This document shows positions 1 through 64,000 of a DNA stretch of 64,000 nucleotides, one piece after another (within the stretch, counting starts at the first letter, position 1; each line of letters opens with the position of its first letter). The notes under the pieces are model-generated. The model worked only from the letters and a program-made list of their open reading frames with translations, had not been told where the DNA came from and did no database searches. A program made the translations under genes and the position numbers. The DNA comes from Qipengyuania vesicularis (GTDB taxonomy: Bacteria > Pseudomonadota > Alphaproteobacteria > Sphingomonadales > Sphingomonadaceae): positions 186,001-250,000 of the forward strand of contig NZ_JAIGNJ010000003.1 in assembly GCF_019711415.1 (NCBI RefSeq). The letters run 5' to 3'.

Positions 1-188
1 ACACTCCGGATCAGCCGCCGCTTGCGCAACCGGTCGAAGACGGGAAGCGTGCAATCGGCGAGACGGAAGCCATCGCGGTTGAAGCAATCGACTTCGGTCA
101 CCCGGCCGCCGGTGGTGCGGATGAACTCGATGCGTCCACCCTGCGCGAGCGCGTGCAGCACGCGCTGTTCGTATTTTGAGATATTCAA
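1..188 (-). CDS. yjhX: YjhX-family (UPF0386) protein, 3' end outside window
   Basis: The minus strand encodes a peptide starting MNISKYEQRVLHALAQGG and continuing through GRVTEVDCFNRDGF, LADCTLPVFDRL and RKRRLIRSV to the window edge. This matches the start and middle of the E. coli YjhX (UPF0386) family, about 85 residues long, so roughly 20 residues lie outside. The start is a TTG (188-186), eight bases after a GGAAA ribosome-binding site; the only nearby upstream ATG runs into a stop after three codons. YjhX has been proposed as the toxin of a YjhX-YjhQ pair with a GNAT-type partner. The partner would have to lie outside this window, as none is seen between here and dut. Family assignment is from remembered sequence; the toxin role is only a published proposal. 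Confidence 0.8.
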   Translation of the reverse strand, partial: MNISKYEQRVLHALAQGGRIEFIRTTGGRVTEVDCFNRDGFRLADCTLPVFDRLRKRRLIRS

Positions 189-378
189 TGTCAGATTTCC
201 ATCTGCTGGACAGGTGTGCAGCTGCCGCGGGCATTGGCCCTGCAACGCGCACGTCAGCCCATCCCGCATGTCAGACGCGGGCCGGGCAGCTCAGCGGATG
301 GCAATCTCTGGCATAAATCCTTCAGGTCGCGGATGCGATGGAGGCAATTAGGGGCCTGCGACCCCGCTGGTCAAGCGG

Positions 379-837
379 TCACAGCTTCTCGTGGCCGCCG
401 GTCGAACCGAAACCGCCTTCGCCGCGCTCGGTCGCATCGAGTTCCTCGACCTCGGTCCATTTCGCTTGCGTAACCGGCGCCAGCACCAGCTGTGCAACGC
501 GATCACCGCGGGCGATGGGGAAATCGTCCGCCCCGTGATTGATGAGGATGATCTTCAATTCGCCGCGATAGTCGCTGTCGATCGTGCCTGGCGTATTGGG
601 CACCGAGATGCCGTGCTTGAGCGCAAGGCCCGAGCGCGGGCGGACCTGGATCTCAAATCCTTGCGGAATGGCCATGGCGAGGCCCGTGGCGACGGCATGG
701 CGCTGGCCGGGCTTCAGCGTAACGCTTTCTGCCGCCAGCACGTCCATCCCCGCAGCGCCATCGGTGGCATAAGCGGGAAGGTCGAGGCCGTGACCGTGCG
801 GCAGGCGCTTGATCTCTACGCCCACGGGATCAGTCAC
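379..837 (-). CDS. dut: dUTP diphosphatase (dUTPase)
   Basis: Hydrolyses dUTP to dUMP and pyrophosphate, keeping uracil out of DNA and supplying dUMP for thymidylate synthesis. All five trimeric-dUTPase motifs are visible in order: [33 protein letters not shown] and the C-terminal glycine-rich [10 protein letters not shown] that closes over the substrate. The chosen GTG start gives 152 residues, normal for the family. It overlaps the coaBC stop by eight bases, so translation is probably coupled. A longer reading with an arginine-rich N-terminus (from 921) exists but is just coaBC read in another frame. Confidence 0.96.
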
Positions 838-2557
838 GCGGATCTTCCTCCGGCTCTGCGAGCGCTTCGGCGGCACGGCGGACGAGTTCGCGAGCGACCT
901 CTTCCTTCGGCATTTCGGCAAGGCTTTCGACCCCGCTCGAAGTGACGATATGCACCTGGTTCATGTCGCCGCCCATCACGCTTTCGCCTTCCGCGAAGGA
1001 GACGTTGTTGGCGACGATCCAATCGGCACCCTTGCGCTTGCGCTTGGACTTGGCGTTTTCGACCACGTTCTCGGTCTCGGCGGCAAAGCCGATGAGGAGG
1101 TGCGGACGCTTGCGACCTGCAGCTACGGCGGCGAGGATATCTGGGTTTTCCGCCAGGATCAGGGCCGGCGGGGCAGACCCGCGCTTCTTCATCTTTTCGG
1201 CGGCAACATGGCGGCTCTTCCAGTCGGCCACGGCGGCGACCATGAAGGCGGCATCGGCGGGGAGCGCATTGCGCACTTCTTCGGCCATGTCCTCCGCCGT
1301 CTCGACATCGATCCGGTCGACGCCCAGCGGCGTGGGCAGGTGGACCGGGCCGGAAATCAGCGTCACGCGCGCGCCGGCTGCGGCGGCCATGGCGGCAATC
1401 GCGAAGCCCTGCTTCCCGCTCGAGCGGTTGGCGATATAGCGTACCGGGTCGATCGGCTCGCGTGTCGGGCCGGCAGTGATGAGAACGTGCTTGCCGTGCA
1501 GCGGGCGATGCTCGGGATCCTCATCGAAGATCGCCTGCCCGTAGAGCGGATCGGCGGCCAGCGCCTCGCCATGGTCGAGCGTTTCGACGTCCTCGGGCAT
1601 AGGCTGCGCCTTGGCGCGTGCATCCTGCTTGCCGACAGTGTGGTTGATCGCTTCCTTGTCGGTCGGCGGCGCGGCAGCAGCCCCGCCCTTCTTCGCGAGA
1701 AGCGATCCGCCAAGGTCGGGATTGAACTCCGGCTCCTCGAAGTCTTCCGCGTCGAAATCCGGCTCGACCTCTTCGAAAGCCTCTTCCTCGAATGCTTCCT
1801 CTTCCTCGATTTCCTGCTGCTTGCGCTTTGCTGTGCTGCGCGGGATGATCGCGTTGAGCAGGCTGCCAAGGCCGGAGCGGGCGGAGAGGTCTTCTTCCTC
1901 TTCCTCGGGTTCGGGCAGTTCTTCGGTGAACTCTTCCTCGACCTCTTCCTCAACCACCTCATCAGTCGGCGGTGCGAGCTGCGGCGCGGGAGCGGCAAGT
2001 TCGGGCAGGTCGATATCGAGATCGAGCGTTTCGGCAATCTTCTGCAGGATCGCGGCGGGCTCGGGCAGGCGGCCGGGGCCGAATTCGCCGCAGGCCATCG
2101 CGCCTTCGTCCGGGTCCATCACGGTGACGCCCGCCTGGCGCAGCCATTCGGCATTGCGCTGCGTCGCCGAATGCTCCCACATCCGCACGTTCATTGCCGG
2201 AACGGTGATCACCGGCTTGTCGGTCGCGAGGATCAGCGTGGTGGCGAGATCGTCGGCAATGCCGGCGGTCATCTTGGCCAGCAGGTCTGCCGTCGCCGGG
2301 CACACGACCACGAGGTCGGCCTGCCGCGAAAGCTGGATATGGCCCATTTCGACCTCGTCCTTGAGATCGAAAAGCGAGGTATAGACCTTGTTCTCGGACA
2401 ATGCGGCGAGCGCCATCGGGGTGACGAACTGCTGACCACCTTCGGTGAGGACGCAGGTGACATCGCCGCCCGCCTTCTTGATCAGCCGCACGAGCTCGCA
2501 TGACTTGTAGGCGGCGATACCGCCCCCGATCACGAGCAGGATCTTCGGACCGCTCAC
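830..2557 (-). CDS. coaBC: Bifunctional CoaBC with long acidic linker
   Basis: Makes 4'-phosphopantetheine from 4'-phosphopantothenate, cysteine and CTP (CoA synthesis). The N-terminal CoaC flavin decarboxylase (about residues 1-180) shows GGGIAAYKS, the histidine in [18 protein letters not shown] and the PAMN signature. The C-terminal CoaB synthetase (about 355-575) shows [24 protein letters not shown], the lysine-rich KMKKRG region and AENPDIL. Between them lie about 165 residues dominated by Glu/Asp runs, where E. coli CoaBC (406 aa) has only a short joint. The GTG at 2557 follows a GGAG site; an upstream ATG at 2623 has none and would add 22 residues. Eight-base overlap with dut. Confidence 0.93.
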
Positions 2558-2766
2558 GCGCCCGTCTCCGCTGTTTTCATAGCGCGCGGAGACTTCCGCG
2601 CGGATCGGCTGGTGCATTCCCATTGCGTCATCGATGCGCTTGCTAGCGCCCCCTGTCCGTCATTGCCAGCGCCATCGGGCAGGCTTTGCCCTGCCGAATC
2701 CGGCGCAATTGACGGCTAGCCTTGGCAGCCTATGGTTGAGAAAACGGTAACGAGGGGGCTTTCACC

Positions 2767-3168
2767 ATGCATTTCATCCTTGCGGCGTTGCTTGCGCTGG
2801 GCGCGCTGCTCGACCTGTTCCTGGGGCTGAGCTTCTTCATCGACCCGGCAACGGCAGGCAATGATTTCGGCCTCCAGTCGCCCACGCCGATGGGCCTCTC
2901 GGCCATGCGCGGCGATTTCGCGGCCTTCTTCTGGGTGGCGGCATTGAGCATGGGGATCGGCGCATGGAAGCGCCGCGCCGACGTGCTCTGGCCCGCGCTC
3001 GCGCTGTTTGCCATCGCCTTTACCGGGCGGCTGGTGAACCTGCTGGTGGTGGGCGATTATGACGGCTGGTGGCAGCCGATGACGGTCGAGGCGCTGCACC
3101 TGATCGTGATCGCGCTGGCGATCAGGACATTCCCCTGGCGGGGTGCTAGCCCAGCAGTCCCTGCGTAA
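2767..3168 (+). CDS. Small four-helix membrane protein (DUF4345-like)
   Basis: A 133-residue protein with about four hydrophobic segments: residues 1-25, 50-65, 75-95 and 105-120. Features such as a leading ALLALGALLDLFLGL helix, SAMRGDFAAFFW and a late GRLVNLL helix resemble the uncharacterised DUF4345/DUF4149-like membrane family; this is a weak match by eye. An AACGAGGGGG stretch precedes the ATG. It runs against the flanking genes and its last 23 bases overlap the end of ubiB. It therefore sits as an inverted insert between ubiB and coaBC. Function unknown. Confidence 0.75.
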   Translation: MHFILAALLALGALLDLFLGLSFFIDPATAGNDFGLQSPTPMGLSAMRGDFAAFFWVAALSMGIGAWKRRADVLWPALALFAIAFTGRLVNLLVVGDYDGWWQPMTVEALHLIVIALAIRTFPWRGASPAVPA

Positions 3169-4702
3169 GCGCAAACCAAACTGCGCCACCGCCCGCCGCG
3201 AAAGTGACGAGGTAGCGCAACCAGCTGCGATCTTTCTTCGCGTTCGGCCCTATGATCAGTTCCACCTCGGGTAGCGGTGGAGGTTCGGGCGCGCCGCCCT
3301 TGGGCGGGAAGCGGTCCTCGATCCGACGCACGAGATCGGGGATGCGCAGCAGCGTCTCGGTATCCTCGCGAATGCGGTCCGCGATCGCGGCTTCGGGCCC
3401 GAGTTCGTCGCGGATCCAGCTGCGCACATAGGGGGCCGAAGTGTCCCACATGTTGATCTGCGGATTGAGCTGGGTGGCGATGCCTTCGACCATCACCATG
3501 GTCTTTTGCAACAGCAACAAATGCGGCTGCGTCTGCATGTCGAAATCGCGCGTGATTGCGAACAGTCCATCGAGCATCTGGCCGACCGAAAGCTCGCTCA
3601 CCGGCTTGCCGCGCATCGGTTCGCCGACCGCTCTCAGCGCCGTCGCAAACTCGTCGACATTGTGGTAGCTCGGGACGTATTGCGCCTCGAAATGGATTTC
3701 GGCGACGCGTTTGTAATTGCCTGTCGTCAGGCCGTAGAGGATTTCCGCCAGCCACATACGCGCGCGCCGATCGATCCGACCCATGATGCCGAAATCGATC
3801 GCGGCGATGGTCCCGTCCGCTTTCACGAACAGGTTCCCCTGATGCATATCGGCGTGGAAGAAGCCTGCCGCGATGGCCTGCTTGAGGAAGGCGAGCACAA
3901 GGCGGCTGGCAAGCTCCTCGGTATCGTGGCCCGCCGCGCGCAGCTCATCGACCTTGCTTATCTTGATGCCGTCGATCCAGTCGATGGTCATCACTCGCCC
4001 ATTGGTGCGGTCCCAGTCGATGCCGGGGATCTCGTACTTCTCCGTGCCGACCATATGGTCGGCGAGTTCGGAAGCAGAGGCCGCCTCGCGCCGCAGGTCG
4101 AGCTCGCGATTGGTCCAGCGTTTGAAGTTGGCGATGACGAGCCGCGGGCGCAGGCGTGCAGCTTCGCCGCCCATCGCCTCGACATGGGCCGCGGCCCATT
4201 CATAGGTGTCGATATCGCGCGCAAACTGCTCGCGCACGCCGGGGCGCAGCACTTTCACCGCGACTTCACGGCCCTCGGTCGTGACCGCGCGGTGGACCTG
4301 CGCGATCGAGGCTGCACCGATGGGCTCGGGATCGAAGTGGGAATAGAGCGCTTCGAGCGGTTGTTCGAAACTTGCCTCGATGCTGGCCTTGATCTTGTCG
4401 AATGAGACCGGCGGCAAATCGTCCTGCAGCTTGAGCAGGTTTCTCGCAGCATCTTCGCCTACAAGGTCGGGGCGAGTGGCGAGCGTCTGGCCAAGCTTGA
4501 TCGCGGCAGGGCCGATATCGCGAAAGGCGCCCGCGTAATCCGGCTCCTTGGGCTGCACCGTGCCGAACCGCGCAATCCGTGCCAGCCGCTTGACCGGCGG
4601 AGGCGTATTGGGATCCCGCTCGATCCCGCGCAGGGCGCCATGCTTCGCCAGCGTGCGGCCCCATTTCAGGAGCCGGAAGATATGCTTAGCGGGGCGTGCC
4701 AC
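3146..4702 (-). CDS. ubiB: UbiB-family atypical kinase for ubiquinone synthesis
   Basis: UbiB (ABC1/ADCK family) is an atypical protein-kinase-like ATPase needed for aerobic ubiquinone synthesis, probably acting on the membrane-bound Ubi complex. The 518-residue product has the family's invariant KxGQ element (AAIKLGQTLATRPDL, about residue 65), the ATP-binding lysine segment EVAVKVLRPGV, the catalytic-loop-like HADMHQGNLF and IDFGIMGRID. It ends in a hydrophobic anchor (VTFAAGGGAVWFALTQGLLG), as expected. The start is GTG, three bases after the ubiE stop, so the two are read together. Spacing and order match the classical ubiE-ubiB pair. Confidence 0.95.
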   Translation of the reverse strand: MARPAKHIFRLLKWGRTLAKHGALRGIERDPNTPPPVKRLARIARFGTVQPKEPDYAGAFRDIGPAAIKLGQTLATRPDLVGEDAARNLLKLQDDLPPVSFDKIKASIEASFEQPLEALYSHFDPEPIGAASIAQVHRAVTTEGREVAVKVLRPGVREQFARDIDTYEWAAAHVEAMGGEAARLRPRLVIANFKRWTNRELDLRREAASASELADHMVGTEKYEIPGIDWDRTNGRVMTIDWIDGIKISKVDELRAAGHDTEELASRLVLAFLKQAIAAGFFHADMHQGNLFVKADGTIAAIDFGIMGRIDRRARMWLAEILYGLTTGNYKRVAEIHFEAQYVPSYHNVDEFATALRAVGEPMRGKPVSELSVGQMLDGLFAITRDFDMQTQPHLLLLQKTMVMVEGIATQLNPQINMWDTSAPYVRSWIRDELGPEAAIADRIREDTETLLRIPDLVRRIEDRFPPKGGAPEPPPLPEVELIIGPNAKKDRSWLRYLVTFAAGGGAVWFALTQGLLG

Positions 4703-4705
4703 TGG

Positions 4706-5437
4706 TTAGACTTTCCACCCCGAATGGATGTTCACCGCGCCGCCGAGGATCTTTTCGACCCGCGTGTTCTCGAAGCCCGCATCGCGGATCATGGCTTCGA
4801 ACTCGGGTGGCTTGGGGAAGCGGCGGATCGATTCGGCGAGGTAGCGATAGCTGTCCTCGTCATTGGCGATCGCCTTGCCGATCTTCGGCATGATGTTGTG
4901 CGAATAGAGGTCGTAGACTTCCTTGAAGCCGGGCCAGTCGGTCTGGCTGAACTCCATGCAGAAGAAGCGCCCTCCGAACTTGAGCACGCGGTGTGCTTCG
5001 CGCAGGGCCTTGTCGATATAGGTCACATTCCTGATACCGAAGACTATGGTGTAGGCATCGAAGGTGCGGCTGGAGAAGGTCAGCTCTTCCGCGTTCTGCT
5101 GGCTCCACACCAGCCCGTCGATCCCGCGCTCCATCGCGCGTTCGATGCCGACGTCGAGCATGTCCTGGTTGATGTCGCTGACGGTGACGCTCGCCCCGCG
5201 TTCTGCCATGCGGAAGGCGATGTCGCCCGTGCCGCCTGCCATATCGAGGATCTGCTCGCCCGGCTGCGGTTTTACGCGTCCGACGAAGCGGTTTTTCCAG
5301 AGCCGGTGCATGCCGCCGCTCATCGCGTCGTTCATCACGTCGTACTTGGCGGCGACGCTCGAAAAGATCTCGCCCACGCGGCCGGTCTTTTCGCTCGCGT
5401 CGATATCTTCGTAGCCGAAGGAAACGGTGTCATTCAT
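4706..5437 (-). CDS. ubiE: Ubiquinone/menaquinone C-methyltransferase UbiE
   Basis: S-adenosylmethionine-dependent C-methylation of the quinone ring (demethylmenaquinone/2-methoxy-6-polyprenyl-benzoquinol). Diagnostic family sequence is clear: GEIFSSVAAKYDVMNDAMSGG, the SAM motif ILDMAGGTGDIAF, the NAEELTF region, TIVFGIRNVTY and the C-terminal FYRGVKI-equivalent GAVNIHSGWKV. The start MNDTVSFGYEDI gives 243 residues, normal length; a 12-residue upstream extension lacks a ribosome-binding site. First gene of ubiE-ubiB and divergent from mutM, with 56 bases between the two starts for both promoters. Confidence 0.96.
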   Translation of the reverse strand: MNDTVSFGYEDIDASEKTGRVGEIFSSVAAKYDVMNDAMSGGMHRLWKNRFVGRVKPQPGEQILDMAGGTGDIAFRMAERGASVTVSDINQDMLDVGIERAMERGIDGLVWSQQNAEELTFSSRTFDAYTIVFGIRNVTYIDKALREAHRVLKFGGRFFCMEFSQTDWPGFKEVYDLYSHNIMPKIGKAIANDEDSYRYLAESIRRFPKPPEFEAMIRDAGFENTRVEKILGGAVNIHSGWKV

Positions 5438-5493
5438 GGAGGCAGGCCTTAGGGGGAATTGAGCGGGGCGCAAAGGGTGTTAGAGGGTATTTC

Positions 5494-6309
5494 ATGCCGG
5501 AATTACCTGAAGTCGAAACAACGGTGCGCGGCCTTGCACGGTTCCTCGAGGGCGAGACGATCACGCGGGTGACGGTGAACCGTCCCGACATGCGCCGCCC
5601 GTTCCCGCCCGATCTGGTGCAGGCGCTGACTGGCGCCAGCGTGACGCATCTCTCGCGCCGGGCGAAATACGGCCTCATCCACACCAGCCGCGATCATGCG
5701 ATGGTGTTCCATCTCGGCATGAGCGGGCGCTGGCGGATCGATCCGGAGGCAAACGAGAAGCACGACCATCTCGTGATCGAGACCGCGGGCCATCGCTTCG
5801 CGCTCAACGACCCGCGCCGCTTCGGCTCGGTGGACCTGATGACCAATGGCGAGTTGGTGACATGGAAACCCTTCGCCGCGCTGGGGCCGGAGCCTTTGGG
5901 CGATGATCTCACGCCCGAGCACCTGCGTGAAGCGACACGCGGGCGCAAGCAGGCGATCAAGCTGCTGCTGCTCGACCAGAGCATCGTGGCGGGCCTCGGC
6001 AATATCTATGTCTGCGAGGCGCTGTGGCACGCGGGGATCCATCCGCGAAAGGCGGGCGGTAAGGTGACCATGCCACAGCTCCGCCGCCTCGTCCCCGCGA
6101 TCAAGGACGTGCTGGAGCGCTCCATCCGCGACGGCGGCAGCACCCTGCGCGATTTCGCCCAGCCCGACGGCGAGCTAGGCTATTTCGCCACCCGCTTCCA
6201 CGTCTACGGCCGCGAGGGCGAACCCTGCCACCACGAGGACGGCGGCACGATCCGCCGCATCGTGCAGGGCGGGCGCAGCACGTGGTTCTGCCCGGTTTGT
6301 CAGAGGTGA
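5494..6309 (+). CDS. mutM: Formamidopyrimidine-DNA glycosylase (Fpg/MutM), variant zinc finger
   Basis: Excises 8-oxoguanine and ring-opened purines and cleaves the abasic site. The protein begins MPELPEVETTVRGL, whose Pro2 and Glu3 are catalytic, and carries the conserved K in SRRAKYGL, LGMSGRW, NDPRRFGSV and the helix-two-turn-helix segment GLGNIYVCEALW. Length (271) is typical. The C-terminal zinc finger is odd. The second pair (CPVC, 266/269) is present, but the first pair, normally CxxC, reads C245-H246-H247-E-D, so one cysteine is lost and one residue added. A histidine may replace it. Divergent from ubiE. Confidence 0.96.
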   Translation: MPELPEVETTVRGLARFLEGETITRVTVNRPDMRRPFPPDLVQALTGASVTHLSRRAKYGLIHTSRDHAMVFHLGMSGRWRIDPEANEKHDHLVIETAGHRFALNDPRRFGSVDLMTNGELVTWKPFAALGPEPLGDDLTPEHLREATRGRKQAIKLLLLDQSIVAGLGNIYVCEALWHAGIHPRKAGGKVTMPQLRRLVPAIKDVLERSIRDGGSTLRDFAQPDGELGYFATRFHVYGREGEPCHHEDGGTIRRIVQGGRSTWFCPVCQR

Positions 6310-6328
6310 TCCGGATCGCTGTAGCTGA

Positions 6329-6874
6329 CTAGTTTGCGAATACAGGATGTACGAATTCTCGCAGCAAGTCCGCAGAGAGGAATTGCGAGGTGAATAGCCT
6401 TTCGACCCACGGCGCTCCGGAAATTCTCGGAAAGATTATCGAGCCCTCCGCGAAGTAAGCAGCGTCCAGCATTACCGCTTTGGCCTCTTCAAACGGCAAT
6501 TCCCGCACGGCATCGACGCCGGATATCAAGGACTTCAATTGGACAATTTGCTCATCAGTTCTAGCGTATTCGATAGCGAACACCGCAGCTTCGGCGTACC
6601 AATCCAGATCGTTGAGCTCCCTAGTGCTTATCTCCCCATTGATGTATCTCTCAGCGCCTTTCAAACCTTCGCGTAATGCGGCTTGCGGGATGAGGTGCTC
6701 ATTTTGCCAGCAACAAGCAATCAGGAAGCGGTGTAATTCCTTTATCTGCTTTCTGAAGAATTTCGGCTGCTCGGCGTGCAACAACGCAACTAGCTTCCTC
6801 GGGTCATTGGAAGTTTCCCAATCACGTCGAGACAGGAAGACATCTTTCTTTGATCGGCGGAAGATAGGGGTCAT
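6329..6874 (-). CDS. Uncharacterised 181-aa protein, lower GC
   Basis: Start MTPIFRRSKKDVF overlaps the stop of the upstream glutathione transferase by four bases (ATGA), so the two are probably cotranslated. The sequence has no signal peptide or membrane helix. Its pattern W-x-x-S-N-D-P-x-K-L-V-x-L-L-H, then FLIACCWQNEHL, a coiled-looking middle beginning AERYINGEISTREL, and a terminal LLREFVHP recalls an uncharacterised, highly amplified protein family of Planctomycetes (W..c.DP..ml..L, aCCr..., aerya.g...eL, lLrdif.nPf). This likeness is from memory and not proven. Sampled 60-base lines are about 48-52% GC against roughly 60-65% in neighbours. Real gene likely; function unknown. Confidence 0.72.
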   Translation of the reverse strand: MTPIFRRSKKDVFLSRRDWETSNDPRKLVALLHAEQPKFFRKQIKELHRFLIACCWQNEHLIPQAALREGLKGAERYINGEISTRELNDLDWYAEAAVFAIEYARTDEQIVQLKSLISGVDAVRELPFEEAKAVMLDAAYFAEGSIIFPRISGAPWVERLFTSQFLSADLLREFVHPVFAN

Positions 6875-7542
6875 AGGTCCAGTGAAGCATATTCCCGCGG
6901 CGGGGGTAGGCCGTCCATCTTCTCGCTCAGCAGGGGGCGGAAGCTGGGGCGGCTTTTCATGACCATGTACCAGCCCTGCGCCTGCTCGTGCCCGCGCCAG
7001 TCGACCGCGCCGAGGTAATCGACCACCGAGAGATGCGCCGCGCAGGTGAGGTCGGCGAGGCTCAGCTGCGGGCCCGCGAGCCACTGCCGCGTGTCGACCA
7101 GCCAGTCGATATAGTCGAGATGGCCGTGCAGCATCCGGCCCATCTGGCGCAGAACCTGGCCATCGGGCGACTGGCGCAGGATCAGGCGCTTCTTCATCTT
7201 CTCGTGCAGCGCCGGTTCGGTGACGTCATGGTAGAAATTCTCGTCGAACAGCGTCGTCAGGCGGCGAATTTCCGCGCGCTGGACCGCGCTGCCCGAGATC
7301 ATCGGGTTCCGCTCGACCGTCTCTTCGAGATACTCGCAGATCGCCTGGCTGTCGCACAAGGTCATGCGGCGCGCGGGGTCATGCAGCACCGGGGTGCGAC
7401 CGGCAGGGTTCAGCTGCCAGAACGCATCGCGCCCTTCCCAGGGGTTCTCGCGCACGAGTTCATAGGCGACCGACTTTTCCGCCATGAGGAGGCGGAGTTT
7501 CCGGCTGAAAGGACATAAAGGGAATTGGTGGAGCTGCCACAT
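6871..7542 (-). CDS. Glutathione S-transferase family protein
   Basis: A 223-residue cytosolic GST-like protein. The N-terminal thioredoxin-fold domain shows FPLCPFSRKLRLLMAEK, NPAGRTPVL and the glutathione-binding DSQAICEYLEE. The C-terminal helical domain has the GST motif II-like WLAGPQLSLADLTCAAHLSVVDYL. The CPFS motif at residues 11-14 suggests a Cys- or Ser-type active site and a dehalogenase, reductase or isomerase-like activity rather than a classical Tyr-GST. The start chosen (MWQLHQFPL) follows GGGGAGG six bases upstream. The stop overlaps the next gene (ATGA). Substrate cannot be told. Confidence 0.9.
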   Translation of the reverse strand: MWQLHQFPLCPFSRKLRLLMAEKSVAYELVRENPWEGRDAFWQLNPAGRTPVLHDPARRMTLCDSQAICEYLEETVERNPMISGSAVQRAEIRRLTTLFDENFYHDVTEPALHEKMKKRLILRQSPDGQVLRQMGRMLHGHLDYIDWLVDTRQWLAGPQLSLADLTCAAHLSVVDYLGAVDWRGHEQAQGWYMVMKSRPSFRPLLSEKMDGLPPPREYASLDL

Positions 7543-7561
7543 AGCTGGCCTCCCCATGCCT

Positions 7562-7599
7562 CACCCGCGCGCCCGCGTCCACACGGGGAAGCGCGGGTG
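7562..7599. repeat. 9-bp inverted repeat between GST and exported-protein genes
   Basis: CACCCGCGC (7562-7570) and GCGCGGGTG (7591-7599) are perfect inverted repeats around a 20-base loop. They lie in the 5' region of the GST gene and downstream of the 7636-8088 gene. No T-run follows on either strand, so it is not a standard terminator; it could be a leader hairpin or a processing site. Confidence 0.4.
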
Positions 7600-7635
7600 T
7601 GCCAAAATTTTCCGGCCCGGATTTTAGCTGCGGAA

Positions 7636-8088
7636 TCAGTCGGCTTGCGGCGCGACGTCCTTCATACGCTCGGCCATCTGTTCGAGCGCGGGCAGCATGG
7701 TCTGGAATGCCTCGGCCATCGAGCCCATCGCATCGAGCGCGCGCGGCAGGTTGCGTTCGATTTCTTCGGGTACGCGGTCGGCCCCGGGCGCCATGGACCG
7801 CAGCGTGGCATCGGGAGCGACGTCAGGCGCGTCTTCGCCCGCGACATCGCCCATGGCCTCCATCAGCGGGGCGAGCGGGAGGTCGAGCAGCACTTCGCTC
7901 ATCGTGCGCAGCATCAGCGCCATCTCGCGCTGGTATTCGGGATCCTGCATGCGCTCTGCCATGGCAGAAAAGGGCGCATCTCCTTCTTCGAAGGCAAGCG
8001 GCGCTTCGGCCTCTTCGTCCTGCGCGAGAAGCGGCATGGGCGCGGCGAAAGCTGCCGCTGCAATTGCAGGAAAAAGATATTTGCGCAT
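7636..8088 (-). CDS. Hypothetical exported protein, Met-rich helical
   Basis: 150 residues with a clear signal peptide (MRKYLFPAIAAAAFAAPMPLLAQ, cut after AQ), then an acidic start (DEEAEAPLAFEEGD) and a helical body rich in methionine and leucine (AMAERMQD, MALMLRTMSEVLLDLPLAPLMEAMGDV, AMGSMAEAFQTMLPAL, MAERMKDV). It is exported to the periplasm. No catalytic motif is visible. AGAGG precedes the ATG. Related proteins are common as unnamed exported proteins in sphingomonads. Function unknown; a periplasmic helical scaffold or chaperone-like role would be a guess. Confidence 0.8.
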   Translation of the reverse strand: MRKYLFPAIAAAAFAAPMPLLAQDEEAEAPLAFEEGDAPFSAMAERMQDPEYQREMALMLRTMSEVLLDLPLAPLMEAMGDVAGEDAPDVAPDATLRSMAPGADRVPEEIERNLPRALDAMGSMAEAFQTMLPALEQMAERMKDVAPQAD

Positions 8089-8157
8089 GGGAGCCTCTGG
8101 TGACTGCGACGTAGGCCTTTCCTAGCCGGACGCCGCTGACACAGGGCTGAACGGCCC

Positions 8158-8562
8158 CTATCCCTCCGCGGCCTCGAGCAGCTGGAAACAGCCCGGCATC
8201 AGCGCGTGGAGCGCGTCGGGACCCTGGGCAGCCATCAGTTGGGTTTCGTACAGCGTATAGGCGCGCACCTGGTCGCGAGAGAGTTTCGCCTCGTCCATCA
8301 GGCGGGCCATGACCTGCACAAAGAATTCGCGTGCGCGATCCTGGCTGACCGCTGGATAGTGCTGCGTGGATGCGACGCCGCCTGCCTGCCCCTTGGCCAC
8401 CATCGCCAGATTGACCGCGCAGCGCAGCCAGGTCGTCTGCGATACAGTGAGCGGCGGCAGGTTCGCCGGCTTCTCGGGCATGGGCGGGCGCGGCGGTGCT
8501 TCCTGTGCATGGGCAGGAACGGCAAGGGCCAGAAGGGCGAAAGCGCTGATCAGGGACTTCAT
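8158..8562 (-). CDS. Hypothetical exported protein, proline-rich N-terminus
   Basis: 134 residues starting MKSLISAFALLALAVPAHAQ, a textbook signal peptide with AHA-Q cleavage, followed by a proline-rich spacer (EAPPRPPMPEKPANLPP) and a helical domain with two cysteines (WLRCAVNLAM and MPGCFQLL) that could form a disulfide. AGGAG lies about eight bases upstream of the ATG. It is divergent from the formaldehyde dehydrogenase gene, leaving a 93-base promoter region. No known family recognised. A much longer reading on this strand, through the dehydrogenase gene, is a shadow. Confidence 0.78.
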   Translation of the reverse strand: MKSLISAFALLALAVPAHAQEAPPRPPMPEKPANLPPLTVSQTTWLRCAVNLAMVAKGQAGGVASTQHYPAVSQDRAREFFVQVMARLMDEAKLSRDQVRAYTLYETQLMAAQGPDALHALMPGCFQLLEAAEG

Positions 8563-8655
8563 ACGGGTACTCCTAGACCAGCCGCGATGAACCGCAAGCA
8601 ACTTGCTCCTACCCGCGCGCTTCCCTAGGCCTGCGCGAAGAGGAGAATATCGCCA

Positions 8656-9764
<1,109 letters not shown>

Positions 9765-9765
<1 letters not shown>

Positions 9766-10121
9766 TGCCCTACAAGGTAAATCTCGACGAGAAGTTCGGC
9801 CAGTTCAGCGAACAATGGGCACCGCGTATCGCCGCGCGCTTCAACGGCAACGAGGTGCGGCTGTGCAAGGTCGAAGGCGACTATCACTGGCACAGCCATC
9901 CCGACACGGACGAGCTGTTCCTGGTCGTCGAGGGCGAACTCGAAATCGACTTTCGCGACCGGACGGAAAAGCTTGCCGCAGGAGAGATGATCGTCGTCCC
10001 GCGCGGAACCGAACATCGCCCGCGCGCCTCAAAAGGCGAGGCAAAGCTCTTTGTCATGGATACCGAGGGCACGCCGAATTCGGGCGACCATGCCACGGCC
10101 AAGGTCGCGGTCGACATCTGA
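9765..10121 (+). CDS. Cupin-domain protein in formaldehyde operon
   Basis: A 118-residue single-domain cupin. Metal-binding cupin motif 1 is intact (HWHSHPDTDELFLVVEGE), and motif 2 is PRGTEHRPRA. It is coupled to frmA by a one-base overlap. Small cupins of this kind are often stand-alone and of unknown activity. The position inside the operon suggests work on a small reactive metabolite or a damage product, but nothing in the sequence fixes the substrate. Confidence 0.88.
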
Positions 10122-10183
10122 GCGCTTGCGCCGCCGCGCGCCGCGCTTAAGGTGGCGAATCGAAACCTAAAGGAGAGAGTTCC

Positions 10184-10564
10184 ATGTACAGCCACATGAT
10201 GGTGGGTTCGAACGACATCGATCGTTCGAAGAAGTTCTACGATGCGACCTTCACGGCCATGGGCGGCCGCGAGGGCAGCGTCGATCCCAAGGGCCGCCTG
10301 ATCTACATGCACAACGGCGGCCTGTTCCTCGTCACCAAGCCGATCGACGGCGAACCGGCAACCCACGGCAATGGCTGCACGGTGGGTTTCGCGATGACCC
10401 CAGAGCAGGCCGATGCATGGCATGCGGCTGGCGTTGAGAACGGCGGCACCGCCATCGAAGACCCGCCGGGCATCCGCGAGGGATCGGGAATGAAGATGTA
10501 TCTTGCCTATCTGCGCGATCCGGACGGCAACAAACTCTGCGCACTGCACCGCGTGACCGATTGA
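10184..10564 (+). CDS. VOC (glyoxalase/bleomycin-resistance) family protein
   Basis: 126 residues of the vicinal-oxygen-chelate fold, starting MYSHMMVGSNDIDRSKKFYDATF. The C-terminal segment AYLRDPDGNKLCALHR is the usual family ending. Candidate metal ligands are the early histidine and the late acidic/His residues. A strong AAAGGAGAGAG site lies before the ATG. The stop overlaps the next gene's TTG by four bases (TTGA). A second, related VOC gene lies at 43251-43646. Substrate unknown; in this context a glutathione-linked aldehyde adduct is a reasonable guess. Confidence 0.9.
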   Translation: MYSHMMVGSNDIDRSKKFYDATFTAMGGREGSVDPKGRLIYMHNGGLFLVTKPIDGEPATHGNGCTVGFAMTPEQADAWHAAGVENGGTAIEDPPGIREGSGMKMYLAYLRDPDGNKLCALHRVTD

Positions 10565-11079
10565 GCGAACACAAGCATCGCGGCGAAGCGGGATTGCGGG
10601 AGGATCTGGACGCCCTCGCAATCCCCTTCGAGCATTTCGAACACGAAGCCGTATTCACCGTCGAGGAAAGCGCGGGCATCAAGGCCGCGATCCCCGGCGA
10701 GCATACCAAGAACCTGTTCCTCAAGGATGCAGGCGGGGCCTTCTGGCTGGTCACCGTCCCCGGCGAGATGCGGGTTGACCTGAAAGCGCTTCCCGGTGCC
10801 ATCGGCTGCAAGCGCGTGAGCTTCGGCAAGCCCGAGCCGATGCTTGAGCTGCTTGGCCTGACACCGGGCTCGGTCACCCCGCTCGGAGCAATCCATGCGC
10901 CGCCGGGCAGCATCACCGTGGTGCTCGACTGCGCTCTCGCCGAAGCGGACCGGATCAACGTCCACCCACTGCGCAACACCGCGACCATCGGGCTTTCCGG
11001 CGCGGACACCTTGCGGCTGCTGGAGCATTGGGGCCATGCGCCGATGATCGCCGACATCCCCGCATTGGAATCCGAATGA
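10561..11079 (+). CDS. proX: Prolyl-tRNA editing protein (YbaK/ProX family)
   Basis: A free-standing aminoacyl-tRNA deacylase of the YbaK/ProX (PrdX/ProXp-ala) family that removes wrongly attached amino acid, usually alanine, from tRNA-Pro. Family features: FEHEAVFTVEE, a lysine in HTKNLFLKD, KRVSFGKPEPMLELLGLTPGSVTPLG and the final HPLRNTATIGLSGADTLRLLE. The start is TTG overlapping the VOC stop (TTGA), and the stop overlaps the fghA start (ATGA), so it is tightly embedded in the operon. 172 residues, normal length. Exact tRNA/amino-acid specificity is not decided by what I can see. Confidence 0.9.
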   Translation: MSEHKHRGEAGLREDLDALAIPFEHFEHEAVFTVEESAGIKAAIPGEHTKNLFLKDAGGAFWLVTVPGEMRVDLKALPGAIGCKRVSFGKPEPMLELLGLTPGSVTPLGAIHAPPGSITVVLDCALAEADRINVHPLRNTATIGLSGADTLRLLEHWGHAPMIADIPALESE

Positions 11080-11915
11080 CGCTCGACTATCTCTCACAGA
11101 ACAAGGCTTTCGGGGGCGACCAGTTCGTCCTCTCTCACCAGTCGGAGGCGACGGGGACGGAGATGACTTTCTCGGTCTATGTCCCGCCACATGCAGAAGG
11201 CGCGAAGCTGCCGGTTCTGTGGTACCTGTCGGGCCTCACCTGCACGCATGCCAATGTGACCGAGAAGGGCGAATACCGCGCGGCCTGCGCTGAGCATGGG
11301 GTAATCTTCGTCGCGCCTGACACGTCCCCTCGCGGCGAGGATGTTCCGGATTCGAAGGACGAATACGACTTCGGGAAGGGCGCGGGCTTCTATGTCGATG
11401 CGACACAGCAGCCATGGTCGAAACACTATCGCATGCGCAGCTACATCGAGGACGAACTGGTCGCGATCATCGAGGCGAACTTTCCCGCCGACATGGCGCG
11501 TCAGGGCATCACCGGCCACTCGATGGGCGGCCACGGCGCGCTGACGATAGCCCTGCGCAATCCCGCCCGCTTCCGCTCGGTCAGCGCCTTCGCCCCCATC
11601 GTCGCTCCGAGCAAGGTGCCATGGGGCGAAAAGGCGCTGGGCCGCTATCTGGGTGAAGACCGCGAGGCCTGGGCCGAGTATGACGCGGTCGCGCTGATCG
11701 AAAACGGTGCACGGCTCGAGCACCTGCTGGTTGACCAGGGCATGGCTGACAATTTCCTCGAGGAGCAGTTGAAGACCGGCCTGCTATCGGTCGCTTGCGC
11801 CAAGGCAGGCATTCCCGCCGAGATCCGCATGCAGGATGGCTACGACCACTCCTACTACTTCATCTCGACCTTCATGGCCGAGCACGTGGCTTGGCATGCG
11901 GAGCGGCTGAACTAA
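11076..11915 (+). CDS. fghA: S-formylglutathione hydrolase
   Basis: Hydrolyses S-formylglutathione to formate and glutathione, the second step after FrmA. An esterase-D type alpha/beta hydrolase of 279 residues. It shows the typical LSGLTCTHANVTEKGEYR region, the nucleophile elbow GHSMGGHGALT, and the His near the end in GYDHSYYFISTF. The start MTLDYLSQNKAFGG is set by the ATGA overlap with proX; a longer reading adds only out-of-family residues. Last gene of the operon; its stop overlaps the convergent STAS gene by four bases. Confidence 0.96.
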   Translation: MTLDYLSQNKAFGGDQFVLSHQSEATGTEMTFSVYVPPHAEGAKLPVLWYLSGLTCTHANVTEKGEYRAACAEHGVIFVAPDTSPRGEDVPDSKDEYDFGKGAGFYVDATQQPWSKHYRMRSYIEDELVAIIEANFPADMARQGITGHSMGGHGALTIALRNPARFRSVSAFAPIVAPSKVPWGEKALGRYLGEDREAWAEYDAVALIENGARLEHLLVDQGMADNFLEEQLKTGLLSVACAKAGIPAEIRMQDGYDHSYYFISTFMAEHVAWHAERLN

Positions 11916-12277
11916 AGCGCAAGCCACTCTTCGGCCACGTCCCGCTGGTCGAGATCGAAGCTCTTGATCTCGATACCCGGAAAGATCGCGCCTTCGATCT
12001 CTGCGGCCTTCTTCAGCCAGTCGGAATCGCTCAGAACGGCGCATTTGTCGAAGGCACCGAGCAGGCCGAAAAGCTTGGGCAGGCGGCTGAACTCGACCCC
12101 GATCGCACCCAGGGTCGGGAGCTCGAAATTCGTGATCCGGTACAGCATCTTGCCACCCTTCACGCCCTGCGACTTGTCGATCAGATCATCTAGCGCGCTG
12201 CGCATGATCTCCGCGTCGATCTTTCCGTCGAGCTCGATATCGACGCGGTCGGCAAACGGCTTGGTGATCTTCAGCAT
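11912..12277 (-). CDS. STAS/SEC14 (SpoIIAA-like) domain protein
   Basis: 121 residues, beginning MLKITKPFADRVDIELDGKIDAEIMRSAL and including GGKMLYRITNFELP and LPKLFGLLGAFDKCAVLSDSDWLKKAAEIEGA, the pattern of the soluble SpoIIAA-like (DUF3478) STAS family. These are single-domain proteins of unknown partner, proposed to bind nucleotides or lipids. GAGGAAAG precedes the ATG. It is followed in reverse by nothing co-oriented and overlaps fghA tail-to-tail; upstream by 12 bases is the lipoprotein gene 12290-12859 on the same strand, so the pair may be one operon. Confidence 0.85.
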   Translation of the reverse strand: MLKITKPFADRVDIELDGKIDAEIMRSALDDLIDKSQGVKGGKMLYRITNFELPTLGAIGVEFSRLPKLFGLLGAFDKCAVLSDSDWLKKAAEIEGAIFPGIEIKSFDLDQRDVAEEWLAL

Positions 12278-12289
12278 GGGCTTTCCTCG

Positions 12290-12859
12290 CTATTCCTCGT
12301 CGGAGATACGCACCATCAGATGCGCGAAGGGCGTATCCTTCCACATGACATAAACGGGTTCCGACGTGTCGTTCGTCATTCCCTCATACGCAGCGGGATC
12401 GGGCAGGATTATCATCATGTGCGGACCATCCTTGATCCACATGTTGTCTTCGGTGGGCTCGGTCGCGGCGGGATCGATATTGCTGACACCGGGCGCCCCA
12501 CCCTCACCTGCGAGCATGTAGGAGACACCGAACTTGCCGGTCGGGAATGCCTCGCCGGCCTGCATCGCGCCAAGCGCTTCCATCCAGACCGCATCATTGC
12601 ACATCGGGCCCATCCCCGGCGTCTCGGCGATGCAGGTCCACCCGTTCGTTCCTTCGCGCAGGACGTTGCCATCCGCGTCGAGTACCGTCGCAGCATCGGT
12701 AACATCGGCCGGGCCGGCAGACAGGGCGCTCTGCATGGGATCTGCCGGGTCTGTTTGCCCGGAATCGGTCTCGCCAGCGTCGGATTCGTTCTCGGTCTGG
12801 CTGCAAGCGGTGGCGAGGGTCAGGGCCGCAATCGATGCGGCAAGGCGAGAAATCTTCAT
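12290..12859 (-). CDS. Predicted lipoprotein, 189 aa
   Basis: Begins MKISRLAASIAALTLATACSQTE, a lipoprotein signal with lipobox LATAC (Cys19), followed by an acidic, Ser/Thr-rich spacer and a compact domain that includes NGWTCIAETPGMGPMCNDAVW, two cysteines likely paired after export, and SYMLAGEGGAPGVSNIDPAAT. No charged residue suggests inner-membrane retention rules beyond +2 Ser, so outer-membrane sorting is expected. GGGAGGAAA lies just before the ATG. Similar proteins are unnamed in sphingomonads. Function unknown. Confidence 0.82.
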   Translation of the reverse strand: MKISRLAASIAALTLATACSQTENESDAGETDSGQTDPADPMQSALSAGPADVTDAATVLDADGNVLREGTNGWTCIAETPGMGPMCNDAVWMEALGAMQAGEAFPTGKFGVSYMLAGEGGAPGVSNIDPAATEPTEDNMWIKDGPHMMIILPDPAAYEGMTNDTSEPVYVMWKDTPFAHLMVRISDEE

Positions 12860-13016
12860 GGTTTCCTCCCGCGACCCCAGGTTTCGGGAGCGGGAAGCAT
12901 ACGCTTCCTGTGCGCCAATCGCAAAATGGGGCCAAAGCCCTCTGTTTACAGGCCTTTTCTTGCAGCCTTAGCGTGCGGTAGAAGTAGCGCAATCCGTGCG
13001 AGAGCCGGAGTCGCCC

Positions 13017-14237
13017 TCACCCATGCTTGGCGATGAACTCCTCGACCACCGGGGCAATCTTTCCGCGCCATTTGCTGCCGTTGAAGATGCCGTAATGCCC
13101 GGCCCCCTCGGCCATGTAGTAACGCTTCTTGCTCGCCTTCAGATTGGGCGTGAGGTCGAGCGCTGCCTTGGTCTGGCCCAGCCCGGAGATATCGTCGCGC
13201 TCACCCTCGATGGCGAGCAGCGCCGTCCTGGTGATATCGCCGAGGTCCACCAGCTTGCCTCGGTGCATGAAAGTGCCGTTGGGGATTGCGTGGTCCTGGA
13301 AAACCTCCTGCACGGTCTGGAGGTAGAATTCCGCGGTCATGTCGCAGACGCTGCGGTATTCGTCGTAGAAATCCTTGGTCGCCTGCGCGCTGGCCTCGTC
13401 GCCCTTGGTGAGGTGTTTGAACATCTCGTAATGGCTCATCATGTGATTGCCGAGGTTCATGCTCATGAAGCCGGCAAGTTGCATGAAGCCGGGATAGACC
13501 CGGCGTCCGGAGCCACGATACTGCATCGGGACGGTGGCGATCACGTTCTGGCGGAACCATTCGATCGGCCGTTCCATCGCGAGGTCGTTGACGCTGGTGG
13601 GCGAGCAGCGCGTGTCGATCGGCCCGCCCATCATGGTGAGCGTCTTCGGCGTGCACTCGTGCGCGTCGCGGTTCATGATCGCAGTCGCAGCGAACACGGG
13701 GACCGAGGGCTGGCACACGGCCATGACCTGCGCGCCGGGGCCGATATGCTCGAGGAAACCGATCACGTAATCGATGTAATCGTCGAGATCGAAATGTCCT
13801 TCGTGCAGCGGTACGTCGCGTGCATCCGCCCAGTCGGTGACGTAAACGGTATAGTTCTCGAGCATCCGCTCGACCGTACCGCGCAACAGCGTGGCGTAAT
13901 GCCCGCTCATCGGCGCAACGACCAGCAGGCGCGGGGCATCTTCGGGCAGGCCTTCGCGGCGGAACCGCTTCAGATCGCCGAAGGGCCGGTTGACCACCGT
14001 CGCCTCGACTACCGGATAATGGTGGCCTCCGGCCTCAACCGTCTCGATGCCCCAGGCGGGCTTGCCGTACGTGGCTGTTGCGTGCGCGAACACGTCGAGC
14101 GCGCTCGCAGCCACCGGGCCCATGCCCATGTAGCCGAAAGGCAGCGCCGGGTTGGACAGCATCTCGGCTCCGATGGAAGCCCAGGTGCTGGCGCTCGAAA
14201 GCCAGCTGCGCTGCAGTTCATAGGCGTGGTAAAGCAT
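13017..14237 (-). CDS. phaZ: Intracellular polyhydroxyalkanoate depolymerase
   Basis: 406-residue alpha/beta hydrolase matching type I intracellular PHB depolymerases: start MLYHAYELQRSWL, family segment FGDLKRF, and the lipase-like box in which cysteine is the nucleophile (VCQPSVP, Cys175). Later conserved stretches are MGGPIDTR, LGNHMMSHYEMFKHL and the catalytic-His-type GAGHYGIFNGSKWR near the end. It mobilises stored PHA granules in the cytoplasm. A GGGGA site precedes the ATG. A 15-base perfect palindrome lies 82 bases upstream of the start in the divergent promoter region. Confidence 0.93.
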   Translation of the reverse strand: MLYHAYELQRSWLSSASTWASIGAEMLSNPALPFGYMGMGPVAASALDVFAHATATYGKPAWGIETVEAGGHHYPVVEATVVNRPFGDLKRFRREGLPEDAPRLLVVAPMSGHYATLLRGTVERMLENYTVYVTDWADARDVPLHEGHFDLDDYIDYVIGFLEHIGPGAQVMAVCQPSVPVFAATAIMNRDAHECTPKTLTMMGGPIDTRCSPTSVNDLAMERPIEWFRQNVIATVPMQYRGSGRRVYPGFMQLAGFMSMNLGNHMMSHYEMFKHLTKGDEASAQATKDFYDEYRSVCDMTAEFYLQTVQEVFQDHAIPNGTFMHRGKLVDLGDITRTALLAIEGERDDISGLGQTKAALDLTPNLKASKKRYYMAEGAGHYGIFNGSKWRGKIAPVVEEFIAKHG

Positions 14238-14318
14238 TCTCGTCCCCTGCGGCCCGCCTGTGTTGTGTTTTCTCTAACGGACAATGTTGAACCGAGGGTT
14301 CTGCCGCGAAGAATCCCA

Positions 14319-14333
14319 TTGTGCAATGCACAA
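14319..14333. promoter_or_regulatory. Perfect 15-bp palindrome, candidate PhaR-type operator
   Basis: TTGTGCAATGCACAA is a perfect dyad (TTGTGCA-A-TGCACAA) between phaZ and the divergent ABC exporter. The TGC..GCA core resembles sites described for PhaR, the repressor of PHA-granule genes in alphaproteobacteria. The dyad is seen; the regulator is inferred. Confidence 0.5.
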
Positions 14334-14403
14334 ACGGGGTAAAAGTGCCGGTAAGGTGCCTCTGCTGTGGATTTTCCCTGTCGCGATGCCTAGTTGGGCG
14401 GCA

Positions 14404-16218
14404 ATGGACGAGACGGGCAACACGAAGAAATCTAAGCGCAGGCTGTTCCGCCGCCGCAAGAGCGAACCGCGCACGCTGAAGCCGCTGCGGATGGTATTTG
14501 CTGCGATGCGGAAATACCCTGGCCATGTCGCGCTGGCGCTGATCGCGCTGCTGATTACAGCCGCCGCTACACTGGCGATCCCGGCAGGCTTCAAGATGGT
14601 GATCGATAGCGGTTTCGGTGCCGATGGCGATCCCAACCAGATGGGCCGCTGGTTCCGCTACCTCCTCATGATCGTGTGCGTGCTGGCCTTCGGGACGGCC
14701 ATGCGGTTCTATTTCGTCAGCTGGCTGGGCGAGCGCGTGGTCGCCGACGTGCGCATGCGCGTGCAGGAGAATCTGCTGCGCCTCGCCCCCGGTTTCTACG
14801 AAGAGAACAGCCCCAAGGAAATCTCCAGCCGGATGACGAGCGATACCGCGCTGATCGAAACGACCGTGGGCAGCACGGTCTCGGTCGCCCTGCGCAACAC
14901 GCTCGTGTCGATCGGCGGTACAGCCTACCTGTTCTACCTCGTGCCCGGCCTGACCATGGGCATGCTGCTGATCATCCCCGCCATCGTCATCCCGATCACA
15001 CTGTTCGGCAGCCGGCTGCGCAAGGTCAGCCGCACTAGCCAAGATCGCGTCGCCGATATCGGGGCCATGGTGACCGAAGTCTTGTCTGCGATGAAGATCG
15101 TGCAGGGCTTCAACCAGGAGACCCGCGAACAGCAACGCTTCGGCGAGGCTGTCGAGCGGACCTTCACCGTCGCCAAGCGCCGCATCATCATCCGCGCTGC
15201 GCTCACCGCCTGCATCATCCTGTTCATCTTCGGCGGTATCACCCTGCTGGTGTGGCGCGGTGCCGAGGCCGTCAACGAAGGGACGATTTCTGGCGGCACC
15301 ATTGCGGCCTTCGTCCTGACAGCGGGCCTCGTCGCCGGCTCCTTCGGGGCGTTGACCGAGGTTTACGGCGACCTTTTGCGCGCCAGCGGAGCAGCCAGCA
15401 GGCTGTCGGAACTGCTCGAAGAGCAGCCCGGGATTGCGGCGCCCGATAACCCGATGGCGCTGCCCAGCCCGCCGCGCGGCGGATTGTCATTCCGCAATGT
15501 CAGCTTCTACTACCCGACCCGGCCAGAGGCCCCCGCGCTGAGCGACTTCAGCCTCGAAGTCGAGCCGGGCGAGACCGTCGCCATCGTCGGCCCTTCCGGG
15601 GCAGGCAAATCGACCATCTTCCAGCTCGCCGAACGCTTCTACGACCCGCAGGCGGGCACGGTTCGCCTCGACGGCATTCCGTTGACCAAGGCAGATCCGG
15701 CGCATGTCCGCGACCGCATGGCTTTCGTGCCGCAGGAAGGCGTGCTCTTCTCCGCCAGCGCACGCGACAATCTGCGCTACGGCCGTTGGGACGCGACCGA
15801 AGAGGAGATCTGGGCTGCCGCTCGCGCAGCGAACGCTGCAGAGTTCCTCGAGAAACTGCCGCAGGGCCTCGACACCTACCTTGGTGAAAGCGGGACCCAG
15901 CTGTCGGGTGGCCAGCGCCAGCGTGTCGCCATCGCGCGCGCCCTGCTGCGCGACGCACCGATCCTCCTGCTGGACGAAGCGACCAGCGCACTCGACGCGG
16001 AGAGCGAGCGCCTGGTGCAGGATGCGCTCGAACACCTCATGGAAGACCGCACCACGCTGGTGATCGCACACCGCCTCGCCACCGTGCGTGCGGCCGATCG
16101 CATTGTCGTGATGGAGGATGGACGCCTCGTCGAACAGGGCACGCACGACCAACTGGCTGGCAATGGCGGGCTCTACGCGCGGCTTGCCAAGCTCCAGTTC
16201 GGTGAGGAAACCGCCTGA
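14404..16218 (+). CDS. ABC exporter, fused permease-ATPase (MsbA-like half transporter)
   Basis: 604 residues: a short basic N-terminus, six membrane helices (roughly residues 35-320) and a C-terminal ATPase with Walker A GPSGAGKST, Q-loop FVPQEGVLFSAS, signature LSGGQRQR, Walker B ILLLDEATSALD and H-loop IAHRLAT. It works as a dimer. This ABCB/MsbA-type architecture exports lipids, drugs or peptides; substrate not predictable. I start at MDETGNTKKSKRR because the charged segment then precedes helix 1; readings from 14284 or 14386 add an unlikely leader. Divergent from phaZ, with a palindrome between. Confidence 0.9.
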   Translation: MDETGNTKKSKRRLFRRRKSEPRTLKPLRMVFAAMRKYPGHVALALIALLITAAATLAIPAGFKMVIDSGFGADGDPNQMGRWFRYLLMIVCVLAFGTAMRFYFVSWLGERVVADVRMRVQENLLRLAPGFYEENSPKEISSRMTSDTALIETTVGSTVSVALRNTLVSIGGTAYLFYLVPGLTMGMLLIIPAIVIPITLFGSRLRKVSRTSQDRVADIGAMVTEVLSAMKIVQGFNQETREQQRFGEAVERTFTVAKRRIIIRAALTACIILFIFGGITLLVWRGAEAVNEGTISGGTIAAFVLTAGLVAGSFGALTEVYGDLLRASGAASRLSELLEEQPGIAAPDNPMALPSPPRGGLSFRNVSFYYPTRPEAPALSDFSLEVEPGETVAIVGPSGAGKSTIFQLAERFYDPQAGTVRLDGIPLTKADPAHVRDRMAFVPQEGVLFSASARDNLRYGRWDATEEEIWAAARAANAAEFLEKLPQGLDTYLGESGTQLSGGQRQRVAIARALLRDAPILLLDEATSALDAESERLVQDALEHLMEDRTTLVIAHRLATVRAADRIVVMEDGRLVEQGTHDQLAGNGGLYARLAKLQFGEETA

Positions 16219-16352
16219 TCGCTCGACCAATCCCCAGCGCCAGCCGACGAACGACAACTTCACAAGTCGCAAGCTGCTAATCAGCTTCGCACGGGGCCGA
16301 TCGTGCGCAAGAGGGACGCGCCCGGCCTGCTACCTGTTTCGGAGAGTTATTG

Positions 16353-18473
16353 ATGACCAAGACATTCCTTGCTGCAGGCGCTTCGGCGCTTGCCCTGATG
16401 CTTGCGGCGCCTGCCGCGGCGGAGACCGCCGAAAGCACCGCGCCGACCATGGATTTCGGCGAGTGGGGCGTCGGCCTCGACCTGATCGATGAAAGTGTCG
16501 ATCCGGGCGACGATTTCAATGCCTATACCAATGGCATCTGGATCAGTTCGAACGAGATCCCGGGCGACCGCAATCGCTACGGTGCCTTCGATATGCTGCG
16601 CGAAGAAGCGATCTATGACGTGCGCCGGTTGGTGACCGACCTCGTCGCGTCCGATCCCGCACCGGGCACCTCCGCACGCCGCATCGTCGATGCCTACAAC
16701 GCCTATATGGACGTGGACGCAATCGATGCCTCCGGCCTCGCCCCCGCCCAGCCCTATCTCGGCAAGATCTTTGGCGCGGAATCGCTCGACGACCTGGTGA
16801 AGCTGTTCGGCACGCCGGGCTACTCCGCAATGGTCAGCGCCAATGTCGGCGTGGACGCGCGCAACCCTACGCAGCATGCCGTGACCGTCGGTTTCGACGG
16901 GATGGGGCTGCCCGATCGCGACTATTACCTCGTCGATTCGGAAAACAATCTGAAGGTTCGCGAGGCCTATCTCGATTATCTGACCACGGTTCTTGGAGCG
17001 GCGGGCTACACCGATGCGCGCGAAGCTGCAGAGGCCGTCTACGCCTTCGAGACCAAGGTCGCCGAACTCGAATGGGCACGCCAGATGCTGCGCCGTCCGC
17101 AGCTGACCTACAATGTCCTTTCGCGTGACGATCTCGTCGCAATGGCTGGCGATTTCCCGATCGAGACCCTGCTCGCCACTTCCCGGTTCGAAGGCGAGAC
17201 GCGCTTCCTCGCCAACCAGATCCCGCCGACCGACGAGGAGATGGAAAGCGAAAAGCTGACCGATGAGCAGAAGGCGATGATCGGCGGCGGACTGCCCGCG
17301 ATGATGCAGCTGCTTACCGAAACCCCGCTGCCCACGATCCAGGCCTACATGGCCAAGAACTTCCTCGGCAATAACGCGGCAGTCCTGTCGAGCGATCTCG
17401 ACGCAGCCGTGTTCGATTTCTACGGCCGCACGATCAATGGCCAGACCGAGCAGCAGGAACGCTGGAAGCGCGGCATCGCGCATGTCGAAGGCGCGCTTGG
17501 CGAACAGCTTGGTGCGCTTTACGTGGCGCGCTATTTCCCGCCCGAAAGCAAGGCGCGGATGGACGAGCTCGTCGCCAATCTCCAGCGTGCGATGAACAGC
17601 GCGCTCGATCGCAACGAGTGGATGACGCCCGATACGATCGCGCAGGCGCGCGAGAAGCTGAACGGCTTCACCCCGATGATCGGCTACCCCGAGGAATTCG
17701 AGACCTATGACGGGCTCGAAATCGATCCGACGGACCCGCTCGGTAACCTCATGAGCACGCGTCGCTGGAACCGTGAAGACAATCGTGCACGCCTCGGAAC
17801 CGAAGTCGATCCCAGCGAATGGGGCATGTTCCCGCAGCAGGTGAATGCCTATTATTCGCCGCTCACCAACCGCATCGTCTTCCCCGCCGCCATCCTGCAG
17901 CCGCCGTTCTTCAACGCGGATGCCGATGAAGCGGTGAACTATGGCGGAATCGGTGCCGTTATCGGCCACGAGATCGGCCATGGTTACGACGACCAGGGCA
18001 GTCAGTTCGATGCCAAGGGCACGCTGCGCAACTGGTGGCAGGACGAAGACCGCGAGGGCTTCGAACGCTACACCGCGCGCATGGCCGAGTTCATCGAAGC
18101 CTATTGCCCGGTCGAAAGCCCCGAGGGCCCAGTCTGCCTCCGCGGCGGCCAGTCGATGGGTGAAACGCTAGGCGACGTGGTCGGCCTGCAAATGGCCTAC
18201 CAGGCCTACAAGCTTTCGCTCAATGGCGAGGAAGCCCCGGTAATCGACGGGCTGACCGGCGACCAGCGCTTCTTCCTCGGCTTCGCGCAGATCTGGCGTG
18301 GGATGGAACGCGAGGAATCGCTGCGCAACCGCGTGATGACCGCCAACCACCCGCCGGGTGAATTCCGCCTCAACAATGCCGTGCGCCACATCGATGCATG
18401 GTACGACGCGTTCAACGTCACCGAGGACGATGCGCTCTACCTGCCGCCGGAACAGCGCATCAAGATCTGGTAA
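16353..18473 (+). CDS. M13 family (neprilysin-like) zinc metallopeptidase
   Basis: 706-residue exported endopeptidase. The signal peptide is MTKTFLAAGASALALMLAAPAAAE. The M13 N-terminal domain starts with the typical VDPGDDFNAYTNGIW. The catalytic part shows NAYYSPLTNRIVFPAAIL, zinc motif HEIGHGYDDQGSQFD (HExxH), and the third-ligand motif ETLGDVVGLQMAYQAY. The C-terminus has the FFLGFAQIWR and HPPGEFR signatures. GGAGAG sits seven bases before the ATG; an adjacent TTG one codon earlier is less likely. It cleaves peptides in the periplasm. A strong terminator follows, so it is probably monocistronic. Confidence 0.96.
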   Translation: MTKTFLAAGASALALMLAAPAAAETAESTAPTMDFGEWGVGLDLIDESVDPGDDFNAYTNGIWISSNEIPGDRNRYGAFDMLREEAIYDVRRLVTDLVASDPAPGTSARRIVDAYNAYMDVDAIDASGLAPAQPYLGKIFGAESLDDLVKLFGTPGYSAMVSANVGVDARNPTQHAVTVGFDGMGLPDRDYYLVDSENNLKVREAYLDYLTTVLGAAGYTDAREAAEAVYAFETKVAELEWARQMLRRPQLTYNVLSRDDLVAMAGDFPIETLLATSRFEGETRFLANQIPPTDEEMESEKLTDEQKAMIGGGLPAMMQLLTETPLPTIQAYMAKNFLGNNAAVLSSDLDAAVFDFYGRTINGQTEQQERWKRGIAHVEGALGEQLGALYVARYFPPESKARMDELVANLQRAMNSALDRNEWMTPDTIAQAREKLNGFTPMIGYPEEFETYDGLEIDPTDPLGNLMSTRRWNREDNRARLGTEVDPSEWGMFPQQVNAYYSPLTNRIVFPAAILQPPFFNADADEAVNYGGIGAVIGHEIGHGYDDQGSQFDAKGTLRNWWQDEDREGFERYTARMAEFIEAYCPVESPEGPVCLRGGQSMGETLGDVVGLQMAYQAYKLSLNGEEAPVIDGLTGDQRFFLGFAQIWRGMEREESLRNRVMTANHPPGEFRLNNAVRHIDAWYDAFNVTEDDALYLPPEQRIKIW

Positions 18474-18498
18474 TCGAGCTCTCGAGAGAGGAGCGAAG

Positions 18499-18529
18499 CC
18501 CCGTCGGCCAGTGGTCGGCGGGGTTTTTT
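18499..18529 (+). terminator. Rho-independent terminator after M13 peptidase
   Basis: Eleven-base stem (CCCCGTCGGCC / GGTCGGCGGGG, two G-T wobbles) with a three-base loop, followed by six T. It starts 25 bases after the peptidase stop. Confidence 0.9.
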
Positions 18530-18702
18530 GTTTGTGCTGATCTCTTGTGAACCCGCCTCCGCGGATTCATCCTCGCTATGCGTGCAGCACGCTGCACCCG
18601 CTGCGGGCGGGCGGTCGCCCTTGCCGGACCTCAATCAGCCCGGCTTTCCTCGGCGACAAAATGGTTTGATTTGGCCCGGTCTTGTGCCAATTCCCGCCGC
18701 CA

Positions 18703-19497
18703 ATGACATTCCTCCAAGAACTCATCGTCGCGATCGTCCAGGGCATCACCGAGTTTCTCCCGATCTCATCCTCGGGACACCTCATCCTGATCCCGAAGCT
18801 GACCGATTTTCCCGACCAGGGGCCGCTGATCGATGTGGCCGTCCACGTCGGATCGCTCCTCGCGATCATCCTCTATTTCCGCAAGGACGTGATGGGGCTT
18901 GCGCGCGGCGGGTTCGCGAGCGTCGGGCTCGGCAAGGATGACCAGCAGCGCAAGCTGTTCTGGTTCATCGCGATCGGTACCATCCCCGCTGTACTCGCAG
19001 GGCTATTCATCAAGATGGGCGGCTATCTGGAGGGATTTCGCTCGACCGACCTCGTCGCGACCAACCTCATCGTGTTCGGTATCCTGCTCGGCCTTGCCGA
19101 CAAATTCGGCAAGCAGACCAAGGCCTATGAGGACATGAGCCTCAAGGACGCCGTTCTGGTGGGCATCGCGCAGGCGCTGGCTCTGATCCCCGGCACCAGC
19201 CGTTCCGGCGCCACCATGACGGCAGCGCGGGCATTGGGATACGGCCGGGTGGAGTCGGCCCGGTTCTCCTTCCTTCTGGCAATCCCGGCCGTTGCCGGCG
19301 CGGGCATTCTGGCCGCATTCGACCTGTCGGAAGCGACTGCGCAGATGCAGCAGGATGCGCTTGTTTCGGGCGTGCTGACCTTCTTCACCGCGCTCGCCAC
19401 GATGATGTTCTTAATGAGCTTCCTCAAGAAGGCATCGATGCTGGTATTCGTGGTCTACCGGGTGGTCCTCGGGATCGCGCTGCTCACCCTGCTTTAA
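18703..19497 (+). CDS. uppP: Undecaprenyl-diphosphatase (UppP/BacA)
   Basis: Integral membrane phosphatase that recycles undecaprenyl pyrophosphate to the lipid carrier used for peptidoglycan and surface polysaccharides; the family confers bacitracin tolerance. Both catalytic motifs are present: EFLPISSSGHLIL near the N-terminus and PGTSRSGATM at about residue 165, with eight or so membrane helices. The ATG start MTFLQELIVAIVQG gives 264 residues, normal length. No clear ribosome-binding site precedes it, so translation may be weak or leaderless; a TTG at 18682 is a less likely alternative. Confidence 0.95.
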   Translation: MTFLQELIVAIVQGITEFLPISSSGHLILIPKLTDFPDQGPLIDVAVHVGSLLAIILYFRKDVMGLARGGFASVGLGKDDQQRKLFWFIAIGTIPAVLAGLFIKMGGYLEGFRSTDLVATNLIVFGILLGLADKFGKQTKAYEDMSLKDAVLVGIAQALALIPGTSRSGATMTAARALGYGRVESARFSFLLAIPAVAGAGILAAFDLSEATAQMQQDALVSGVLTFFTALATMMFLMSFLKKASMLVFVVYRVVLGIALLTLL

Positions 19498-19540
19498 GTC
19501 CTCGGCTCGCCGCACCCCGCCATCTTTCCGTCACATTGCC

Positions 19541-19565
19541 GGAACCATCGCCTCGCGCATGGTTT
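19541..19565 (+). promoter_or_regulatory. Weak EcfG-like promoter candidate before GlsB gene
   Basis: GGAAC at 19541-19545 is followed after 16 bases by GTTT. General-stress sigma factor EcfG normally reads GGAAC-N16/17-CGTT, so the spacing or the -10 is off by one here. YeaQ/GlsB genes are frequent general-stress targets in other alphaproteobacteria, which makes the site worth noting. Confidence 0.35.
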
Positions 19566-19598
19566 GATAGGGCGAGTACCAATTGCAAGGAAGCACTA

Positions 19599-19853
19599 AT
19601 GGGTCTGATCATCCTGATCGTAACCGGCGCCCTCCTGGGCTGGCTGGCGACGATCGCCCTGAAAATCGAAGATGGGCGCGGCATTCTGCGGAATGTCGTT
19701 GTCGGCATCATCGGTTCGCTGGGCGTGGGGCTGGCGACCTCGGGCGGCGTCTTTCTGGGCGCTATCCGGGCAAGCACGCTCCTGTGGGCTGCGATCGGAG
19801 CTATCGTGCTGATTGGCTTGTACAATTTCGTGCGCGAGAAGGCCTTGCCATAG
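19599..19853 (+). CDS. GlsB/YeaQ/YmgE family stress membrane protein
   Basis: 84-residue, three-helix inner-membrane protein: MGLIILIVTGALLGWLATIALK, GILRNVVVGIIGSLGVGLA and a last helix ending in LIGLYNFVREKALP. The glycine-rich pattern and size fit the transglycosylase-associated (GlsB/YeaQ) family, whose members are induced by stress but have no established biochemistry. AAGGA precedes the ATG. A longer reading from 19536 adds a non-family leader. An EcfG-like site lies just upstream. Confidence 0.9.
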   Translation: MGLIILIVTGALLGWLATIALKIEDGRGILRNVVVGIIGSLGVGLATSGGVFLGAIRASTLLWAAIGAIVLIGLYNFVREKALP

Positions 19854-19928
19854 GCTCGCCACGCTTTACCAAACGCTTATGAGGTCGCAGCGCTTCTGCT
19901 CGCGCCTCTCAATGAAGGGGAATACAAC

Positions 19929-20174
19929 ATGAAATTCACCAAGACCGCACTCGTCGCCTCGGCCGCCGCCATGAGCCTCGGCCTCGCAGCCTGCGACAGC
20001 CCGGCAGAAAACCAGGCCGAAGACGAAGTCGAAGCCATGGAAGATACCCGTGACGCAACCGTCGACCAGATGGAAGAATCGGGCGAAATCACCGAAGACC
20101 AGGCCGATGCCATGGACGACCAGACCGACGCCATGGAAGAGACCATGGAAGACGAGATCGACGAGACGATGTAG
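19929..20174 (+). CDS. Small acidic lipoprotein, copy A
   Basis: 81 residues: MKFTKTALVASAAAMSLGLAAC is a lipoprotein signal with lipobox LAAC (Cys22), after which nearly every third residue is Glu or Asp (VEAMEDTRD, MEESGEITEDQADAMDDQTDAMEETMEDEIDETM), predicted as a charged helix. It resembles copy B at 20341 in signal peptide, repeat style (EAMED, DAMED) and flanking layout, so the two look like a tandem duplication. Its own terminator follows 30 bases after the stop. Function unknown; a Lpp/ecotin-like envelope spacer or metal-binding surface is a guess. Confidence 0.85.
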   Translation: MKFTKTALVASAAAMSLGLAACDSPAENQAEDEVEAMEDTRDATVDQMEESGEITEDQADAMDDQTDAMEETMEDEIDETM

Positions 20175-20203
20175 GTCTGACTGTTCGATCAAAGATACGA
20201 AAG

Positions 20204-20233
20204 GGGCTCCGGAGCAATCCGGGGCCCTTTTTT
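20204..20233 (+). terminator. Rho-independent terminator after acidic lipoprotein A
   Basis: Ten-base stem GGGCTCCGGA / TCCGGGGCCC with one G-T pair, GCAA tetraloop, then six T. Confidence 0.92.
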
Positions 20234-20243
20234 CATCCCAAGC

Positions 20244-20268
20244 GGAACCAAATCGCCTGCGACACATT
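20244..20268 (+). promoter_or_regulatory. Possible EcfG-type promoter before lipoprotein B
   Basis: GGAAC at 20244-20248, 16 bases, then CATT (consensus CGTT, one mismatch). It lies directly after the copy A terminator and about 75 bases before the copy B start, where a promoter is required because the terminator separates the genes. Confidence 0.3.
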
Positions 20269-20340
20269 CTTGCCATGATTGAGGGTTGGTCGCGAGGGCG
20301 CGGCAGGTCTCGCAATCAAGGTAACCAAGGGGAACTAAAC

Positions 20341-20589
20341 ATGAAATTCACCAAAGCTACGCTCGTCGCATCGGCAGCAGCCCTGAGCCTCGGCCTCGCA
20401 GCATGCGACGGTCCGCAGGAAGAAGCCATGGAAGATGCTGCTGAAGAGCAGGAATCGGCCATCGACGCACAGGCTGAAGCCATGGAAGACGCTGGCGCTT
20501 CGGAAGAGGCCGTGGAAGCCATGGAAGACAAGGCTGACGCCGTCGAAGACGCTGGTGAAGAAGCTGCCGACGAAATGGACGGCATGTAA
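20341..20589 (+). CDS. Small acidic lipoprotein, copy B
   Basis: 82 residues; signal MKFTKATLVASAAALSLGLAAC differs from copy A at a few positions only. The mature part (EEAMEDAAEEQESAIDAQAEAMED, EAVEAMEDKADAVEDAGEEAADEMDGM) is again an extremely acidic Ala/Glu/Met helix. AAGGGGAAC precedes the ATG. A near-identical terminator hairpin to that of copy A follows, supporting duplication of the whole transcription unit. A third related gene lies at 26498-26782 on the other strand. Confidence 0.86.
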   Translation: MKFTKATLVASAAALSLGLAACDGPQEEAMEDAAEEQESAIDAQAEAMEDAGASEEAVEAMEDKADAVEDAGEEAADEMDGM

Positions 20590-20619
20590 GCCAGACATTT
20601 CCTTCGGGAAAAACGAAGA

Positions 20620-20646
20620 GGCTCCGGAGCGATCCGGAGCCTTTTT
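20620..20646 (+). terminator. Rho-independent terminator after acidic lipoprotein B
   Basis: Perfect nine-base stem GGCTCCGGA / TCCGGAGCC with a GCGA tetraloop and five T. It lies just before the convergent phhA stop and may partly serve that strand too. Confidence 0.92.
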
Positions 20647-20667
20647 CATTTCAGCTGGCGTCCCGAT

Positions 20668-21609
20668 TCAGACCGGCATTGCTCCCGATCCGCGACCGCC
20701 GCGCAGCGTGTATTCGAGCGTGCCCTCGTTCACGACATAGTCGACATCGATCACCGCCGTATTGGCATAGGTGAAGCCCGCGCCAAGGCTCTTGTAGAGC
20801 TTGTCGAAATCGCGCTCCACTGTCTGGCGGTAAAGGTCCTCGAAGCTCGAAATTACGAAATAGGTCGGCTGCAGGTCGCTGATGACGTAATCGGTACGCA
20901 TAACGCGGTCGACATTGAGCATGATCCGGTTCGGGCTCTCGGCCTCGACCGAATAGACCACTTCAGTCGGCCCCGACAGAATACCTGCACCATAGGCGCG
21001 GATGTCGCCAGGCGCCTCCTCGATCAGGCCGAATTCGACCGTGTACCAGTAGAGCGAGCCCAGCGCCTTCAGCCGGTTGTAGCGCATCGCCTTCCAGCCG
21101 GCCTTGCCATATTCCTGCATGTAATCGGCATAGACCGGATCGGTCAGCATCGGGACGTGGCCGAAGACATCGTGGAAGACATCGGGTTCCTGGATGTAAT
21201 CGAAGGTCTCGCGCGTGCGGATGAAATTGCCCGCCGGAAAGCGGCGGTTAGCAAGGTGCCAGAAGAAGACGTGATCGGGAATGAGCATGGGAACGGGCAC
21301 CACGCTCCAGCCGGTCAGCTTGTCGAGCTCTTCGGAAAGCTTGCCGAATTCGGGCACGCCGCCGCGGCCAAGGTCGAGCTTCTCGGTGCCTTCCATAAAC
21401 GCGGTCGCCGCGCGGCCGGGCAGCATTTCCATCTGCCGCTTGAACAGATCGTCCCAGATGGCATCGTCTTCGCTGTCGTATTCGGTCTGTTTGGGCTCGA
21501 GCCAGTCGTCACCGACATGCGCGGGCTTTTTCAACGGCGCGGTAAAAACGTCTGCCGGAAGGTCCGGAAGGCGGCTAAAGTCCTGATCGGATTCTGCAAG
21601 TGTAGCCAT
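20668..21609 (-). CDS. phhA: Phenylalanine 4-monooxygenase
   Basis: Tetrahydrobiopterin-dependent, non-heme-iron enzyme converting phenylalanine to tyrosine. The 313-residue product carries the bacterial family's core: FIRTRETFDYIQEPDVFHDVFGHVPML, with the two iron-binding histidines (HDVFGH), and the iron-ligand glutamate in YWYTVEFGLIEE, then GAGILSGPTEVVYS. The start MATLAESDQDF is preferred; 13 further codons upstream look non-family. Divergent from ppk2. No pterin dehydratase (phhB) gene lies beside it. Confidence 0.95.
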   Translation of the reverse strand: MATLAESDQDFSRLPDLPADVFTAPLKKPAHVGDDWLEPKQTEYDSEDDAIWDDLFKRQMEMLPGRAATAFMEGTEKLDLGRGGVPEFGKLSEELDKLTGWSVVPVPMLIPDHVFFWHLANRRFPAGNFIRTRETFDYIQEPDVFHDVFGHVPMLTDPVYADYMQEYGKAGWKAMRYNRLKALGSLYWYTVEFGLIEEAPGDIRAYGAGILSGPTEVVYSVEAESPNRIMLNVDRVMRTDYVISDLQPTYFVISSFEDLYRQTVERDFDKLYKSLGAGFTYANTAVIDVDYVVNEGTLEYTLRGGRGSGAMPV

Positions 21610-21670
21610 ATCGTTACCGTTGATACTACTACTGCCGGTGCGACGCAAATGGTCAGCGAGAGGGGGAGAT

Positions 21671-22441
21671 ATGAAGAAATCGGATTACGAGGACGCGATC
21701 GAGCCGATGCAGGAGGAGCTGGTGGCTATGGCGCGCTGGGCGCGGGTCACCGGCCAACGGATCGTGGTAATCTTCGAAGGGCGCGATACCGCCGGCAAGG
21801 GCGGCGCGATCCGCGCTGTTTCGGAAAAGCTCAACCCGCGCCAATGCCACGTCATCGCGCTGGGCAAGCCGACCGAAGACGAGCAGGGCCAGTGGTATTT
21901 CCAGCGCTATGTCGATTACCTGCCGACCAAGGGCGAGATAACGCTGTTCGATCGTAGCTGGTACAACCGCGCGGGCGTCGAGAAAGTCATGGGCTTCTCG
22001 ACTGACGAGCAGGTCGAGCAATTCCTCGACCAGGTTCCTACGTTCGAAAAAATGCTCGTCGATGACGGCATCCTGCTTTTCAAATACTGGCTCGGCACGG
22101 ATCAAGCGAACCAGGAGGAGAGGCTCCGCGAACGGCTGGAGGATCCCCTCAAGCGCTGGAAGCTGTCACCCATCGACCTGGCCGCGCGCGACAAATACGA
22201 CGCCTATACCGATGCGCGCGAGGAGATGTTGCGGCGCACGCATACCAGCCATGCACCCTGGACCCTTGTCGATTTCAATGATCAGAAACAGGGCCGGCTC
22301 ACCCTCGTGCGCGACCTGCTCGACCGGATGCCGGACACTTATTGCGAGCCAGCCGAGATCGACTTTCCCGAGCTTGGACGAGAGCCCCAGGCAGAAACCT
22401 ACGGCGTGCTCAAGCCGATCGCGAACTATCCGGTAGACTAG
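21671..22441 (+). CDS. ppk2: Polyphosphate kinase 2
   Basis: PPK2 family enzyme that transfers phosphate between polyphosphate and nucleotides. 256 residues, single-domain (class I/III size). Visible: Walker A GRDTAGKGG within VVIFEGRDTAGKGGAI, lid-type GKPTEDEQGQWYFQRY, and Walker B FDRSWYNRAGVE. GGGGAG precedes the ATG; the first 17 codons of a longer reading are excluded. The stop overlaps the convergent thiolase gene by four bases. Whether it prefers GDP/ADP or NMPs cannot be read by eye. Confidence 0.94.
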   Translation: MKKSDYEDAIEPMQEELVAMARWARVTGQRIVVIFEGRDTAGKGGAIRAVSEKLNPRQCHVIALGKPTEDEQGQWYFQRYVDYLPTKGEITLFDRSWYNRAGVEKVMGFSTDEQVEQFLDQVPTFEKMLVDDGILLFKYWLGTDQANQEERLRERLEDPLKRWKLSPIDLAARDKYDAYTDAREEMLRRTHTSHAPWTLVDFNDQKQGRLTLVRDLLDRMPDTYCEPAEIDFPELGREPQAETYGVLKPIANYPVD

Positions 22442-23670
22442 GCGGCGCGCTCGAATACGGCGGCCATGCCCTGCCCGCCGCCGATGCACATGGTCTCGAG
22501 CCCGTAGCGTACCTCACGGCGCTGCATTTCGTGCGCCATATCGGCGAGGATGCGGATGCCGGTCGCGCCGATAGGATGGCCCAGTGAGATGCCCGAGCCA
22601 TTGACGTTGACTATATCGCGGCGGCTGTCGTCTTCTGCAAAGCCCCAGCCGTTGAGTACCGCCAGCGCCTGCGGGGCGAAGGCTTCGTTGAGTTCGACGA
22701 GGCCGATATCGTCCCAGCCGAGGCCGTTCCTGGCGAAGAGACGCTCTACCGCCGGGACCGGGCCGATGCCCATCCGCGAAGGATCGCAGCCCGCCGCGCT
22801 CCACGAATGGAACCACAGGATCGGTTCGAGACCGAGCTCTTCTACCTTGTCTTCCGCCACCACGAGGCAGGCGGCCGCCGCATCGTTCTGCTGGCTGGCG
22901 TTGCCCGCCGTAACAATGGCATCGGGATCGCGCTTCAGGTCGATGGCGCGCAGCTTCGACAGGCTCTCCATATCGGCATCCGCCCGGAAACCCTCGTCCT
23001 TGGCGAAGACAACCGGGTCGCCGCGCCGCTGGGGAATTTCGACCGGCACCAGCTGTTCGTCGAACTTGCCCTCGTCCCATGCGCGTGCCGCATTCTGGTG
23101 GCTGCGCACGGCGAAGGCATCCGACGCTTCGCGGCTAATATCGTAATCCTTGGCGAGATTTTCCGCCGTCTCGATCATGCCGGTGATCACGCCGAAGCGT
23201 TCGATCGGCTGGCTCATCAGGCGCCCACGGGTCAGGCGGTCCCATAACACGATGTCCCCCATGCGTGCGCCGTGGCGGGCCTTGGTCGTGTAGTGTTCGA
23301 CATTGGACATGCTCTCGACGCCGCCCGCGAGCACGCAGTCGGCCATGCCGGTCTGGACCATCATGGCAGCGGTGGCGACCGCCTGCAGGCCCGAGCCGCA
23401 GCGCCGGTCGAGCTGCATGCCGGGGACCTCGATCGGATAGCCTGCGGCGAGCCAGCTCCAGCGCCCGATAGCCGGCGCTTCGCCGCTGCCATAGCCTTGG
23501 CTGAACACGACATCGTCGACACGCATCGGGTCGATGCCCGAACGCTCGACCAGCGCCTTGATGATGACCGCACCGAGCTCGCCTGCTTCAAGCGGGGCGA
23601 GGCTGCCGAGAAACTTGCCGACGGGCGTACGAAGCGGCTTGCAGATGGCGACGCGGCGTAATTGGGTCAC
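22438..23670 (-). CDS. Acetyl-CoA C-acyltransferase (thiolase)
   Basis: 410-residue thiolase. The nucleophile cysteine is in LDRRCGSGLQAV, the His in GHPIGATG, and the second catalytic Cys in CIGGGQG; NEAFAPQALAVL is also typical. It cleaves 3-ketoacyl-CoA (or condenses acetyl-CoA). The GTG start sits after GAGAGGA; an ATG five codons earlier has no site. It is the last of the co-oriented acyl-CoA dehydrogenase / CoA-transferase / thiolase genes, but a REP-like hairpin fills the 111 bases before it, so it may be expressed separately or with reduced read-through. Confidence 0.93.
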   Translation of the reverse strand: MTQLRRVAICKPLRTPVGKFLGSLAPLEAGELGAVIIKALVERSGIDPMRVDDVVFSQGYGSGEAPAIGRWSWLAAGYPIEVPGMQLDRRCGSGLQAVATAAMMVQTGMADCVLAGGVESMSNVEHYTTKARHGARMGDIVLWDRLTRGRLMSQPIERFGVITGMIETAENLAKDYDISREASDAFAVRSHQNAARAWDEGKFDEQLVPVEIPQRRGDPVVFAKDEGFRADADMESLSKLRAIDLKRDPDAIVTAGNASQQNDAAAACLVVAEDKVEELGLEPILWFHSWSAAGCDPSRMGIGPVPAVERLFARNGLGWDDIGLVELNEAFAPQALAVLNGWGFAEDDSRRDIVNVNGSGISLGHPIGATGIRILADMAHEMQRREVRYGLETMCIGGGQGMAAVFERAA

Positions 23671-23686
23671 AGAAATTCCTCTCAAT

Positions 23687-23778
23687 CCGTTCGGGCTGAG
23701 CTTGTCGAAGCCCTGTTCTTCACTTTGGGACGAGCGCTAAAATAAAGTGCAGCCCTTCGACAAGCTCAGGGCGAACGG
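23687..23778. repeat. REP-like extended palindrome
   Basis: Two 29-base arms, 23687-23715 and 23750-23778, are inverted copies matching at 25 of 29 positions, sharing the core CTTGTCGAAG / CTTCGACAAG. An inner pair CACTTT (23721-23726) / AAAGTG (23744-23749) extends the hairpin. I recall this gctTCGACAAGCTCAG-type sequence as an intergenic repeat common in sphingomonads and Erythrobacter; copy number here cannot be tested. It is the only copy I noticed in the window. Confidence 0.8.
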
Positions 23779-23781
23779 TGA

Positions 23782-25011
23782 TTAGGTGGGCGCGTCAGAC
23801 AAACGAGCTATGTCCCTGTCAATCAATTCTCCAATCGCGCCCGACGAAAGCCCCAGCCTCTCTGCCAGCACCTCCTCCGTATGCTGCCCGAGATAGGGTG
23901 CAGGAGCGGGCTCACCGGCCTCGCGGCCCGGGATGTTGGCGAAGCTGCGGGTGGCGGGATATTCGAAACCGGACGGGTTGGTGTCGGTCTTCGTGAAGAG
24001 CGGATTTTCGTCAACCAGAACAGGGTCGTTCGCCGCTTCGTGCATGGTGCGGTAACGCTCGAACGTACAGCCTTCCGCAGCCATGCGGCGCTCGAGCTCG
24101 GGCCAGTCCATCGTCCCAGCACGTGACTGGAAGAGGTCGAACAGCGCATGGCGATGCTTGAAGCGCGGATCGTCGCCATCGGCGAAACGCACGCCGCATT
24201 GCTGTTCGAGTCGAGCGATTTCATCTTCGACCCCGAAGGCCTTCACCAGGCCCGTCCATTGCTTTGCCGTGAGTGCCGCGACCATGAAGCGGATGTTGTC
24301 GAGGCTGCGGAAATCGCGCCCGAAAGCTCCCCAGATCGCATTGCCGAGCCGTTCGCGGTCGGCCCCGCGATAGAGCATCTCGGCCATGGCTCCGCTGTTC
24401 GCGACCGTACCGATAGCCACATCGCCCAGCGGCACGCGAAGCTCGCTGCCTTCCCCCGTGTGATCGCGGTGGCGGATCGCAGCGACCAAGGCGAAGGCAC
24501 AGTATGCGCCGGTGATGAAATCCCACGCAGGCAGGACCTGGTTGACCGGCGGCGCGGTGGCGTCATCCCATTCCTCCGGCCCGCACATCAACGGGTAACC
24601 GCTCGCGGCATTGACCGTGAAGTCCATCGCCTGGCGCCCATCATGCCAGCCCATGATCCGCACGCTGACAAGCTCCGGACAATTTGCCGCCACGGCTTCG
24701 TGCGAGAGGAAGCTCTTCTCGGGCAAATTCGTGATGAGGTTTCCGGTCTTCGCCGAGAGTTCGACCAGCAGCTCGCGCCCCTCGGCGCTGCGCAAGTCGA
24801 GCGCGACCGATTTCTTCGCCCGGTTGAGGTTTTCCCAACTTAGCGAGCGGCCCTCCTTGGTGAGCATGTAGCGGTCGTAATCGAGACCGCCCGCCTTGTG
24901 ATCGACGCGGATCACCTCTGCACCCATCTGGGCGCAGTAAAGCCCGGCAGTGGGCGAGGCGACGAAGCTGGAGGCTTCGATAATGCTCAGGTCGTTGAGG
25001 AGGCCGTACAC
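23782..25011 (-). CDS. mct: CaiB/BaiF class III CoA transferase, mesaconyl-CoA isomerase-like
   Basis: 409-residue class III CoA transferase. It aligns by eye along its length with Chloroflexus 2-methylfumaryl-CoA (mesaconyl-C1-CoA/C4-CoA) isomerase Mct: GGLDYDRYMLT, DFTVNAASGYPLMCGP, VLPAWDFITGAYCAFALVAA, AIWGAFGRDFRSLDNIRFMV and the ending LGQHTEEVLAERLGL. Asp197 in PLGDVAIG is the candidate catalytic aspartate. The start follows the acyl-CoA dehydrogenase stop by three bases. Mct moves CoA within one dicarboxylic acid. No other 3-hydroxypropionate-cycle gene lies nearby, so the substrate here may differ. Confidence 0.85.
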   Translation of the reverse strand: MYGLLNDLSIIEASSFVASPTAGLYCAQMGAEVIRVDHKAGGLDYDRYMLTKEGRSLSWENLNRAKKSVALDLRSAEGRELLVELSAKTGNLITNLPEKSFLSHEAVAANCPELVSVRIMGWHDGRQAMDFTVNAASGYPLMCGPEEWDDATAPPVNQVLPAWDFITGAYCAFALVAAIRHRDHTGEGSELRVPLGDVAIGTVANSGAMAEMLYRGADRERLGNAIWGAFGRDFRSLDNIRFMVAALTAKQWTGLVKAFGVEDEIARLEQQCGVRFADGDDPRFKHRHALFDLFQSRAGTMDWPELERRMAAEGCTFERYRTMHEAANDPVLVDENPLFTKTDTNPSGFEYPATRSFANIPGREAGEPAPAPYLGQHTEEVLAERLGLSSGAIGELIDRDIARLSDAPT

Positions 25012-25014
25012 CCC

Positions 25015-26196
25015 TCAGACACTCGCCGCATATTCGCGCAGCATGCGCTTGGCTATCTGCAGCTGGAGGATCTGCGTCGTGCCTTCGTAGATCCGGTAGA
25101 TGCGCGCATCGCGGAAGAAGCGCTCCGCATCGTATTCGGCGAGATAGCCTGCCCCGCCATAGATCTGCACCACGCGGTCGACCACGCGGCCGCACATTTC
25201 GCTAGCGAAGACCTTGAAGGCGGCGGCGTGTTTCACCGTGTCCTCGCCCCGGTCCACGCGCGCGGTGACGTCGGCCATCATCGCTTCGGCGGCGTAGATC
25301 TCGGTCCAGCTTTCGGCGAGCATCTGCTGGATCAGCTGGAAGTTGGCGATAGGTTCGCCGAAAGCCTGCCGCTCGTTCGCATATTTGATCGCGCTGTCGA
25401 GCGCGCGGCGGGCATAGCCAGCGCTCGCCGCGCCCACCGAGATGCGGCCATTGTCGAGGCTCATCATGGCAAAGCGGAAACCCTTGCCGGTCTCCCCACC
25501 CAGCAGCGCTTCGCCCGGAACGTGCACATCGTCGAGCATGACATCGGAGATATGGCTGCCCGACTGGCCCATCTTCTTGTCGGGGCTACCGGTCGAGATG
25601 CCCGGCGTGTCCATCGGCACGATGAAGGCACTGACATGCGCGTTTTTCGGCAGAGCGTCTTTCTCGGTTCGCGCCATGATCAGCGCGACATCGGCGTGCG
25701 GGGCGTTGGTGATGTACCGCTTGGTGCCGTTGAGGATCCAGCCGTTCCCGTCCGGGTCGGGCTTGGCCATGGTCTGCATCGCCGCGCTGTCAGAGCCGCT
25801 GCCGGGCTCGGTCAGGCCGAAACAGGCGATCTCGCCAGCAGCGATCCGCGGCCACCATTCGGCCTGCTGTTCCGGCGTGCCGCCGTTCTTGATCGCCGAA
25901 TTGAACATGCCGACGTTGATCGAGAAGATCGAGCGATAGGCAGGCGCGGCATAGGCCATCGTCTGCACGACCTTGGCATATTGCGTGATATTGAGCCCTG
26001 CGCCGCCATGCTCTTCCGGAACCGTGAGGCCGAAAAGACCCATGTCCTTCATTTCGGCGAGGATGTCGTCGGGAACCTTGTCTTCCTCGATCACCTGCTT
26101 TTCGGCAGGGATCAGGCGTTCGCGGACATAGCGTTCAAGCTGTTCGAGGAACTGGTCGAACGTGTCCTGGTCCATTCCGGGATTGGGTGTCGTCAC
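25015..26196 (-). CDS. Acyl-CoA dehydrogenase
   Basis: FAD-dependent alpha,beta-dehydrogenation of an acyl-CoA, passing electrons to ETF. 393 residues with the N-terminal helical domain, ACFGLTEPGSGSD (flavin and substrate binding), the GITAFIVP-equivalent VSAFIVPMDTPGI, and C-terminal RIYRIYEGTTQILQLQIAKRML, whose Glu is the likely base. The GTG start overlaps the upstream lipoprotein stop (GTGA) after GAGGGAGAG; an ATG seven codons inside is the alternative. Coupled to the mesaconyl-CoA-type transferase. Chain specificity unknown. Confidence 0.94.
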   Translation of the reverse strand: MTTPNPGMDQDTFDQFLEQLERYVRERLIPAEKQVIEEDKVPDDILAEMKDMGLFGLTVPEEHGGAGLNITQYAKVVQTMAYAAPAYRSIFSINVGMFNSAIKNGGTPEQQAEWWPRIAAGEIACFGLTEPGSGSDSAAMQTMAKPDPDGNGWILNGTKRYITNAPHADVALIMARTEKDALPKNAHVSAFIVPMDTPGISTGSPDKKMGQSGSHISDVMLDDVHVPGEALLGGETGKGFRFAMMSLDNGRISVGAASAGYARRALDSAIKYANERQAFGEPIANFQLIQQMLAESWTEIYAAEAMMADVTARVDRGEDTVKHAAAFKVFASEMCGRVVDRVVQIYGGAGYLAEYDAERFFRDARIYRIYEGTTQILQLQIAKRMLREYAASV

Positions 26197-26399
26197 GGCG
26201 TCTCTCCCTCGCTGGTGTCGCCTGCTTCCTCGCCCGGTTCGGCCATCAAGCGCTGCTCGTCGAGCATGGATGCGGCATCGTCCAGCGCCTCGGCTTCCTC
26301 CTGCGTGACCGGGCCGGGATCGACCCCTTCGGTGGAGGAATTGCAAGCAGCAAGGACTGCCATGGTCGCAAATGCGGGCAAAAGGACGAGTCTGTTCAT
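26193..26399 (-). CDS. Small lipoprotein upstream of acyl-CoA dehydrogenase
   Basis: 68 residues: MNRLVLLPAFATMAVLAACNSS is a lipoprotein signal with lipobox LAAC, followed by about 48 acidic residues (TQEEAEALDDAASMLDEQ, EPGEEAGDTSEGETP). The stop overlaps the acyl-CoA dehydrogenase start (GTGA). Such a short acidic lipoprotein translated directly with a beta-oxidation gene is unusual, but the coupling may be accidental. A longer reading from 26474 lacks a ribosome site. Confidence 0.72.
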   Translation of the reverse strand: MNRLVLLPAFATMAVLAACNSSTEGVDPGPVTQEEAEALDDAASMLDEQRLMAEPGEEAGDTSEGETP

Positions 26400-26497
26400 G
26401 GCGGCGATGCTATCTCTCCCGGGCGCAAGCGCCAAAGCCGCTACGGAAGAGGGCGAGCGAAGCCCGGGCTCCAACCCGCCCTTCCGGTGTTTCTGGC

Positions 26498-26782
26498 TTA
26501 CTCGGGCAGATCTTCGCCCATCGCGTCCATGGCCGCTTCGGCGGTAGCGGCGGCGTTGTCAGCGGCTTCCTCGACCCTGGCGGTTTCGGCTGCTGTCGGG
26601 CCTGTGTCTTCTTCGATCGCGGCTTCGGGATCGGCGACCGGTTCGTCGGTCACGCCGTCCATGGCCTCGTCGGCGGCGACTTCGACCGTGTCGGCTTCGG
26701 CTTCGGTCGAGGCATTGTCCGAGCTCCCGCAAGCGGCGAGAGCGAGGCTGGCAGTGGCAGCGGCCACGAGACGGAATTTCAT
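26498..26782 (-). CDS. Small acidic lipoprotein, copy C
   Basis: 94 residues: MKFRLVAAATASLALAACGSSDN has lipobox LAAC (Cys18); the mature part is an Ala/Glu/Asp-rich chain (TEAEADTVEVAADEAMDGV, PEAAIEEDTGPTAAETARVEEAADNAAATAEAAMDAMGE). In style it is close to the lipoproteins at 19929 and 20341. AAGGAG lies seven bases before the ATG. Divergent from recQ with about 116 bases between. Function unknown. Confidence 0.83.
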   Translation of the reverse strand: MKFRLVAAATASLALAACGSSDNASTEAEADTVEVAADEAMDGVTDEPVADPEAAIEEDTGPTAAETARVEEAADNAAATAEAAMDAMGEDLPE

Positions 26783-26898
26783 GTGGTAATCTCCTTTAGG
26801 GGCTGTGCGGCGTGGTTAATCGCTTGTTCGCATCAACGCCAAGGGGAAAATGCGCGGCGGCTCCTTGCACCGGGCGGGAGGTGTGGCAGGAGGGGCGT

Positions 26899-28686
<1,788 letters not shown>

Positions 28687-28696
28687 CCGGATCCGA

Positions 28697-28750
28697 TTGA
28701 CTTTCGTATCATTTGATATAAATATGATATCATAATTATATCGAAGGAGG
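28697..28750 (+). promoter_or_regulatory. AT-rich promoter with 12-bp palindrome before SPFH gene
   Basis: TTGACT (28697-28702) is a good -35; TAAATA (28719-28724) is a possible -10 at 16 bases. The perfect palindrome TATGATATCATA (28723-28734) lies over or just after the -10, and related half-sites (GTATCAT, TTGATATA) precede it. AAGGAGG (28744-28750) is the ribosome site. The AT richness is exceptional for this window and suggests a repressor operator. Confidence 0.55.
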
Positions 28751-28757
28751 CACGAAC

Positions 28758-29669
28758 ATGTCGGTCGACCTGTCCGGAATGAAAACCAGCCGCGAAAGCG
28801 CGGCGACCAGCTACAATGGCTACATCATGCTGCTGATCCTCGTGGTCGCAGTGGCAGCGCTGGCCTTTATCCTGCCGGGGATGGCGCCCTATGACGGGGC
28901 ACCGAAAGCCGTGAAGATCGGCTTTGTGGGCATGCTCGTCGTCTCGCTGATCGGCGTGCTCGTCCTCGCTTCGGGCTTCTTCATGATCCAGCCGAACCAG
29001 GCCGCGGTCATCACCCTGTTCGGCGAATACAAGGGTTCCGAACGGACCGAGGGGCTGCGCTGGGTGTGGCCGTGGATGGGCAAGAACAAGATCTCCGCCC
29101 GTGCGCACAACATCCATTCCGAGCGGGTGAAGATCAACGATTTGCGCGGCAACCCGATCGAGATCGCCTGCAACGTGGTATGGCGCGTGCGCGACACCGC
29201 ACAGGCGAGCTTCGATGTCGACGATTACAAGGAATTCGTGAACATCCAGATCGAAGCGGGACTCCGCACCGTGGGCTCGCGCCACCCTTATGACGACTTC
29301 GAAGGCGAGGAAGTGACGCTGCGCGGCGGCGCCGAGGTAGTAAATGGGGAACTGCTCGAAGAGCTAAACGACCGGCTCAAGGTTGCCGGTGTAATGGTCG
29401 ACGAAGCGGGCCTCACCCACCTTGCCTATGCCAGCGAAATCGCCAGCGCCATGCTTAAGCGTCAGCAGGCCGACGCCATCATCGCGGCGCGTGCCAAGAT
29501 CGTTCTTGGTGCCGTGGGAATGGTCGAGGATGCGCTGACCAAGCTCAGCGAGGACGGCATCGTCGACATGGACGCCGAGCGCCGTGCGACGATGGTCTCC
29601 AACCTGATGGTGGTGCTGTGCGGCGAGAAGGAAGCGCATCCGGTCATCAACGCCGGTTCGATCTACTAG
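28758..29669 (+). CDS. SPFH/band-7 (prohibitin-stomatin) membrane protein
   Basis: 303 residues with two N-terminal membrane helices (about 22-43 and 52-74) and a cytoplasmic SPFH domain beginning FMIQPNQAAVITLFGEYKGSERTEGLRWVWPW, with INDLRGNPIEIACNVVWRV and a helical tail KRQQADAIIAARAKIVLGAVGMVEDAL. SPFH proteins form large membrane-bound rings or microdomains and act as scaffolds for proteases and stress complexes. A strong AAGGAGG site precedes it. A ribbon-helix-helix gene follows 27 bases downstream, an arrangement suggesting shared transcription. Confidence 0.92.
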   Translation: MSVDLSGMKTSRESAATSYNGYIMLLILVVAVAALAFILPGMAPYDGAPKAVKIGFVGMLVVSLIGVLVLASGFFMIQPNQAAVITLFGEYKGSERTEGLRWVWPWMGKNKISARAHNIHSERVKINDLRGNPIEIACNVVWRVRDTAQASFDVDDYKEFVNIQIEAGLRTVGSRHPYDDFEGEEVTLRGGAEVVNGELLEELNDRLKVAGVMVDEAGLTHLAYASEIASAMLKRQQADAIIAARAKIVLGAVGMVEDALTKLSEDGIVDMDAERRATMVSNLMVVLCGEKEAHPVINAGSIY

Positions 29670-29696
29670 GAACGGAGCCCGCACGGGAACTCTCCC

Positions 29697-29891
29697 ATGC
29701 CGCAAAAGAAAGCCTTTGCCTTGCGTCTCGACCCGGCAGTCCACGCCGCGGTCGAGCGCTTGGCTGCCAGCGAATTGCGCAGTGCCAATGCGCAGATTGA
29801 GATGCTGCTGCGCGAGGCGCTGAAGAAGCGCGGTGTCGAGATCGCGCCGTCCAAGCCACCACGCCGGGGGCGCCCGCCTTCGAACCCCTAG
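29697..29891 (+). CDS. Arc-type ribbon-helix-helix DNA-binding protein
   Basis: 64 residues: MPQKKAFALRLDPAVHAAVERLAASELRSANAQIEMLLREALKKRG is an Arc/MetJ-like ribbon-helix-helix fold with a beta-strand KAFALRL, two helices, and a basic, proline-rich tail (PPRRGRPPSNP) like an AT-hook. Such dimers bind short palindromes. It follows the SPFH gene, and the palindrome in that gene's promoter is a candidate autoregulatory operator (inference). No toxin-like partner is adjacent, so it is not an obvious antitoxin. Confidence 0.87.
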   Translation: MPQKKAFALRLDPAVHAAVERLAASELRSANAQIEMLLREALKKRGVEIAPSKPPRRGRPPSNP

Positions 29892-29936
29892 GTCGGCCCA
29901 TGCCGGATATTAACCTTTTCCCGCCAAGATGGCAGG

Positions 29937-30044
29937 ATGGACAGGCGTGTCATCTCGAATACCCAGCGGTTTCCCGAGTGGATCGTCGCCGCAGTGGCGC
30001 TGGCTTCGGTCGCGCTTATTCCGCTTGCCGTCTTCCTTTTCTGA
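29937..30044 (+). CDS. Possible 35-aa single-helix membrane peptide
   Basis: An ATG opens a 35-codon frame: MDRRVISNTQRFPEW followed by a hydrophobic helix IVAAVALASVALIPLAVFLF and a stop. Basic N-terminus and one helix fit a small inner-membrane protein. Only a weak ribosome site (GGCAGG) precedes it. It lies between the RHH gene and the YbiI promoter. Speculative. Confidence 0.35.
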   Translation: MDRRVISNTQRFPEWIVAAVALASVALIPLAVFLF

Positions 30045-30045
30045 A

Positions 30046-30071
30046 GGAACACCGACCCTCCTCCGCCCGTT
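30046..30071 (+). promoter_or_regulatory. EcfG (general stress) promoter for ybiI
   Basis: GGAAC (30046-30050), exactly 17 bases, then CGTT (30068-30071): a full match to the alphaproteobacterial general-stress sigma factor consensus as I recall it. A start near 30078 would leave a short leader containing the AAAGGAG site of the next gene. Confidence 0.7.
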
Positions 30072-30092
30072 GAGCGGGCAAAGGAGTTTCCC

Positions 30093-30356
30093 ATGGCCGG
30101 AGGATGGGCGCGCGATGGCGCCGTTCAGGACCAGATCGACGATACGGTGAACGATGCCGTCAGCGCCGCCCGCGCGCGCATGCCGACTGGCGAGAGCGCG
30201 AAGTATTGCGATGAATGCGGAGAGCCGATCCCGGAAAAGCGGCGCGAAGCCCTGCCGGGAGTGCGCACCTGTGTCGCCTGCCAGTCGGGCCGCGATGCGG
30301 CTGTTCGACAATCCGGTATCAATCGCCGTGGCAGCAAGGACAGCCAGTTGCGCTGA
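30093..30356 (+). CDS. ybiI: YbiI-like DksA/TraR C4 zinc-finger protein
   Basis: 87 residues. The start MAGGWARDGAVQDQIDDTVNDAV, zinc finger CDECGEPIPEKRREALPGV..CVAC (C-x2-C-x17-C-x2-C) and tail NRRGSKDSQLR are close to E. coli YbiI, a short DksA/TraR relative lacking the long coiled coil of DksA. Function is not settled; RNA-polymerase interaction is inferred from the family. AAAGGAG lies before the ATG and a consensus EcfG promoter lies before that, predicting induction in the general stress response. Followed 14 bases later by psd. Confidence 0.92.
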   Translation: MAGGWARDGAVQDQIDDTVNDAVSAARARMPTGESAKYCDECGEPIPEKRREALPGVRTCVACQSGRDAAVRQSGINRRGSKDSQLR

Positions 30357-30370
30357 AGCGCGGCTGGACT

Positions 30371-31243
30371 ATGGACACCCGCATGACCTCGCCCTTCATC
30401 TGGTTACAGCACGTCCTTCCTCATCACGCCGTCTCGCGCGGCGCTGGCTCGATCGCTTCGAGCGAAGTGCCGTGGCTCAAGAACCTGCTCATCCGCCGTT
30501 TCATCAAGGCTTATGACGTCGATATGAGCCAAGCGGCGCGCGAGGTGGAGGAGTTCAAGAGCTTCAACGACTTCTTCACGCGCGAACTGAAGCCCGGGAT
30601 GCGGCCTCTTGCAGACAGTTCGGCGCATATCCTGAGCCCCGCCGATGGCGCGGTGAGCCAGATCGGCAAGATCGAGCAGGGGCGGATTTTCCAGGCCAAG
30701 GGGCGGCACTTTACGACCGTGCAATTGCTCGGTGGAGACAAGGAAGCAGCGGCGAGGTTCGAAGGTGGCAGTTTTGCCACGATCTATCTCTCCCCGCGTG
30801 ACTATCACCGTGTGCATATGCCCGCCGCCGGCACGCTGACATCGACAACCTACGTCCCGGGCGAGCTCTTCTCGGTGAACCAGGTGACGGCAGAGAATGT
30901 CGACGGACTCTTCGCCAGGAACGAACGGCTCGCCTGCCTCTTCGAGGGGCCGGATGGAATCTTCGCAAATGTCATGGTGGGCGCAATGATTGTCGCGGGC
31001 ATCGAAACCGTCTGGAGCGGTCTCGTCGAAACGCATAATCCGAAGCTGGTGCGCGAAGAGTTCGGGGCGGGCGAGCATGCCTTCGAAGCGGGCGACGAGA
31101 TGGGCCGTTTCATCCTCGGCTCGACTGCTGTGCTGCTGTTCGAACCGGGCAAGGTCGAATGGGATGCCTCGCTAAAGGCCGGTGATGCCGTCCGCATGGG
31201 ACAGGCGATCGGGAAGCGGCTTCAGCCGAAAGCCGGCGCGTAG
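30371..31243 (+). CDS. psd: Phosphatidylserine decarboxylase (E. coli-type, LGST processing site)
   Basis: Makes phosphatidylethanolamine from phosphatidylserine at the inner membrane. The protein matures by self-cleavage to a pyruvoyl enzyme at the LGST site, visible as RFILGSTAVLLFEPG near residue 255. Other family motifs: FNDFFTRELKPGMRPL, SPADG (autocleavage Asp), YLSPRDYHRVHMP. The ATG at 30371 gives 290 residues; an ATG four codons in (30383) is also possible. This is the longer bacterial form, whereas many alphaproteobacteria carry a ~230-residue form next to pssA. Its last 22 bases overlap the convergent GNAT gene. Confidence 0.93.
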   Translation: MDTRMTSPFIWLQHVLPHHAVSRGAGSIASSEVPWLKNLLIRRFIKAYDVDMSQAAREVEEFKSFNDFFTRELKPGMRPLADSSAHILSPADGAVSQIGKIEQGRIFQAKGRHFTTVQLLGGDKEAAARFEGGSFATIYLSPRDYHRVHMPAAGTLTSTTYVPGELFSVNQVTAENVDGLFARNERLACLFEGPDGIFANVMVGAMIVAGIETVWSGLVETHNPKLVREEFGAGEHAFEAGDEMGRFILGSTAVLLFEPGKVEWDASLKAGDAVRMGQAIGKRLQPKAGA

Positions 31244-31722
31244 CTGACAGTCCCGCGCGGCGCTTCGCCTTCGAGAACGAGGCGCTGGAAATATTCGGCA
31301 GGTGGTCCGGGATAGGTCAGCTGCGGATCGTGTTCGAAACCGAAGCGCTTGTAATAGGCTGGCTCACCCAGAAGCACGAGGCCGCGAGCACCCTTCATCC
31401 GCATGTCTGCGATGGCGCGCTGCATCAGGCGCAGGCCCACGCCTTCGCGCTGATGGGAAGGCAGGACGCTGATTGGACCAAGGCCGTACCAGCCCTCGCT
31501 CCCATCGGAAATCGTGACCGGCGATACCGCGACATGGCCGATGATCCGCTCGCCATCCTCGGCGACGAGCGAGAGAGCGAGATCACCCGCTGCACGCAAG
31601 CCGTCGACGATCTGGACCTCGCTGCCATCGCTATGCTCGACTTCGGCGAAGGCGGCGTTGGTGACGACTGCGATCTCGGCATGATCGCAGGAATCCTCAG
31701 GGCGGATCGTTAGCGCGCTCAT
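31222..31722 (-). CDS. GNAT family N-acetyltransferase
   Basis: 166 residues with the GNAT fold: MSALTIRPEDSCDHAEIAVVTNAAF, strand IIGHVAVSPVTI, and the acetyl-CoA loop PSHQREGVGLRLMQRAI (Q/RxxGxG/A), followed by GLVLLGEPAYYKRFGFEH, a motif typical of the YhbS branch. The ATG overlaps the ribA stop (ATGA), so it is coupled to riboflavin synthesis gene ribA. The C-terminus overlaps psd tail-to-tail by 22 bases. Substrate unknown. Confidence 0.92.
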   Translation of the reverse strand: MSALTIRPEDSCDHAEIAVVTNAAFAEVEHSDGSEVQIVDGLRAAGDLALSLVAEDGERIIGHVAVSPVTISDGSEGWYGLGPISVLPSHQREGVGLRLMQRAIADMRMKGARGLVLLGEPAYYKRFGFEHDPQLTYPGPPAEYFQRLVLEGEAPRGTVSYAPAFG

Positions 31723-32828
31723 GGGAGGATGTGCCCCGCGCGGTCGCGCTTGGTCGCAAGGTAGCGTGCGTTGTGCGGATTGTCGGGCAGCGAATGGGCG
31801 ACCCTCTCGGTGACAGTCAGGCCCTCGCACTGGAGCGCTTTCACCTTGGCAGGATTGTTCGTCATCAGCCGGATCTCCTTCACGCCCAGCAATTCGAGCA
31901 TGCGCGCTGCCGTCGGGAAATCGCGCGCTTCGTCGGGCAGGCCTAGCCGCGTATTGGCATCGACCGTATCGAACCCCTGATCCTGCAACCGATAGGCGCG
32001 CAGTTTGTTCACCAGCCCGATGCCGCGCCCTTCCTGCCGCATGTAGAGCAGCACGCCCCAGCCGCCCTTGTCAGCCTCATCCGCCATCGCGCGCAGCGCT
32101 GCATCGAGCTGCGGCCCGCAATCGCATTTGAGGCTGCCGAGAATATCGCCGGTCAGGCATTCCGAATGGAGCCGCACGAGCGGCGGCCTGTCCGCGCGCT
32201 GCTCGCCGATCACGAGGGCGACATGCTCGCGCGTGTCGTCGGGGCTGCGGAAGGCGACGATGCGGGCGCCCTCAGCTGCTGCGACAGGGAGCCTGGCGCG
32301 GGTCGCGATCTTCAGGCGCTGCGGGTCGGTGAATGCGGCGAGGTCGCCGACCTCGACCGAAGCCGGTTCGCCCGCCCCCGTGGGATCGACGAGGAAAGCC
32401 GGAAGGATGCCCGCAATGCGCGCAAGTTCCAGCGCCGCCTTGGCCTGCTCCTCCCATTCGATCGGAAGCGCCTTGAACGGACCCTTCAGCGGGTTCTGCA
32501 AATCGAGCGCAGGGTCAGCAATGGCGAGTGCGGCAGGGAGGTCGAAAGTCTCCGCGCTGCGCATCAACACCGGCTGCCGCGGTGCAGCGGCCTCCAGCTG
32601 ATTGGCGAGCTTGAGCGTCGCGGCGCGCGAGGCGGAAATCAGCATCGCCTCGCCCGACAGTTCGGAGAAGGCCGTCTCCACTGGTTGCAGCAAAGGTGCG
32701 CCCTCGATCGCGAGCGGCCAGCCGTGGCGCAGAGCGTCCACTGCCAGCGCCGCGCGGCGGGAGGGCGACGGCTCGCTCAGAGGCTGAACTCCGTCACCAG
32801 AGGCACGTGGTCGGACGGCTTTTCCCAA
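31719..32828 (-). CDS. ribA: GTP cyclohydrolase II with degenerate N-terminal domain
   Basis: First step of riboflavin synthesis. The C-terminal ~200 residues are a full GTP cyclohydrolase II: LVRLHSECLTGDILGSLKCDCGPQL (zinc cysteines), LYMRQEGRGIGLVNKL, RLMTNNPAKVKAL. The first ~170 residues resemble a decayed RibB-like domain without its catalytic acidic motif; this is common in relatives. The start is uncertain. The TTG at 32828 used here overlaps xthA by 52 bases; a CTG at 32780 overlapping the xthA stop and a GTG at 32741 are alternatives. Stop overlaps the GNAT start. Confidence 0.88.
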   Translation of the reverse strand: MGKAVRPRASGDGVQPLSEPSPSRRAALAVDALRHGWPLAIEGAPLLQPVETAFSELSGEAMLISASRAATLKLANQLEAAAPRQPVLMRSAETFDLPAALAIADPALDLQNPLKGPFKALPIEWEEQAKAALELARIAGILPAFLVDPTGAGEPASVEVGDLAAFTDPQRLKIATRARLPVAAAEGARIVAFRSPDDTREHVALVIGEQRADRPPLVRLHSECLTGDILGSLKCDCGPQLDAALRAMADEADKGGWGVLLYMRQEGRGIGLVNKLRAYRLQDQGFDTVDANTRLGLPDEARDFPTAARMLELLGVKEIRLMTNNPAKVKALQCEGLTVTERVAHSLPDNPHNARYLATKRDRAGHILP

Positions 32829-33568
32829 TCGCGCGCATACTCATGGACCGAGTGCCCAGTCGCCTGTTTCGCGAGTTCCGGGCTGGCCCACATATGGTCG
32901 AGGCGGCGGCCGCGATCATTCGCCTTCCAGTCCTTCGCGCGGTAGCTCCACCAGCTGTAGTAACGTTCGGGAGCCTTGATGTGCTCGCGACCGATATCGG
33001 CCCAGCCATGCGCATCCATGAAGCGCTGGAGGCTTTCGACCTCCACCGGCGTATGGCTGACGACCTTGAGCAACTGCTTGTGGTTCCACACGTCGCTTTC
33101 GAGCGGGGCGATGTTGAAATCGCCGACGATCAGCGTGGGCCGATCCACCTTGTCGGCCCATTTCGTCATCCGCTCGAGGAAATCGAGCTTCTGGCCGAAC
33201 TTGGGGTTCACCTCGCGGTCGGGCTCGTCGCCGCCAGCTGGCACGTAGACGTTCTCGATGATCATCCCGTCATGATCCGGCAGCTCGACACCAACATGGC
33301 GTGCCTCGCCATTATCCTGCCAGTCGTGGCGCGAGAACTCGCGCAGCGGCACGCGGCTTACGGTTGCAACACCGTGATAGCCCTTCTGGCCATGCACGGC
33401 GACGTGCTCATAGCCCAACGCCTTGAAGGCTTCGAAGGGAAACTGTTGCTCCTGGCATTTGATTTCCTGGAGGCACAGCACGTCGGGTGACGTCTCCTTG
33501 AGGAAACGTTCGACGATCGGCATGCGCAGGCGGACGGAATTGATGTTCCAGGTAGCTACAGAAACCAT
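32777..33568 (-). CDS. xthA: Exodeoxyribonuclease III
   Basis: Mg2+-dependent AP endonuclease and 3'-5' exonuclease/3'-phosphatase of base-excision repair. 263 residues starting MVSVATWNINSVRLR. Catalytic elements: LCLQEIKCQ (metal Glu), YVPAGG, VGDFNIAP (Asp/Asn), and the terminal GRRLDHMWAS and KPSDHVPLV (catalytic His). ribA begins within or at its end. A terminator for the upstream lolA unit lies just before it. Confidence 0.96.
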   Translation of the reverse strand: MVSVATWNINSVRLRMPIVERFLKETSPDVLCLQEIKCQEQQFPFEAFKALGYEHVAVHGQKGYHGVATVSRVPLREFSRHDWQDNGEARHVGVELPDHDGMIIENVYVPAGGDEPDREVNPKFGQKLDFLERMTKWADKVDRPTLIVGDFNIAPLESDVWNHKQLLKVVSHTPVEVESLQRFMDAHGWADIGREHIKAPERYYSWWSYRAKDWKANDRGRRLDHMWASPELAKQATGHSVHEYARDWEKPSDHVPLVTEFSL

Positions 33569-33618
33569 GGCGCGGAGATAGGGCGGCGCGCGCCACGGGT
33601 CTACCCGCCTTCCCCAAC

Positions 33619-33655
33619 AAAAAACCCTTGAGCCGGGGGCATTGGCTCAAGGGTT
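33619..33655 (-). terminator. Rho-independent terminator downstream of lolA
   Basis: On the minus strand, a perfect 12-base stem AACCCTTGAGCC / GGCTCAAGGGTT with a nine-base loop is followed by a T-run. It lies about 180 bases past the lolA stop; the intervening bases hold no gene I can support. Confidence 0.9.
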
Positions 33656-33833
33656 CCATGTGAGCGTTCGTCACGCTTGGATACCGAGCGACTTATCGGG
33701 CGGGGCAATCAACAGGGGGGAAATTGCCGCCCGCCGCTTCGATAGGGACTGTTTTATCCCTGTTCGGCTTGCTGCTCAATGAACATTGCACTTCGGCGGA
33801 TCGCATAGTCGCCACATGTCAGCGCCGAAACGT

Positions 33834-34496
33834 TTATCCCGGGCGACGGGATGTGCGGCGCGGATCGCGGAACCTGAACGTGCTGTCGGCAACCGCCATG
33901 CCATAGCGGTGGTTGCGCAGCCGGACGGTGGTGCGGTGGTTCTGCGAATCGAGCGCGACCCAGTGCGTCAGCCGCAGTCCGCCCGGTGCCGATGCGTCGC
34001 GCTGAAAGATGAGCGTGATCACACCGAATTCGGGGCGATCGCTGTCGCGCACCTCGATGCTGACCACGTCGCTATGCGAGGTCTCGATCAGCCGGCCATA
34101 CTTCTTCACGTCGCGATTGGGATCGAGCAGCGCGCCGAGCGGCGAATTCCTGATCGGCCAGCGCTGGACCTGGTTCACCGCGTAATCGATCATGTACATC
34201 GACTTGCCGTTCGAGACGACAAGCAGGTCGACGCCCTTCTCATATTCGAACCGGATCTTGCCCGGGCGCTTCAGCGTCATGACGCCCGACACGGCCTGGC
34301 CGTTGCGGTCGGTCTGGACGAAATCGGCCTTCATCGTCGAAATGCCGCGCAGAGCATCGACCGCACGGTCGAGATCGCCCGCTGCCGCTTCGACAGGTGC
34401 GGGAGCCACGTAGAATGAGGCAGGCACGCCAACGGCCAACGCGAGTGCGAAGGCCGAGGCGACAGGTCGGTTCTTGAAGAGAGACAAGGTGTTCAT
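33834..34496 (-). CDS. lolA: Outer-membrane lipoprotein carrier LolA-like protein
   Basis: Periplasmic carrier that moves lipoproteins from LolCDE to the outer membrane. 220 residues: signal peptide in MNTLSLFKNRPVASAFALALAVGVPASFYVAPAPVEA, then the LolA fold with ISTMKADFVQTDRNGQAVSGVMTLKRPGKIRFEY and LLVVSNGKSMYMIDYAVNQV. The C-terminal arginine-rich tail (RFRDPRRTSRRPG) is longer than in E. coli. Start MNTLSLF chosen; a 25-codon extension lacks a ribosome site. Long 3' untranslated region ends at a strong terminator. Its presence suits the many lipoproteins in the window. Confidence 0.9.
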   Translation of the reverse strand: MNTLSLFKNRPVASAFALALAVGVPASFYVAPAPVEAAAGDLDRAVDALRGISTMKADFVQTDRNGQAVSGVMTLKRPGKIRFEYEKGVDLLVVSNGKSMYMIDYAVNQVQRWPIRNSPLGALLDPNRDVKKYGRLIETSHSDVVSIEVRDSDRPEFGVITLIFQRDASAPGGLRLTHWVALDSQNHRTTVRLRNHRYGMAVADSTFRFRDPRRTSRRPG

Positions 34497-34584
34497 GCTC
34501 CGTGATCTACAGTCGGAGCATTGAACTGTCACTGAACTAAAGGCGTTCCCGCCATTCAGCTTGTGGAGCAAACGCCCCGCCAGA

Positions 34585-34752
34585 TCACTTGATCTTGGCT
34601 TCCTTGAATTCGACGTGCTTGCGCGCCACCGGGTCGTACTTCTTGAAGACGAACTTCTCGGTGTGGTTGCGCGGATTCTTCTTCGTCACGTAGTAGAAGC
34701 CCGTGTCGGCGGTCGAGACGAGCTTGATCTTGACGGTTGCGGGCTTCGCCAT
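34585..34752 (-). CDS. rpmG: 50S ribosomal protein L33
   Basis: 55 residues: [20 protein letters not shown], then [21 protein letters not shown] and [14 protein letters not shown]. This is the standard alphaproteobacterial L33 without the zinc-binding cysteines (the C-minus form), which fits zinc-independent L33. AGGAAC lies before the ATG. Stands alone between arfB and lolA on the same strand. Confidence 0.97.
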
Positions 34753-34802
34753 GGCGTGTTCCTAAAGATCTTTCGGTGGCGGCCGATTTCGGCCGAAATA
34801 AT

Positions 34803-34841
34803 AAGGGCGGCGCGAGCTGCACCGCCGTCCGGCGCGCCCTT
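34803..34841 (-). terminator. Possible terminator between arfB and rpmG
   Basis: On the minus strand AAGGGCG and CGCCCTT form a seven-base stem around a GC-rich loop that can pair further, followed by ATTATTT. The T-run is poor, so this is a weak call. Confidence 0.35.
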
Positions 34842-34884
34842 TGTGTGATTCACGGGGAAAAGTCAAGCGTCAGCCGACGATCCG

Positions 34885-35289
34885 CTACCAGTCGACCTTG
34901 CCGCGATTTGCCTTCACTTCGCCGCGCACTTTCTTCGCCTTGAGCCGCTTCACCTTGCCCACGCGGTTCACGCGGCTTTTCTTGCGCTTCTTTGGCGGTG
35001 TGAGCGCCTCGCCGAGCAACGCGACCAGCCGCTCTCGCGCTGCCTCACGGTTCTGTTCCTGCGTGCGGTATTCGTTTGCAGTGAGCACGATCTCGCCCGC
35101 CTTGGTGAATTTGCTACCAGCCAGTTCCTTCAGCCGCTCGAAGGCATCGGGCGGCATGCCGAGCTGAAAGACGTCGACGCGCAGCTGGACGGCGGTGGCC
35201 ACCTTGTTGACGTTCTGCCCACCGGGGCCGGAGGAGGCGATGAACTTCTCCTCGGCTATCTCCTGCGCGCGGTCGGCAATTCTACCCAT
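34885..35289 (-). CDS. arfB: Alternative ribosome-rescue factor ArfB (YaeJ)
   Basis: Peptidyl-tRNA hydrolase that frees stalled ribosomes without a stop codon. The GGQ catalytic motif lies in SSGPGGQNVNKVATAVQLR, and the C-terminal basic tail that enters the empty mRNA channel is evident (KKRKKSRVNRVGKVKRLKAKKVRGEVK). 134 residues from MGRIADRAQEI, normal for the family. The start overlaps the pseudouridine synthase stop by eight bases. A longer reading is excluded. Confidence 0.95.
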   Translation of the reverse strand: MGRIADRAQEIAEEKFIASSGPGGQNVNKVATAVQLRVDVFQLGMPPDAFERLKELAGSKFTKAGEIVLTANEYRTQEQNREAARERLVALLGEALTPPKKRKKSRVNRVGKVKRLKAKKVRGEVKANRGKVDW

Positions 35290-35950
35290 CGGTGAAACCG
35301 AGGGCGGCAAAGTCCCGCGGAAGCGGAGCTGCGGCCTCGATTGCGGGCTTGTTCTCGCGCGGTACGACCAGGCCCGCTGCGTGCAGCATGGTGCGCGGCG
35401 CACCGCTTTTTTTGTCCGGGCCCGTGCCGTAAACCGGATCGCCGAGCAGCGACATGCCGAGCCCAGCCTCGCAATGGATACGGATCTGGTGCGTCCGACC
35501 TGTCTCCGGGCGAAACTCGATCAGCGCCTTGCCGTCGTGTTCGGCCACCTTCCGCCAGTGCGTGACCGAGGGTTTCCCCTTCTTCGCCGCGATCATGCGC
35601 CAGCCCCTGTCCGCGCTGCTGATCTTGGACAGCGATAGCTCGATCGTGCCTGCCTCGCCCTCGGGAATACCCGAGAGGATGCCGAGATAGCGCTTTTCGA
35701 CCAGCCGCTGCTCGAAGGCCATGCCGAAGCGCTTGAGTGCCTTCGGATTGCGCGCGAGCAGCAAGCAGCCGCTGGTATCGGTGTCGAGCCGATGGACAGG
35801 CGAAGGCGCACGCTGGAAGCCGAGCTTCAGCTGTTCGTAGTGGTCTTCCAGCGCCGGCCCGCCCTTGCGCGGACGGTCGATGGAAAGGCCCGCGGGCTTG
35901 TCGATGACGAGCGCTTCGCCGTCTTCGAACAGGATGGGAATATCGGTCAT
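35282..35950 (-). CDS. RluA-family pseudouridine synthase
   Basis: 222 residues of the RluA/RsuA pseudouridine synthase superfamily acting on rRNA or tRNA. The catalytic Asp is in HRLDTDTSG; other signatures are VIDKPAGLS near the N-terminus and RPETGRTHQIRIHCEAGLG. It has no S4 domain, so it is the compact type (TruC/RluA-like). Coupled to pabB upstream (ATGA) and arfB downstream (eight-base overlap). The exact target uridine cannot be told. Confidence 0.93.
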   Translation of the reverse strand: MTDIPILFEDGEALVIDKPAGLSIDRPRKGGPALEDHYEQLKLGFQRAPSPVHRLDTDTSGCLLLARNPKALKRFGMAFEQRLVEKRYLGILSGIPEGEAGTIELSLSKISSADRGWRMIAAKKGKPSVTHWRKVAEHDGKALIEFRPETGRTHQIRIHCEAGLGMSLLGDPVYGTGPDKKSGAPRTMLHAAGLVVPRENKPAIEAAAPLPRDFAALGFTDG

Positions 35951-37758
35951 GCAGTCTTCAGTTCGGCGCGCACCAGCTGGCGCAGCGCATTTCCGAGGAA
36001 GAAACCGTCCTCGAGATCGGCAATGGTGAGCTCTGCCTCGCGCGCCTTTCCTTCGTCGAGAAGGGACTGGCGAAACACTCCCGGCAGCAAGCCGAGCGTT
36101 GCGGGCGGCGTGAGCAATAGGCCATCGCGCGCGACAAAGATACTGGTGATGCAGCCTTCGGTGAGGAGACCCTCTTCGCGCACGAACAACGCCTCGTCGG
36201 CCCCCTGGCTCTGCGCCACCGCGCGACCATCCTCGTAGAAGCCGCGGTCCGTGGTCTTGTGCCTGAGGCGCCAGTCACCCGGATCGACCGGCAGGGGCAG
36301 CACGACACATCTGGCCGGTTCCTCCCAGCCTTGCGGCATCCCCGACGTCTCCAGCGCGATCGCTCCGCTGCGCGATGCGAGCAAGCGCACGCGGCTCGGC
36401 TTGTCGAGCACGAAACAGCAAGCATGGAGCTGGTTGCGCGCCTCGTGCCGGTCGAAGCTGAAGCCCAGCTCGTGTGCGCTGCTCTTCATGCGCAGCAAAT
36501 GCGCCTCGAGCAGGGCGATGCCTTCTTCCGGCGTGAAGCGCATCGTCTCGATCAGGTCGAATTGCGCGGCGCGATGGTCTGGCGAGCCCGAGCGGGCGAA
36601 AGCGCCCTTGAGCAGCGCCTCGCGCCATTCGGTATGCGCTTCGCTGTCCGCGACGATCGCGCCGCCAACGCCGAGCACGGCCTTGCCGCGCGAATTCTCG
36701 ATCTCGGTCAGGCGAAGGGTGCGGATTGCCACATTGAATGCGGCATCCCCGTCTGCACCGATCCGCCCGATGGCCCCGCAATAGGGACCGCGGGCATCGC
36801 GCTCGACCTCGTCGATCAGCTCCATCGCGCGGATCTTCGGCGCCCCGGTGATCGAACCGCAGGGGAATAGTGCGCGGACGAGGTCGATCGCCCCCATCCC
36901 GTCTTGCAATTCGGCACGCACGACGCTGACCATCTGGTGCACGGTCGGGTAGCTTTCGATCGCGAAGGGTTCGTCCACGCGCACACTGCCCGCCTCCGCC
37001 ACGCGAGACAGATCATTGCGCATGAGATCGACGATCATCAGGTTCTCGGCCTTGTCCTTCACCGAGGATGCGAGCTCTTCGGCATAGGCCCGATCCTGCG
37101 GCTCGTCAGAAGAGCGAGGGCGCGTCCCCTTCATCGGCTTGGCCTTGGCCTCGTTACCCTTGAGCGAGACAAAGAGTTCGGGCGAGAGGCTCAAGAGCCA
37201 GTGCGAGCCATCGAAGATCACGCCGCCATAGCCAGCCTGCGCGGCGGGCCGGAGCGCCGCGTAGAGACCCAGCGGATCGCCGGTGAAATTGCCTGCCAGG
37301 GGGAAGGTCAGGTTCGCCTGGTAGATATCGCCAGCGCGGATCGCTTCCTGCAGTTTCGCAAACGCTGCCTCGTATCCGCCCGGCGAGATTTGCGGTTCCA
37401 GCGGCCCGACCGAGCCGGGCCCCCGTGCATGTGCCTGCAGCCAGTCGGACATGTCAGCTGCCGCGATCTTTTCCGGTGCATCGAACAGGCCAAGCCACAC
37501 GAGCGGACCGGTTGCACCGGTCTTCGCTGCGGCACGGGCTGCCAAACGATCCTCGAGCGCGAGTCCGGCTTCGTAGGTGATGTAGCCCGCGAGTTCGCCG
37601 CCGCCCTTGCGCGCCGCCTCGGCAGCCCGAAGCGCCCATTCGACCTCGTCAGCCCTCCTTGCGACAAACACTTCGCGCGGGTTTTCATAGAGCAGCGCGT
37701 CGGCAGCGCCGCTTTCGCGCGCATCGTCCAGCAAAACAAAGGGATGTCCGCCCGCCAT
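35947..37758 (-). CDS. pabBC: Fused aminodeoxychorismate synthase I / lyase (PabB-PabC)
   Basis: Makes p-aminobenzoate for folate from chorismate. The N-terminal ~380 residues are PabB: YQANLTFPL, the PIKGT-type motif here PMKGTRPR, the DLMRNDL..VA motif and GSITGAPK. The C-terminal ~200 residues are a PLP-dependent 4-amino-4-deoxychorismate lyase domain (GITxxxxF-type GCITSIFVARDGLLLTP, GVFRQSLL). Fusion of both steps in one chain is known in several bacteria. The glutamine amidotransferase PabA is not in this window. The reading upstream to 38364 is a shadow of the HerA gene; the ATG at 37758 gives 603 residues. Confidence 0.94.
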   Translation of the reverse strand: MAGGHPFVLLDDARESGAADALLYENPREVFVARRADEVEWALRAAEAARKGGGELAGYITYEAGLALEDRLAARAAAKTGATGPLVWLGLFDAPEKIAAADMSDWLQAHARGPGSVGPLEPQISPGGYEAAFAKLQEAIRAGDIYQANLTFPLAGNFTGDPLGLYAALRPAAQAGYGGVIFDGSHWLLSLSPELFVSLKGNEAKAKPMKGTRPRSSDEPQDRAYAEELASSVKDKAENLMIVDLMRNDLSRVAEAGSVRVDEPFAIESYPTVHQMVSVVRAELQDGMGAIDLVRALFPCGSITGAPKIRAMELIDEVERDARGPYCGAIGRIGADGDAAFNVAIRTLRLTEIENSRGKAVLGVGGAIVADSEAHTEWREALLKGAFARSGSPDHRAAQFDLIETMRFTPEEGIALLEAHLLRMKSSAHELGFSFDRHEARNQLHACCFVLDKPSRVRLLASRSGAIALETSGMPQGWEEPARCVVLPLPVDPGDWRLRHKTTDRGFYEDGRAVAQSQGADEALFVREEGLLTEGCITSIFVARDGLLLTPPATLGLLPGVFRQSLLDEGKAREAELTIADLEDGFFLGNALRQLVRAELKTA

Positions 37759-37866
37759 TGCGCAAACAGCATTTACAGCGCTTCGCAGCCAAGTCGAGTG
37801 CTCGCTTGACCTTGCCGCGCCCCCTGCGCCACATCTGGGCAAACACAGATCAAGGGCGGGACTTCT

Positions 37867-39393
37867 ATGAGCACCATTTTTCTCGGGTTGGGCGGCGATG
37901 GCGAGAACCAGCATCTCCGGCTGGAACAGGCCAATCGTCACGGGCTGATTGCAGGCGCGACCGGAACCGGCAAGACAGTGACGCTGCAGGGCCTTGCAGA
38001 GAGCTTCTCCGCCAATGGCGTTCCCGTCTTCGTCGCCGATGTGAAGGGCGACCTTGCGGGCATATCGATGGCGGGTTCGCCGCAGTTCAAGCATGCCGAC
38101 AAGCTGGAGGGCCGCGCGAAAGAGTTGGGCATGGACGACTATGCCTATGCGGATAACGCCGCCGTCTTCTGGGACCTTTACGGCGAAAAGGGTTTCCCGA
38201 TCCGCACCACGATTTCGGAGATGGGCCCGCTGCTCCTCGCCCGGCTGCTCGATTTGAACGAGACGCAGGAAGGCGTGCTCAACATAGTCTTTCGCTATGC
38301 CGACGAGAACAACCTCCTGCTGCTCGATCTCGGCGATCTGCAGGCAATGCTGGCCTTCGCGCATGAGAACGCGTCGGACCTCTCGGGCAAATACGGCAAT
38401 GTCTCCAAGGCCAGCGTCGGCGCGATCCAGCGCCAGCTACTAAGCTTCGAAAGCCAGGGCGCGGACCAGTTCTTTGGCGAGCCTGCACTGGAGATCGACG
38501 ATTTCCTCGCCACCGACGACCAGGGTCGCGGGATCATCAATGTCCTCGCTGCCGACAAGCTGATGCGCAGCCCGAAGCTCTATGCGACCTTCCTGCTTTG
38601 GCTGCTGGCCGAACTGTTCGAGACGCTTCCCGAGGTGGGCGATCCGGACAAGCCGAAGCTCGTCTTCTTCTTCGACGAGGCACACCTGCTGTTCGACGAT
38701 GCGCCCGAGGCGCTGGAGGACAAGGTCGAACAGGTCGTGCGCCTGATCCGTTCGAAGGGCGTCGGCGTCTATTTCGTGACACAAAACCCGATCGATATCC
38801 CTGAGAAGATCGCCGGCCAGCTCGGCAACCGCATACAGCACGCCTTGCGCGCCTTCACGCCGCGCGACCAGCGGGCCATCAAGGCAGCGGCCGAGACCTT
38901 CCGCATCAACCCGGATCTCGATGTCCAGGAAGCCATCACGCAGCTCAGGGTGGGCGAGGCGCTAGTTTCGACACTCGACGAAGACGGCGCACCGGGCGTT
39001 GTGCAGCGCACCTTGATCAAGCCTCCGCACTCGCGCCTCGGTCCGGTGACCGAGAAGGAGCGCAAGATCATCAACTCGGTGAGCGATCTCGACGGCAAGT
39101 ATGACGAGGCCGTCGATCGCGAGAGTGCAGAGGAGGTTCTTGCGGCCAAGGCTGCCGATGCTGCCAAGACCGCAAAGGAGGTCGAGGAAACGAGCCGCGA
39201 GGAAGTCGCAAAGCGAGAGCGCAAGACGCCCTCCATGTGGACCAAGGCCGGCAAGGCTGCGGCCAAGGCAGCCGCGGGCTCGCTGACCTCGGTCGCGGTC
39301 GCCACGGTGCTGGGCAAGAAATCGCGCGCCGATCCGGTTCGCACCGGCCTCAATGCGTTTGTCCGCAATATCGTCGGCGGACTGATGCGCTGA
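37867..39393 (+). CDS. yjgR: HerA-like ATPase of the DUF853/YjgR family
   Basis: 508-residue P-loop ATPase with Walker [24 protein letters not shown] and Walker [16 protein letters not shown], then an arginine-finger-type [37 protein letters not shown] and a C-terminal lysine/alanine-rich helix (about 420-470). It belongs to the HerA/FtsK-like family represented by E. coli YjgR, whose role is unknown although hexameric DNA translocases are its closest relatives. Followed two bases later by an uncharacterised gene on the same strand. Divergent from pabBC. Confidence 0.92.
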
Positions 39394-39395
39394 CC

Positions 39396-39797
39396 ATGGA
39401 TCGCGCGCTCGGAGAATTCCTGGCCGACAACGGCCTTTCCGAGACGCCCGACCTGTCCGCCATTCATGATACGGAGCGAGTCCGCGCCCTGCTGGTGGAG
39501 GCCGCGCGCGAGCGACGTGCGATGAGCTACTCCGAAATCCTCGGTCGGCTGGGCTTTCGCTTCACCCGCCCGAAGATGCGCGCCCTTTGCAAGACGCTCG
39601 ACACGCTAGACGCTGAAGGAAAGGCCCGCTCCGAGGCCCCGCTTGCGGTCCTCGTGGTGCGCGAGAGCGACGGCCTGCCGGGCCAGGGCTGGTGGATCTC
39701 CCGCCGCGATTTCAAGGGCGAATGGACCGGCGCCAAGGCGAAGCGATACGTCGAGAAGCTACAGGCCGAAACCTACGATTTCTGGGCGAGCCACTAG
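39396..39797 (+). CDS. Conserved hypothetical protein after HerA-like ATPase
   Basis: 133 residues, soluble, mixed alpha/beta: MDRALGEFLADNGLSET, a basic MSYSEILGRLGFRF segment resembling a helix-turn-helix (ILGRLGFRFTRPKMRALCKTLDTLD) and VVRESDGLPGQGWWISRRDFKGEWTG. Sphingomonads often carry this short family. The two-base gap to the HerA-like gene makes them one transcription unit, suggesting a partner or DNA-binding accessory. The stop overlaps the sensor kinase tail-to-tail by four bases. Function unknown. Confidence 0.82.
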   Translation: MDRALGEFLADNGLSETPDLSAIHDTERVRALLVEAARERRAMSYSEILGRLGFRFTRPKMRALCKTLDTLDAEGKARSEAPLAVLVVRESDGLPGQGWWISRRDFKGEWTGAKAKRYVEKLQAETYDFWASH

Positions 39798-41230
39798 CCC
39801 AGCGGAAGGCGCAGCTCGGCGCGCAATCCGCCCTGCTGCCGGTTGGCCAGCTCCAGCGAACCGCCATGCTGTTCTGCCACGGCCCGCGCGATCGTGAGAC
39901 CAAGTCCCGCCCCTCCGGTGGCCCGATTGCGACTGGCCTCGCCGCGTGTGAAGGGTTCGAGCATTTCGGCGATGCGGCCTTCGGGAATGCCCGGCCCATC
40001 GTCCTCGATCCGGATCACGGCATGGCCATCCTCGCGCGTCAGGCTGACTTCCGCCGTGCCGCCATAACGCAGCGCATTCGACACGAGGTTGCGCACGCCG
40101 CGCTTGAGCCAGGTGAGGTGCACAGGGGCTGCAAGGCGCTGACCATCGAGCAGCGCGACCGGCTGATTCATATCCTCGAATTCCTCGATCACCGAAACCA
40201 GCAGCGCATAGAGTTCGGTTCTTTCGGCGGGGCGATCGGCGCGGCCGATCCGGGCTAGCAGGAGGATCTCGTCGAGCGTGCGAGTGATGTCCTCGATCGA
40301 ATCGACCATGCGGCTGCGCGTCGCCTCGTCCTCGACGCCCTCGACGCGCACCCGAAGCGCGGCGAGCGGGGTCTTCAGATCGTGGCCGATCGCGCCCAGC
40401 ATCACGTCCTTCTCGTCGATCATCGCGCCGATCCGTGCTTCCATCGCATTGTGCGCGGCAATCAGCCGCCGCACGTCCTCCGGACCTTGCGGCTCCATCG
40501 GGGAGGCATGGACAGGCAATTGCGAGAAGTCCTCGGTCCGCTTCGTCAGCTGTGCGAGGGGGCCGGTGATACGGCGCAGGATCAGCCACAGGACAAAGCA
40601 GAGCAGCGCGGTCAGCGCCGCAGCGCGCAGGATCGGAAAGGCGGGTCCGAAATGCCTGTGCGGAGCGCGGACCGGCGCGCGGACGACCTCCCATGTGCCG
40701 CCGCTCGATATGCCGGCGACCGCGACTGTCTTCGGAAGATCTTCTTGCTGTAGACCCCGGCGCATTGCCATCCGGCGGAGGAAGCGCTGGGCCACCGGGT
40801 CGGCCGATGCGGGGCGCTCGACCACACGGATATCGTCGAACTCGCGGCCATTGTTGCGCAATGTCTCGCCGAGCCGTCGAGCAATCGCGGGACGGTCCTC
40901 GTCAACGGAAAAGCCCGGGAACTCCGCGCTGCGACTGAAATCGGTATTGCCGAATCTCCGTGCAACCCTATCTGCCCTGCGCGGCAGGCGGCGCTCTCCC
41001 TCGGCCCCGCGCCTTGGTCCGGGATCGATGCGAACCGCAGGAAACCCTTCTTCCGCGATCCGCGCCGCCGCAACGAAACGCAGGCCAAGCATGTTGACCA
41101 GCGCGGCTTCGGCCCGGTCCTTCTCGATATTCCAAGCGACAACCGCATTCACGCCCTGGACGACGAGCAGCGTCAGGGCGACCGCGAGCGTTACCTGTCC
41201 GAGCAGGCTCTTTGGCAGGAAGCGCGTCAT
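39794..41230 (-). CDS. Sensor histidine kinase
   Basis: 478 residues: one N-terminal helix (MTRFLPKSLLGQVTLAVALTLLVVQGVNAVVAW), a periplasmic region of about 170 residues rich in arginine, a second helix around AAALTALLCFVLWLILRR, a HAMP-like linker, phosphoacceptor His in GAIGHDLKTPLAALRVRV, and ATPase boxes with NLVSNALRYGG (N), DDGPGIP (G1) and GGAGLGLTIARAVAEQHGG (G2). The ATG overlaps the response-regulator stop (ATGA). With the adjacent OmpR-type regulator it is a two-component system. The signal is unknown; the EF-hand gene just upstream of the pair hints at calcium. Confidence 0.94.
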   Translation of the reverse strand: MTRFLPKSLLGQVTLAVALTLLVVQGVNAVVAWNIEKDRAEAALVNMLGLRFVAAARIAEEGFPAVRIDPGPRRGAEGERRLPRRADRVARRFGNTDFSRSAEFPGFSVDEDRPAIARRLGETLRNNGREFDDIRVVERPASADPVAQRFLRRMAMRRGLQQEDLPKTVAVAGISSGGTWEVVRAPVRAPHRHFGPAFPILRAAALTALLCFVLWLILRRITGPLAQLTKRTEDFSQLPVHASPMEPQGPEDVRRLIAAHNAMEARIGAMIDEKDVMLGAIGHDLKTPLAALRVRVEGVEDEATRSRMVDSIEDITRTLDEILLLARIGRADRPAERTELYALLVSVIEEFEDMNQPVALLDGQRLAAPVHLTWLKRGVRNLVSNALRYGGTAEVSLTREDGHAVIRIEDDGPGIPEGRIAEMLEPFTRGEASRNRATGGAGLGLTIARAVAEQHGGSLELANRQQGGLRAELRLPLG

Positions 41231-41961
41231 GCCGTTCCTTGCGCAGCGCGCGTGACATCGGCGCCGAACCGGTAGCCGCCGCCACGCACCGTCTGGATGA
41301 AGTGCGGATTCCTGCTGTCGGCCTCGATCTTGCGCCTTAGCCGACTGACCTGGTTGTCGACCGCGCGGTCGAACAGATGGGCTTCGCGGCCCTGCACCAT
41401 GTCGAGCAACTGGTCGCGGTCCAGCACGCGGCGCGGATGGTCGCAAAAGGCGCGAAGCATGCGGAACTCGGCGGTCGAGATGGGGACAAGGGTACCGTCC
41501 GGATCGCTGAGCCTCCGTTTCAGGGGATCAAGCGTCCATCCTTCGAAACGATAGAGCAGGTCCTCACCCGCAGCTTCGGGAGCACGTTCTGCACGGCGCA
41601 GCACCGAACGGATGCGCGCCACCAGTTCACGCGGCTCGAAGGGCTTGGTGACATAGTCGTCTGCCCCGATTTCGAGCCCGACGATGCGGTCCATCGCTTC
41701 GCCCTTTGCGGTCAGGAGGATGACCGGGAGCCCGCGCGCCTCAACGAGATGGCGGCAGAGCGATAGTCCGTCTTCACCCGGCATCATGATGTCGAGCAGC
41801 ACGAGATCGGGTGTGGCTGTTTCCAGCTCGCTCCGCGCCCTGGCTGCGCTTTCGGCCTGCGAGACGCTGAACCCCTGGCCGGAGAGATACTCCGCCAGGG
41901 GTTCGCGCAGGCTTCGCTCGTCATCGACGAGGAGGAGTTTGGTCGGCGCGCTGTCGTTCAT
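41227..41961 (-). CDS. OmpR/PhoB-type response regulator
   Basis: 244 residues: receiver with phospho-acceptor Asp in LVLLDIMMPGEDGLSLC, Thr/Lys of the switch (VILLTAKG, VTKPF), and a C-terminal winged helix ending in VSRLRRKIEADSRNPHFIQTVRGGGYRF, typical of OmpR/PhoB regulators that bind direct repeats. Translated just before the sensor kinase (ATGA). The EF-hand protein gene lies 45 bases upstream on the same strand, and dyad boxes are found in that gene's promoter region. Confidence 0.95.
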   Translation of the reverse strand: MNDSAPTKLLLVDDERSLREPLAEYLSGQGFSVSQAESAARARSELETATPDLVLLDIMMPGEDGLSLCRHLVEARGLPVILLTAKGEAMDRIVGLEIGADDYVTKPFEPRELVARIRSVLRRAERAPEAAGEDLLYRFEGWTLDPLKRRLSDPDGTLVPISTAEFRMLRAFCDHPRRVLDRDQLLDMVQGREAHLFDRAVDNQVSRLRRKIEADSRNPHFIQTVRGGGYRFGADVTRAAQGTA

Positions 41962-42006
41962 GTCGATCCGGCGACTACCGCTTGTGCGACCTGCGGCGCA
42001 AGCCGC

Positions 42007-42675
42007 TTACTGGCGACGCCCTTCACGGCGCGACTTGCGCTCTGCCTTCGCGGCCGCATGCTCTTCAGCCGAGACGACGCCATCACCGTCGCGATCGGCC
42101 TTGGCGAACCGGGCAGCCAGCGCCGCGTCGAATTCCGCGCGGGTCACCGACTTGTCGCCATTGGCATCCGCCATTCGCAGCATCTGCATCGCGCCGTGGC
42201 GTCCGCCACGCTTGCCGCGCTTGCCATCGCGACGCTCACCGCGCGCTTCGTGCATGGCCTTGAGTTCATCCTGCGATAGTCCGCCAGAATTGTCGGTGTC
42301 CATGCGTTCAAAATGGGCTGCCATCTTCTGGGCACGGTGCCCTTCGCGAGCCTCGCGTCGTTCGCTGCGACGCTCCATTCGCGCTTCATGCATGGCCATC
42401 ATCTCTGCATGCGAAAGCTCGCCGTCGCCATTGGTATCGGCCTCGGCGAATTTCTCCATGCGGTGGGCTGCGCGATCATCGGCGTCGACCACGCCATCGC
42501 CATTCGCGTCCATGCGTGAGAAAAGCGCCGCGCCATGGGCTTCCATTTCGGCCTGGGTGATGGTGCCGTCACCATCGGCATCGGGATTGTGCTTGCCGCC
42601 GTGATTATGCGCGAGAGCTGCCGTGCCGGCCAGGGCCAGTGCGGTGGCGGAAAGGGAAAGTGCGATCTTCTTCAT
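42007..42675 (-). CDS. Exported six-EF-hand calcium-binding protein
   Basis: 222 residues with a signal peptide (MKKIALSLSATALALAGTAALA), a His-containing start (HNHGGKHN) and six canonical EF-hand loops: DADGDGTITQAE, DANGDGVVDADD, DTNGDGELSHAE, DTDNSGGLSQDE, DANGDKSVTRAE and DRDGDGVVSAEE. A strongly basic stretch (ERRSERREAREGHRAQK) lies between loops three and four. Expected to bind about six Ca2+ in the periplasm. First gene of a run with the response regulator and sensor kinase; tandem dyads sit upstream. Confidence 0.94.
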   Translation of the reverse strand: MKKIALSLSATALALAGTAALAHNHGGKHNPDADGDGTITQAEMEAHGAALFSRMDANGDGVVDADDRAAHRMEKFAEADTNGDGELSHAEMMAMHEARMERRSERREAREGHRAQKMAAHFERMDTDNSGGLSQDELKAMHEARGERRDGKRGKRGGRHGAMQMLRMADANGDKSVTRAEFDAALAARFAKADRDGDGVVSAEEHAAAKAERKSRREGRRQ

Positions 42676-42801
42676 GTCTAAGCCTCCAGATGTGGAGAGC
42701 TGCGGCACGGCGGGAGGGGGGAGAACAGGTCTGTCCGCACCGCAGCTCGTGCATCCTCTCTGCAGGAGCAATGTCGCAGCAATATCCCGCAGGATGGCTG
42801 A

Positions 42802-42848
42802 ATTGTATCGCTTTGTCACAAACGTGAAGCGCCGTTCACGAACGTGAA
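42802..42848 (-). promoter_or_regulatory. Two dyad boxes 20 bp apart upstream of EF-hand gene
   Basis: TTCACGAACGTGAA (42835-42848) is a perfect palindrome; GTCACAAACGTGAA (42815-42828) is the same box with two changes. Their starts are exactly 20 bases apart, two helical turns, so they face the same side. On the minus strand TACAAT (42807-42802) follows as a possible -10, with the nearer box over the -35. This fits a site for the neighbouring OmpR-type regulator (inference). Confidence 0.6.
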
Positions 42849-42852
42849 ATCT

Positions 42853-43251
42853 CTAACGCGGCCGGTGCTGGGTGCCCTCGCCAGCCGTGATGAATATAGC
42901 CGTTGCCTCAAGCTCGATGTCGGCAATATGCCAAACGCCGGGCGCGTTGATCGCATAGTCGCCTGCACCAAGCGTCGTCTTCTCGATCCGCCCGTCGGGA
43001 AACTCCTGCGTCAGCACCATCTCGCCCGAGATGCAGATTACCACCTCATCTCCCAGCGGGTGCATTTCCCAGCTCGGCCAGCTTTCGGTGAAAGTGTGCT
43101 GGCTTACCAGTCTTCCTTCACGGCCATCGACCCCATTCCGCTTGCCGTAAGCTTCGTACCATTCCATCCCGTCGAAGGGTGGCTGAGGCACCGCCGTGGC
43201 GCCGAGGCCAAGGTGAATGAAGCTATCCGGCAGGCGGCGAGGGTCGGCCAC
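42853..43251 (-). CDS. Cupin-domain protein
   Basis: 132 residues, single cupin domain: EMHPLGDEVVICISGEMVLTQEF is motif 1 and NAPGVWHIADI is motif 2 with its His. A GTG start at 43251 overlaps the VOC gene stop by one base, so they are coupled. Its C-terminus lies next to the dyad boxes of the divergent-facing EF-hand promoter. Substrate unknown. The pairing of a cupin with a VOC protein repeats the pair found in the formaldehyde operon at 9.8-10.6 kb. Confidence 0.85.
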   Translation of the reverse strand: MADPRRLPDSFIHLGLGATAVPQPPFDGMEWYEAYGKRNGVDGREGRLVSQHTFTESWPSWEMHPLGDEVVICISGEMVLTQEFPDGRIEKTTLGAGDYAINAPGVWHIADIELEATAIFITAGEGTQHRPR

Positions 43252-43646
43252 TACCCGACCTTGTCCATCAGGAAGGCGTTGAGCTTGTTTCCATCAGGAT
43301 CGCGGAAATAGGCAGCATAGAACTGCATGCCGTTCTCGTCCGGCTCCCCGCGCGGGCCCGGCTCGCCTTCGTCGCTGCCGCCATTGGCGAGCGCGATGTC
43401 GTAGAGCCGCTTCACCTGGTCACGGTTCTCCGCCTGGAGCGCGACCATGGTACCGTTTCCGACCGTCGCTTTCTCGCCATCGAAAGGCTTGGTCGCAGCA
43501 ACGCCCGCGCCGCCATCCCACTTGCCCCAGGCGATGAAGGTGTCGAACTCCATCATCCGCCCGACGCCCATTTCTGCGGCGATGGCATCGTAGAATTTCG
43601 CGGCCTTCTCGAGGTCGTTTGTGCCCACCGTAACGTAACCGATCAT
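43251..43646 (-). CDS. VOC (glyoxalase-like) family protein
   Basis: 131 residues: MIGYVTVGTNDLEKAAKFYDAIAAEMG at the start and AAYFRDPDGNKLNAFLM at the end are typical for the VOC superfamily; the body has GVGRMMEFDTFIAWGKW. It is a paralogue of the VOC gene at 10184 (MMVGSNDIDRSKKFYDATF versus TVGTNDLEKAAKFYDAIA). Coupled to the following cupin by a one-base overlap. Activity unknown. Confidence 0.9.
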   Translation of the reverse strand: MIGYVTVGTNDLEKAAKFYDAIAAEMGVGRMMEFDTFIAWGKWDGGAGVAATKPFDGEKATVGNGTMVALQAENRDQVKRLYDIALANGGSDEGEPGPRGEPDENGMQFYAAYFRDPDGNKLNAFLMDKVG

Positions 43647-43722
43647 CTGCCCTACTCCTTGCTGAAAGCGACTCGCGACCGATGGAACATTACGTGAACA
43701 TACCTATTGCTGCAAGCTGTTC

Positions 43723-45528
43723 CTACAGCGGGCGACACTCGCGCTCGAGCCAGGCGAGGTCGTCGCCTTCGAGTTGGGGGGCGAGGATCTCGCGTGTCTT
43801 CGCGTGATAGGAATTCCACCATGCGATCTCGCGGTCGGTGAGAATTGCCTTGTCGACCAGCCTGCGGTCGAGTGGCACGTGGGTGAGCGTCTCGAAAGTC
43901 AGATACTTGCCCTCGCTACCTTCGACCTTCGCATCGACCACCAGCACGAGGTTCTCGATCCGGATGCCGTATTCGCCGGGCTTGTAATAGCCCGGCTCGT
44001 TCGAGAGGATCATGCCCTCGCGCAAGGGCGCTCCGGTCCCGGCGAAGGCCCCGCCGGGCTTGGAAATCCGCTGCGGCCCTTCGTGGACCGAGAGATAGCT
44101 ACCCACGCCGTGGCCCGTCCCGTGGCCATAGTCGACGCCTGCCTGCCACAGGTGCATGCGCGCCAGCGCGTCAAGCGCACCGCCACTGGTGCCATCGGGG
44201 AAGCGGGCGAGGTCGAGTTCGATGTGGCCCTTGAGGACGCGCGTATTGCGGTCGATCATTTCCACGGTCGGCTCACCCGGTCCAACCCAGACGGTGCGGG
44301 TGATATCGGTCGTTCCGTCGAGATACTGCCCGCCCGAATCGCACAGATAGATGCTGGAAGGCGGGATCGGGATGTTGCTGTCCTCATCCACCTTGTAGTG
44401 CGGCAGGGCAGCATGGCCTGCAGCGGCGCTGATGGTGTTGAAGCTGCAGTCCCTCATGTCGGGACTGAGGCCGCGGAATTCGCGCAGCTTGGCCGCGGCG
44501 GAAAGCTCGTCCACCTCGCCGCTGGGCGCATATTCTTCGATCCAGCGCAGGTAGCGAACGACCGCCGCACCATCGCGCGCCTGAGCCTCGCGGTGGCCCT
44601 GCTGTTCCGCTTCGGTCTTGATCGCCTTAGGGAGCACGACCGGATCATCATCGCGCACGACCTTTGCACCGCCCTCTTCCAGCGCATGGAAGATCCCTGC
44701 CACGGCATGCTTGGGATCGACCGCAATGGTCTTGCCCCTAAATTCGGCCAGCGCGGGTTCGAACTCGGCCCGGTCCCTCACGCGCACGGCATTGCCTAGG
44801 TGCTGGGTCAGTTCCGGAGTGACCTTTTCGTGGGCGATGAAAAGCTCTGCCGTACCGTCTGCATGGGCCAGCACATAGGACAGCGCGACCGGAGTGTTGT
44901 CGACATCTGCCCCGCGCATGTTGAGCAGCCAGGCGACCGAATCCAGCGCGGTGATGACAGTTGCGTCATAGCCTTCGCGCTTGAGCCAATCGGCCACCTC
45001 GGCGCGTTTGTCGGCGCTTGAGCGACCGGCGAACCGTTCGTCATGCGGCACGGCGGGCGCAAGCGAGGGTTGCGGGCGATCGGCCCAGACCGCATCGATC
45101 GGATTGCCATCGACCGGGACCAGCTCGATGCCCTTCTTGGCGAACAGCTTGCTCGCTTCTTCGGCCCATTCCACGCCGTGGAGCCAGGCGTCGTAACCGA
45201 TCTTGCCGCCCTCTGGTGCATGTTCCGCAAGCCACTTGGCGGGCGATGTCGCGGGCACATCCTCGTAATCGTAGAGCTTGCCATCGACCTGCTCGCGCAC
45301 CTGCACGGTATATCGGCCGTCGGTGAACATCGCGGCCTTGTCCTTCAGGACCGCTGCACTGCCCGCGCTCCCGCCAAAACCCGTCAGCCAGTGCAGCCGC
45401 TGCGCATAGGAGCCGACATATTCGCTCATGTGCTCGTCGGAGATGGGAATGACGAAGCCGTCGAGGCCGCGCTTGGCCATTTCGGTGCGCAGCGCGTCGA
45501 GACGGGCTTCATGGGTCTGCATAAGCAT
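43723..45528 (-). CDS. pepP: Xaa-Pro aminopeptidase (M24, AmpP-type)
   Basis: 601 residues: creatinase-like N-terminal domains and a C-terminal pita-bread M24B domain. Metal ligands are visible as DSGGQYLDGTTDITRT (Asp), GTGHGVGSYLSVHEGP (His), LSNEPGYY (Glu) and RIENLVLV (Glu). It removes the N-terminal residue from Xaa-Pro peptides. The size is that of the long, eukaryote-like AmpP form also found in proteobacteria. The start MLMQTHEARLD is chosen; ATG two codons in is an alternative. No signal peptide, so cytoplasmic. Confidence 0.95.
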   Translation of the reverse strand: MLMQTHEARLDALRTEMAKRGLDGFVIPISDEHMSEYVGSYAQRLHWLTGFGGSAGSAAVLKDKAAMFTDGRYTVQVREQVDGKLYDYEDVPATSPAKWLAEHAPEGGKIGYDAWLHGVEWAEEASKLFAKKGIELVPVDGNPIDAVWADRPQPSLAPAVPHDERFAGRSSADKRAEVADWLKREGYDATVITALDSVAWLLNMRGADVDNTPVALSYVLAHADGTAELFIAHEKVTPELTQHLGNAVRVRDRAEFEPALAEFRGKTIAVDPKHAVAGIFHALEEGGAKVVRDDDPVVLPKAIKTEAEQQGHREAQARDGAAVVRYLRWIEEYAPSGEVDELSAAAKLREFRGLSPDMRDCSFNTISAAAGHAALPHYKVDEDSNIPIPPSSIYLCDSGGQYLDGTTDITRTVWVGPGEPTVEMIDRNTRVLKGHIELDLARFPDGTSGGALDALARMHLWQAGVDYGHGTGHGVGSYLSVHEGPQRISKPGGAFAGTGAPLREGMILSNEPGYYKPGEYGIRIENLVLVVDAKVEGSEGKYLTFETLTHVPLDRRLVDKAILTDREIAWWNSYHAKTREILAPQLEGDDLAWLERECRPL

Positions 45529-45653
45529 TGAAAGGGTCTCTCTTTGTGATTCCGGTCTGTATGCCCGGCCATATAGCAACTGGTGCCCCTCCCTGCATCC
45601 CAACTATTTCTTAGAACCTTCTCAGTAGTTTGGCCTGCGAAAGGGGATCAAAT

Positions 45654-46406
45654 TTGGTTTTTGGACGCAAGGGGCTCACGACGCCCGCACAGCGCAGGTA
45701 TCCAGCAGCACAAGAGCGTGCGGAGACATCGCCCGGGCATCGCAATGTGCTCGAACTGCTCGACCGGGAGCAGGACGAAAAGCCGCACCAGCGCGCACAG
45801 ATGGGCGGCATGGTTCTGTTCGATCTGGTGATGAAAATCATCGCCGACGAGCGCGGCGTGCATATCCAGAACCTCATTGCCATCCTTGCCAGCTGCGGCG
45901 GTGCAGCGTGCCTCAAGGCGGCACTCGCCGAAGTGCAGGAGGCCGGTCGCACGCCTCAGGAGGCCGGGATGATGGTGATCGAAGGCGCGGACGGACGCAC
46001 CTATTTCTACGGTGACCTGCCCAATCGATTCCTCTGGGAAAGCGAAACCTCGCTGCTCAGCCTCACGCTGGGCGCGGCGCAGGGCCTCGGTGCGCAGGTC
46101 TCGGTCCAGATGGTGGAAGAGACTATGGGGCATGTCGCCAAGACTGTCGGCTCGCCCGAATTCGGCGTGCCCCGTCTCGACGAACGCGAGCGGGCCAGCG
46201 ATCTGCCCATCGAATGGGTGAAGGTCTTCCAGTCAAAGCTTGCCGAGGCTCTCGATACCTACGAGGTCCCGCCACAGCAGCGCCCGGCCGCCTTTGGCTT
46301 CGCGATCCAGCGAGCGATGGAGGCGGGCCATCAGGCGGCCCCGGTTGACGCCCTTGCGCGGCTGGCGCTCGAATGCGCTGTCCCGATGGCCAAGCTCGAC
46401 CTCTAA
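45654..46406 (+). CDS. Conserved hypothetical protein, 250 aa
   Basis: A soluble, mostly helical protein. The TTG start at 45654 (MVFGRKGLTTPAQRRYPAAQ) follows AGGGGAT by eight bases, a good reason to prefer it to the TTG at 45630. Recognisable stretches: GGMVLFDLVMKIIADERGVHIQNLIAILASCGGAA, VIEGADGRTYFYGDLPNRFLW, LTLGAAQGLGAQVS. No motif known to me. Divergent from pepP with 125 bases between. I recall comparable unnamed proteins in sphingomonads only. Function unknown. Confidence 0.8.
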   Translation: MVFGRKGLTTPAQRRYPAAQERAETSPGHRNVLELLDREQDEKPHQRAQMGGMVLFDLVMKIIADERGVHIQNLIAILASCGGAACLKAALAEVQEAGRTPQEAGMMVIEGADGRTYFYGDLPNRFLWESETSLLSLTLGAAQGLGAQVSVQMVEETMGHVAKTVGSPEFGVPRLDERERASDLPIEWVKVFQSKLAEALDTYEVPPQQRPAAFGFAIQRAMEAGHQAAPVDALARLALECAVPMAKLDL

Positions 46407-46558
46407 CTCCCCATCCGTCAGCCTTAGTTGACAGTTTCGATGCGGTGCAATGCCGCGCATAATCACTCGTGCCTTTGAAGTTTGGTGGAGCCAGCCTATC
46501 TCAGGCCGCACCGGCCCATGCCGCATCCAATTCTCCCCAGACCGACCAAGGGAACCAA

Positions 46559-48616
46559 GTGACCGAACCAACCGCGCCGCCTGTCGCCGAGAAGCGAGAG
46601 CATTCTTACACCCACCATGGGGTCACGATCGCCGATCCCTATCACTGGCTCCGCGACCAGGGTTATCCGACCATCGACGATGAGGATGTGCTCGATCACC
46701 TGAAGGCGGAGAACGCGTGGTTCGAAGCGCGCATGGCCCCGCAGAAAGCCCTGGTAGAGGAGCTCTACGAGGAGATGAAGGCCAGGATTAAAGAGGACGA
46801 TTCCTCCGTCCCGCAACGCCGCGGAGATTTCCTCTACTGGTCCGAGTTCGAACAGGGCACGGAATATCGCAAACACTACCGCAGGCCGCTGGCGGGCGGG
46901 GATGCCGTAGTCATCCTCGACGAGAATGCGCTCGCTGATGGCCATGAGTATTTCCGGCTCGGTGCCTTCTCTGTTTCGAAGAACGGCCGCTATCTCGCCT
47001 ATTCAAGCGATACCAACGGTTCGGAGCGGTACACTGCGCGAATCAAGGACCTCGAGACAGGCGAACTGCTTGCCGACGCAATCCCGGGCATCCGCACCAG
47101 CCTGACTTGGGTCGCAGGCGATACGGCAGTCGTCTACGGCGAGGCGAACGAGAACTGGCGCACGCTCAACGCCAAGGTCCATGTCCTCGGCCAGCAGGTC
47201 TCCGACGACGTCGAGATCTATCGCGAAGACGACGAGAGTTTCAGCGTCGATACCGGCCTAACCGCGCAGGAAGACTGGCTGGTTATCGCCACCGGCGACA
47301 ATGAAACCAGCGAGGCTCGGCTCGTTCGCGCCGACAATCCGACGGGCGAGCAGATCCTCATCGCCCCGCGCCTCAAGGGCCGCGAATATGATGTCGATGT
47401 GCGGGACGGCACGATCTACGTCCACACGAACGATGACCATGTGAATTTCCGGCTTGCCACCGCTAGCCTCGACAATCCCGGAGAATGGACCACGCTGATC
47501 GAAGGATCGGATGAGTTCTACCTCGACGGATTCGAGCTGTTCAAGGATTTCTACGTGACCGAAGGGCGGCTGCGCGGGCTCGACCAGATCCAGCTGCGCA
47601 GCTACGCCGATCCCAATCTCGTGAAGCCGATCGCCTTTACCGAGGCGAGTTTCTCGACGGGTCTTTCCAACAATCCCGAATACGACCAGGACAAGCTGCG
47701 GCTTGCCTATGAAAGCATGGTCACGCCGGATTCGGTCTATGACTACCATGTCGCGACCGGCGAGCTCGAGCTGCTCAAGCAGCAGGAAATCCCAAGCGGC
47801 TATGATGCCGGCCTCTACCAGGTCGAGCGGATCGAAATCGCCGCGCGCGACGGCACCATGGTGCCGGTGTCGATCGTCAGCCGGAAGGATCGCGCGATGG
47901 GCGGTCCGCTGCACCTCTATGCCTATGGAGCCTACGGCATTGCCTATCCGCCGGGCTTTTCGACCACGCGGCTGAGCCTTGTCGACCGCGGCTTCGCCTT
48001 CGCCATCGCCCATATCCGCGGCGGCGACGACCTCGGGCGCAGCTGGTATCTCCAGGGCAAGCTCAATGAGCGTACCAACACGTTCAATGATTTCGTCGAT
48101 GTCGCCAAAGGCCTGATTGCCAAGGGCTACACCTCTGAGGGCAAGATCAGCGCAAGCGGCGGTTCTGCCGGCGGCGAGCTGATGGGCGTGGTACTCAACT
48201 CCAATCCCGAGCTTTGGGGCGCGGTAGTGGCGCATGTGCCTTTCGTCGACGTGCTCGCCACCATGCTCGACAAGGACCTGCCGCTGACGCCCGGCGAATG
48301 GCCCGAATGGGGCAATCCGATCGAGAGCAAGCAGGCCTTCGCCTACATCCTGTCCTATTCGCCCTATGACCAGGTAGTGGCGCAGGACTACCCGCCGCTG
48401 CTGGTCACAGCCGGGCTAAACGATCCGCGCGTGACCTATTGGGAGCCGGCGAAATGGGTCGCCAAGCTGCGCGAATTCAAGACCGATGATAACGAGCTGC
48501 TGCTGAAGACGAATATGGGCGCTGGCCATGGCGGCAAGTCAGGCCGCTTCGCCTCCATCTACGAGGTGGCCGAGGAATACGCCTTCATCCTGTGGCAAAT
48601 GGGCGAGGCGAAATGA
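46559..48616 (+). CDS. ptrB: Prolyl oligopeptidase family (oligopeptidase B-like)
   Basis: 685-residue S9A serine peptidase with an N-terminal beta-propeller and a C-terminal hydrolase. It begins with the family ADPYHWLRDQGYPTIDDEDVLDHLKAEN. The catalytic Ser is in ASGGSAGGELMG, the Asp in LNDPRVTYWEPAKW, and the His in GAGHGGKSGRF. The wording at HYRRPL and GGPLHLYAYGAYG favours oligopeptidase B (Arg/Lys-Xaa cleavage). GTG at 46559 after AAGGGAA is the start; the reading from 46469 has a pseudo-leader. Stop overlaps the thioesterase start (ATGA). Cytoplasmic, no signal peptide. Confidence 0.94.
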   Translation: MTEPTAPPVAEKREHSYTHHGVTIADPYHWLRDQGYPTIDDEDVLDHLKAENAWFEARMAPQKALVEELYEEMKARIKEDDSSVPQRRGDFLYWSEFEQGTEYRKHYRRPLAGGDAVVILDENALADGHEYFRLGAFSVSKNGRYLAYSSDTNGSERYTARIKDLETGELLADAIPGIRTSLTWVAGDTAVVYGEANENWRTLNAKVHVLGQQVSDDVEIYREDDESFSVDTGLTAQEDWLVIATGDNETSEARLVRADNPTGEQILIAPRLKGREYDVDVRDGTIYVHTNDDHVNFRLATASLDNPGEWTTLIEGSDEFYLDGFELFKDFYVTEGRLRGLDQIQLRSYADPNLVKPIAFTEASFSTGLSNNPEYDQDKLRLAYESMVTPDSVYDYHVATGELELLKQQEIPSGYDAGLYQVERIEIAARDGTMVPVSIVSRKDRAMGGPLHLYAYGAYGIAYPPGFSTTRLSLVDRGFAFAIAHIRGGDDLGRSWYLQGKLNERTNTFNDFVDVAKGLIAKGYTSEGKISASGGSAGGELMGVVLNSNPELWGAVVAHVPFVDVLATMLDKDLPLTPGEWPEWGNPIESKQAFAYILSYSPYDQVVAQDYPPLLVTAGLNDPRVTYWEPAKWVAKLREFKTDDNELLLKTNMGAGHGGKSGRFASIYEVAEEYAFILWQMGEAK

Positions 48617-49008
48617 CCGCGCGCTTCGAGCAGACCCTTACCGCCCTGCCCGAGCACATCGACGAGCTCGGGCACGTCAACAACACTGTCTGGGTCCGCT
48701 GGATCCAGGACCTTGCAACGGCCCATTGGACCCATGCCGCGCGGCCCGGAGATAGCGCGCGGTTCTTCTGGGTCGTGACCCGGCACGAGATCGATTATCG
48801 CGGCAATGTCTCGGTCGGCGAGAGCGTGACCGGCCAGACGTGGATAGAGGGGGAACCGCGCGGTGCGACCTCGATCAGGCGGGTCGATTTTAGCAACGCG
48901 GCGGGCAAGGTGATCGTCTCGGCGGCGACGACCTGGGCCATGCTCGACCGTGAGACACAGAGACTGGTACGCGTGCGGCCCGAGGTGCTCGAACCGTTTC
49001 GCCGCTGA
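48613..49008 (+). CDS. Acyl-CoA thioesterase (4-hydroxybenzoyl-CoA type)
   Basis: 131-residue hotdog-fold thioesterase: HIDELGHVNNTVWVRWIQDLATAHW contains the Asp/Glu and HVNN signature of the 4HBT family, and FFWVVTRHEIDYRG follows. It hydrolyses acyl-CoA. Coupled to the peptidase upstream by ATGA, probably an accidental pairing of housekeeping genes. Its stop abuts the stop of the convergent diguanylate cyclase gene. Confidence 0.93.
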   Translation: MTARFEQTLTALPEHIDELGHVNNTVWVRWIQDLATAHWTHAARPGDSARFFWVVTRHEIDYRGNVSVGESVTGQTWIEGEPRGATSIRRVDFSNAAGKVIVSAATTWAMLDRETQRLVRVRPEVLEPFRR

Positions 49009-50760
49009 TCAGGCGGCCACGCGCCGGTCGCCTGCGCGGCGATCGGGGAGAGCCTCGACGATCTGCGAACGAGTGCGATTGCGGCCTGCTACCTTGGCTT
49101 CGTAGAGCAGCCTGTCGACCTGCGAATACAGCGATGAAAAGCTCAGTCCGGGCTCATCTGCAATTGCAGAGAAATCGACGATGCCCATGCTAGCCGTGAC
49201 CGGTCGGTGGATTTCGTCGACACCGGCCATGACACGCTGGGTTACCGCCAGGCGGCGTTCCTCTGCCTTCTCGAGAGCATCCTCGCCGCGCAGCAGGAGC
49301 AGGAACTCCTCTCCGCCGATCCGGAAAGCGACCAGATCGTTGTCGTCTCCAGGGCTTAGCGCCCATGCCGCGCTGCGCAGCACCAGGTCGCCGACGGGAT
49401 GCCCATGGATGTCGTTGATCGACTTGAAGCGGTCGATATCCACCACCGCCATCGCGTGGAAACCCTCGCGAACGAGTTCCCCGTAGCGCGCATCGAGCGC
49501 CCGGCGATTGCGCAGCCCGGTGAGCTCGTCGTGTTCACTCAAGACTTCGAGATCGCGAGCGATGGTGATTGCCTGATCGCGTTCGCGGCGGATCCGGATG
49601 AAACGGTCGGCGACGGCCAGCGCGGTAGCGATCACCTCGAACAGCAGGGCGAAGTTCTGCGCCCAGGTCTCATCGAAGATGAAGGCTTCCGGCAGCGTGT
49701 AGACTATGACTGCCTGCAGCAGCACGATGAAGGCCAGCGGAGCGATCCCGAATGCGAGGTAGGGCGCCATCCGGCTGTGCTGCTGGAAGGCCTGCCACAA
49801 GATGAAGAAATAGCCCGCGAATATGGAGACCAATATGCTGAAGTAGATGTGGTCGATCCATTCGCCATAAACGTCCATCGCGAATGTCGAGACGATGCCG
49901 TTGGCAAGCGTCAGCACCGGCAAAACCAGCAGCCACCTGCGATAACGACGCGGCAGGCGCCCATCTTCGATGAAGTGGTAGGCGAACAGGAATGTCGCCG
50001 CGACCATCAGGTCCAGGCTGAGGTAGGTGACATTGAGTTCGGTCTCGTAGTCGAGGACCACCATCATGGGCAGCAAGCCCGACACCGCGGCCGTCTGCAC
50101 GAAGGCCATGAGGCAAAAAAGCGCATGATACAGCGGAAAGGGCTCACGCAGCGCGCGGAAGAAGCCGATGTCGAAGATTATCGGGGCAAGGAGCAAGCCG
50201 CAGAGCAATGCCGCCAGCAAATGGATGTGGCCCGCGACGACCGGGACTTGCGGTTTCTCGGCAAGTCGGGTCGCGACGAATGTCTCCGGGAACCAGCCAC
50301 CCTCGTGAATGAAGATCACATTGGCGATCGGCGTTCCCGGATTGGGTAGCTCTACCATGGCCTTGAGGCTCGATGCGCCCATCTTGAGATCGCGAAAGCC
50401 GTATTCGCGCGACAGGCGGCGGCCGTCCTCGCCCTCCACGATGACTTCGAGCCGTTCGAACTCGTAGCGGTCGAACTCTGCCGCCCGCGGATCGAGGCTG
50501 CCGTCCAACGTGTGGCGGATGATGTGCCTCTCCGCTCGCCATTCGAACTCGGCCCCCTCGCATTTCCATGCCGAGGGGTCGGCAAGCGCCTGGTCATAGG
50601 AAACGCTCTTGTCGACCGAGATGTGACAGGTCGATCCGGGTGCGAACTTTTCCTGCGCCGAAAGCGGGCCGGGGACGAGCCACAGCATCGCGCAAAGCAC
50701 GATAGCAAAAACGGCCCGCCAGTCGGCAGGCCGCGAGAAAGTCCCGAACTCCAGTCGCAT
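49009..50760 (-). CDS. 7TM sensor diguanylate cyclase
   Basis: 583 residues: a first helix (WRAVFAIVLCAMLWLVPGPLSAQ) acting as signal, a periplasmic domain (about 55-200) with two cysteines (TCHIS, KCEGAEF), then seven or so membrane helices (about 205-385) like 7TMR-DISM sensors, and a C-terminal GGDEF domain. The active-site loop reads RIGGEEFLLLL, an active GGEEF variant. ELTGLRNRRALD and the metal Asp in VVDIDRFKSIND are intact. It makes cyclic-di-GMP in response to an unknown ligand. No RxxD inhibitory site is evident. Start MRLEFGTFS. Confidence 0.93.
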   Translation of the reverse strand: MRLEFGTFSRPADWRAVFAIVLCAMLWLVPGPLSAQEKFAPGSTCHISVDKSVSYDQALADPSAWKCEGAEFEWRAERHIIRHTLDGSLDPRAAEFDRYEFERLEVIVEGEDGRRLSREYGFRDLKMGASSLKAMVELPNPGTPIANVIFIHEGGWFPETFVATRLAEKPQVPVVAGHIHLLAALLCGLLLAPIIFDIGFFRALREPFPLYHALFCLMAFVQTAAVSGLLPMMVVLDYETELNVTYLSLDLMVAATFLFAYHFIEDGRLPRRYRRWLLVLPVLTLANGIVSTFAMDVYGEWIDHIYFSILVSIFAGYFFILWQAFQQHSRMAPYLAFGIAPLAFIVLLQAVIVYTLPEAFIFDETWAQNFALLFEVIATALAVADRFIRIRRERDQAITIARDLEVLSEHDELTGLRNRRALDARYGELVREGFHAMAVVDIDRFKSINDIHGHPVGDLVLRSAAWALSPGDDNDLVAFRIGGEEFLLLLRGEDALEKAEERRLAVTQRVMAGVDEIHRPVTASMGIVDFSAIADEPGLSFSSLYSQVDRLLYEAKVAGRNRTRSQIVEALPDRRAGDRRVAA

Positions 50761-50829
50761 TGGGGGCGGACATAGCCGAAGCGGACTTAAGGTCCAATTA
50801 CCCCCGCGGTAAGGCAATGTTAGGCGTAT

Positions 50830-51948
50830 TTACGCGGTCACGACCTCGGCCACGGGCCGGTAGTCATAGCCGAGCTCCTTGGCGACGGCTTCATAGGTCA
50901 CTTCGCCCTTGTGCACATTGAGGCCTTCAGCGAGGTGCGGGTCGGCCGCGAGCGCCTTCTTCCAGCCAAGGCTGGCGATGCGCAGCGCGTGCGGCAAGGT
51001 CACGTTGTTGAGCGCATAGGTGCTGGTACGCGCGACAGCACCGGGCATGTTGGCCACGCAGTAATGCACGATGTCGTCGACGACGTAGGTCGGCTCGGCA
51101 TGGGTGGTGGGCTTGGAGGTCTCGAAGCATCCGCCCTGGTCGATGGCGACGTCGACAAGGACGGCGCCCTTCTGCATGTCCTTGAGCATTTCGCGCGTCA
51201 CCAGCTTGGGAGCCGCCGCGCCGGGGATCAGCACTGCACCGATGACGAGGTCCGCACCGCAGACGGCGTCGTACAGGTTCGCCGCATTCGAGAACCTTGT
51301 GCTCGCGCGCGATTCGAAATGCGTGCCGACCTTTTCGAGCACGTCCGGATCGCGATCGAGGATGGTGACATCCGCACCGAGTCCCGCCGCCATTTGTGCC
51401 GCGTTGAAGCCGACCACGCCGCCGCCGATCACCACGACCTTGCCCGGCATCACGCCCGGCACGCCGCCCAGCAGAACGCCGCGCCCGCCGTGCGCCTTTT
51501 CGAGAGCAGTGGCGCCTGCCTGCACGCTCATGCGACCGGCAACCTGGCTCATCGGCTTGAGCAGCGGCAGTTGCCCGCCCGTACCCGTGACGGTCTCGTA
51601 GGCGATTGCGGTCACGCCACTTTCGACGAGGTCCTTCGTCTGCTCCGGATCGGGCGCAAGGTGCAGATAGGTATAGAGAATCTGGCCCTCGCGCAGCTTC
51701 TTGCGCTCGACCGCCTGCGGTTCCTTGACCTTCACCACCATCTCGCATTCGGCGAAGATCTCGTCGGGCGTGTCGACGATTCTTGCGCCCGCCTCGATAT
51801 ATTGTTCGTCGGTCGCATCGATACCGCAGCCGGCCTGTGTCTCGATCCAGACCTCATTGCCCTGGACGATGAGCTCCTTCGCGCTTTCGGGCGTCAGGCC
51901 GACGCGATATTCGTGATTCTTGATTTCCTTGGGGCAACCGATGCGCAT
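50830..51948 (-). CDS. ald: Alanine dehydrogenase
   Basis: NAD-dependent oxidative deamination of L-alanine to pyruvate and ammonia, or the reverse. 372 residues, all typical: [22 protein letters not shown], the catalytic lysine/histidine region [12 protein letters not shown] and LHLAPDP, the nucleotide fold [28 protein letters not shown] and the signature [21 protein letters not shown] lies eight bases before the ATG. Likely used to cope with amino-acid catabolism, in line with the peptidases in this window. Confidence 0.96.
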
Positions 51949-52018
51949 GAGGAGGACTCCTTGAACGAACCCCACCCGTTACATCTGCAACCAATCTGCG
52001 GCAAGCCTGTGTGCTGGC

Positions 52019-53566
52019 CTAAAGCGTAATCCAGGACAGTTCGACTTCGTCCCCGCTGAGCGTCTCGGTAGCGGTCGCTTCGATCCCCGCATCTTCGAGG
52101 GCTTTGGCGACGGATGATGCTTCCTCTGCGCTCCCGGTCACCATGATCGGCACACCCGTCCGGCGTGCAGCCCAGATCGCGAGTTGCAGGCTGGCCCGGC
52201 CGCTATCCGTGGGCTTGCCATCCGCCATCGCGACGCGCGGCAGCTGGAGGAGCGGCGGTCGCAGCTGCGCGGTCCATCCCGGAGTCGAGCGGACCACCCG
52301 GCGTTCCAGTTCGCGATAGCCTGCCAGGGTCAGTTGCGGCAGGGGTCTGGCAGTTGCGGCTATCCTGCGCATGTCGCGATCAAGCATGACGTCGCCGCGT
52401 TCGACGCCGGCCGCCGTCGCCATCCGATCGACCATCGTCGCGATCTGCCGCTCGGTCGCTGCAGCCTGTTCCGCAGCGCGCGCCTTCGCTAGCTCGGCCT
52501 GCTGCGCTGCGCCGGGATCGGTCCCGACCCGCAATTGGTCGAGCGAGACGACGACTTCACGGTCGAGACGATCCTTGAGTCTGCGGCTGACCTCTGCTTC
52601 TGCGCCGGTCCTGAACTCGGGGGTGAAGACATTCGCACTGATCTGAACCGGATCGCTTTCCCAGTTGATCGTCGTGCCGCCGATTTCGGCATCGTCGGGA
52701 AAGGCGCTTTCCAGCTCGCTCGTGACAATGCGCTGGGCATTTGCCTCGAAGGCGATGGACCTCAGCGTCAGGCCAAGCGGGACCGCCATGGCGACGAAGA
52801 TCACGAATATGCCGACATTCTGGAACCAGCCCTGGCGCGTCGAAAGACTTGTACGGAAGCCATAGAGGCGCGCCATCAGAGTCGCGGTCAGTGCGATGGT
52901 CAGGAAGTTGGTGATGAACAGGCCGAATGCGCCGAAGAACACCGTCCAGTTGAAGGTTGCCAGCCCGAAACCGACCACCGCGAGCGGCGGCATCAGGGCA
53001 GTGGCAATCGCCACACCGACGATGGTGCCTTCGCGCCCGCGGATCATCGCGTAGGACCCGGCGATGGAGGAAAACAGTGCCACCATAAGGTCGAGCAGGT
53101 TGGGCCGCGTGCGAGCGGCGATTTCCTCGGTGATCGTCTCCAGCGGTGACACCAGCACGATAAAAGCGGAGAAGAGGATGGCGGCCAGACTGCCCAGCGC
53201 AAGCGAGCGGGCGCTGATCTTGAGCCATTTCTGCTTGCCAGTCGCAAGCGCAAAACCCACGCCAAGGATCGGGCTCATCAGCGGCGAAAGGAGCATGGCC
53301 CCGATCACCACTGCGCCCGAGGACAGGAGCAGGCCGAGGATCGCGATCCCCGCCGACATCATCGTCATGAGCATGTAGCGCGGGGTGGCCGGACATTCGA
53401 GCGCGACCTTGGCCACCACCGCCTTGTGATCGACGTTGGACACGACTTCCTTGCGCCACCAGCTGCGCATAGGGGCTATCGAGCGACCTACGGGGGAATA
53501 GACCCACCGTGCCACGCGTTCGGGCTGGTCGGCAGCGGTGGAATTCTCGGTCGTCGTCGCGTTCAT
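52019..53566 (-). CDS. DUF389 (TIGR00341-like) membrane protein
   Basis: 515 residues with five to six membrane helices near the N-terminal half (about 65-85, 95-110, 120-140, 160-210, 260-290) and a periplasmic or cytoplasmic tail. The stretch GLLLSSGAVVIGAMLLSPLMSPILGVGFALA and REGTIVGVAIATALMPPLAVVGF is the DUF389 core. The tail resembles BON-like repeats (REVVVSLDQLRVG, DRMATAAGVERGDVMLDRD). Function unknown. The start codon is 9 bases from the ftsK stop, so it may be the second gene of the ftsK unit. Confidence 0.9.
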   Translation of the reverse strand: MNATTTENSTAADQPERVARWVYSPVGRSIAPMRSWWRKEVVSNVDHKAVVAKVALECPATPRYMLMTMMSAGIAILGLLLSSGAVVIGAMLLSPLMSPILGVGFALATGKQKWLKISARSLALGSLAAILFSAFIVLVSPLETITEEIAARTRPNLLDLMVALFSSIAGSYAMIRGREGTIVGVAIATALMPPLAVVGFGLATFNWTVFFGAFGLFITNFLTIALTATLMARLYGFRTSLSTRQGWFQNVGIFVIFVAMAVPLGLTLRSIAFEANAQRIVTSELESAFPDDAEIGGTTINWESDPVQISANVFTPEFRTGAEAEVSRRLKDRLDREVVVSLDQLRVGTDPGAAQQAELAKARAAEQAAATERQIATMVDRMATAAGVERGDVMLDRDMRRIAATARPLPQLTLAGYRELERRVVRSTPGWTAQLRPPLLQLPRVAMADGKPTDSGRASLQLAIWAARRTGVPIMVTGSAEEASSVAKALEDAGIEATATETLSGDEVELSWITL

Positions 53567-53575
53567 CGCAGCCCT

Positions 53576-55912
53576 CTAGATGGGATTTCCGTCCTGGTCG
53601 CGGTAAATTTCGCGCCTGCCGACATGGTTGGCTGGGCCGACCAGACCTTCGCTTTCCATCCGCTCGATCCATTTGGCAGCCGTATTGTACCCCACGCCCA
53701 TCTGGCGCTGGAGCCAGCTTCCGCTCGCCTTCTGGTTCTCGATCACGATCTGGCAGGCCTGACGGTATTTGCGCTCTTCCGGATTGTCCGAGGCGGTGAA
53801 CTCGTCTTCGAAATTGAAGCCGCCATCCTCAGGCTCTTCTGTCACAGCATCGACATAGTCGGGCTTGCCCTGACCGCGCCAGTGATCGGCCACGCGCTCA
53901 ACCTCGTCGTCGGCGACGAAGGGTCCATGAACGCGCACCAGTGCGCCGGTGTTTGGCTTGTAGAGCATGTCGCCCCTGCCGAGCAGCTGCTCCGCTCCCT
54001 GCTCGCCAAGGATCGTGCGGCTGTCGATGCGGCTCGTGACCTTGAAGCTGATGCGTGTCGGGAGGTTGGCCTTGATGACACCGGTGATGACATCGACCGA
54101 GGGCCGCTGCGTCGCCATGATCAGGTGGATGCCGGCAGCGCGGCTCTTTTGGCTGAGGCGCTGGATGAGGACCTCAATCTCCTTGCCCACCGTGACCATC
54201 AGGTCGGCCAGCTCGTCGACGATCAGCACGATCAGCGGCAGCGGTTCGTAATCGAGCTGCTCTTCCTCGTAGAGCTCCTCGCCCGTCTCGGGATCAAAGC
54301 CGGTCTGCACGCGGCGACCGAGCGGCTTGCCCTTCTCGATCGCCTTGCGGACCTTGTCGTTGAAGCCCGCGATGTTGCGCGAGTTCACCGATGACATCAT
54401 CCGGTAACGACGCTCCATCTCCTCGACCGCCCATTTGAGCGCGCGGACCGACTTCGCCGGCTCGGTCACCACGGGGCTCAGGAGGTGGGGGATATCGTCA
54501 TAGGTCTTGAGCTCCAGCACCTTGGGATCGATCAGGATCAGGCGGCACTCGTCCGGCGTGAAGCGATAGAGCAGCGACAGCAGGATAGCATTCAATCCGA
54601 CCGACTTGCCCGAACCCGTCGTGCCGGCGACGAGCAAATGCGGCATGGCGGCAAGGTCGGCGATGATCGGTTCGCCAGCGATATCCTTGCCGAGGATCAT
54701 CGGCAGGCTGCCGCGATGATCGACGAAGGCGCTGGAGGTCGCCAGTTCCTTGTAGCTGACCATCTGGCGGTCGGCATTGGGCAGTTCGATCCCGATTACG
54801 GTCTTGCCCGGAATGGGGCTGACGCGCGCGCTAATCGCGCTCATGTTGCGGGCGATATCTTCGGCCAGGCCCACCACGCGGCTCGCCTTGATGCCGGGCG
54901 CGGGTTCGAGCTCGTACATGGTCACCACCGGGCCGGCGCGGACTGCGGTGATCTCGCCCTTCACGTTGAAATCGTCGAGTACGTTTTCGAGCAGGCGCGC
55001 ATTCCTTTCGAGCGCGATCTTGTCGAGCTTCACGCCCTTGTGTTCCGGCTGGTCGGCCAGCAGATCGTGGCTTGGCAACTGGTAGTTGGCGAACATGTCG
55101 CGCTGCTTGGCCTTGGCCGGCTTCGACTTGGCGGGCGCGGAGACGGGATCGGCGATTTCAGGGGCGCGGCGTGCAGGGCGTGCCTCCGCCTCGTCATCAT
55201 CCTCATCTTCGGCGACGGCTCGCTTGGCGCGCTTCTGCTTCTTCGGGCCTACCGGGAGCTCGATCCCGGACAATTGTGGGCGCCGCTTGAGCATCTCAGG
55301 AAGCGTGAAGAACTCCGCCCAGTCGATCGCGAAGACCTTGGTCACCAGTGCCAAGCCTCCGCCGAGCGAGACCAAGCCAAGAGCACCAATGACCCAACCC
55401 GAGAAATCGCCGCCGAAACGCGTCGCGACCGCCTCTATGCCGCCTGCACCGAGCAGTCCGGCGAGGCCGCCCGCCCCTGCCGGGAAGGGGCCGGGGCTAC
55501 CCTCGAACAACAGGGCGATGACGGTGCCGAGGAGCAGGATTGCGAGCAGCAGGAGCGCGAACGGGCTCCACCATTTGCCGGGTGTTTCCTCTTCATCCGG
55601 GTCTTCGACACCAGTCCAAAGGCGGCGCGCCGAAATCCAGAGCAAGGGCAGCAGCAGCAATGCGGGCAGTCCGAAGAGGAAATAGGCGCGTTCTGCCGCC
55701 CAGGCCCCGCTAGCCCCCATCCAGTTCGCGATGCTGCTTCCCGATGCCGCGGTCGACGGACTCGGATCGGTCTGCGAATAGCTGGCCAGAGCGAGGGCTA
55801 GGAACAGCAGCAGGACAAATAGCAACCCAGCACCCGCCATATGAGTGGCGCGGCGAAGTGAACGGCGAAAAGCCGCCCGCCAATCGGGTTTGGCGCCAGC
55901 GCGCGTTGCCAT
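53576..55912 (-). CDS. ftsK: DNA translocase FtsK
   Basis: 778-residue DNA pump that clears the terminus region at the septum and activates XerCD. Four N-terminal membrane helices (about 25-165), a modest linker with acidic/basic repeats, then the motor: Walker A AGTTGSGKSVGLNA, Walker B LIVLIVDELADLM, and the C-terminal gamma winged helix (GSWLQRQMGVGYNTAAKWIERMESEGLVG) that reads KOPS. The linker is short for FtsK, giving a total near the SpoIIIE/short-FtsK size usual in alphaproteobacteria. Upstream of the DUF389 gene on the same strand. Confidence 0.96.
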   Translation of the reverse strand: MATRAGAKPDWRAAFRRSLRRATHMAGAGLLFVLLLFLALALASYSQTDPSPSTAASGSSIANWMGASGAWAAERAYFLFGLPALLLLPLLWISARRLWTGVEDPDEEETPGKWWSPFALLLLAILLLGTVIALLFEGSPGPFPAGAGGLAGLLGAGGIEAVATRFGGDFSGWVIGALGLVSLGGGLALVTKVFAIDWAEFFTLPEMLKRRPQLSGIELPVGPKKQKRAKRAVAEDEDDDEAEARPARRAPEIADPVSAPAKSKPAKAKQRDMFANYQLPSHDLLADQPEHKGVKLDKIALERNARLLENVLDDFNVKGEITAVRAGPVVTMYELEPAPGIKASRVVGLAEDIARNMSAISARVSPIPGKTVIGIELPNADRQMVSYKELATSSAFVDHRGSLPMILGKDIAGEPIIADLAAMPHLLVAGTTGSGKSVGLNAILLSLLYRFTPDECRLILIDPKVLELKTYDDIPHLLSPVVTEPAKSVRALKWAVEEMERRYRMMSSVNSRNIAGFNDKVRKAIEKGKPLGRRVQTGFDPETGEELYEEEQLDYEPLPLIVLIVDELADLMVTVGKEIEVLIQRLSQKSRAAGIHLIMATQRPSVDVITGVIKANLPTRISFKVTSRIDSRTILGEQGAEQLLGRGDMLYKPNTGALVRVHGPFVADDEVERVADHWRGQGKPDYVDAVTEEPEDGGFNFEDEFTASDNPEERKYRQACQIVIENQKASGSWLQRQMGVGYNTAAKWIERMESEGLVGPANHVGRREIYRDQDGNPI

Positions 55913-55966
55913 GGAAATTCCCTTCTTCCGTCTTGCCGCCAGTATGAATTCAGCAGGACTCTGCCG

Positions 55967-56491
55967 TCAAGCGACCTTCGTCGAAGCGAGTCCGTCGATC
56001 GCACCCCAGCGCGGCCAGTCGAGCTCGATAGCGCGTTCGCGGGTCATTCCACCCAGCGCGATCACCGGAACCGGCGATTGCTGCGCGAGGACGTGGAACC
56101 CGAAAGCGCCGAGCGTCTTTACCTCGGGATGCGAACGGGTCGGGAATACCGGCGACAGGAAGATCCCATCTGCCCCGGCCGCCACGGCGTGCTCGATCTC
56201 GTCTCCATCGTGGGCAGTGGCGAGCCAGAACCCGGACTGCGGCCTGCTCCCACCGTAGGACCCGTCTTCGCCCCAGCCCTCGCCCCGCGAGAGGATAACC
56301 ATGTGCCTTTCTTCCCGCGCGATCGCCGCCAATTCGTCGAACCGCGCGCGGCGCTCGGGGCCGTCCAGATGATAGTGACGAAACACGAAGCCTGATCCTT
56401 CTGGCAGGCAGCGCAGGGCTTCCTCCAGCCCGTCATCATTGCGCGCATCGGAAAGCAGCCACAGCAGGGGTAGGGTCTGGCGCGAGGTCAC
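55967..56491 (-). CDS. TenI/ThiE-like thiamine-phosphate synthase family protein
   Basis: 174 residues of TIM-barrel style: LLWLLSDARNDDGLEEAL, FVFRHYHLDGPERRARFDELAAIAREERHMVILS, then AAGADGIFLSPVFPTRSHPEVKTLGAFGFHVLAQQ and VPVIALGGMTRERA. The FLSPVFPTxSHP and ALGGM elements are those of the TenI subgroup. True ThiE is about 210 residues and has a phosphate-binding GxxTxT region, here replaced. Thus a TenI-type isomerase-like protein is as likely as ThiE. GTG start at 56491. Divergent from yggS with 22 bases between the starts. Confidence 0.8.
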   Translation of the reverse strand: MTSRQTLPLLWLLSDARNDDGLEEALRCLPEGSGFVFRHYHLDGPERRARFDELAAIAREERHMVILSRGEGWGEDGSYGGSRPQSGFWLATAHDGDEIEHAVAAGADGIFLSPVFPTRSHPEVKTLGAFGFHVLAQQSPVPVIALGGMTRERAIELDWPRWGAIDGLASTKVA

Positions 56492-56513
56492 AACTGCGTT
56501 ATAGCGCGCCGCG

Positions 56514-57179
56514 ATGGAAAAGGCAGATACTCCGCTCGAACAGGTGCGCAGCCAGATTGCGCAGGCGTGCAAGCGCGCACGGCGCGACCCGGGCGAAGTG
56601 ACTCTGGTGGCGATCAGCAAGAAGCATTCGGCTTCGGCCATCGAGCCACTCTTGCTTCAAGGCCAACGCCATTTCGGCGAGAACCGCGTGCAGGAAGCGG
56701 CCGAGAAATGGCCTGCCCTGCGCGAAGCGCATCCGGGCGTGCAGTTGCACCTCGTAGGGCAGTTGCAGTCGAACAAGGCCGAGGATGCAGCTGCGCTGTT
56801 CGATGTCATCCATTCGCTCGACCGGCCGAGCCTTGTGAAAGCGCTTGCCAAGGCCTTCGACAAGACCGGCCGCCGCGTGCCCTGCTTCGTGCAGGTCGAT
56901 GTGGGTGACGAACCGCAGAAGGGCGGCTGCCCGGTGGCGGAACTCCCCGCCCTGCTCGATCAGGCGCGCGATGCCGATATCCCGCTCGCCGGCCTCATGT
57001 GCCTGCCCCCGGCAGACATCGAACCGGCACCTTTCTTCGCCTTCCTAGACAAGCTGGCGCGCGACCATGGCCTTGAGGGACGGAGCATGGGCATGAGCGG
57101 CGACTTCGAGACCGCGATCATGCTCGGCGCGACCCATGTGCGTGTGGGCACGGCCCTGTTCGGCGAGCGCCCTTCCTGA
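56514..57179 (+). CDS. yggS: YggS-family PLP-binding protein (PLP homeostasis)
   Basis: 221-residue PLP-binding protein of the alanine-racemase-like fold. The conserved lysine region reads VAISKKHSASAI (family VAVSKTKP); HFGENRVQEAAEKW and LHLVGQLQSNKAEDAAALF are further family signatures, and MGMSGDFETAIMLGATHVRVGTALFG closes it. Family members control cofactor B6 and amino-acid balance. Its start lies 22 bases from the divergent TenI-like gene. A terminator for the opposite-strand TonB receptor lies just after its stop. Confidence 0.94.
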   Translation: MEKADTPLEQVRSQIAQACKRARRDPGEVTLVAISKKHSASAIEPLLLQGQRHFGENRVQEAAEKWPALREAHPGVQLHLVGQLQSNKAEDAAALFDVIHSLDRPSLVKALAKAFDKTGRRVPCFVQVDVGDEPQKGGCPVAELPALLDQARDADIPLAGLMCLPPADIEPAPFFAFLDKLARDHGLEGRSMGMSGDFETAIMLGATHVRVGTALFGERPS

Positions 57180-57182
57180 ACG

Positions 57183-57209
57183 AAAAAGGGGAGCCGTATG
57201 GCCCCCCTT
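57183..57209 (-). terminator. Rho-independent terminator of TonB receptor gene
   Basis: Read on the minus strand, AAGGGG-x-GGC / GCC-x-CCCCTT forms a nine-pair stem with one mismatch and a four-base loop, followed by a run of five T. It begins about 26 bases past the receptor stop. Confidence 0.82.
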
Positions 57210-57234
57210 CTCCAATTGCACATGGCAGGTTCGA

Positions 57235-59967
57235 TCAGAACTCTGCGCGTACCGTCACACCATAGGTCCGCGGCTCCGCCAAGAAGGCCGAGTACGTCTG
57301 CTGCGGAGCGATGAAGGGCGTGTTGAACGCAACCTGCGTGTATTGGGTATCGAACATGTTCTGGACCCAGCCCTCGATTGCGAAACGGTCCGCGATGTTG
57401 GTGAGACCGATACGCCCGTTCACGACAACGAAGCCGTCCTGTTCCTTGCCGTAGAGCAGGTCAGAACCGGTGTTGTAGTCGCTGGTCATGCGCGCGTTGA
57501 TGAAGAACAGGCCCTTCATGCCCGAATCCCCAATGTCGGGGGTGAAGGTGAACGAGCTCGTTGCCACCAGCTCGGGAGCGTTCGACAGATTATCGCCCGG
57601 AAGCAGGCGGAGTGCCGGATCGAGCGGATCACCCTGATCGCTCCCCACGAGGTTATCCTCATAGGTGGTGTCCGCATAAGTGATGCCCATCGTCATGTTG
57701 ACGTTGCGGGTCGGGCTGAGCGTGGCTTCGAATTCGAAACCTTGCGAGATCACACCGGGTGCGACGTCGTCCGGCGCGCAGGCCCCGGTTGTCGCGTCAG
57801 TATCACGATCAGCACCACCCAGATTGGCAGAGCAGCCGTTGATGTTCTGGACGAGGAAGACCGAGCCGTTGAAGGTGTTCAGCTGGAAATTGCTGAACTC
57901 CTGCCGGAATCCGGCGAGGCTGAAGCCCCACTGACGGGTCGAGTATTTGAGCCCGATTTCATAGGCATCGACCGTTTCCTCGTCGAACTGCAGGTTTGCC
58001 GGGTCGAGAGCCGTGACATCCAGCGTCAACGGATTGCTGAGCGCCGAGCGATCCAGGTTGAAGCCACCTGCCTTGTAGCCGCGCGAGTAGGAACCGTAGA
58101 CGAGGAGATCGTCGACCGGCTTCCAGCTCAGGATCGCCGTACCGGTGAATTCATCCTCGTCGCGTGTATCCGCAAGCGAGACCCCGTCGAGTTCCGAGGT
58201 CGAGTTGCCCTGGCAAGACAGCGAAAGGATACCTGCGAAGAAAGGCGACAAGCCGACGATCGGTCCAAGGATCGCCCGGTTGGTCGGGCAGACATCGTTG
58301 TCGTTGCTGAAAGTTGCGTCGAACTCCTTGGTTTCGTTGGTGTAGCGAAGGCCAAGCGTCAGATCGAGCGTGTCGGTGATGTGGAAAATGTTATGCGTGA
58401 AGATCGCATAATTCTCGCTCGACTGGTTGTAGACATCGCCTGTGCCGCCAAGGTCATTGAGCGTCGCAAGATTGTTGATACCTGCGACGACAGCCGGAGT
58501 TGCTGCACCGAAGACTGCACCACTCTGGATCGCACCGAAAGCAGCGGGGCTGAAGCAATTGGATTGCGTGGGGTCCGGAGCTCCGAGGATACCCGCAACA
58601 GCGATGGCCAGGCGGCAATTGACGAAAGTTCCGTACTGCGTGCCAAACCGCAGATTGTCGCGCACTTCCAGCTTCTCGTTCGCATAATAGGCGCCGACAA
58701 GCCAGTCGAGCCGGTCGTTGAACGCCGAGCCATTGAGGCGGAATTCCTGCGTGAAGGTCTCGAACTCGCGAGCGCCGGCATTGGGCCCGGGCGCGCGATA
58801 GAGAATGTCTACGCCGGTGTAGTCCGTGTCGGAGGCCTGGTTGTTCGAGTATTCACGATAGGCCGTGATCGACGTCAGCGTCGCGGCACCGAGGTTCCAG
58901 TTTAGCTCGCCCGAAATACCGTAGTCCTCGGTTTCGCCCTCATAGGAACGACCCGCGGTCGGATAAATGTCGCGGTCGAAGGTTGATTGGGTCAGGGCAC
59001 GGGGGTCGTTACCCATTCCGACCAGAATTGCGGCAATTGGATTTCCGCCCGGACCAAAGTCGGTAAGCGCCGGAGTCCCTGCAGCGGGGTAGGTAAAGCC
59101 ATCGAAGGTCGGGCCGGAAACACGCGCAAGCGGGGCAAACTCGGGCTGCACGAAGGTCGCCGCGCAGCAGGCTTCGTCCTTCTTCGAATAGTCGCCCACA
59201 AGTCGGAAGCTGATGTCCTCATTCGGTTCGAACAGGGCCTGTGCACGGACGAGATAGCGATCGCGATTGTTGATGTCGGTGCCGTTGGTAACATCGTTGT
59301 AGAAGCCGTCGCGCTGGAACCACACACCATCGATGCGAGCGGCCACTGTGTCGCTAAGCGGAGCGTTCACGCCGCCTTCGATGCGCAGGGCATCGTAATT
59401 GCCATAGGTGAAATCGGCATAGCCGCCGAACTGGAACTCCGGCTCGGCGGTGTAGATCGAGATCATCCCGGCCGACGAGTTGCGCCCACCGAGGGTTCCC
59501 TGCGGACCGCGCAGGATCTCGATACGATCGAGCGGGCCGAGTTCGGACAAGGCGTTACCCGAACGCGAGCGATAGACACCGTCAACGAATACGGCGACCG
59601 AGCTTTCGAGACCGGGGTTGTCCCCCACGGTGCCAATACCGCGAATACGTGCCGACCCGTTTGCTTCGTTGCCGGTCGATGAAACGAGCAGCGAGGGAGC
59701 GACCTGATTGAGCTCGCGAATGTCGCTGGTGCCAGAATTCTCAAGTGTCTCCGCCGTCACAGCCGAGATTGCGACCGGCACATCTGCGAGGTTCTGGGCT
59801 CGGCCCTGCGCTGTCACCACGATAACGGGGGTGGTGTCGTCGACATCCGCGTTCTGGACCACGTCGCCTTCTTCCGCGACTTCCTGGGACAAGGCCGCTT
59901 GGGGCAACAACGTGAATCCGGCGCCAAGAATGGCAAGCGAGCGCAATGAAAGCGTAGTGGTTCGCAT
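57235..59967 (-). CDS. TonB-dependent outer-membrane receptor
   Basis: 910-residue beta-barrel transporter for active uptake driven by TonB. Signal peptide MRTTTLSLRSLAILGAGFTLLPQAALSQ, TonB box near PVIVVTAQGR, plug domain (DVPVAISAVTAETLENSG to DRIEILRGPQGTLGGRNSSAGMISIYT), then about 22 strands and the terminal aromatic ...TVRAEF. Cysteines occur in pairs inside extracellular loops (CC in DEACCAAT; NCRLAIAV/SNCFSP; DVCPTNR/LSCQG; NGCSAN/GACAPDD), suggesting disulfides in loops. No neighbouring transport or regulatory gene reveals the substrate. Ends at a terminator. A long plus-strand reading across it is a shadow. Confidence 0.95.
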   Translation of the reverse strand: MRTTTLSLRSLAILGAGFTLLPQAALSQEVAEEGDVVQNADVDDTTPVIVVTAQGRAQNLADVPVAISAVTAETLENSGTSDIRELNQVAPSLLVSSTGNEANGSARIRGIGTVGDNPGLESSVAVFVDGVYRSRSGNALSELGPLDRIEILRGPQGTLGGRNSSAGMISIYTAEPEFQFGGYADFTYGNYDALRIEGGVNAPLSDTVAARIDGVWFQRDGFYNDVTNGTDINNRDRYLVRAQALFEPNEDISFRLVGDYSKKDEACCAATFVQPEFAPLARVSGPTFDGFTYPAAGTPALTDFGPGGNPIAAILVGMGNDPRALTQSTFDRDIYPTAGRSYEGETEDYGISGELNWNLGAATLTSITAYREYSNNQASDTDYTGVDILYRAPGPNAGAREFETFTQEFRLNGSAFNDRLDWLVGAYYANEKLEVRDNLRFGTQYGTFVNCRLAIAVAGILGAPDPTQSNCFSPAAFGAIQSGAVFGAATPAVVAGINNLATLNDLGGTGDVYNQSSENYAIFTHNIFHITDTLDLTLGLRYTNETKEFDATFSNDNDVCPTNRAILGPIVGLSPFFAGILSLSCQGNSTSELDGVSLADTRDEDEFTGTAILSWKPVDDLLVYGSYSRGYKAGGFNLDRSALSNPLTLDVTALDPANLQFDEETVDAYEIGLKYSTRQWGFSLAGFRQEFSNFQLNTFNGSVFLVQNINGCSANLGGADRDTDATTGACAPDDVAPGVISQGFEFEATLSPTRNVNMTMGITYADTTYEDNLVGSDQGDPLDPALRLLPGDNLSNAPELVATSSFTFTPDIGDSGMKGLFFINARMTSDYNTGSDLLYGKEQDGFVVVNGRIGLTNIADRFAIEGWVQNMFDTQYTQVAFNTPFIAPQQTYSAFLAEPRTYGVTVRAEF

Positions 59968-60052
59968 GGGGGGGTCTCTCCTTTGGTACTCTCTCGCAAG
60001 ATTCAGTGGGCGATTTGCAACCTAAGTGCAACAATCAAACCACGAACGGGTG

Positions 60053-62812
60053 TCAGGCGTCTTCCAACCGTGCCTGTAATGCATCACCTGCCGCCTCGAC
60101 GAGGCGCGCTTCGAGGCGATTTTGTCGTTCGCCTTCAAGCAGTTTTCCGCCCGTGAGGTCGGTTACGTAGAATGTGTCAACGGCCCTTTCGCCATAATTT
60201 GTGATGTGGGCGGACTGGACGACCAGCCGATCCTCGAACAGCACTCTGGCCAGCCGGTTGAGCAAGGCCGGGCGGTCGCGCGCATTGACTTCGATTACGG
60301 TGAACTTGTTCGAAGCCTTGTTGTCGAACAGCACGCGCGGGCTGACATCGAACGCCTTGGAACGGCTGTGCGCCAGAGGGCGCTGGGCCAGCTTGGGCGT
60401 GAGGTCGATCCGGTTGGCCAGCGCATCGGCGATGCTCTGCTCGATCCGCCGTAGCTGTGCTTCCTCGCGGAAGGGCGCACCGTGGGGATCCTGCACGAGG
60501 AAGTTGTCGAGCGCCCAGCCGGTGCGCGACGTGTGGATGCGGGCGTCGATGATATTGCCCCCGGCAAGGTGGATACCGCCCGCGATACGGTAGAACAGGC
60601 CGGGATGGTCGGATGCGATGACCGTCACCAGTGTCGCCCCGCGCGCCTCGTAATATTCGCAGTGGACCGAGAGCTCGTGCTCAAGATCGCGAGCGGCTGC
60701 GTAGTGAACGAGATTGAGCGCGATGATGTCGACCGGTTCGGCAATCCAGTAGGCATCGCCGAAGCTCGCGCCGTGCTGATCGACCAGCGCGGCATTGTCG
60801 CCCAGTATCTCGGCAACCTGCGCGCGCTTGGCGGCGACCTTCTCCTTACGCCCGTGCCGCATGTGGCCGAGCCGAAGGCGTTCGGACGAGACATCGTAGA
60901 GTTCGCCGAGCAGCTGCCCCTTCCAGCTGTTCCAGGTGCCGGGCCCGACGGCGCGGATATCGACGGCGGTGAGGATCGCGAGATGACGCAATCGCTCGAG
61001 GCCCTGCACCTGCCCGACGAAATCCTCGATCGTCTTCGGATCGGTGAGGTCGCGCTTCTGTGCCGTGTGGCTCATCAGCAAATGATTGAGCACCAGCCAG
61101 GCGACGAGCTCGGTCTCGCTCTCCGTCAGGCCGAACCGAGGGCACAGTTCCTCCGCCACTTCGGCACCCAGCACCGAATGGTCTCCGCCGCGGCCCTTGG
61201 CGATATCGTGAAGCAGCGCAGCGACATAGGCGACGCGGCGCGAGCCGACCTTGTGGATCAGCCGCGTGGCGCGCGGGTGATCGGCCTTTAGCTCGCCCTT
61301 TTCGATCTTGTTGAGCAGCCCGATCGCGCGGATCGTATGCTCGTCCACCGTATAGTGATGGTACATGTCGAACTGCATCTGCGCGTTGACCTTGCCGAAA
61401 TCGGGCACGAAACGTCCGAACACCCCGGCCTCGTTCATCCAGCGCAGGACGGTTTCCGGATCGTTGCGGCCGCAGAGCAGGTCGAGGAACAATCCATTGG
61501 CGCGCGGATCCTCGCGCACATCATGGTCGATCAGCTTGGCATCGCGCGCCGCCTGGCGCATGGTTTCGGGGTGGATCTCGAGACCCTCGCTCTCGGCGAT
61601 CTGGAAGATCTCGATCAGCCGGACGGGGTCCTTGGCGAACCAGTCTTCAGCCGGGGCGGCTATCCTTCCGCCGAACACGCGGTACCCCTTGACCGTGCGC
61701 GGACGCGGGCGGAAGCCGGCGAAGAAACCGCTGCGCGCCGCGTTCCGGGCGAGATCATCCTCGATATGGGCAAGGAACACGCCGGTAAGGCTGCCAACCC
61801 GTTTCGCCTGCAGGAAATAGAACTGCATGAACCGCTCGACCGCGCTCTTGCCCGGCCGGTCGGCGAAATTCATGCGGTCCGCCACCTGGCGCTGCAAGTC
61901 GAAGGTGAGGCGGTCCTCGGCGCGCCCCGTCACCGTGTGCATGTGGCAGCGCACGGCAAGGAGGAAGCGTTCGGCACGGCGAAAGCTGCGATACTCGGCC
62001 TGCGTCATCAGGCCTGTATCAACCAGCTCTGCTGCATTGGTGACGCGGTGGATGAACTTGCCGATCCAGTAGAGCGTTTGCAGGTCGCGAAGCCCGCCCT
62101 TGCCGTCCTTGACATTGGGTTCGACCACGTAGCGGCTGTCGCCCATGCGCTTGTGGCGGTTGTTGCGTTCTTCCAGCTTCTGCGAGAGGAATGCGCGCTC
62201 GTTGCCGCTGACAACCTCTCGCGTGTAGCGCCTTCCGCCTTCTTCGTAGAGATCGCGGTCGCCCCAGACGTAGCGCCCTTCCAGCAGGGCGGTGCGAATG
62301 GTGAGGTCCTCCTTCGCCAGCCGGATGGCCTCGTCGATCGTGCGAGTGGAATGTCCGACCTTCAGGCCAAGGTCCCACAGCAGGTAGAGCATGGCTTCGA
62401 CCACCTGCTCACACCATGCGTTGCGACGTTCGCCCACCAGGAATGCCACATCGACATCCGAATGCGGCGCCATCTCGCTGCGCCCGTATCCACCCACGGC
62501 CATGATCGCGAGACGTTCGCCCCTGCTGCGATTGGGCGCAGGATAGGTGTGCTGCGTTACGTACTCATGGATGACGCGGATGAGCTGGTCGATCAGGAAG
62601 GAATAGCCGCCGGCGATGGCATGGCCCGCCGACGGGCGCGCTTCGAGGCGCCGCTCCATCTCGGCCCGCCCGGCCTCAAGGGCCGACTTGAGCGCGTCGA
62701 CCACGCTCTTACGCGAGTTGCTGCCGTGCTTTTCGACCAGCGCTTCGATCTCGGAGGCGAGCTTGCGCCGGTCGATGATCGCGCGCTGGTCGGGGATCGC
62801 GGTGTTGCTCAA
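60053..62812 (-). CDS. glnD: PII uridylyltransferase / uridylyl-removing enzyme GlnD
   Basis: 919-residue nitrogen sensor that adds UMP to PII when glutamine is low and removes it when glutamine is high. Domains in order: nucleotidyltransferase (about 85-200; GGYGRSEMAPHSDVDVAFL with the GS-type DxD), HD-type uridylyl-removing domain (YVAALLHDIAKGRGGDHS), and two C-terminal ACT domains that bind glutamine (VTVIASDHPGLFYRIAGGI and IEVNARDRPALLNRLARVL). Start is TTG two bases after the acyl-CoA synthetase stop, with AAGGA about 14 bases upstream. Controls glutamine synthetase and nitrogen genes. Confidence 0.97.
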   Translation of the reverse strand: MSNTAIPDQRAIIDRRKLASEIEALVEKHGSNSRKSVVDALKSALEAGRAEMERRLEARPSAGHAIAGGYSFLIDQLIRVIHEYVTQHTYPAPNRSRGERLAIMAVGGYGRSEMAPHSDVDVAFLVGERRNAWCEQVVEAMLYLLWDLGLKVGHSTRTIDEAIRLAKEDLTIRTALLEGRYVWGDRDLYEEGGRRYTREVVSGNERAFLSQKLEERNNRHKRMGDSRYVVEPNVKDGKGGLRDLQTLYWIGKFIHRVTNAAELVDTGLMTQAEYRSFRRAERFLLAVRCHMHTVTGRAEDRLTFDLQRQVADRMNFADRPGKSAVERFMQFYFLQAKRVGSLTGVFLAHIEDDLARNAARSGFFAGFRPRPRTVKGYRVFGGRIAAPAEDWFAKDPVRLIEIFQIAESEGLEIHPETMRQAARDAKLIDHDVREDPRANGLFLDLLCGRNDPETVLRWMNEAGVFGRFVPDFGKVNAQMQFDMYHHYTVDEHTIRAIGLLNKIEKGELKADHPRATRLIHKVGSRRVAYVAALLHDIAKGRGGDHSVLGAEVAEELCPRFGLTESETELVAWLVLNHLLMSHTAQKRDLTDPKTIEDFVGQVQGLERLRHLAILTAVDIRAVGPGTWNSWKGQLLGELYDVSSERLRLGHMRHGRKEKVAAKRAQVAEILGDNAALVDQHGASFGDAYWIAEPVDIIALNLVHYAAARDLEHELSVHCEYYEARGATLVTVIASDHPGLFYRIAGGIHLAGGNIIDARIHTSRTGWALDNFLVQDPHGAPFREEAQLRRIEQSIADALANRIDLTPKLAQRPLAHSRSKAFDVSPRVLFDNKASNKFTVIEVNARDRPALLNRLARVLFEDRLVVQSAHITNYGERAVDTFYVTDLTGGKLLEGERQNRLEARLVEAAGDALQARLEDA

Positions 62813-62814
62813 GC

Positions 62815-64000
62815 TTACGCGTAATCCTTAGCGTAGGTCGCCTTGACGGTACGCTTGTCGACCTTTTGCGTGCCAAGGCGCGGCAGCTGGTCCGTTGCGC
62901 GCCACATGATGCCCGGGATCTTGAAGGCAGCGATATGCTCGCGCAGGAATGCCTGCAGTTCTTCCGGCGAGATATCCTGACCCTCATGTGTCAGGTAGAC
63001 GGCGGCAGGCACTTCGCCGAAACGCTCGTCGGGAAGGCCGAATACGCTGCACTCGGCAATCGCGTCATGTGCATAGATCGCCTCTTCCACCTCGATGCAG
63101 GAGATGTTCTCGCCACCCCGGATGATGATGTCCTTCTTGCGGTCGACTATGAAGAGATAATCGTCCTCGTCGAGATAGCCGAGATCGCCCGTGCGGAAGT
63201 AGGCATCGTCGGTATAGGCCGCTTTCGTGGCTTCCTCGTTCTTCCAGTAGCCGAGGAAATTGGCCGCCGAACGGATGCACACTTCGCCCACCTGGCCCTG
63301 CGCCAATTTCTTGCCGTCATCGTCGAGGATCGCAAGATCGACGAGGGGTTTCGACGGCATGCCGGTCGACCCGGGCTTGGCCATATAGTTTTCGTTGAGA
63401 TTGCCGCAGCCAACCGCATTGGTCTCGGTCAGTCCGTAACCGAGCAGCGGGAATCCTTCCGGGAAAGCGTCCTTGATCTTCTTCACATGTTCGGGTGGGC
63501 GCGCCGAGCCGCCGGCGGCAAAGCTCTTGCACTGGGAGATATCGAACTGGTCGCGTTCGGGGTGCGTCGCCATCTCGTAGCTCATCAGCGGCACACCGAC
63601 GAAGTAGGTGATCTTTTCTTCGTCGAGCAGGCGCAGCGCCTCGCGCGCATCCCACTTCGGCATCAGCACCAGCTTGCGGCCCAAGGCGAAGCTCTGGAGA
63701 AAAAGGGGCACTTCGCCGGTCACGTGGAACAGCGGGACCGCCACCAGCGCGGAAGGCTGGACGGTCGGCGCTTCGCCGCGTTCGGTCAGGATCTGCAGGA
63801 TCATGGCAGTCTGGGCGACGTAGTTCATCACACCCGAAACAACGCCGAGATGGTCCGAATAGGCGCCCTTGGGATGGCCGGTCGATCCCGATGTATAGAG
63901 AATGGTCGCCAGGTCATGCGGACCCAATTCGCCGATCATCTTCATCGCAGTATCGCCGGCTGCCCAGATCGGAGCGAGGCCTTCCTCAGGCGTGCCGTGG
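62815..64000 (-). CDS. Class I adenylate-forming acyl-CoA synthetase, 5' end outside window
   Basis: 395 C-terminal residues of an ANL-superfamily enzyme: P-loop-like ILYTSGSTGHPKGAY, GYGLTETNAVG, the A5/A7-type YFRTGDLGYLDEDDYLFIVDRKKDIIIRGGENISCIEVEEA and the final A10 lysine region LPRLGTQKVDKRT. It activates a carboxylic acid as acyl-AMP then acyl-CoA. The frame stays open to the window edge, so the N-terminal part and start are missing. It is followed two bases later by glnD, likely one transcript. Substrate unknown; a medium- or long-chain fatty acid is most likely. Confidence 0.93.
   Translation of the reverse strand, partial: HGTPEEGLAPIWAAGDTAMKMIGELGPHDLATILYTSGSTGHPKGAYSDHLGVVSGVMNYVAQTAMILQILTERGEAPTVQPSALVAVPLFHVTGEVPLFLQSFALGRKLVLMPKWDAREALRLLDEEKITYFVGVPLMSYEMATHPERDQFDISQCKSFAAGGSARPPEHVKKIKDAFPEGFPLLGYGLTETNAVGCGNLNENYMAKPGSTGMPSKPLVDLAILDDDGKKLAQGQVGEVCIRSAANFLGYWKNEEATKAAYTDDAYFRTGDLGYLDEDDYLFIVDRKKDIIIRGGENISCIEVEEAIYAHDAIAECSVFGLPDERFGEVPAAVYLTHEGQDISPEELQAFLREHIAAFKIPGIMWRATDQLPRLGTQKVDKRTVKATYAKDYA

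Follow-up and report, generated by a model that had tools for sequence, protein, structure and literature searches.

The operon and its products

Three genes on the minus strand of the window, the 64,000-nucleotide stretch of Qipengyuania vesicularis DNA that was analysed, form one operon that is conserved in Qipengyuania and its relatives. The first gene (42007–42675) encodes a protein of 222 amino acids. Its six EF loops lie at residues 32, 56, 80, 126, 170 and 194, and its N-terminus by inspection resembles a signal peptide. It is followed by a gene for an OmpR/PhoB-family response regulator (41227–41961, 244 amino acids; Pfam Response_reg and Trans_reg_C) and by one for an EnvZ-like sensor histidine kinase (39794–41230, 478 amino acids; Pfam HisKA and HATPase_c). 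The kinase and regulator genes overlap by 4 bases. The receiver and Trans_reg_C domains of the regulator score 102.5 and 80.2 bits, both above the cut-off, which places the protein in the OmpR family.

A full-length ortholog of the kinase is present in 52 of the 60 genomes of the genus, its own genome counted; these are the full-length matches at E ≤ 3.2e-121, and the next match stands at 1.9e-56. The order EF-hand gene, regulator, kinase is kept at 50 of these 52 loci, and at the remaining two the contig stops before the EF-hand gene. The proposal of the initial annotation that an exported six-EF-hand protein, an OmpR-type regulator and a kinase belong to one unit is thus borne out. Among the papers listed in searches of the open-licence PMC literature, no title or opening of an abstract concerned such an operon.

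Both signalling proteins share their domain layout with OmpR and EnvZ, which are also their best NCBIfam matches. However, they fall under the family cut-offs, the regulator with 233.1 against 331 bits for the OmpR equivalog NF007005 and the kinase with 159.9 against 415 bits for the EnvZ equivalog NF007004, and the exported EF-hand gene at the head of the operon is a further difference. The sensor domain of the kinase aligns weakly with EnvZ over 87 residues (Z 5.0, rmsd 4.3 Å), a score tied by an unrelated ribosomal chain. Its likeness to PhoQ is also weak (Z 3.4–4.1), and Foldseek returned nothing for this domain at E ≤ 0.001.

The EF loops of the exported protein indicate a potential for metal binding only. 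Gaps of exactly 12 residues make up 119 of the 214 successive gaps between loops in 50 proteins of the genus, and the protein in the window has them between loops 1 and 2, 2 and 3, and 5 and 6. Such spacing recalls lanmodulin, for which adjacent EF hands 12–13 residues apart are described as a hallmark (PMC10232371). In a PDB search, the lanmodulin 6mi5 was the second match of the protein (1.4e-5), behind 8fns, which we take to be another lanmodulin. A lanmodulin-like lanthanide binder, in a system that responds to lanthanides, would agree with this spacing and these matches, yet we consider it extremely improbable. Lanmodulin has four EF hands, at least one of them with a proline at position 2, whereas the protein here has six, and proline occupies position 2 in 0 of 264 loops. 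In addition, the score against the NCBIfam lanmodulin family NF053806 is 69 bits, below the cut-off of 135. The XopAW effector family (NF041410) gave 83.3 bits against a cut-off of 120, and both names were dropped because both scores are under the cut-offs. One EF-hand gene of Sphingopyxis is described as being under EcfG (PMC7083833).

The control region

The initial annotation had placed the operator at two near-identical palindromes upstream of the EF-hand gene. Both are present on the plus strand, spaced by exactly 20 bases. Box 1, TTCACGAACGTGAA (42835–42848), has perfect 6-base arms; box 2, GTCACAAACGTGAA (42815–42828), equals it at 12 of 14 positions but is an imperfect palindrome, with two arm mismatches. 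Scanning the window for the box at up to 3 mismatches gave 7 matches against 4.1 expected, a count also attained in 13 of 100 shuffles, so the window shows no enrichment of box-like sequences. In the whole genome, the exact box occurs once. Allowing up to 2 mismatches gives 19, compared with 9 in the reversed control, and some of the difference reflects the scoring of a palindrome on both strands. A looser direct repeat of 15 bases, with 1 mismatch, gave 159 matches against 242 for its control and was dropped.

The boxes are lineage-specific. Searched in both orientations, the palindromes are absent from all 48 informative relatives (kinase identity up to 71%), and on this ground they were rejected as the operator. 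The letters of the −10 once proposed, TACAAT, are present (42802–42807), but comparison of the 48 relatives places them within a 10-bp direct repeat, and the likely −10 lies about 45 bases downstream. A model with a calcium-responsive regulator that binds both palindromes, over a −35 belonging to TACAAT, can still draw on the existence of the boxes, on the overlap of box 2 with a conserved half-site and on a conserved TGAAC included in box 1. Given the absence from relatives and the repeat around TACAAT, we regard it as very improbable.

A rigid layout of three half-sites is common to all 91 upstream regions compared, with B 10 bp and C 42 bp after A. On the minus strand, half-site A is GTGACA (42814–42819, overlapping box 2), B is GATACA (42804–42809, holding most of TACAAT), and C is GCGACA (42772–42777), with the same letters in 89 of the 91 regions. 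Element E, CGTGAAC (42834–42840, minus strand), lies inside box 1, and its TGAAC (42834–42838) stands at a fixed place, 21 bp before A, in 75 of the 91 regions, although the palindrome is not kept. Element D, GGGATA (42783–42788, minus strand), 11 bp before C, is a possible degenerate half-site. It keeps G..A.A in 90 of the 91 regions, and in the related genus g20 it is GACAAA. Because it fits G..ACA in only 4 of the 91, a second dimer site is uncertain. The −10 follows C by exactly 9 bp in 90 of the 91 regions, with a conserved TA in 90; the degenerate CAGAGA of the window (42757–42762, minus strand) is the sole exception.

When spacing was scanned freely, none of the 130 spacings tried scored above the 10/42 arrangement in any of the 91 regions. 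The half-sites score 11–12 of 12 in these regions, against a maximum of 10 in 273 shuffles. A separate scan, with A–B fixed at 10 and A–C allowed to vary from 41 to 43, returned 42 for every A–C distance. Of 296 genomes in the order, 117 match the A–B–C pattern when the −10 is included and at most one mismatch is allowed, and all of these except one belong to the same family; the reversed pattern used as a control gave 2 matches. The window's genome fails this fuller pattern because its own −10 is degenerate. Among the 30 sites listed for the pattern, 27 are followed by an EF-hand gene, 2 directly by the regulator and 1 by another gene. Most relatives examined have both the control region and the leader hairpin described below.

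On this comparative evidence, the adjacent regulator likely controls the EF-hand promoter directly, as had been suggested, though not via the palindromes. The half-sites may alternatively serve another OmpR-type or global regulator, and half-sites are indeed alike across many OmpR-type regulators. This alternative is nonetheless improbable. Without mismatch, A–B–C occurs once in the window's genome, before this operon, and in none of the 8 genus genomes that lack the kinase; at L189 and L197, which have lost the EF-hand gene, the site is immediately followed by the regulator gene. The lone zero-mismatch site, with no regulon, also distinguishes the system from OmpR/EnvZ.

The leader hairpin

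Leader hairpin 1 (42696–42749, minus strand) has a 15-bp stem, expected to start at about +1, and a 24-nt loop (42711–42734, minus strand) with the sequence CCTCCC, which resembles an anti-Shine–Dalgarno (anti-SD) element. A small hairpin, CTCC-6-GGAG (42684–42697, minus strand), covers the Shine–Dalgarno (SD) sequence, which is paired in the local fold of 76 of the 87 leaders with GGAG. Neither hairpin 1 nor the conserved set of half-sites appears in the initial annotation.

Hairpin 1 is found in 51 of the 60 genus genomes; these are the 52 that have the kinase, minus G006, where the contig is cut. Its stem in the genus is 99.3% paired, with 24 double-change cells; shuffling gave 0 of 500 for pairing and for the covariation score, and 3 of 500 for pairs with a double change. 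In other genera, the stem is 96.7% paired with 54 double-change cells, as counted in a model-fitted alignment (A5) in which two rows are likely spurious, namely one of the two L136 hits and the minus strand of L154. Outside the genus set, 45 loci were hand-picked from 80, and dropping L162, L169 and L170 (short contigs) left 42, some of them near-identical, such as L163 and L173. The hairpin was missed at 7 of the 45, 3 of which are cut by contig ends. L219–L221 and L224 keep the promoter while a comparable hairpin is absent, and L213–L218 fold differently.

In the comparison of leaders, which omits L070, L041 and L085 (cut by contig ends) and takes the best-scoring stem of each leader with its loop, the distance from the first base of the −10 to the stem is 12–15 nt in 87 of 91 cases, which puts the start of the stem at about +1. 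CCTCCC occurs in 79 of the 91 loops, against a shuffled mean of 14.8 and a maximum of 25. CTCC is missing from 6 of the 91, and L073 has no loop. A cis pseudoknot of the loop with its own SD was considered, but the loop matches its own SD no better than swapped pairs (4.38 vs 4.49), which speaks against it. The idea that half-site C pairs with the 3′ arm of the stem was dropped by inspection, since the likely start is downstream of C.

The proposed circuit and the role of the leader

We lean towards reading the locus as a two-component operon of the envelope that activates itself and has an anti-SD hairpin on its mRNA. The EnvZ-like kinase would phosphorylate the OmpR-type regulator, dimers of which are predicted to bind half-sites A–B and also C with its degenerate partner D at the −35 position. 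The bound regulator could then recruit polymerase to the −10 without a good −35. Transcription would start at the hairpin, so that the transcript opens with hairpin 1, and the CCUCCC loop may pair with SD sequences in the manner of ar14, the EF-hand SD being held in the second small hairpin. In the periplasm, the exported protein would bind metal, and it may exert feedback by damping the kinase. On this reading, a precisely defined operator and a structured leader, for which the stretches searched gave no match in Rfam 15, are added to an operon found across a bacterial family. If the reading is true, an envelope two-component system would be linked to anti-SD RNA control. As the window's genome has a single clear site, it also offers a simple case for working out how an OmpR-type promoter depends on the spacing of its half-sites.

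The resemblance to ar14/NfeR1 RNAs lies in a hairpin with a variable stem and a conserved C/U-rich anti-SD loop, as these RNAs are described (PMC10746234, PMC3927594). They differ from the leader, which here is a single hairpin at the head of an mRNA, with a CCUCCC loop instead of CCUCCUCCC and with no Rfam match. Three hairpins, each with a CCUCCUCCC loop, are the hallmark of ar14; the window leader has one such hairpin, with CCTCCC only, and the 9-letter ar14 motif occurs in only 1 of 91 loops. In positions 42500–43000 of the window, neither ar14 (RF02344) nor any other Rfam family matched the leader up to E 10, and the leaders of L090 and six relatives gave nothing at the gathering score. 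A genome-wide scan for ar14 found 0 of 17 genomes above 58.8 bits, with no match at E ≤ 0.1 in G218 and G309, while 1 of 14 control genomes also matched. The window's genome gave two sub-threshold matches, and no promoter like that of the operon was seen on inspection of the 110 bases before each. It is unlikely, in our estimate, that the leader doubles as an ar14-like anti-SD small RNA, with one transcript yielding a periplasmic metal binder, a signalling pair and a 5′-derived silencing RNA, the last of which would in one genus also exist as free-standing multi-hairpin RNAs behind the same promoter.

By description, ChvGI/UzcRS of Caulobacter are likewise envelope two-component systems tied to a small RNA, as they drive ChvR (PMC12864828), but ChvR is a separate RNA. 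The term EF-hand has 0 occurrences in the main text of that paper. SuhB is described as a small RNA of Sphingopyxis (PMC6563040).

The hairpin could also act solely as an mRNA stabiliser of the ompA type, raising EF-hand output with a loop that pairs with nothing. Such stabilisers are hairpins at the 5′ end of an mRNA. In line with this, the hairpin would sit at the extreme 5′ end of an envelope-protein mRNA, its stem starts at about the predicted +1 in 87 of the 91 leaders, and the stem letters vary while pairing is kept. We nevertheless find this explanation rather doubtful. Stabilisation alone would not call for a conserved loop, whereas CCTCCC is retained well beyond the shuffled expectation. 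Moreover, multi-hairpin versions exist outside the operon. The leader also differs from the ompA type in that its SD lies in a second hairpin. In 3 of 10 genomes of g20, the only genus where ar14-like multi-hairpin forms were seen, the same promoter precedes two further unlinked multi-hairpin RNAs each, with CUCCC-type loops; these resemble ar14 well below the Rfam threshold, two RNAs of the genus reaching 32.0 and 31.9 bits (in L208 and L210) against 58.8.

Operon and encoded proteins

The EF-hand gene (42675-42007), the OmpR-type regulator gene (41961-41227) and the kinase gene (41230-39794) lie side by side on the minus strand of the window, in the order given by the initial annotation, and the six EF loops it ascribed to the first product were confirmed. 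A full-length kinase ortholog occurs in 52 of the 60 genus genomes, including the 2.71-Mb genome that holds the window. The genes are adjacent in the order EF-hand/regulator/kinase in 50 of these 52 regions; in the other two (L041 and L085), the contig stops short of the EF-hand gene.

Calcium is a possible ligand of the EF-hand protein. A 12-residue gap between EF loops is described as a hallmark of lanmodulin (PMC10232371), and exactly this length was found for 119 of 214 successive gaps in 50 genus proteins. However, none of 264 loops in the same 50 proteins has a proline at position 2, and the lanmodulin score of the EF-hand protein is under the cut-off. The regulator is OmpR-like and the kinase EnvZ-like, both scoring under the cut-offs of those families. 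The modeled sensor domain of the kinase (mean pLDDT 82.9) bears only a weak resemblance to the periplasmic domains of EnvZ and PhoQ. Tail to tail with the kinase 3' end, with a 4-base overlap, lies a 133-aa reading frame (39396-39797, plus strand), which has no Pfam or NCBIfam match and was present in the window's own locus only among 55 loci compared by tblastn.

Putative control region

Alignment of 49 upstream regions revealed repeated half-sites of the form GNKACA, located on the minus strand of the window at 42814-42819 (A), 42804-42809 (B) and 42772-42777 (C). Across 91 regions (49 from the genus and 42 others), A is 10 bp from B and 42 bp from C. In a free scan, this 10/42 spacing was the best or joint best of 130 spacings in all 91 regions, scoring 12/12 in 76 and 11 in 15, while 273 dinucleotide shuffles reached at most 10. 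Half-site C reads GCGACA in 89/91. The letters of A and B are swapped in several relatives (GATACAA and GCGACAA), and the two are therefore copies of one motif. Element D (42783-42788), 11 bp before C, reads G..A.A in 90/91 and fits the half-site G..ACA in 4/91 only; since it is GACAAA in the related genus g20, it may represent a degenerate half-site.

We propose that autoactivation of the operon by its own regulator is most likely. Regulator dimers would occupy A-B and also C with D, at the -35 position, an arrangement of activator dimers known for OmpR-type activators. In 90 of the 91 regions, C is followed at exactly 9 bp by the TA of a -10; the sole exception is the window itself, with CAGAGA at 42757-42762.

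The initial annotation had assigned control to two palindromic boxes (42835-42848 and 42815-42828) and a TACAAT -10 (42802-42807). Both boxes are present at these positions. As a conserved feature they do not hold: when the 260 bases preceding the EF-hand start were searched in both orientations and at up to 3 mismatches, either box was found in the window's own locus only, and in none of 48 informative relatives (L070, offering 78 upstream bases, was counted out). The boxes could still be common to closer strains, because the nearest kinase relative is only 71% identical. The supposed -10 consists of half-site B plus neighboring bases. A conserved piece, TGAAC, located 21 bp before A in 75/91 regions, falls within the first box. 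The window is alone of the 91 in lacking the -10 TA and alone among the genus loci in carrying the palindromes. Control in its lineage may have passed in part to another regulator.

In the window's genome, the narrower A-B pattern gave one match (reversed control, 0) and A-B-C one site at zero mismatch; at one mismatch, A-B-C gave two matches against one in the reversed control. A second zero-mismatch A-B-C site was found in 1 of 60 genus genomes (G026). This site (L174, G026:C1) precedes a small protein of 113 aa that looks secreted and has a short leader. When the pattern was extended by the -10 and one mismatch was tolerated, it matched 117 of 296 genomes of the order. All of these except G127 belong to the same family, and reversed-control matches total 2; the window's genome fails this pattern because of its own -10. 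Downstream of 30 matches listed are an EF-hand gene (27) or the regulator directly (2); the remaining match (L175) is unrelated. In the two regulator cases (L189 and L197), the EF-hand gene is gone and the promoter and leader hairpin are kept. Another 20 matches from the same list comprise 13 before EF-hand genes (L223 duplicating L176), one before a long secreted-looking protein and six before stretches that are noncoding by appearance, although open frames overlap or follow some of them and these may be coding. The second site of G271:C1 (L212) is a one-mismatch promoter ahead of a long secreted-looking 681-aa protein.

Leader hairpin

The predicted transcript likely opens with a hairpin (42696-42749, minus strand; loop 42711-42734). 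In 49 genus sequences, its stem of 12 bp shows 99.3% pairing and 24 double-change cells, with compensatory changes in 5 of 12 pairs. None of 500 shuffles reached either the pairing or the covariation score, and 3 of 500 reached the number of double-change pairs; RNAalifold recovers the same stem unaided. A covariance model found the hairpin in 51/60 genus genomes, namely those with the kinase except G006, whose contig is cut. Weak second matches (E 9.2e-5 to 8.2e-4) occur in four genus genomes; G048 has two strong matches, one of which lies at the start of a contig. Outside the genus set, 38 of 45 loci match near the right place (E up to 1), and the stem there shows 96.7% pairing and 54 double-change cells in a model-fitted alignment. 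The stem begins 12-15 nt after the first -10 base in 87/91. The promoter is retained in several more remote leaders that have no comparable hairpin. In L073 (G035), the loop has shrunk to 3 nt and the stem is retained.

The loop contains CCTCCC in 79/91 leaders, whereas composition shuffles give a mean of 14.8 and a maximum of 25. For leaders outside the genus set, the figures are 34/42 versus 5.6. GGAG is present in 87/91 leader tails, and the local fold pairs it in 76 of these. The loop matches its own Shine-Dalgarno (SD) sequence no better than in swapped pairs. The 5'-end hairpin may act as an mRNA stabilizer, as an anti-SD RNA in trans, or both. The anti-SD role is favored because the loop is conserved and candidate RNAs with similar loops exist in g20.

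Similarity to anti-SD small RNAs

At zero mismatch, 3 of 10 g20 genomes searched contain two or three copies of the four-element promoter (reversed control, 0). In each of these (G179, G218 and G309), one such site, scoring 15/16 in G179 and a weaker 13/16 in the other two, belongs to an EF-hand/regulator operon whose leader hairpin has a CUCCCA loop. Each genome has two more sites elsewhere, before predicted RNAs folding into several hairpins. CUCCC lies in three loops each of L205, L207, L208 and L210; L209 and L211 have two such loops, and two others reading CCCAC. At these sites, G218 and G309 closely resemble each other and are therefore hardly independent.

An ar14 RNA consists of three hairpins whose stems vary and whose anti-SD loops read CCUCCUCCC; through these, NfeR1 silences ntrBC (PMC10746234, PMC3927594). 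The g20 RNAs resemble ar14 RNAs in layout and loop, not in Rfam membership; L208 and L210 match ar14 below threshold (32.0 bits for L208 and 31.9 for L210, against 58.8). When 17 genomes were scanned in full for ar14, none gave a match above the cut-off, and G218 and G309 gave none at E<=0.1; 1 of 14 control genomes gave a match. In the window's genome, L225 (G000:C4:163179-163290), L226 and L228 are sub-threshold ar14-like hairpins, which look like 3' regions with C-rich loops. Akin matches, preceded by similar upstream letters, occur in G008 and G043.
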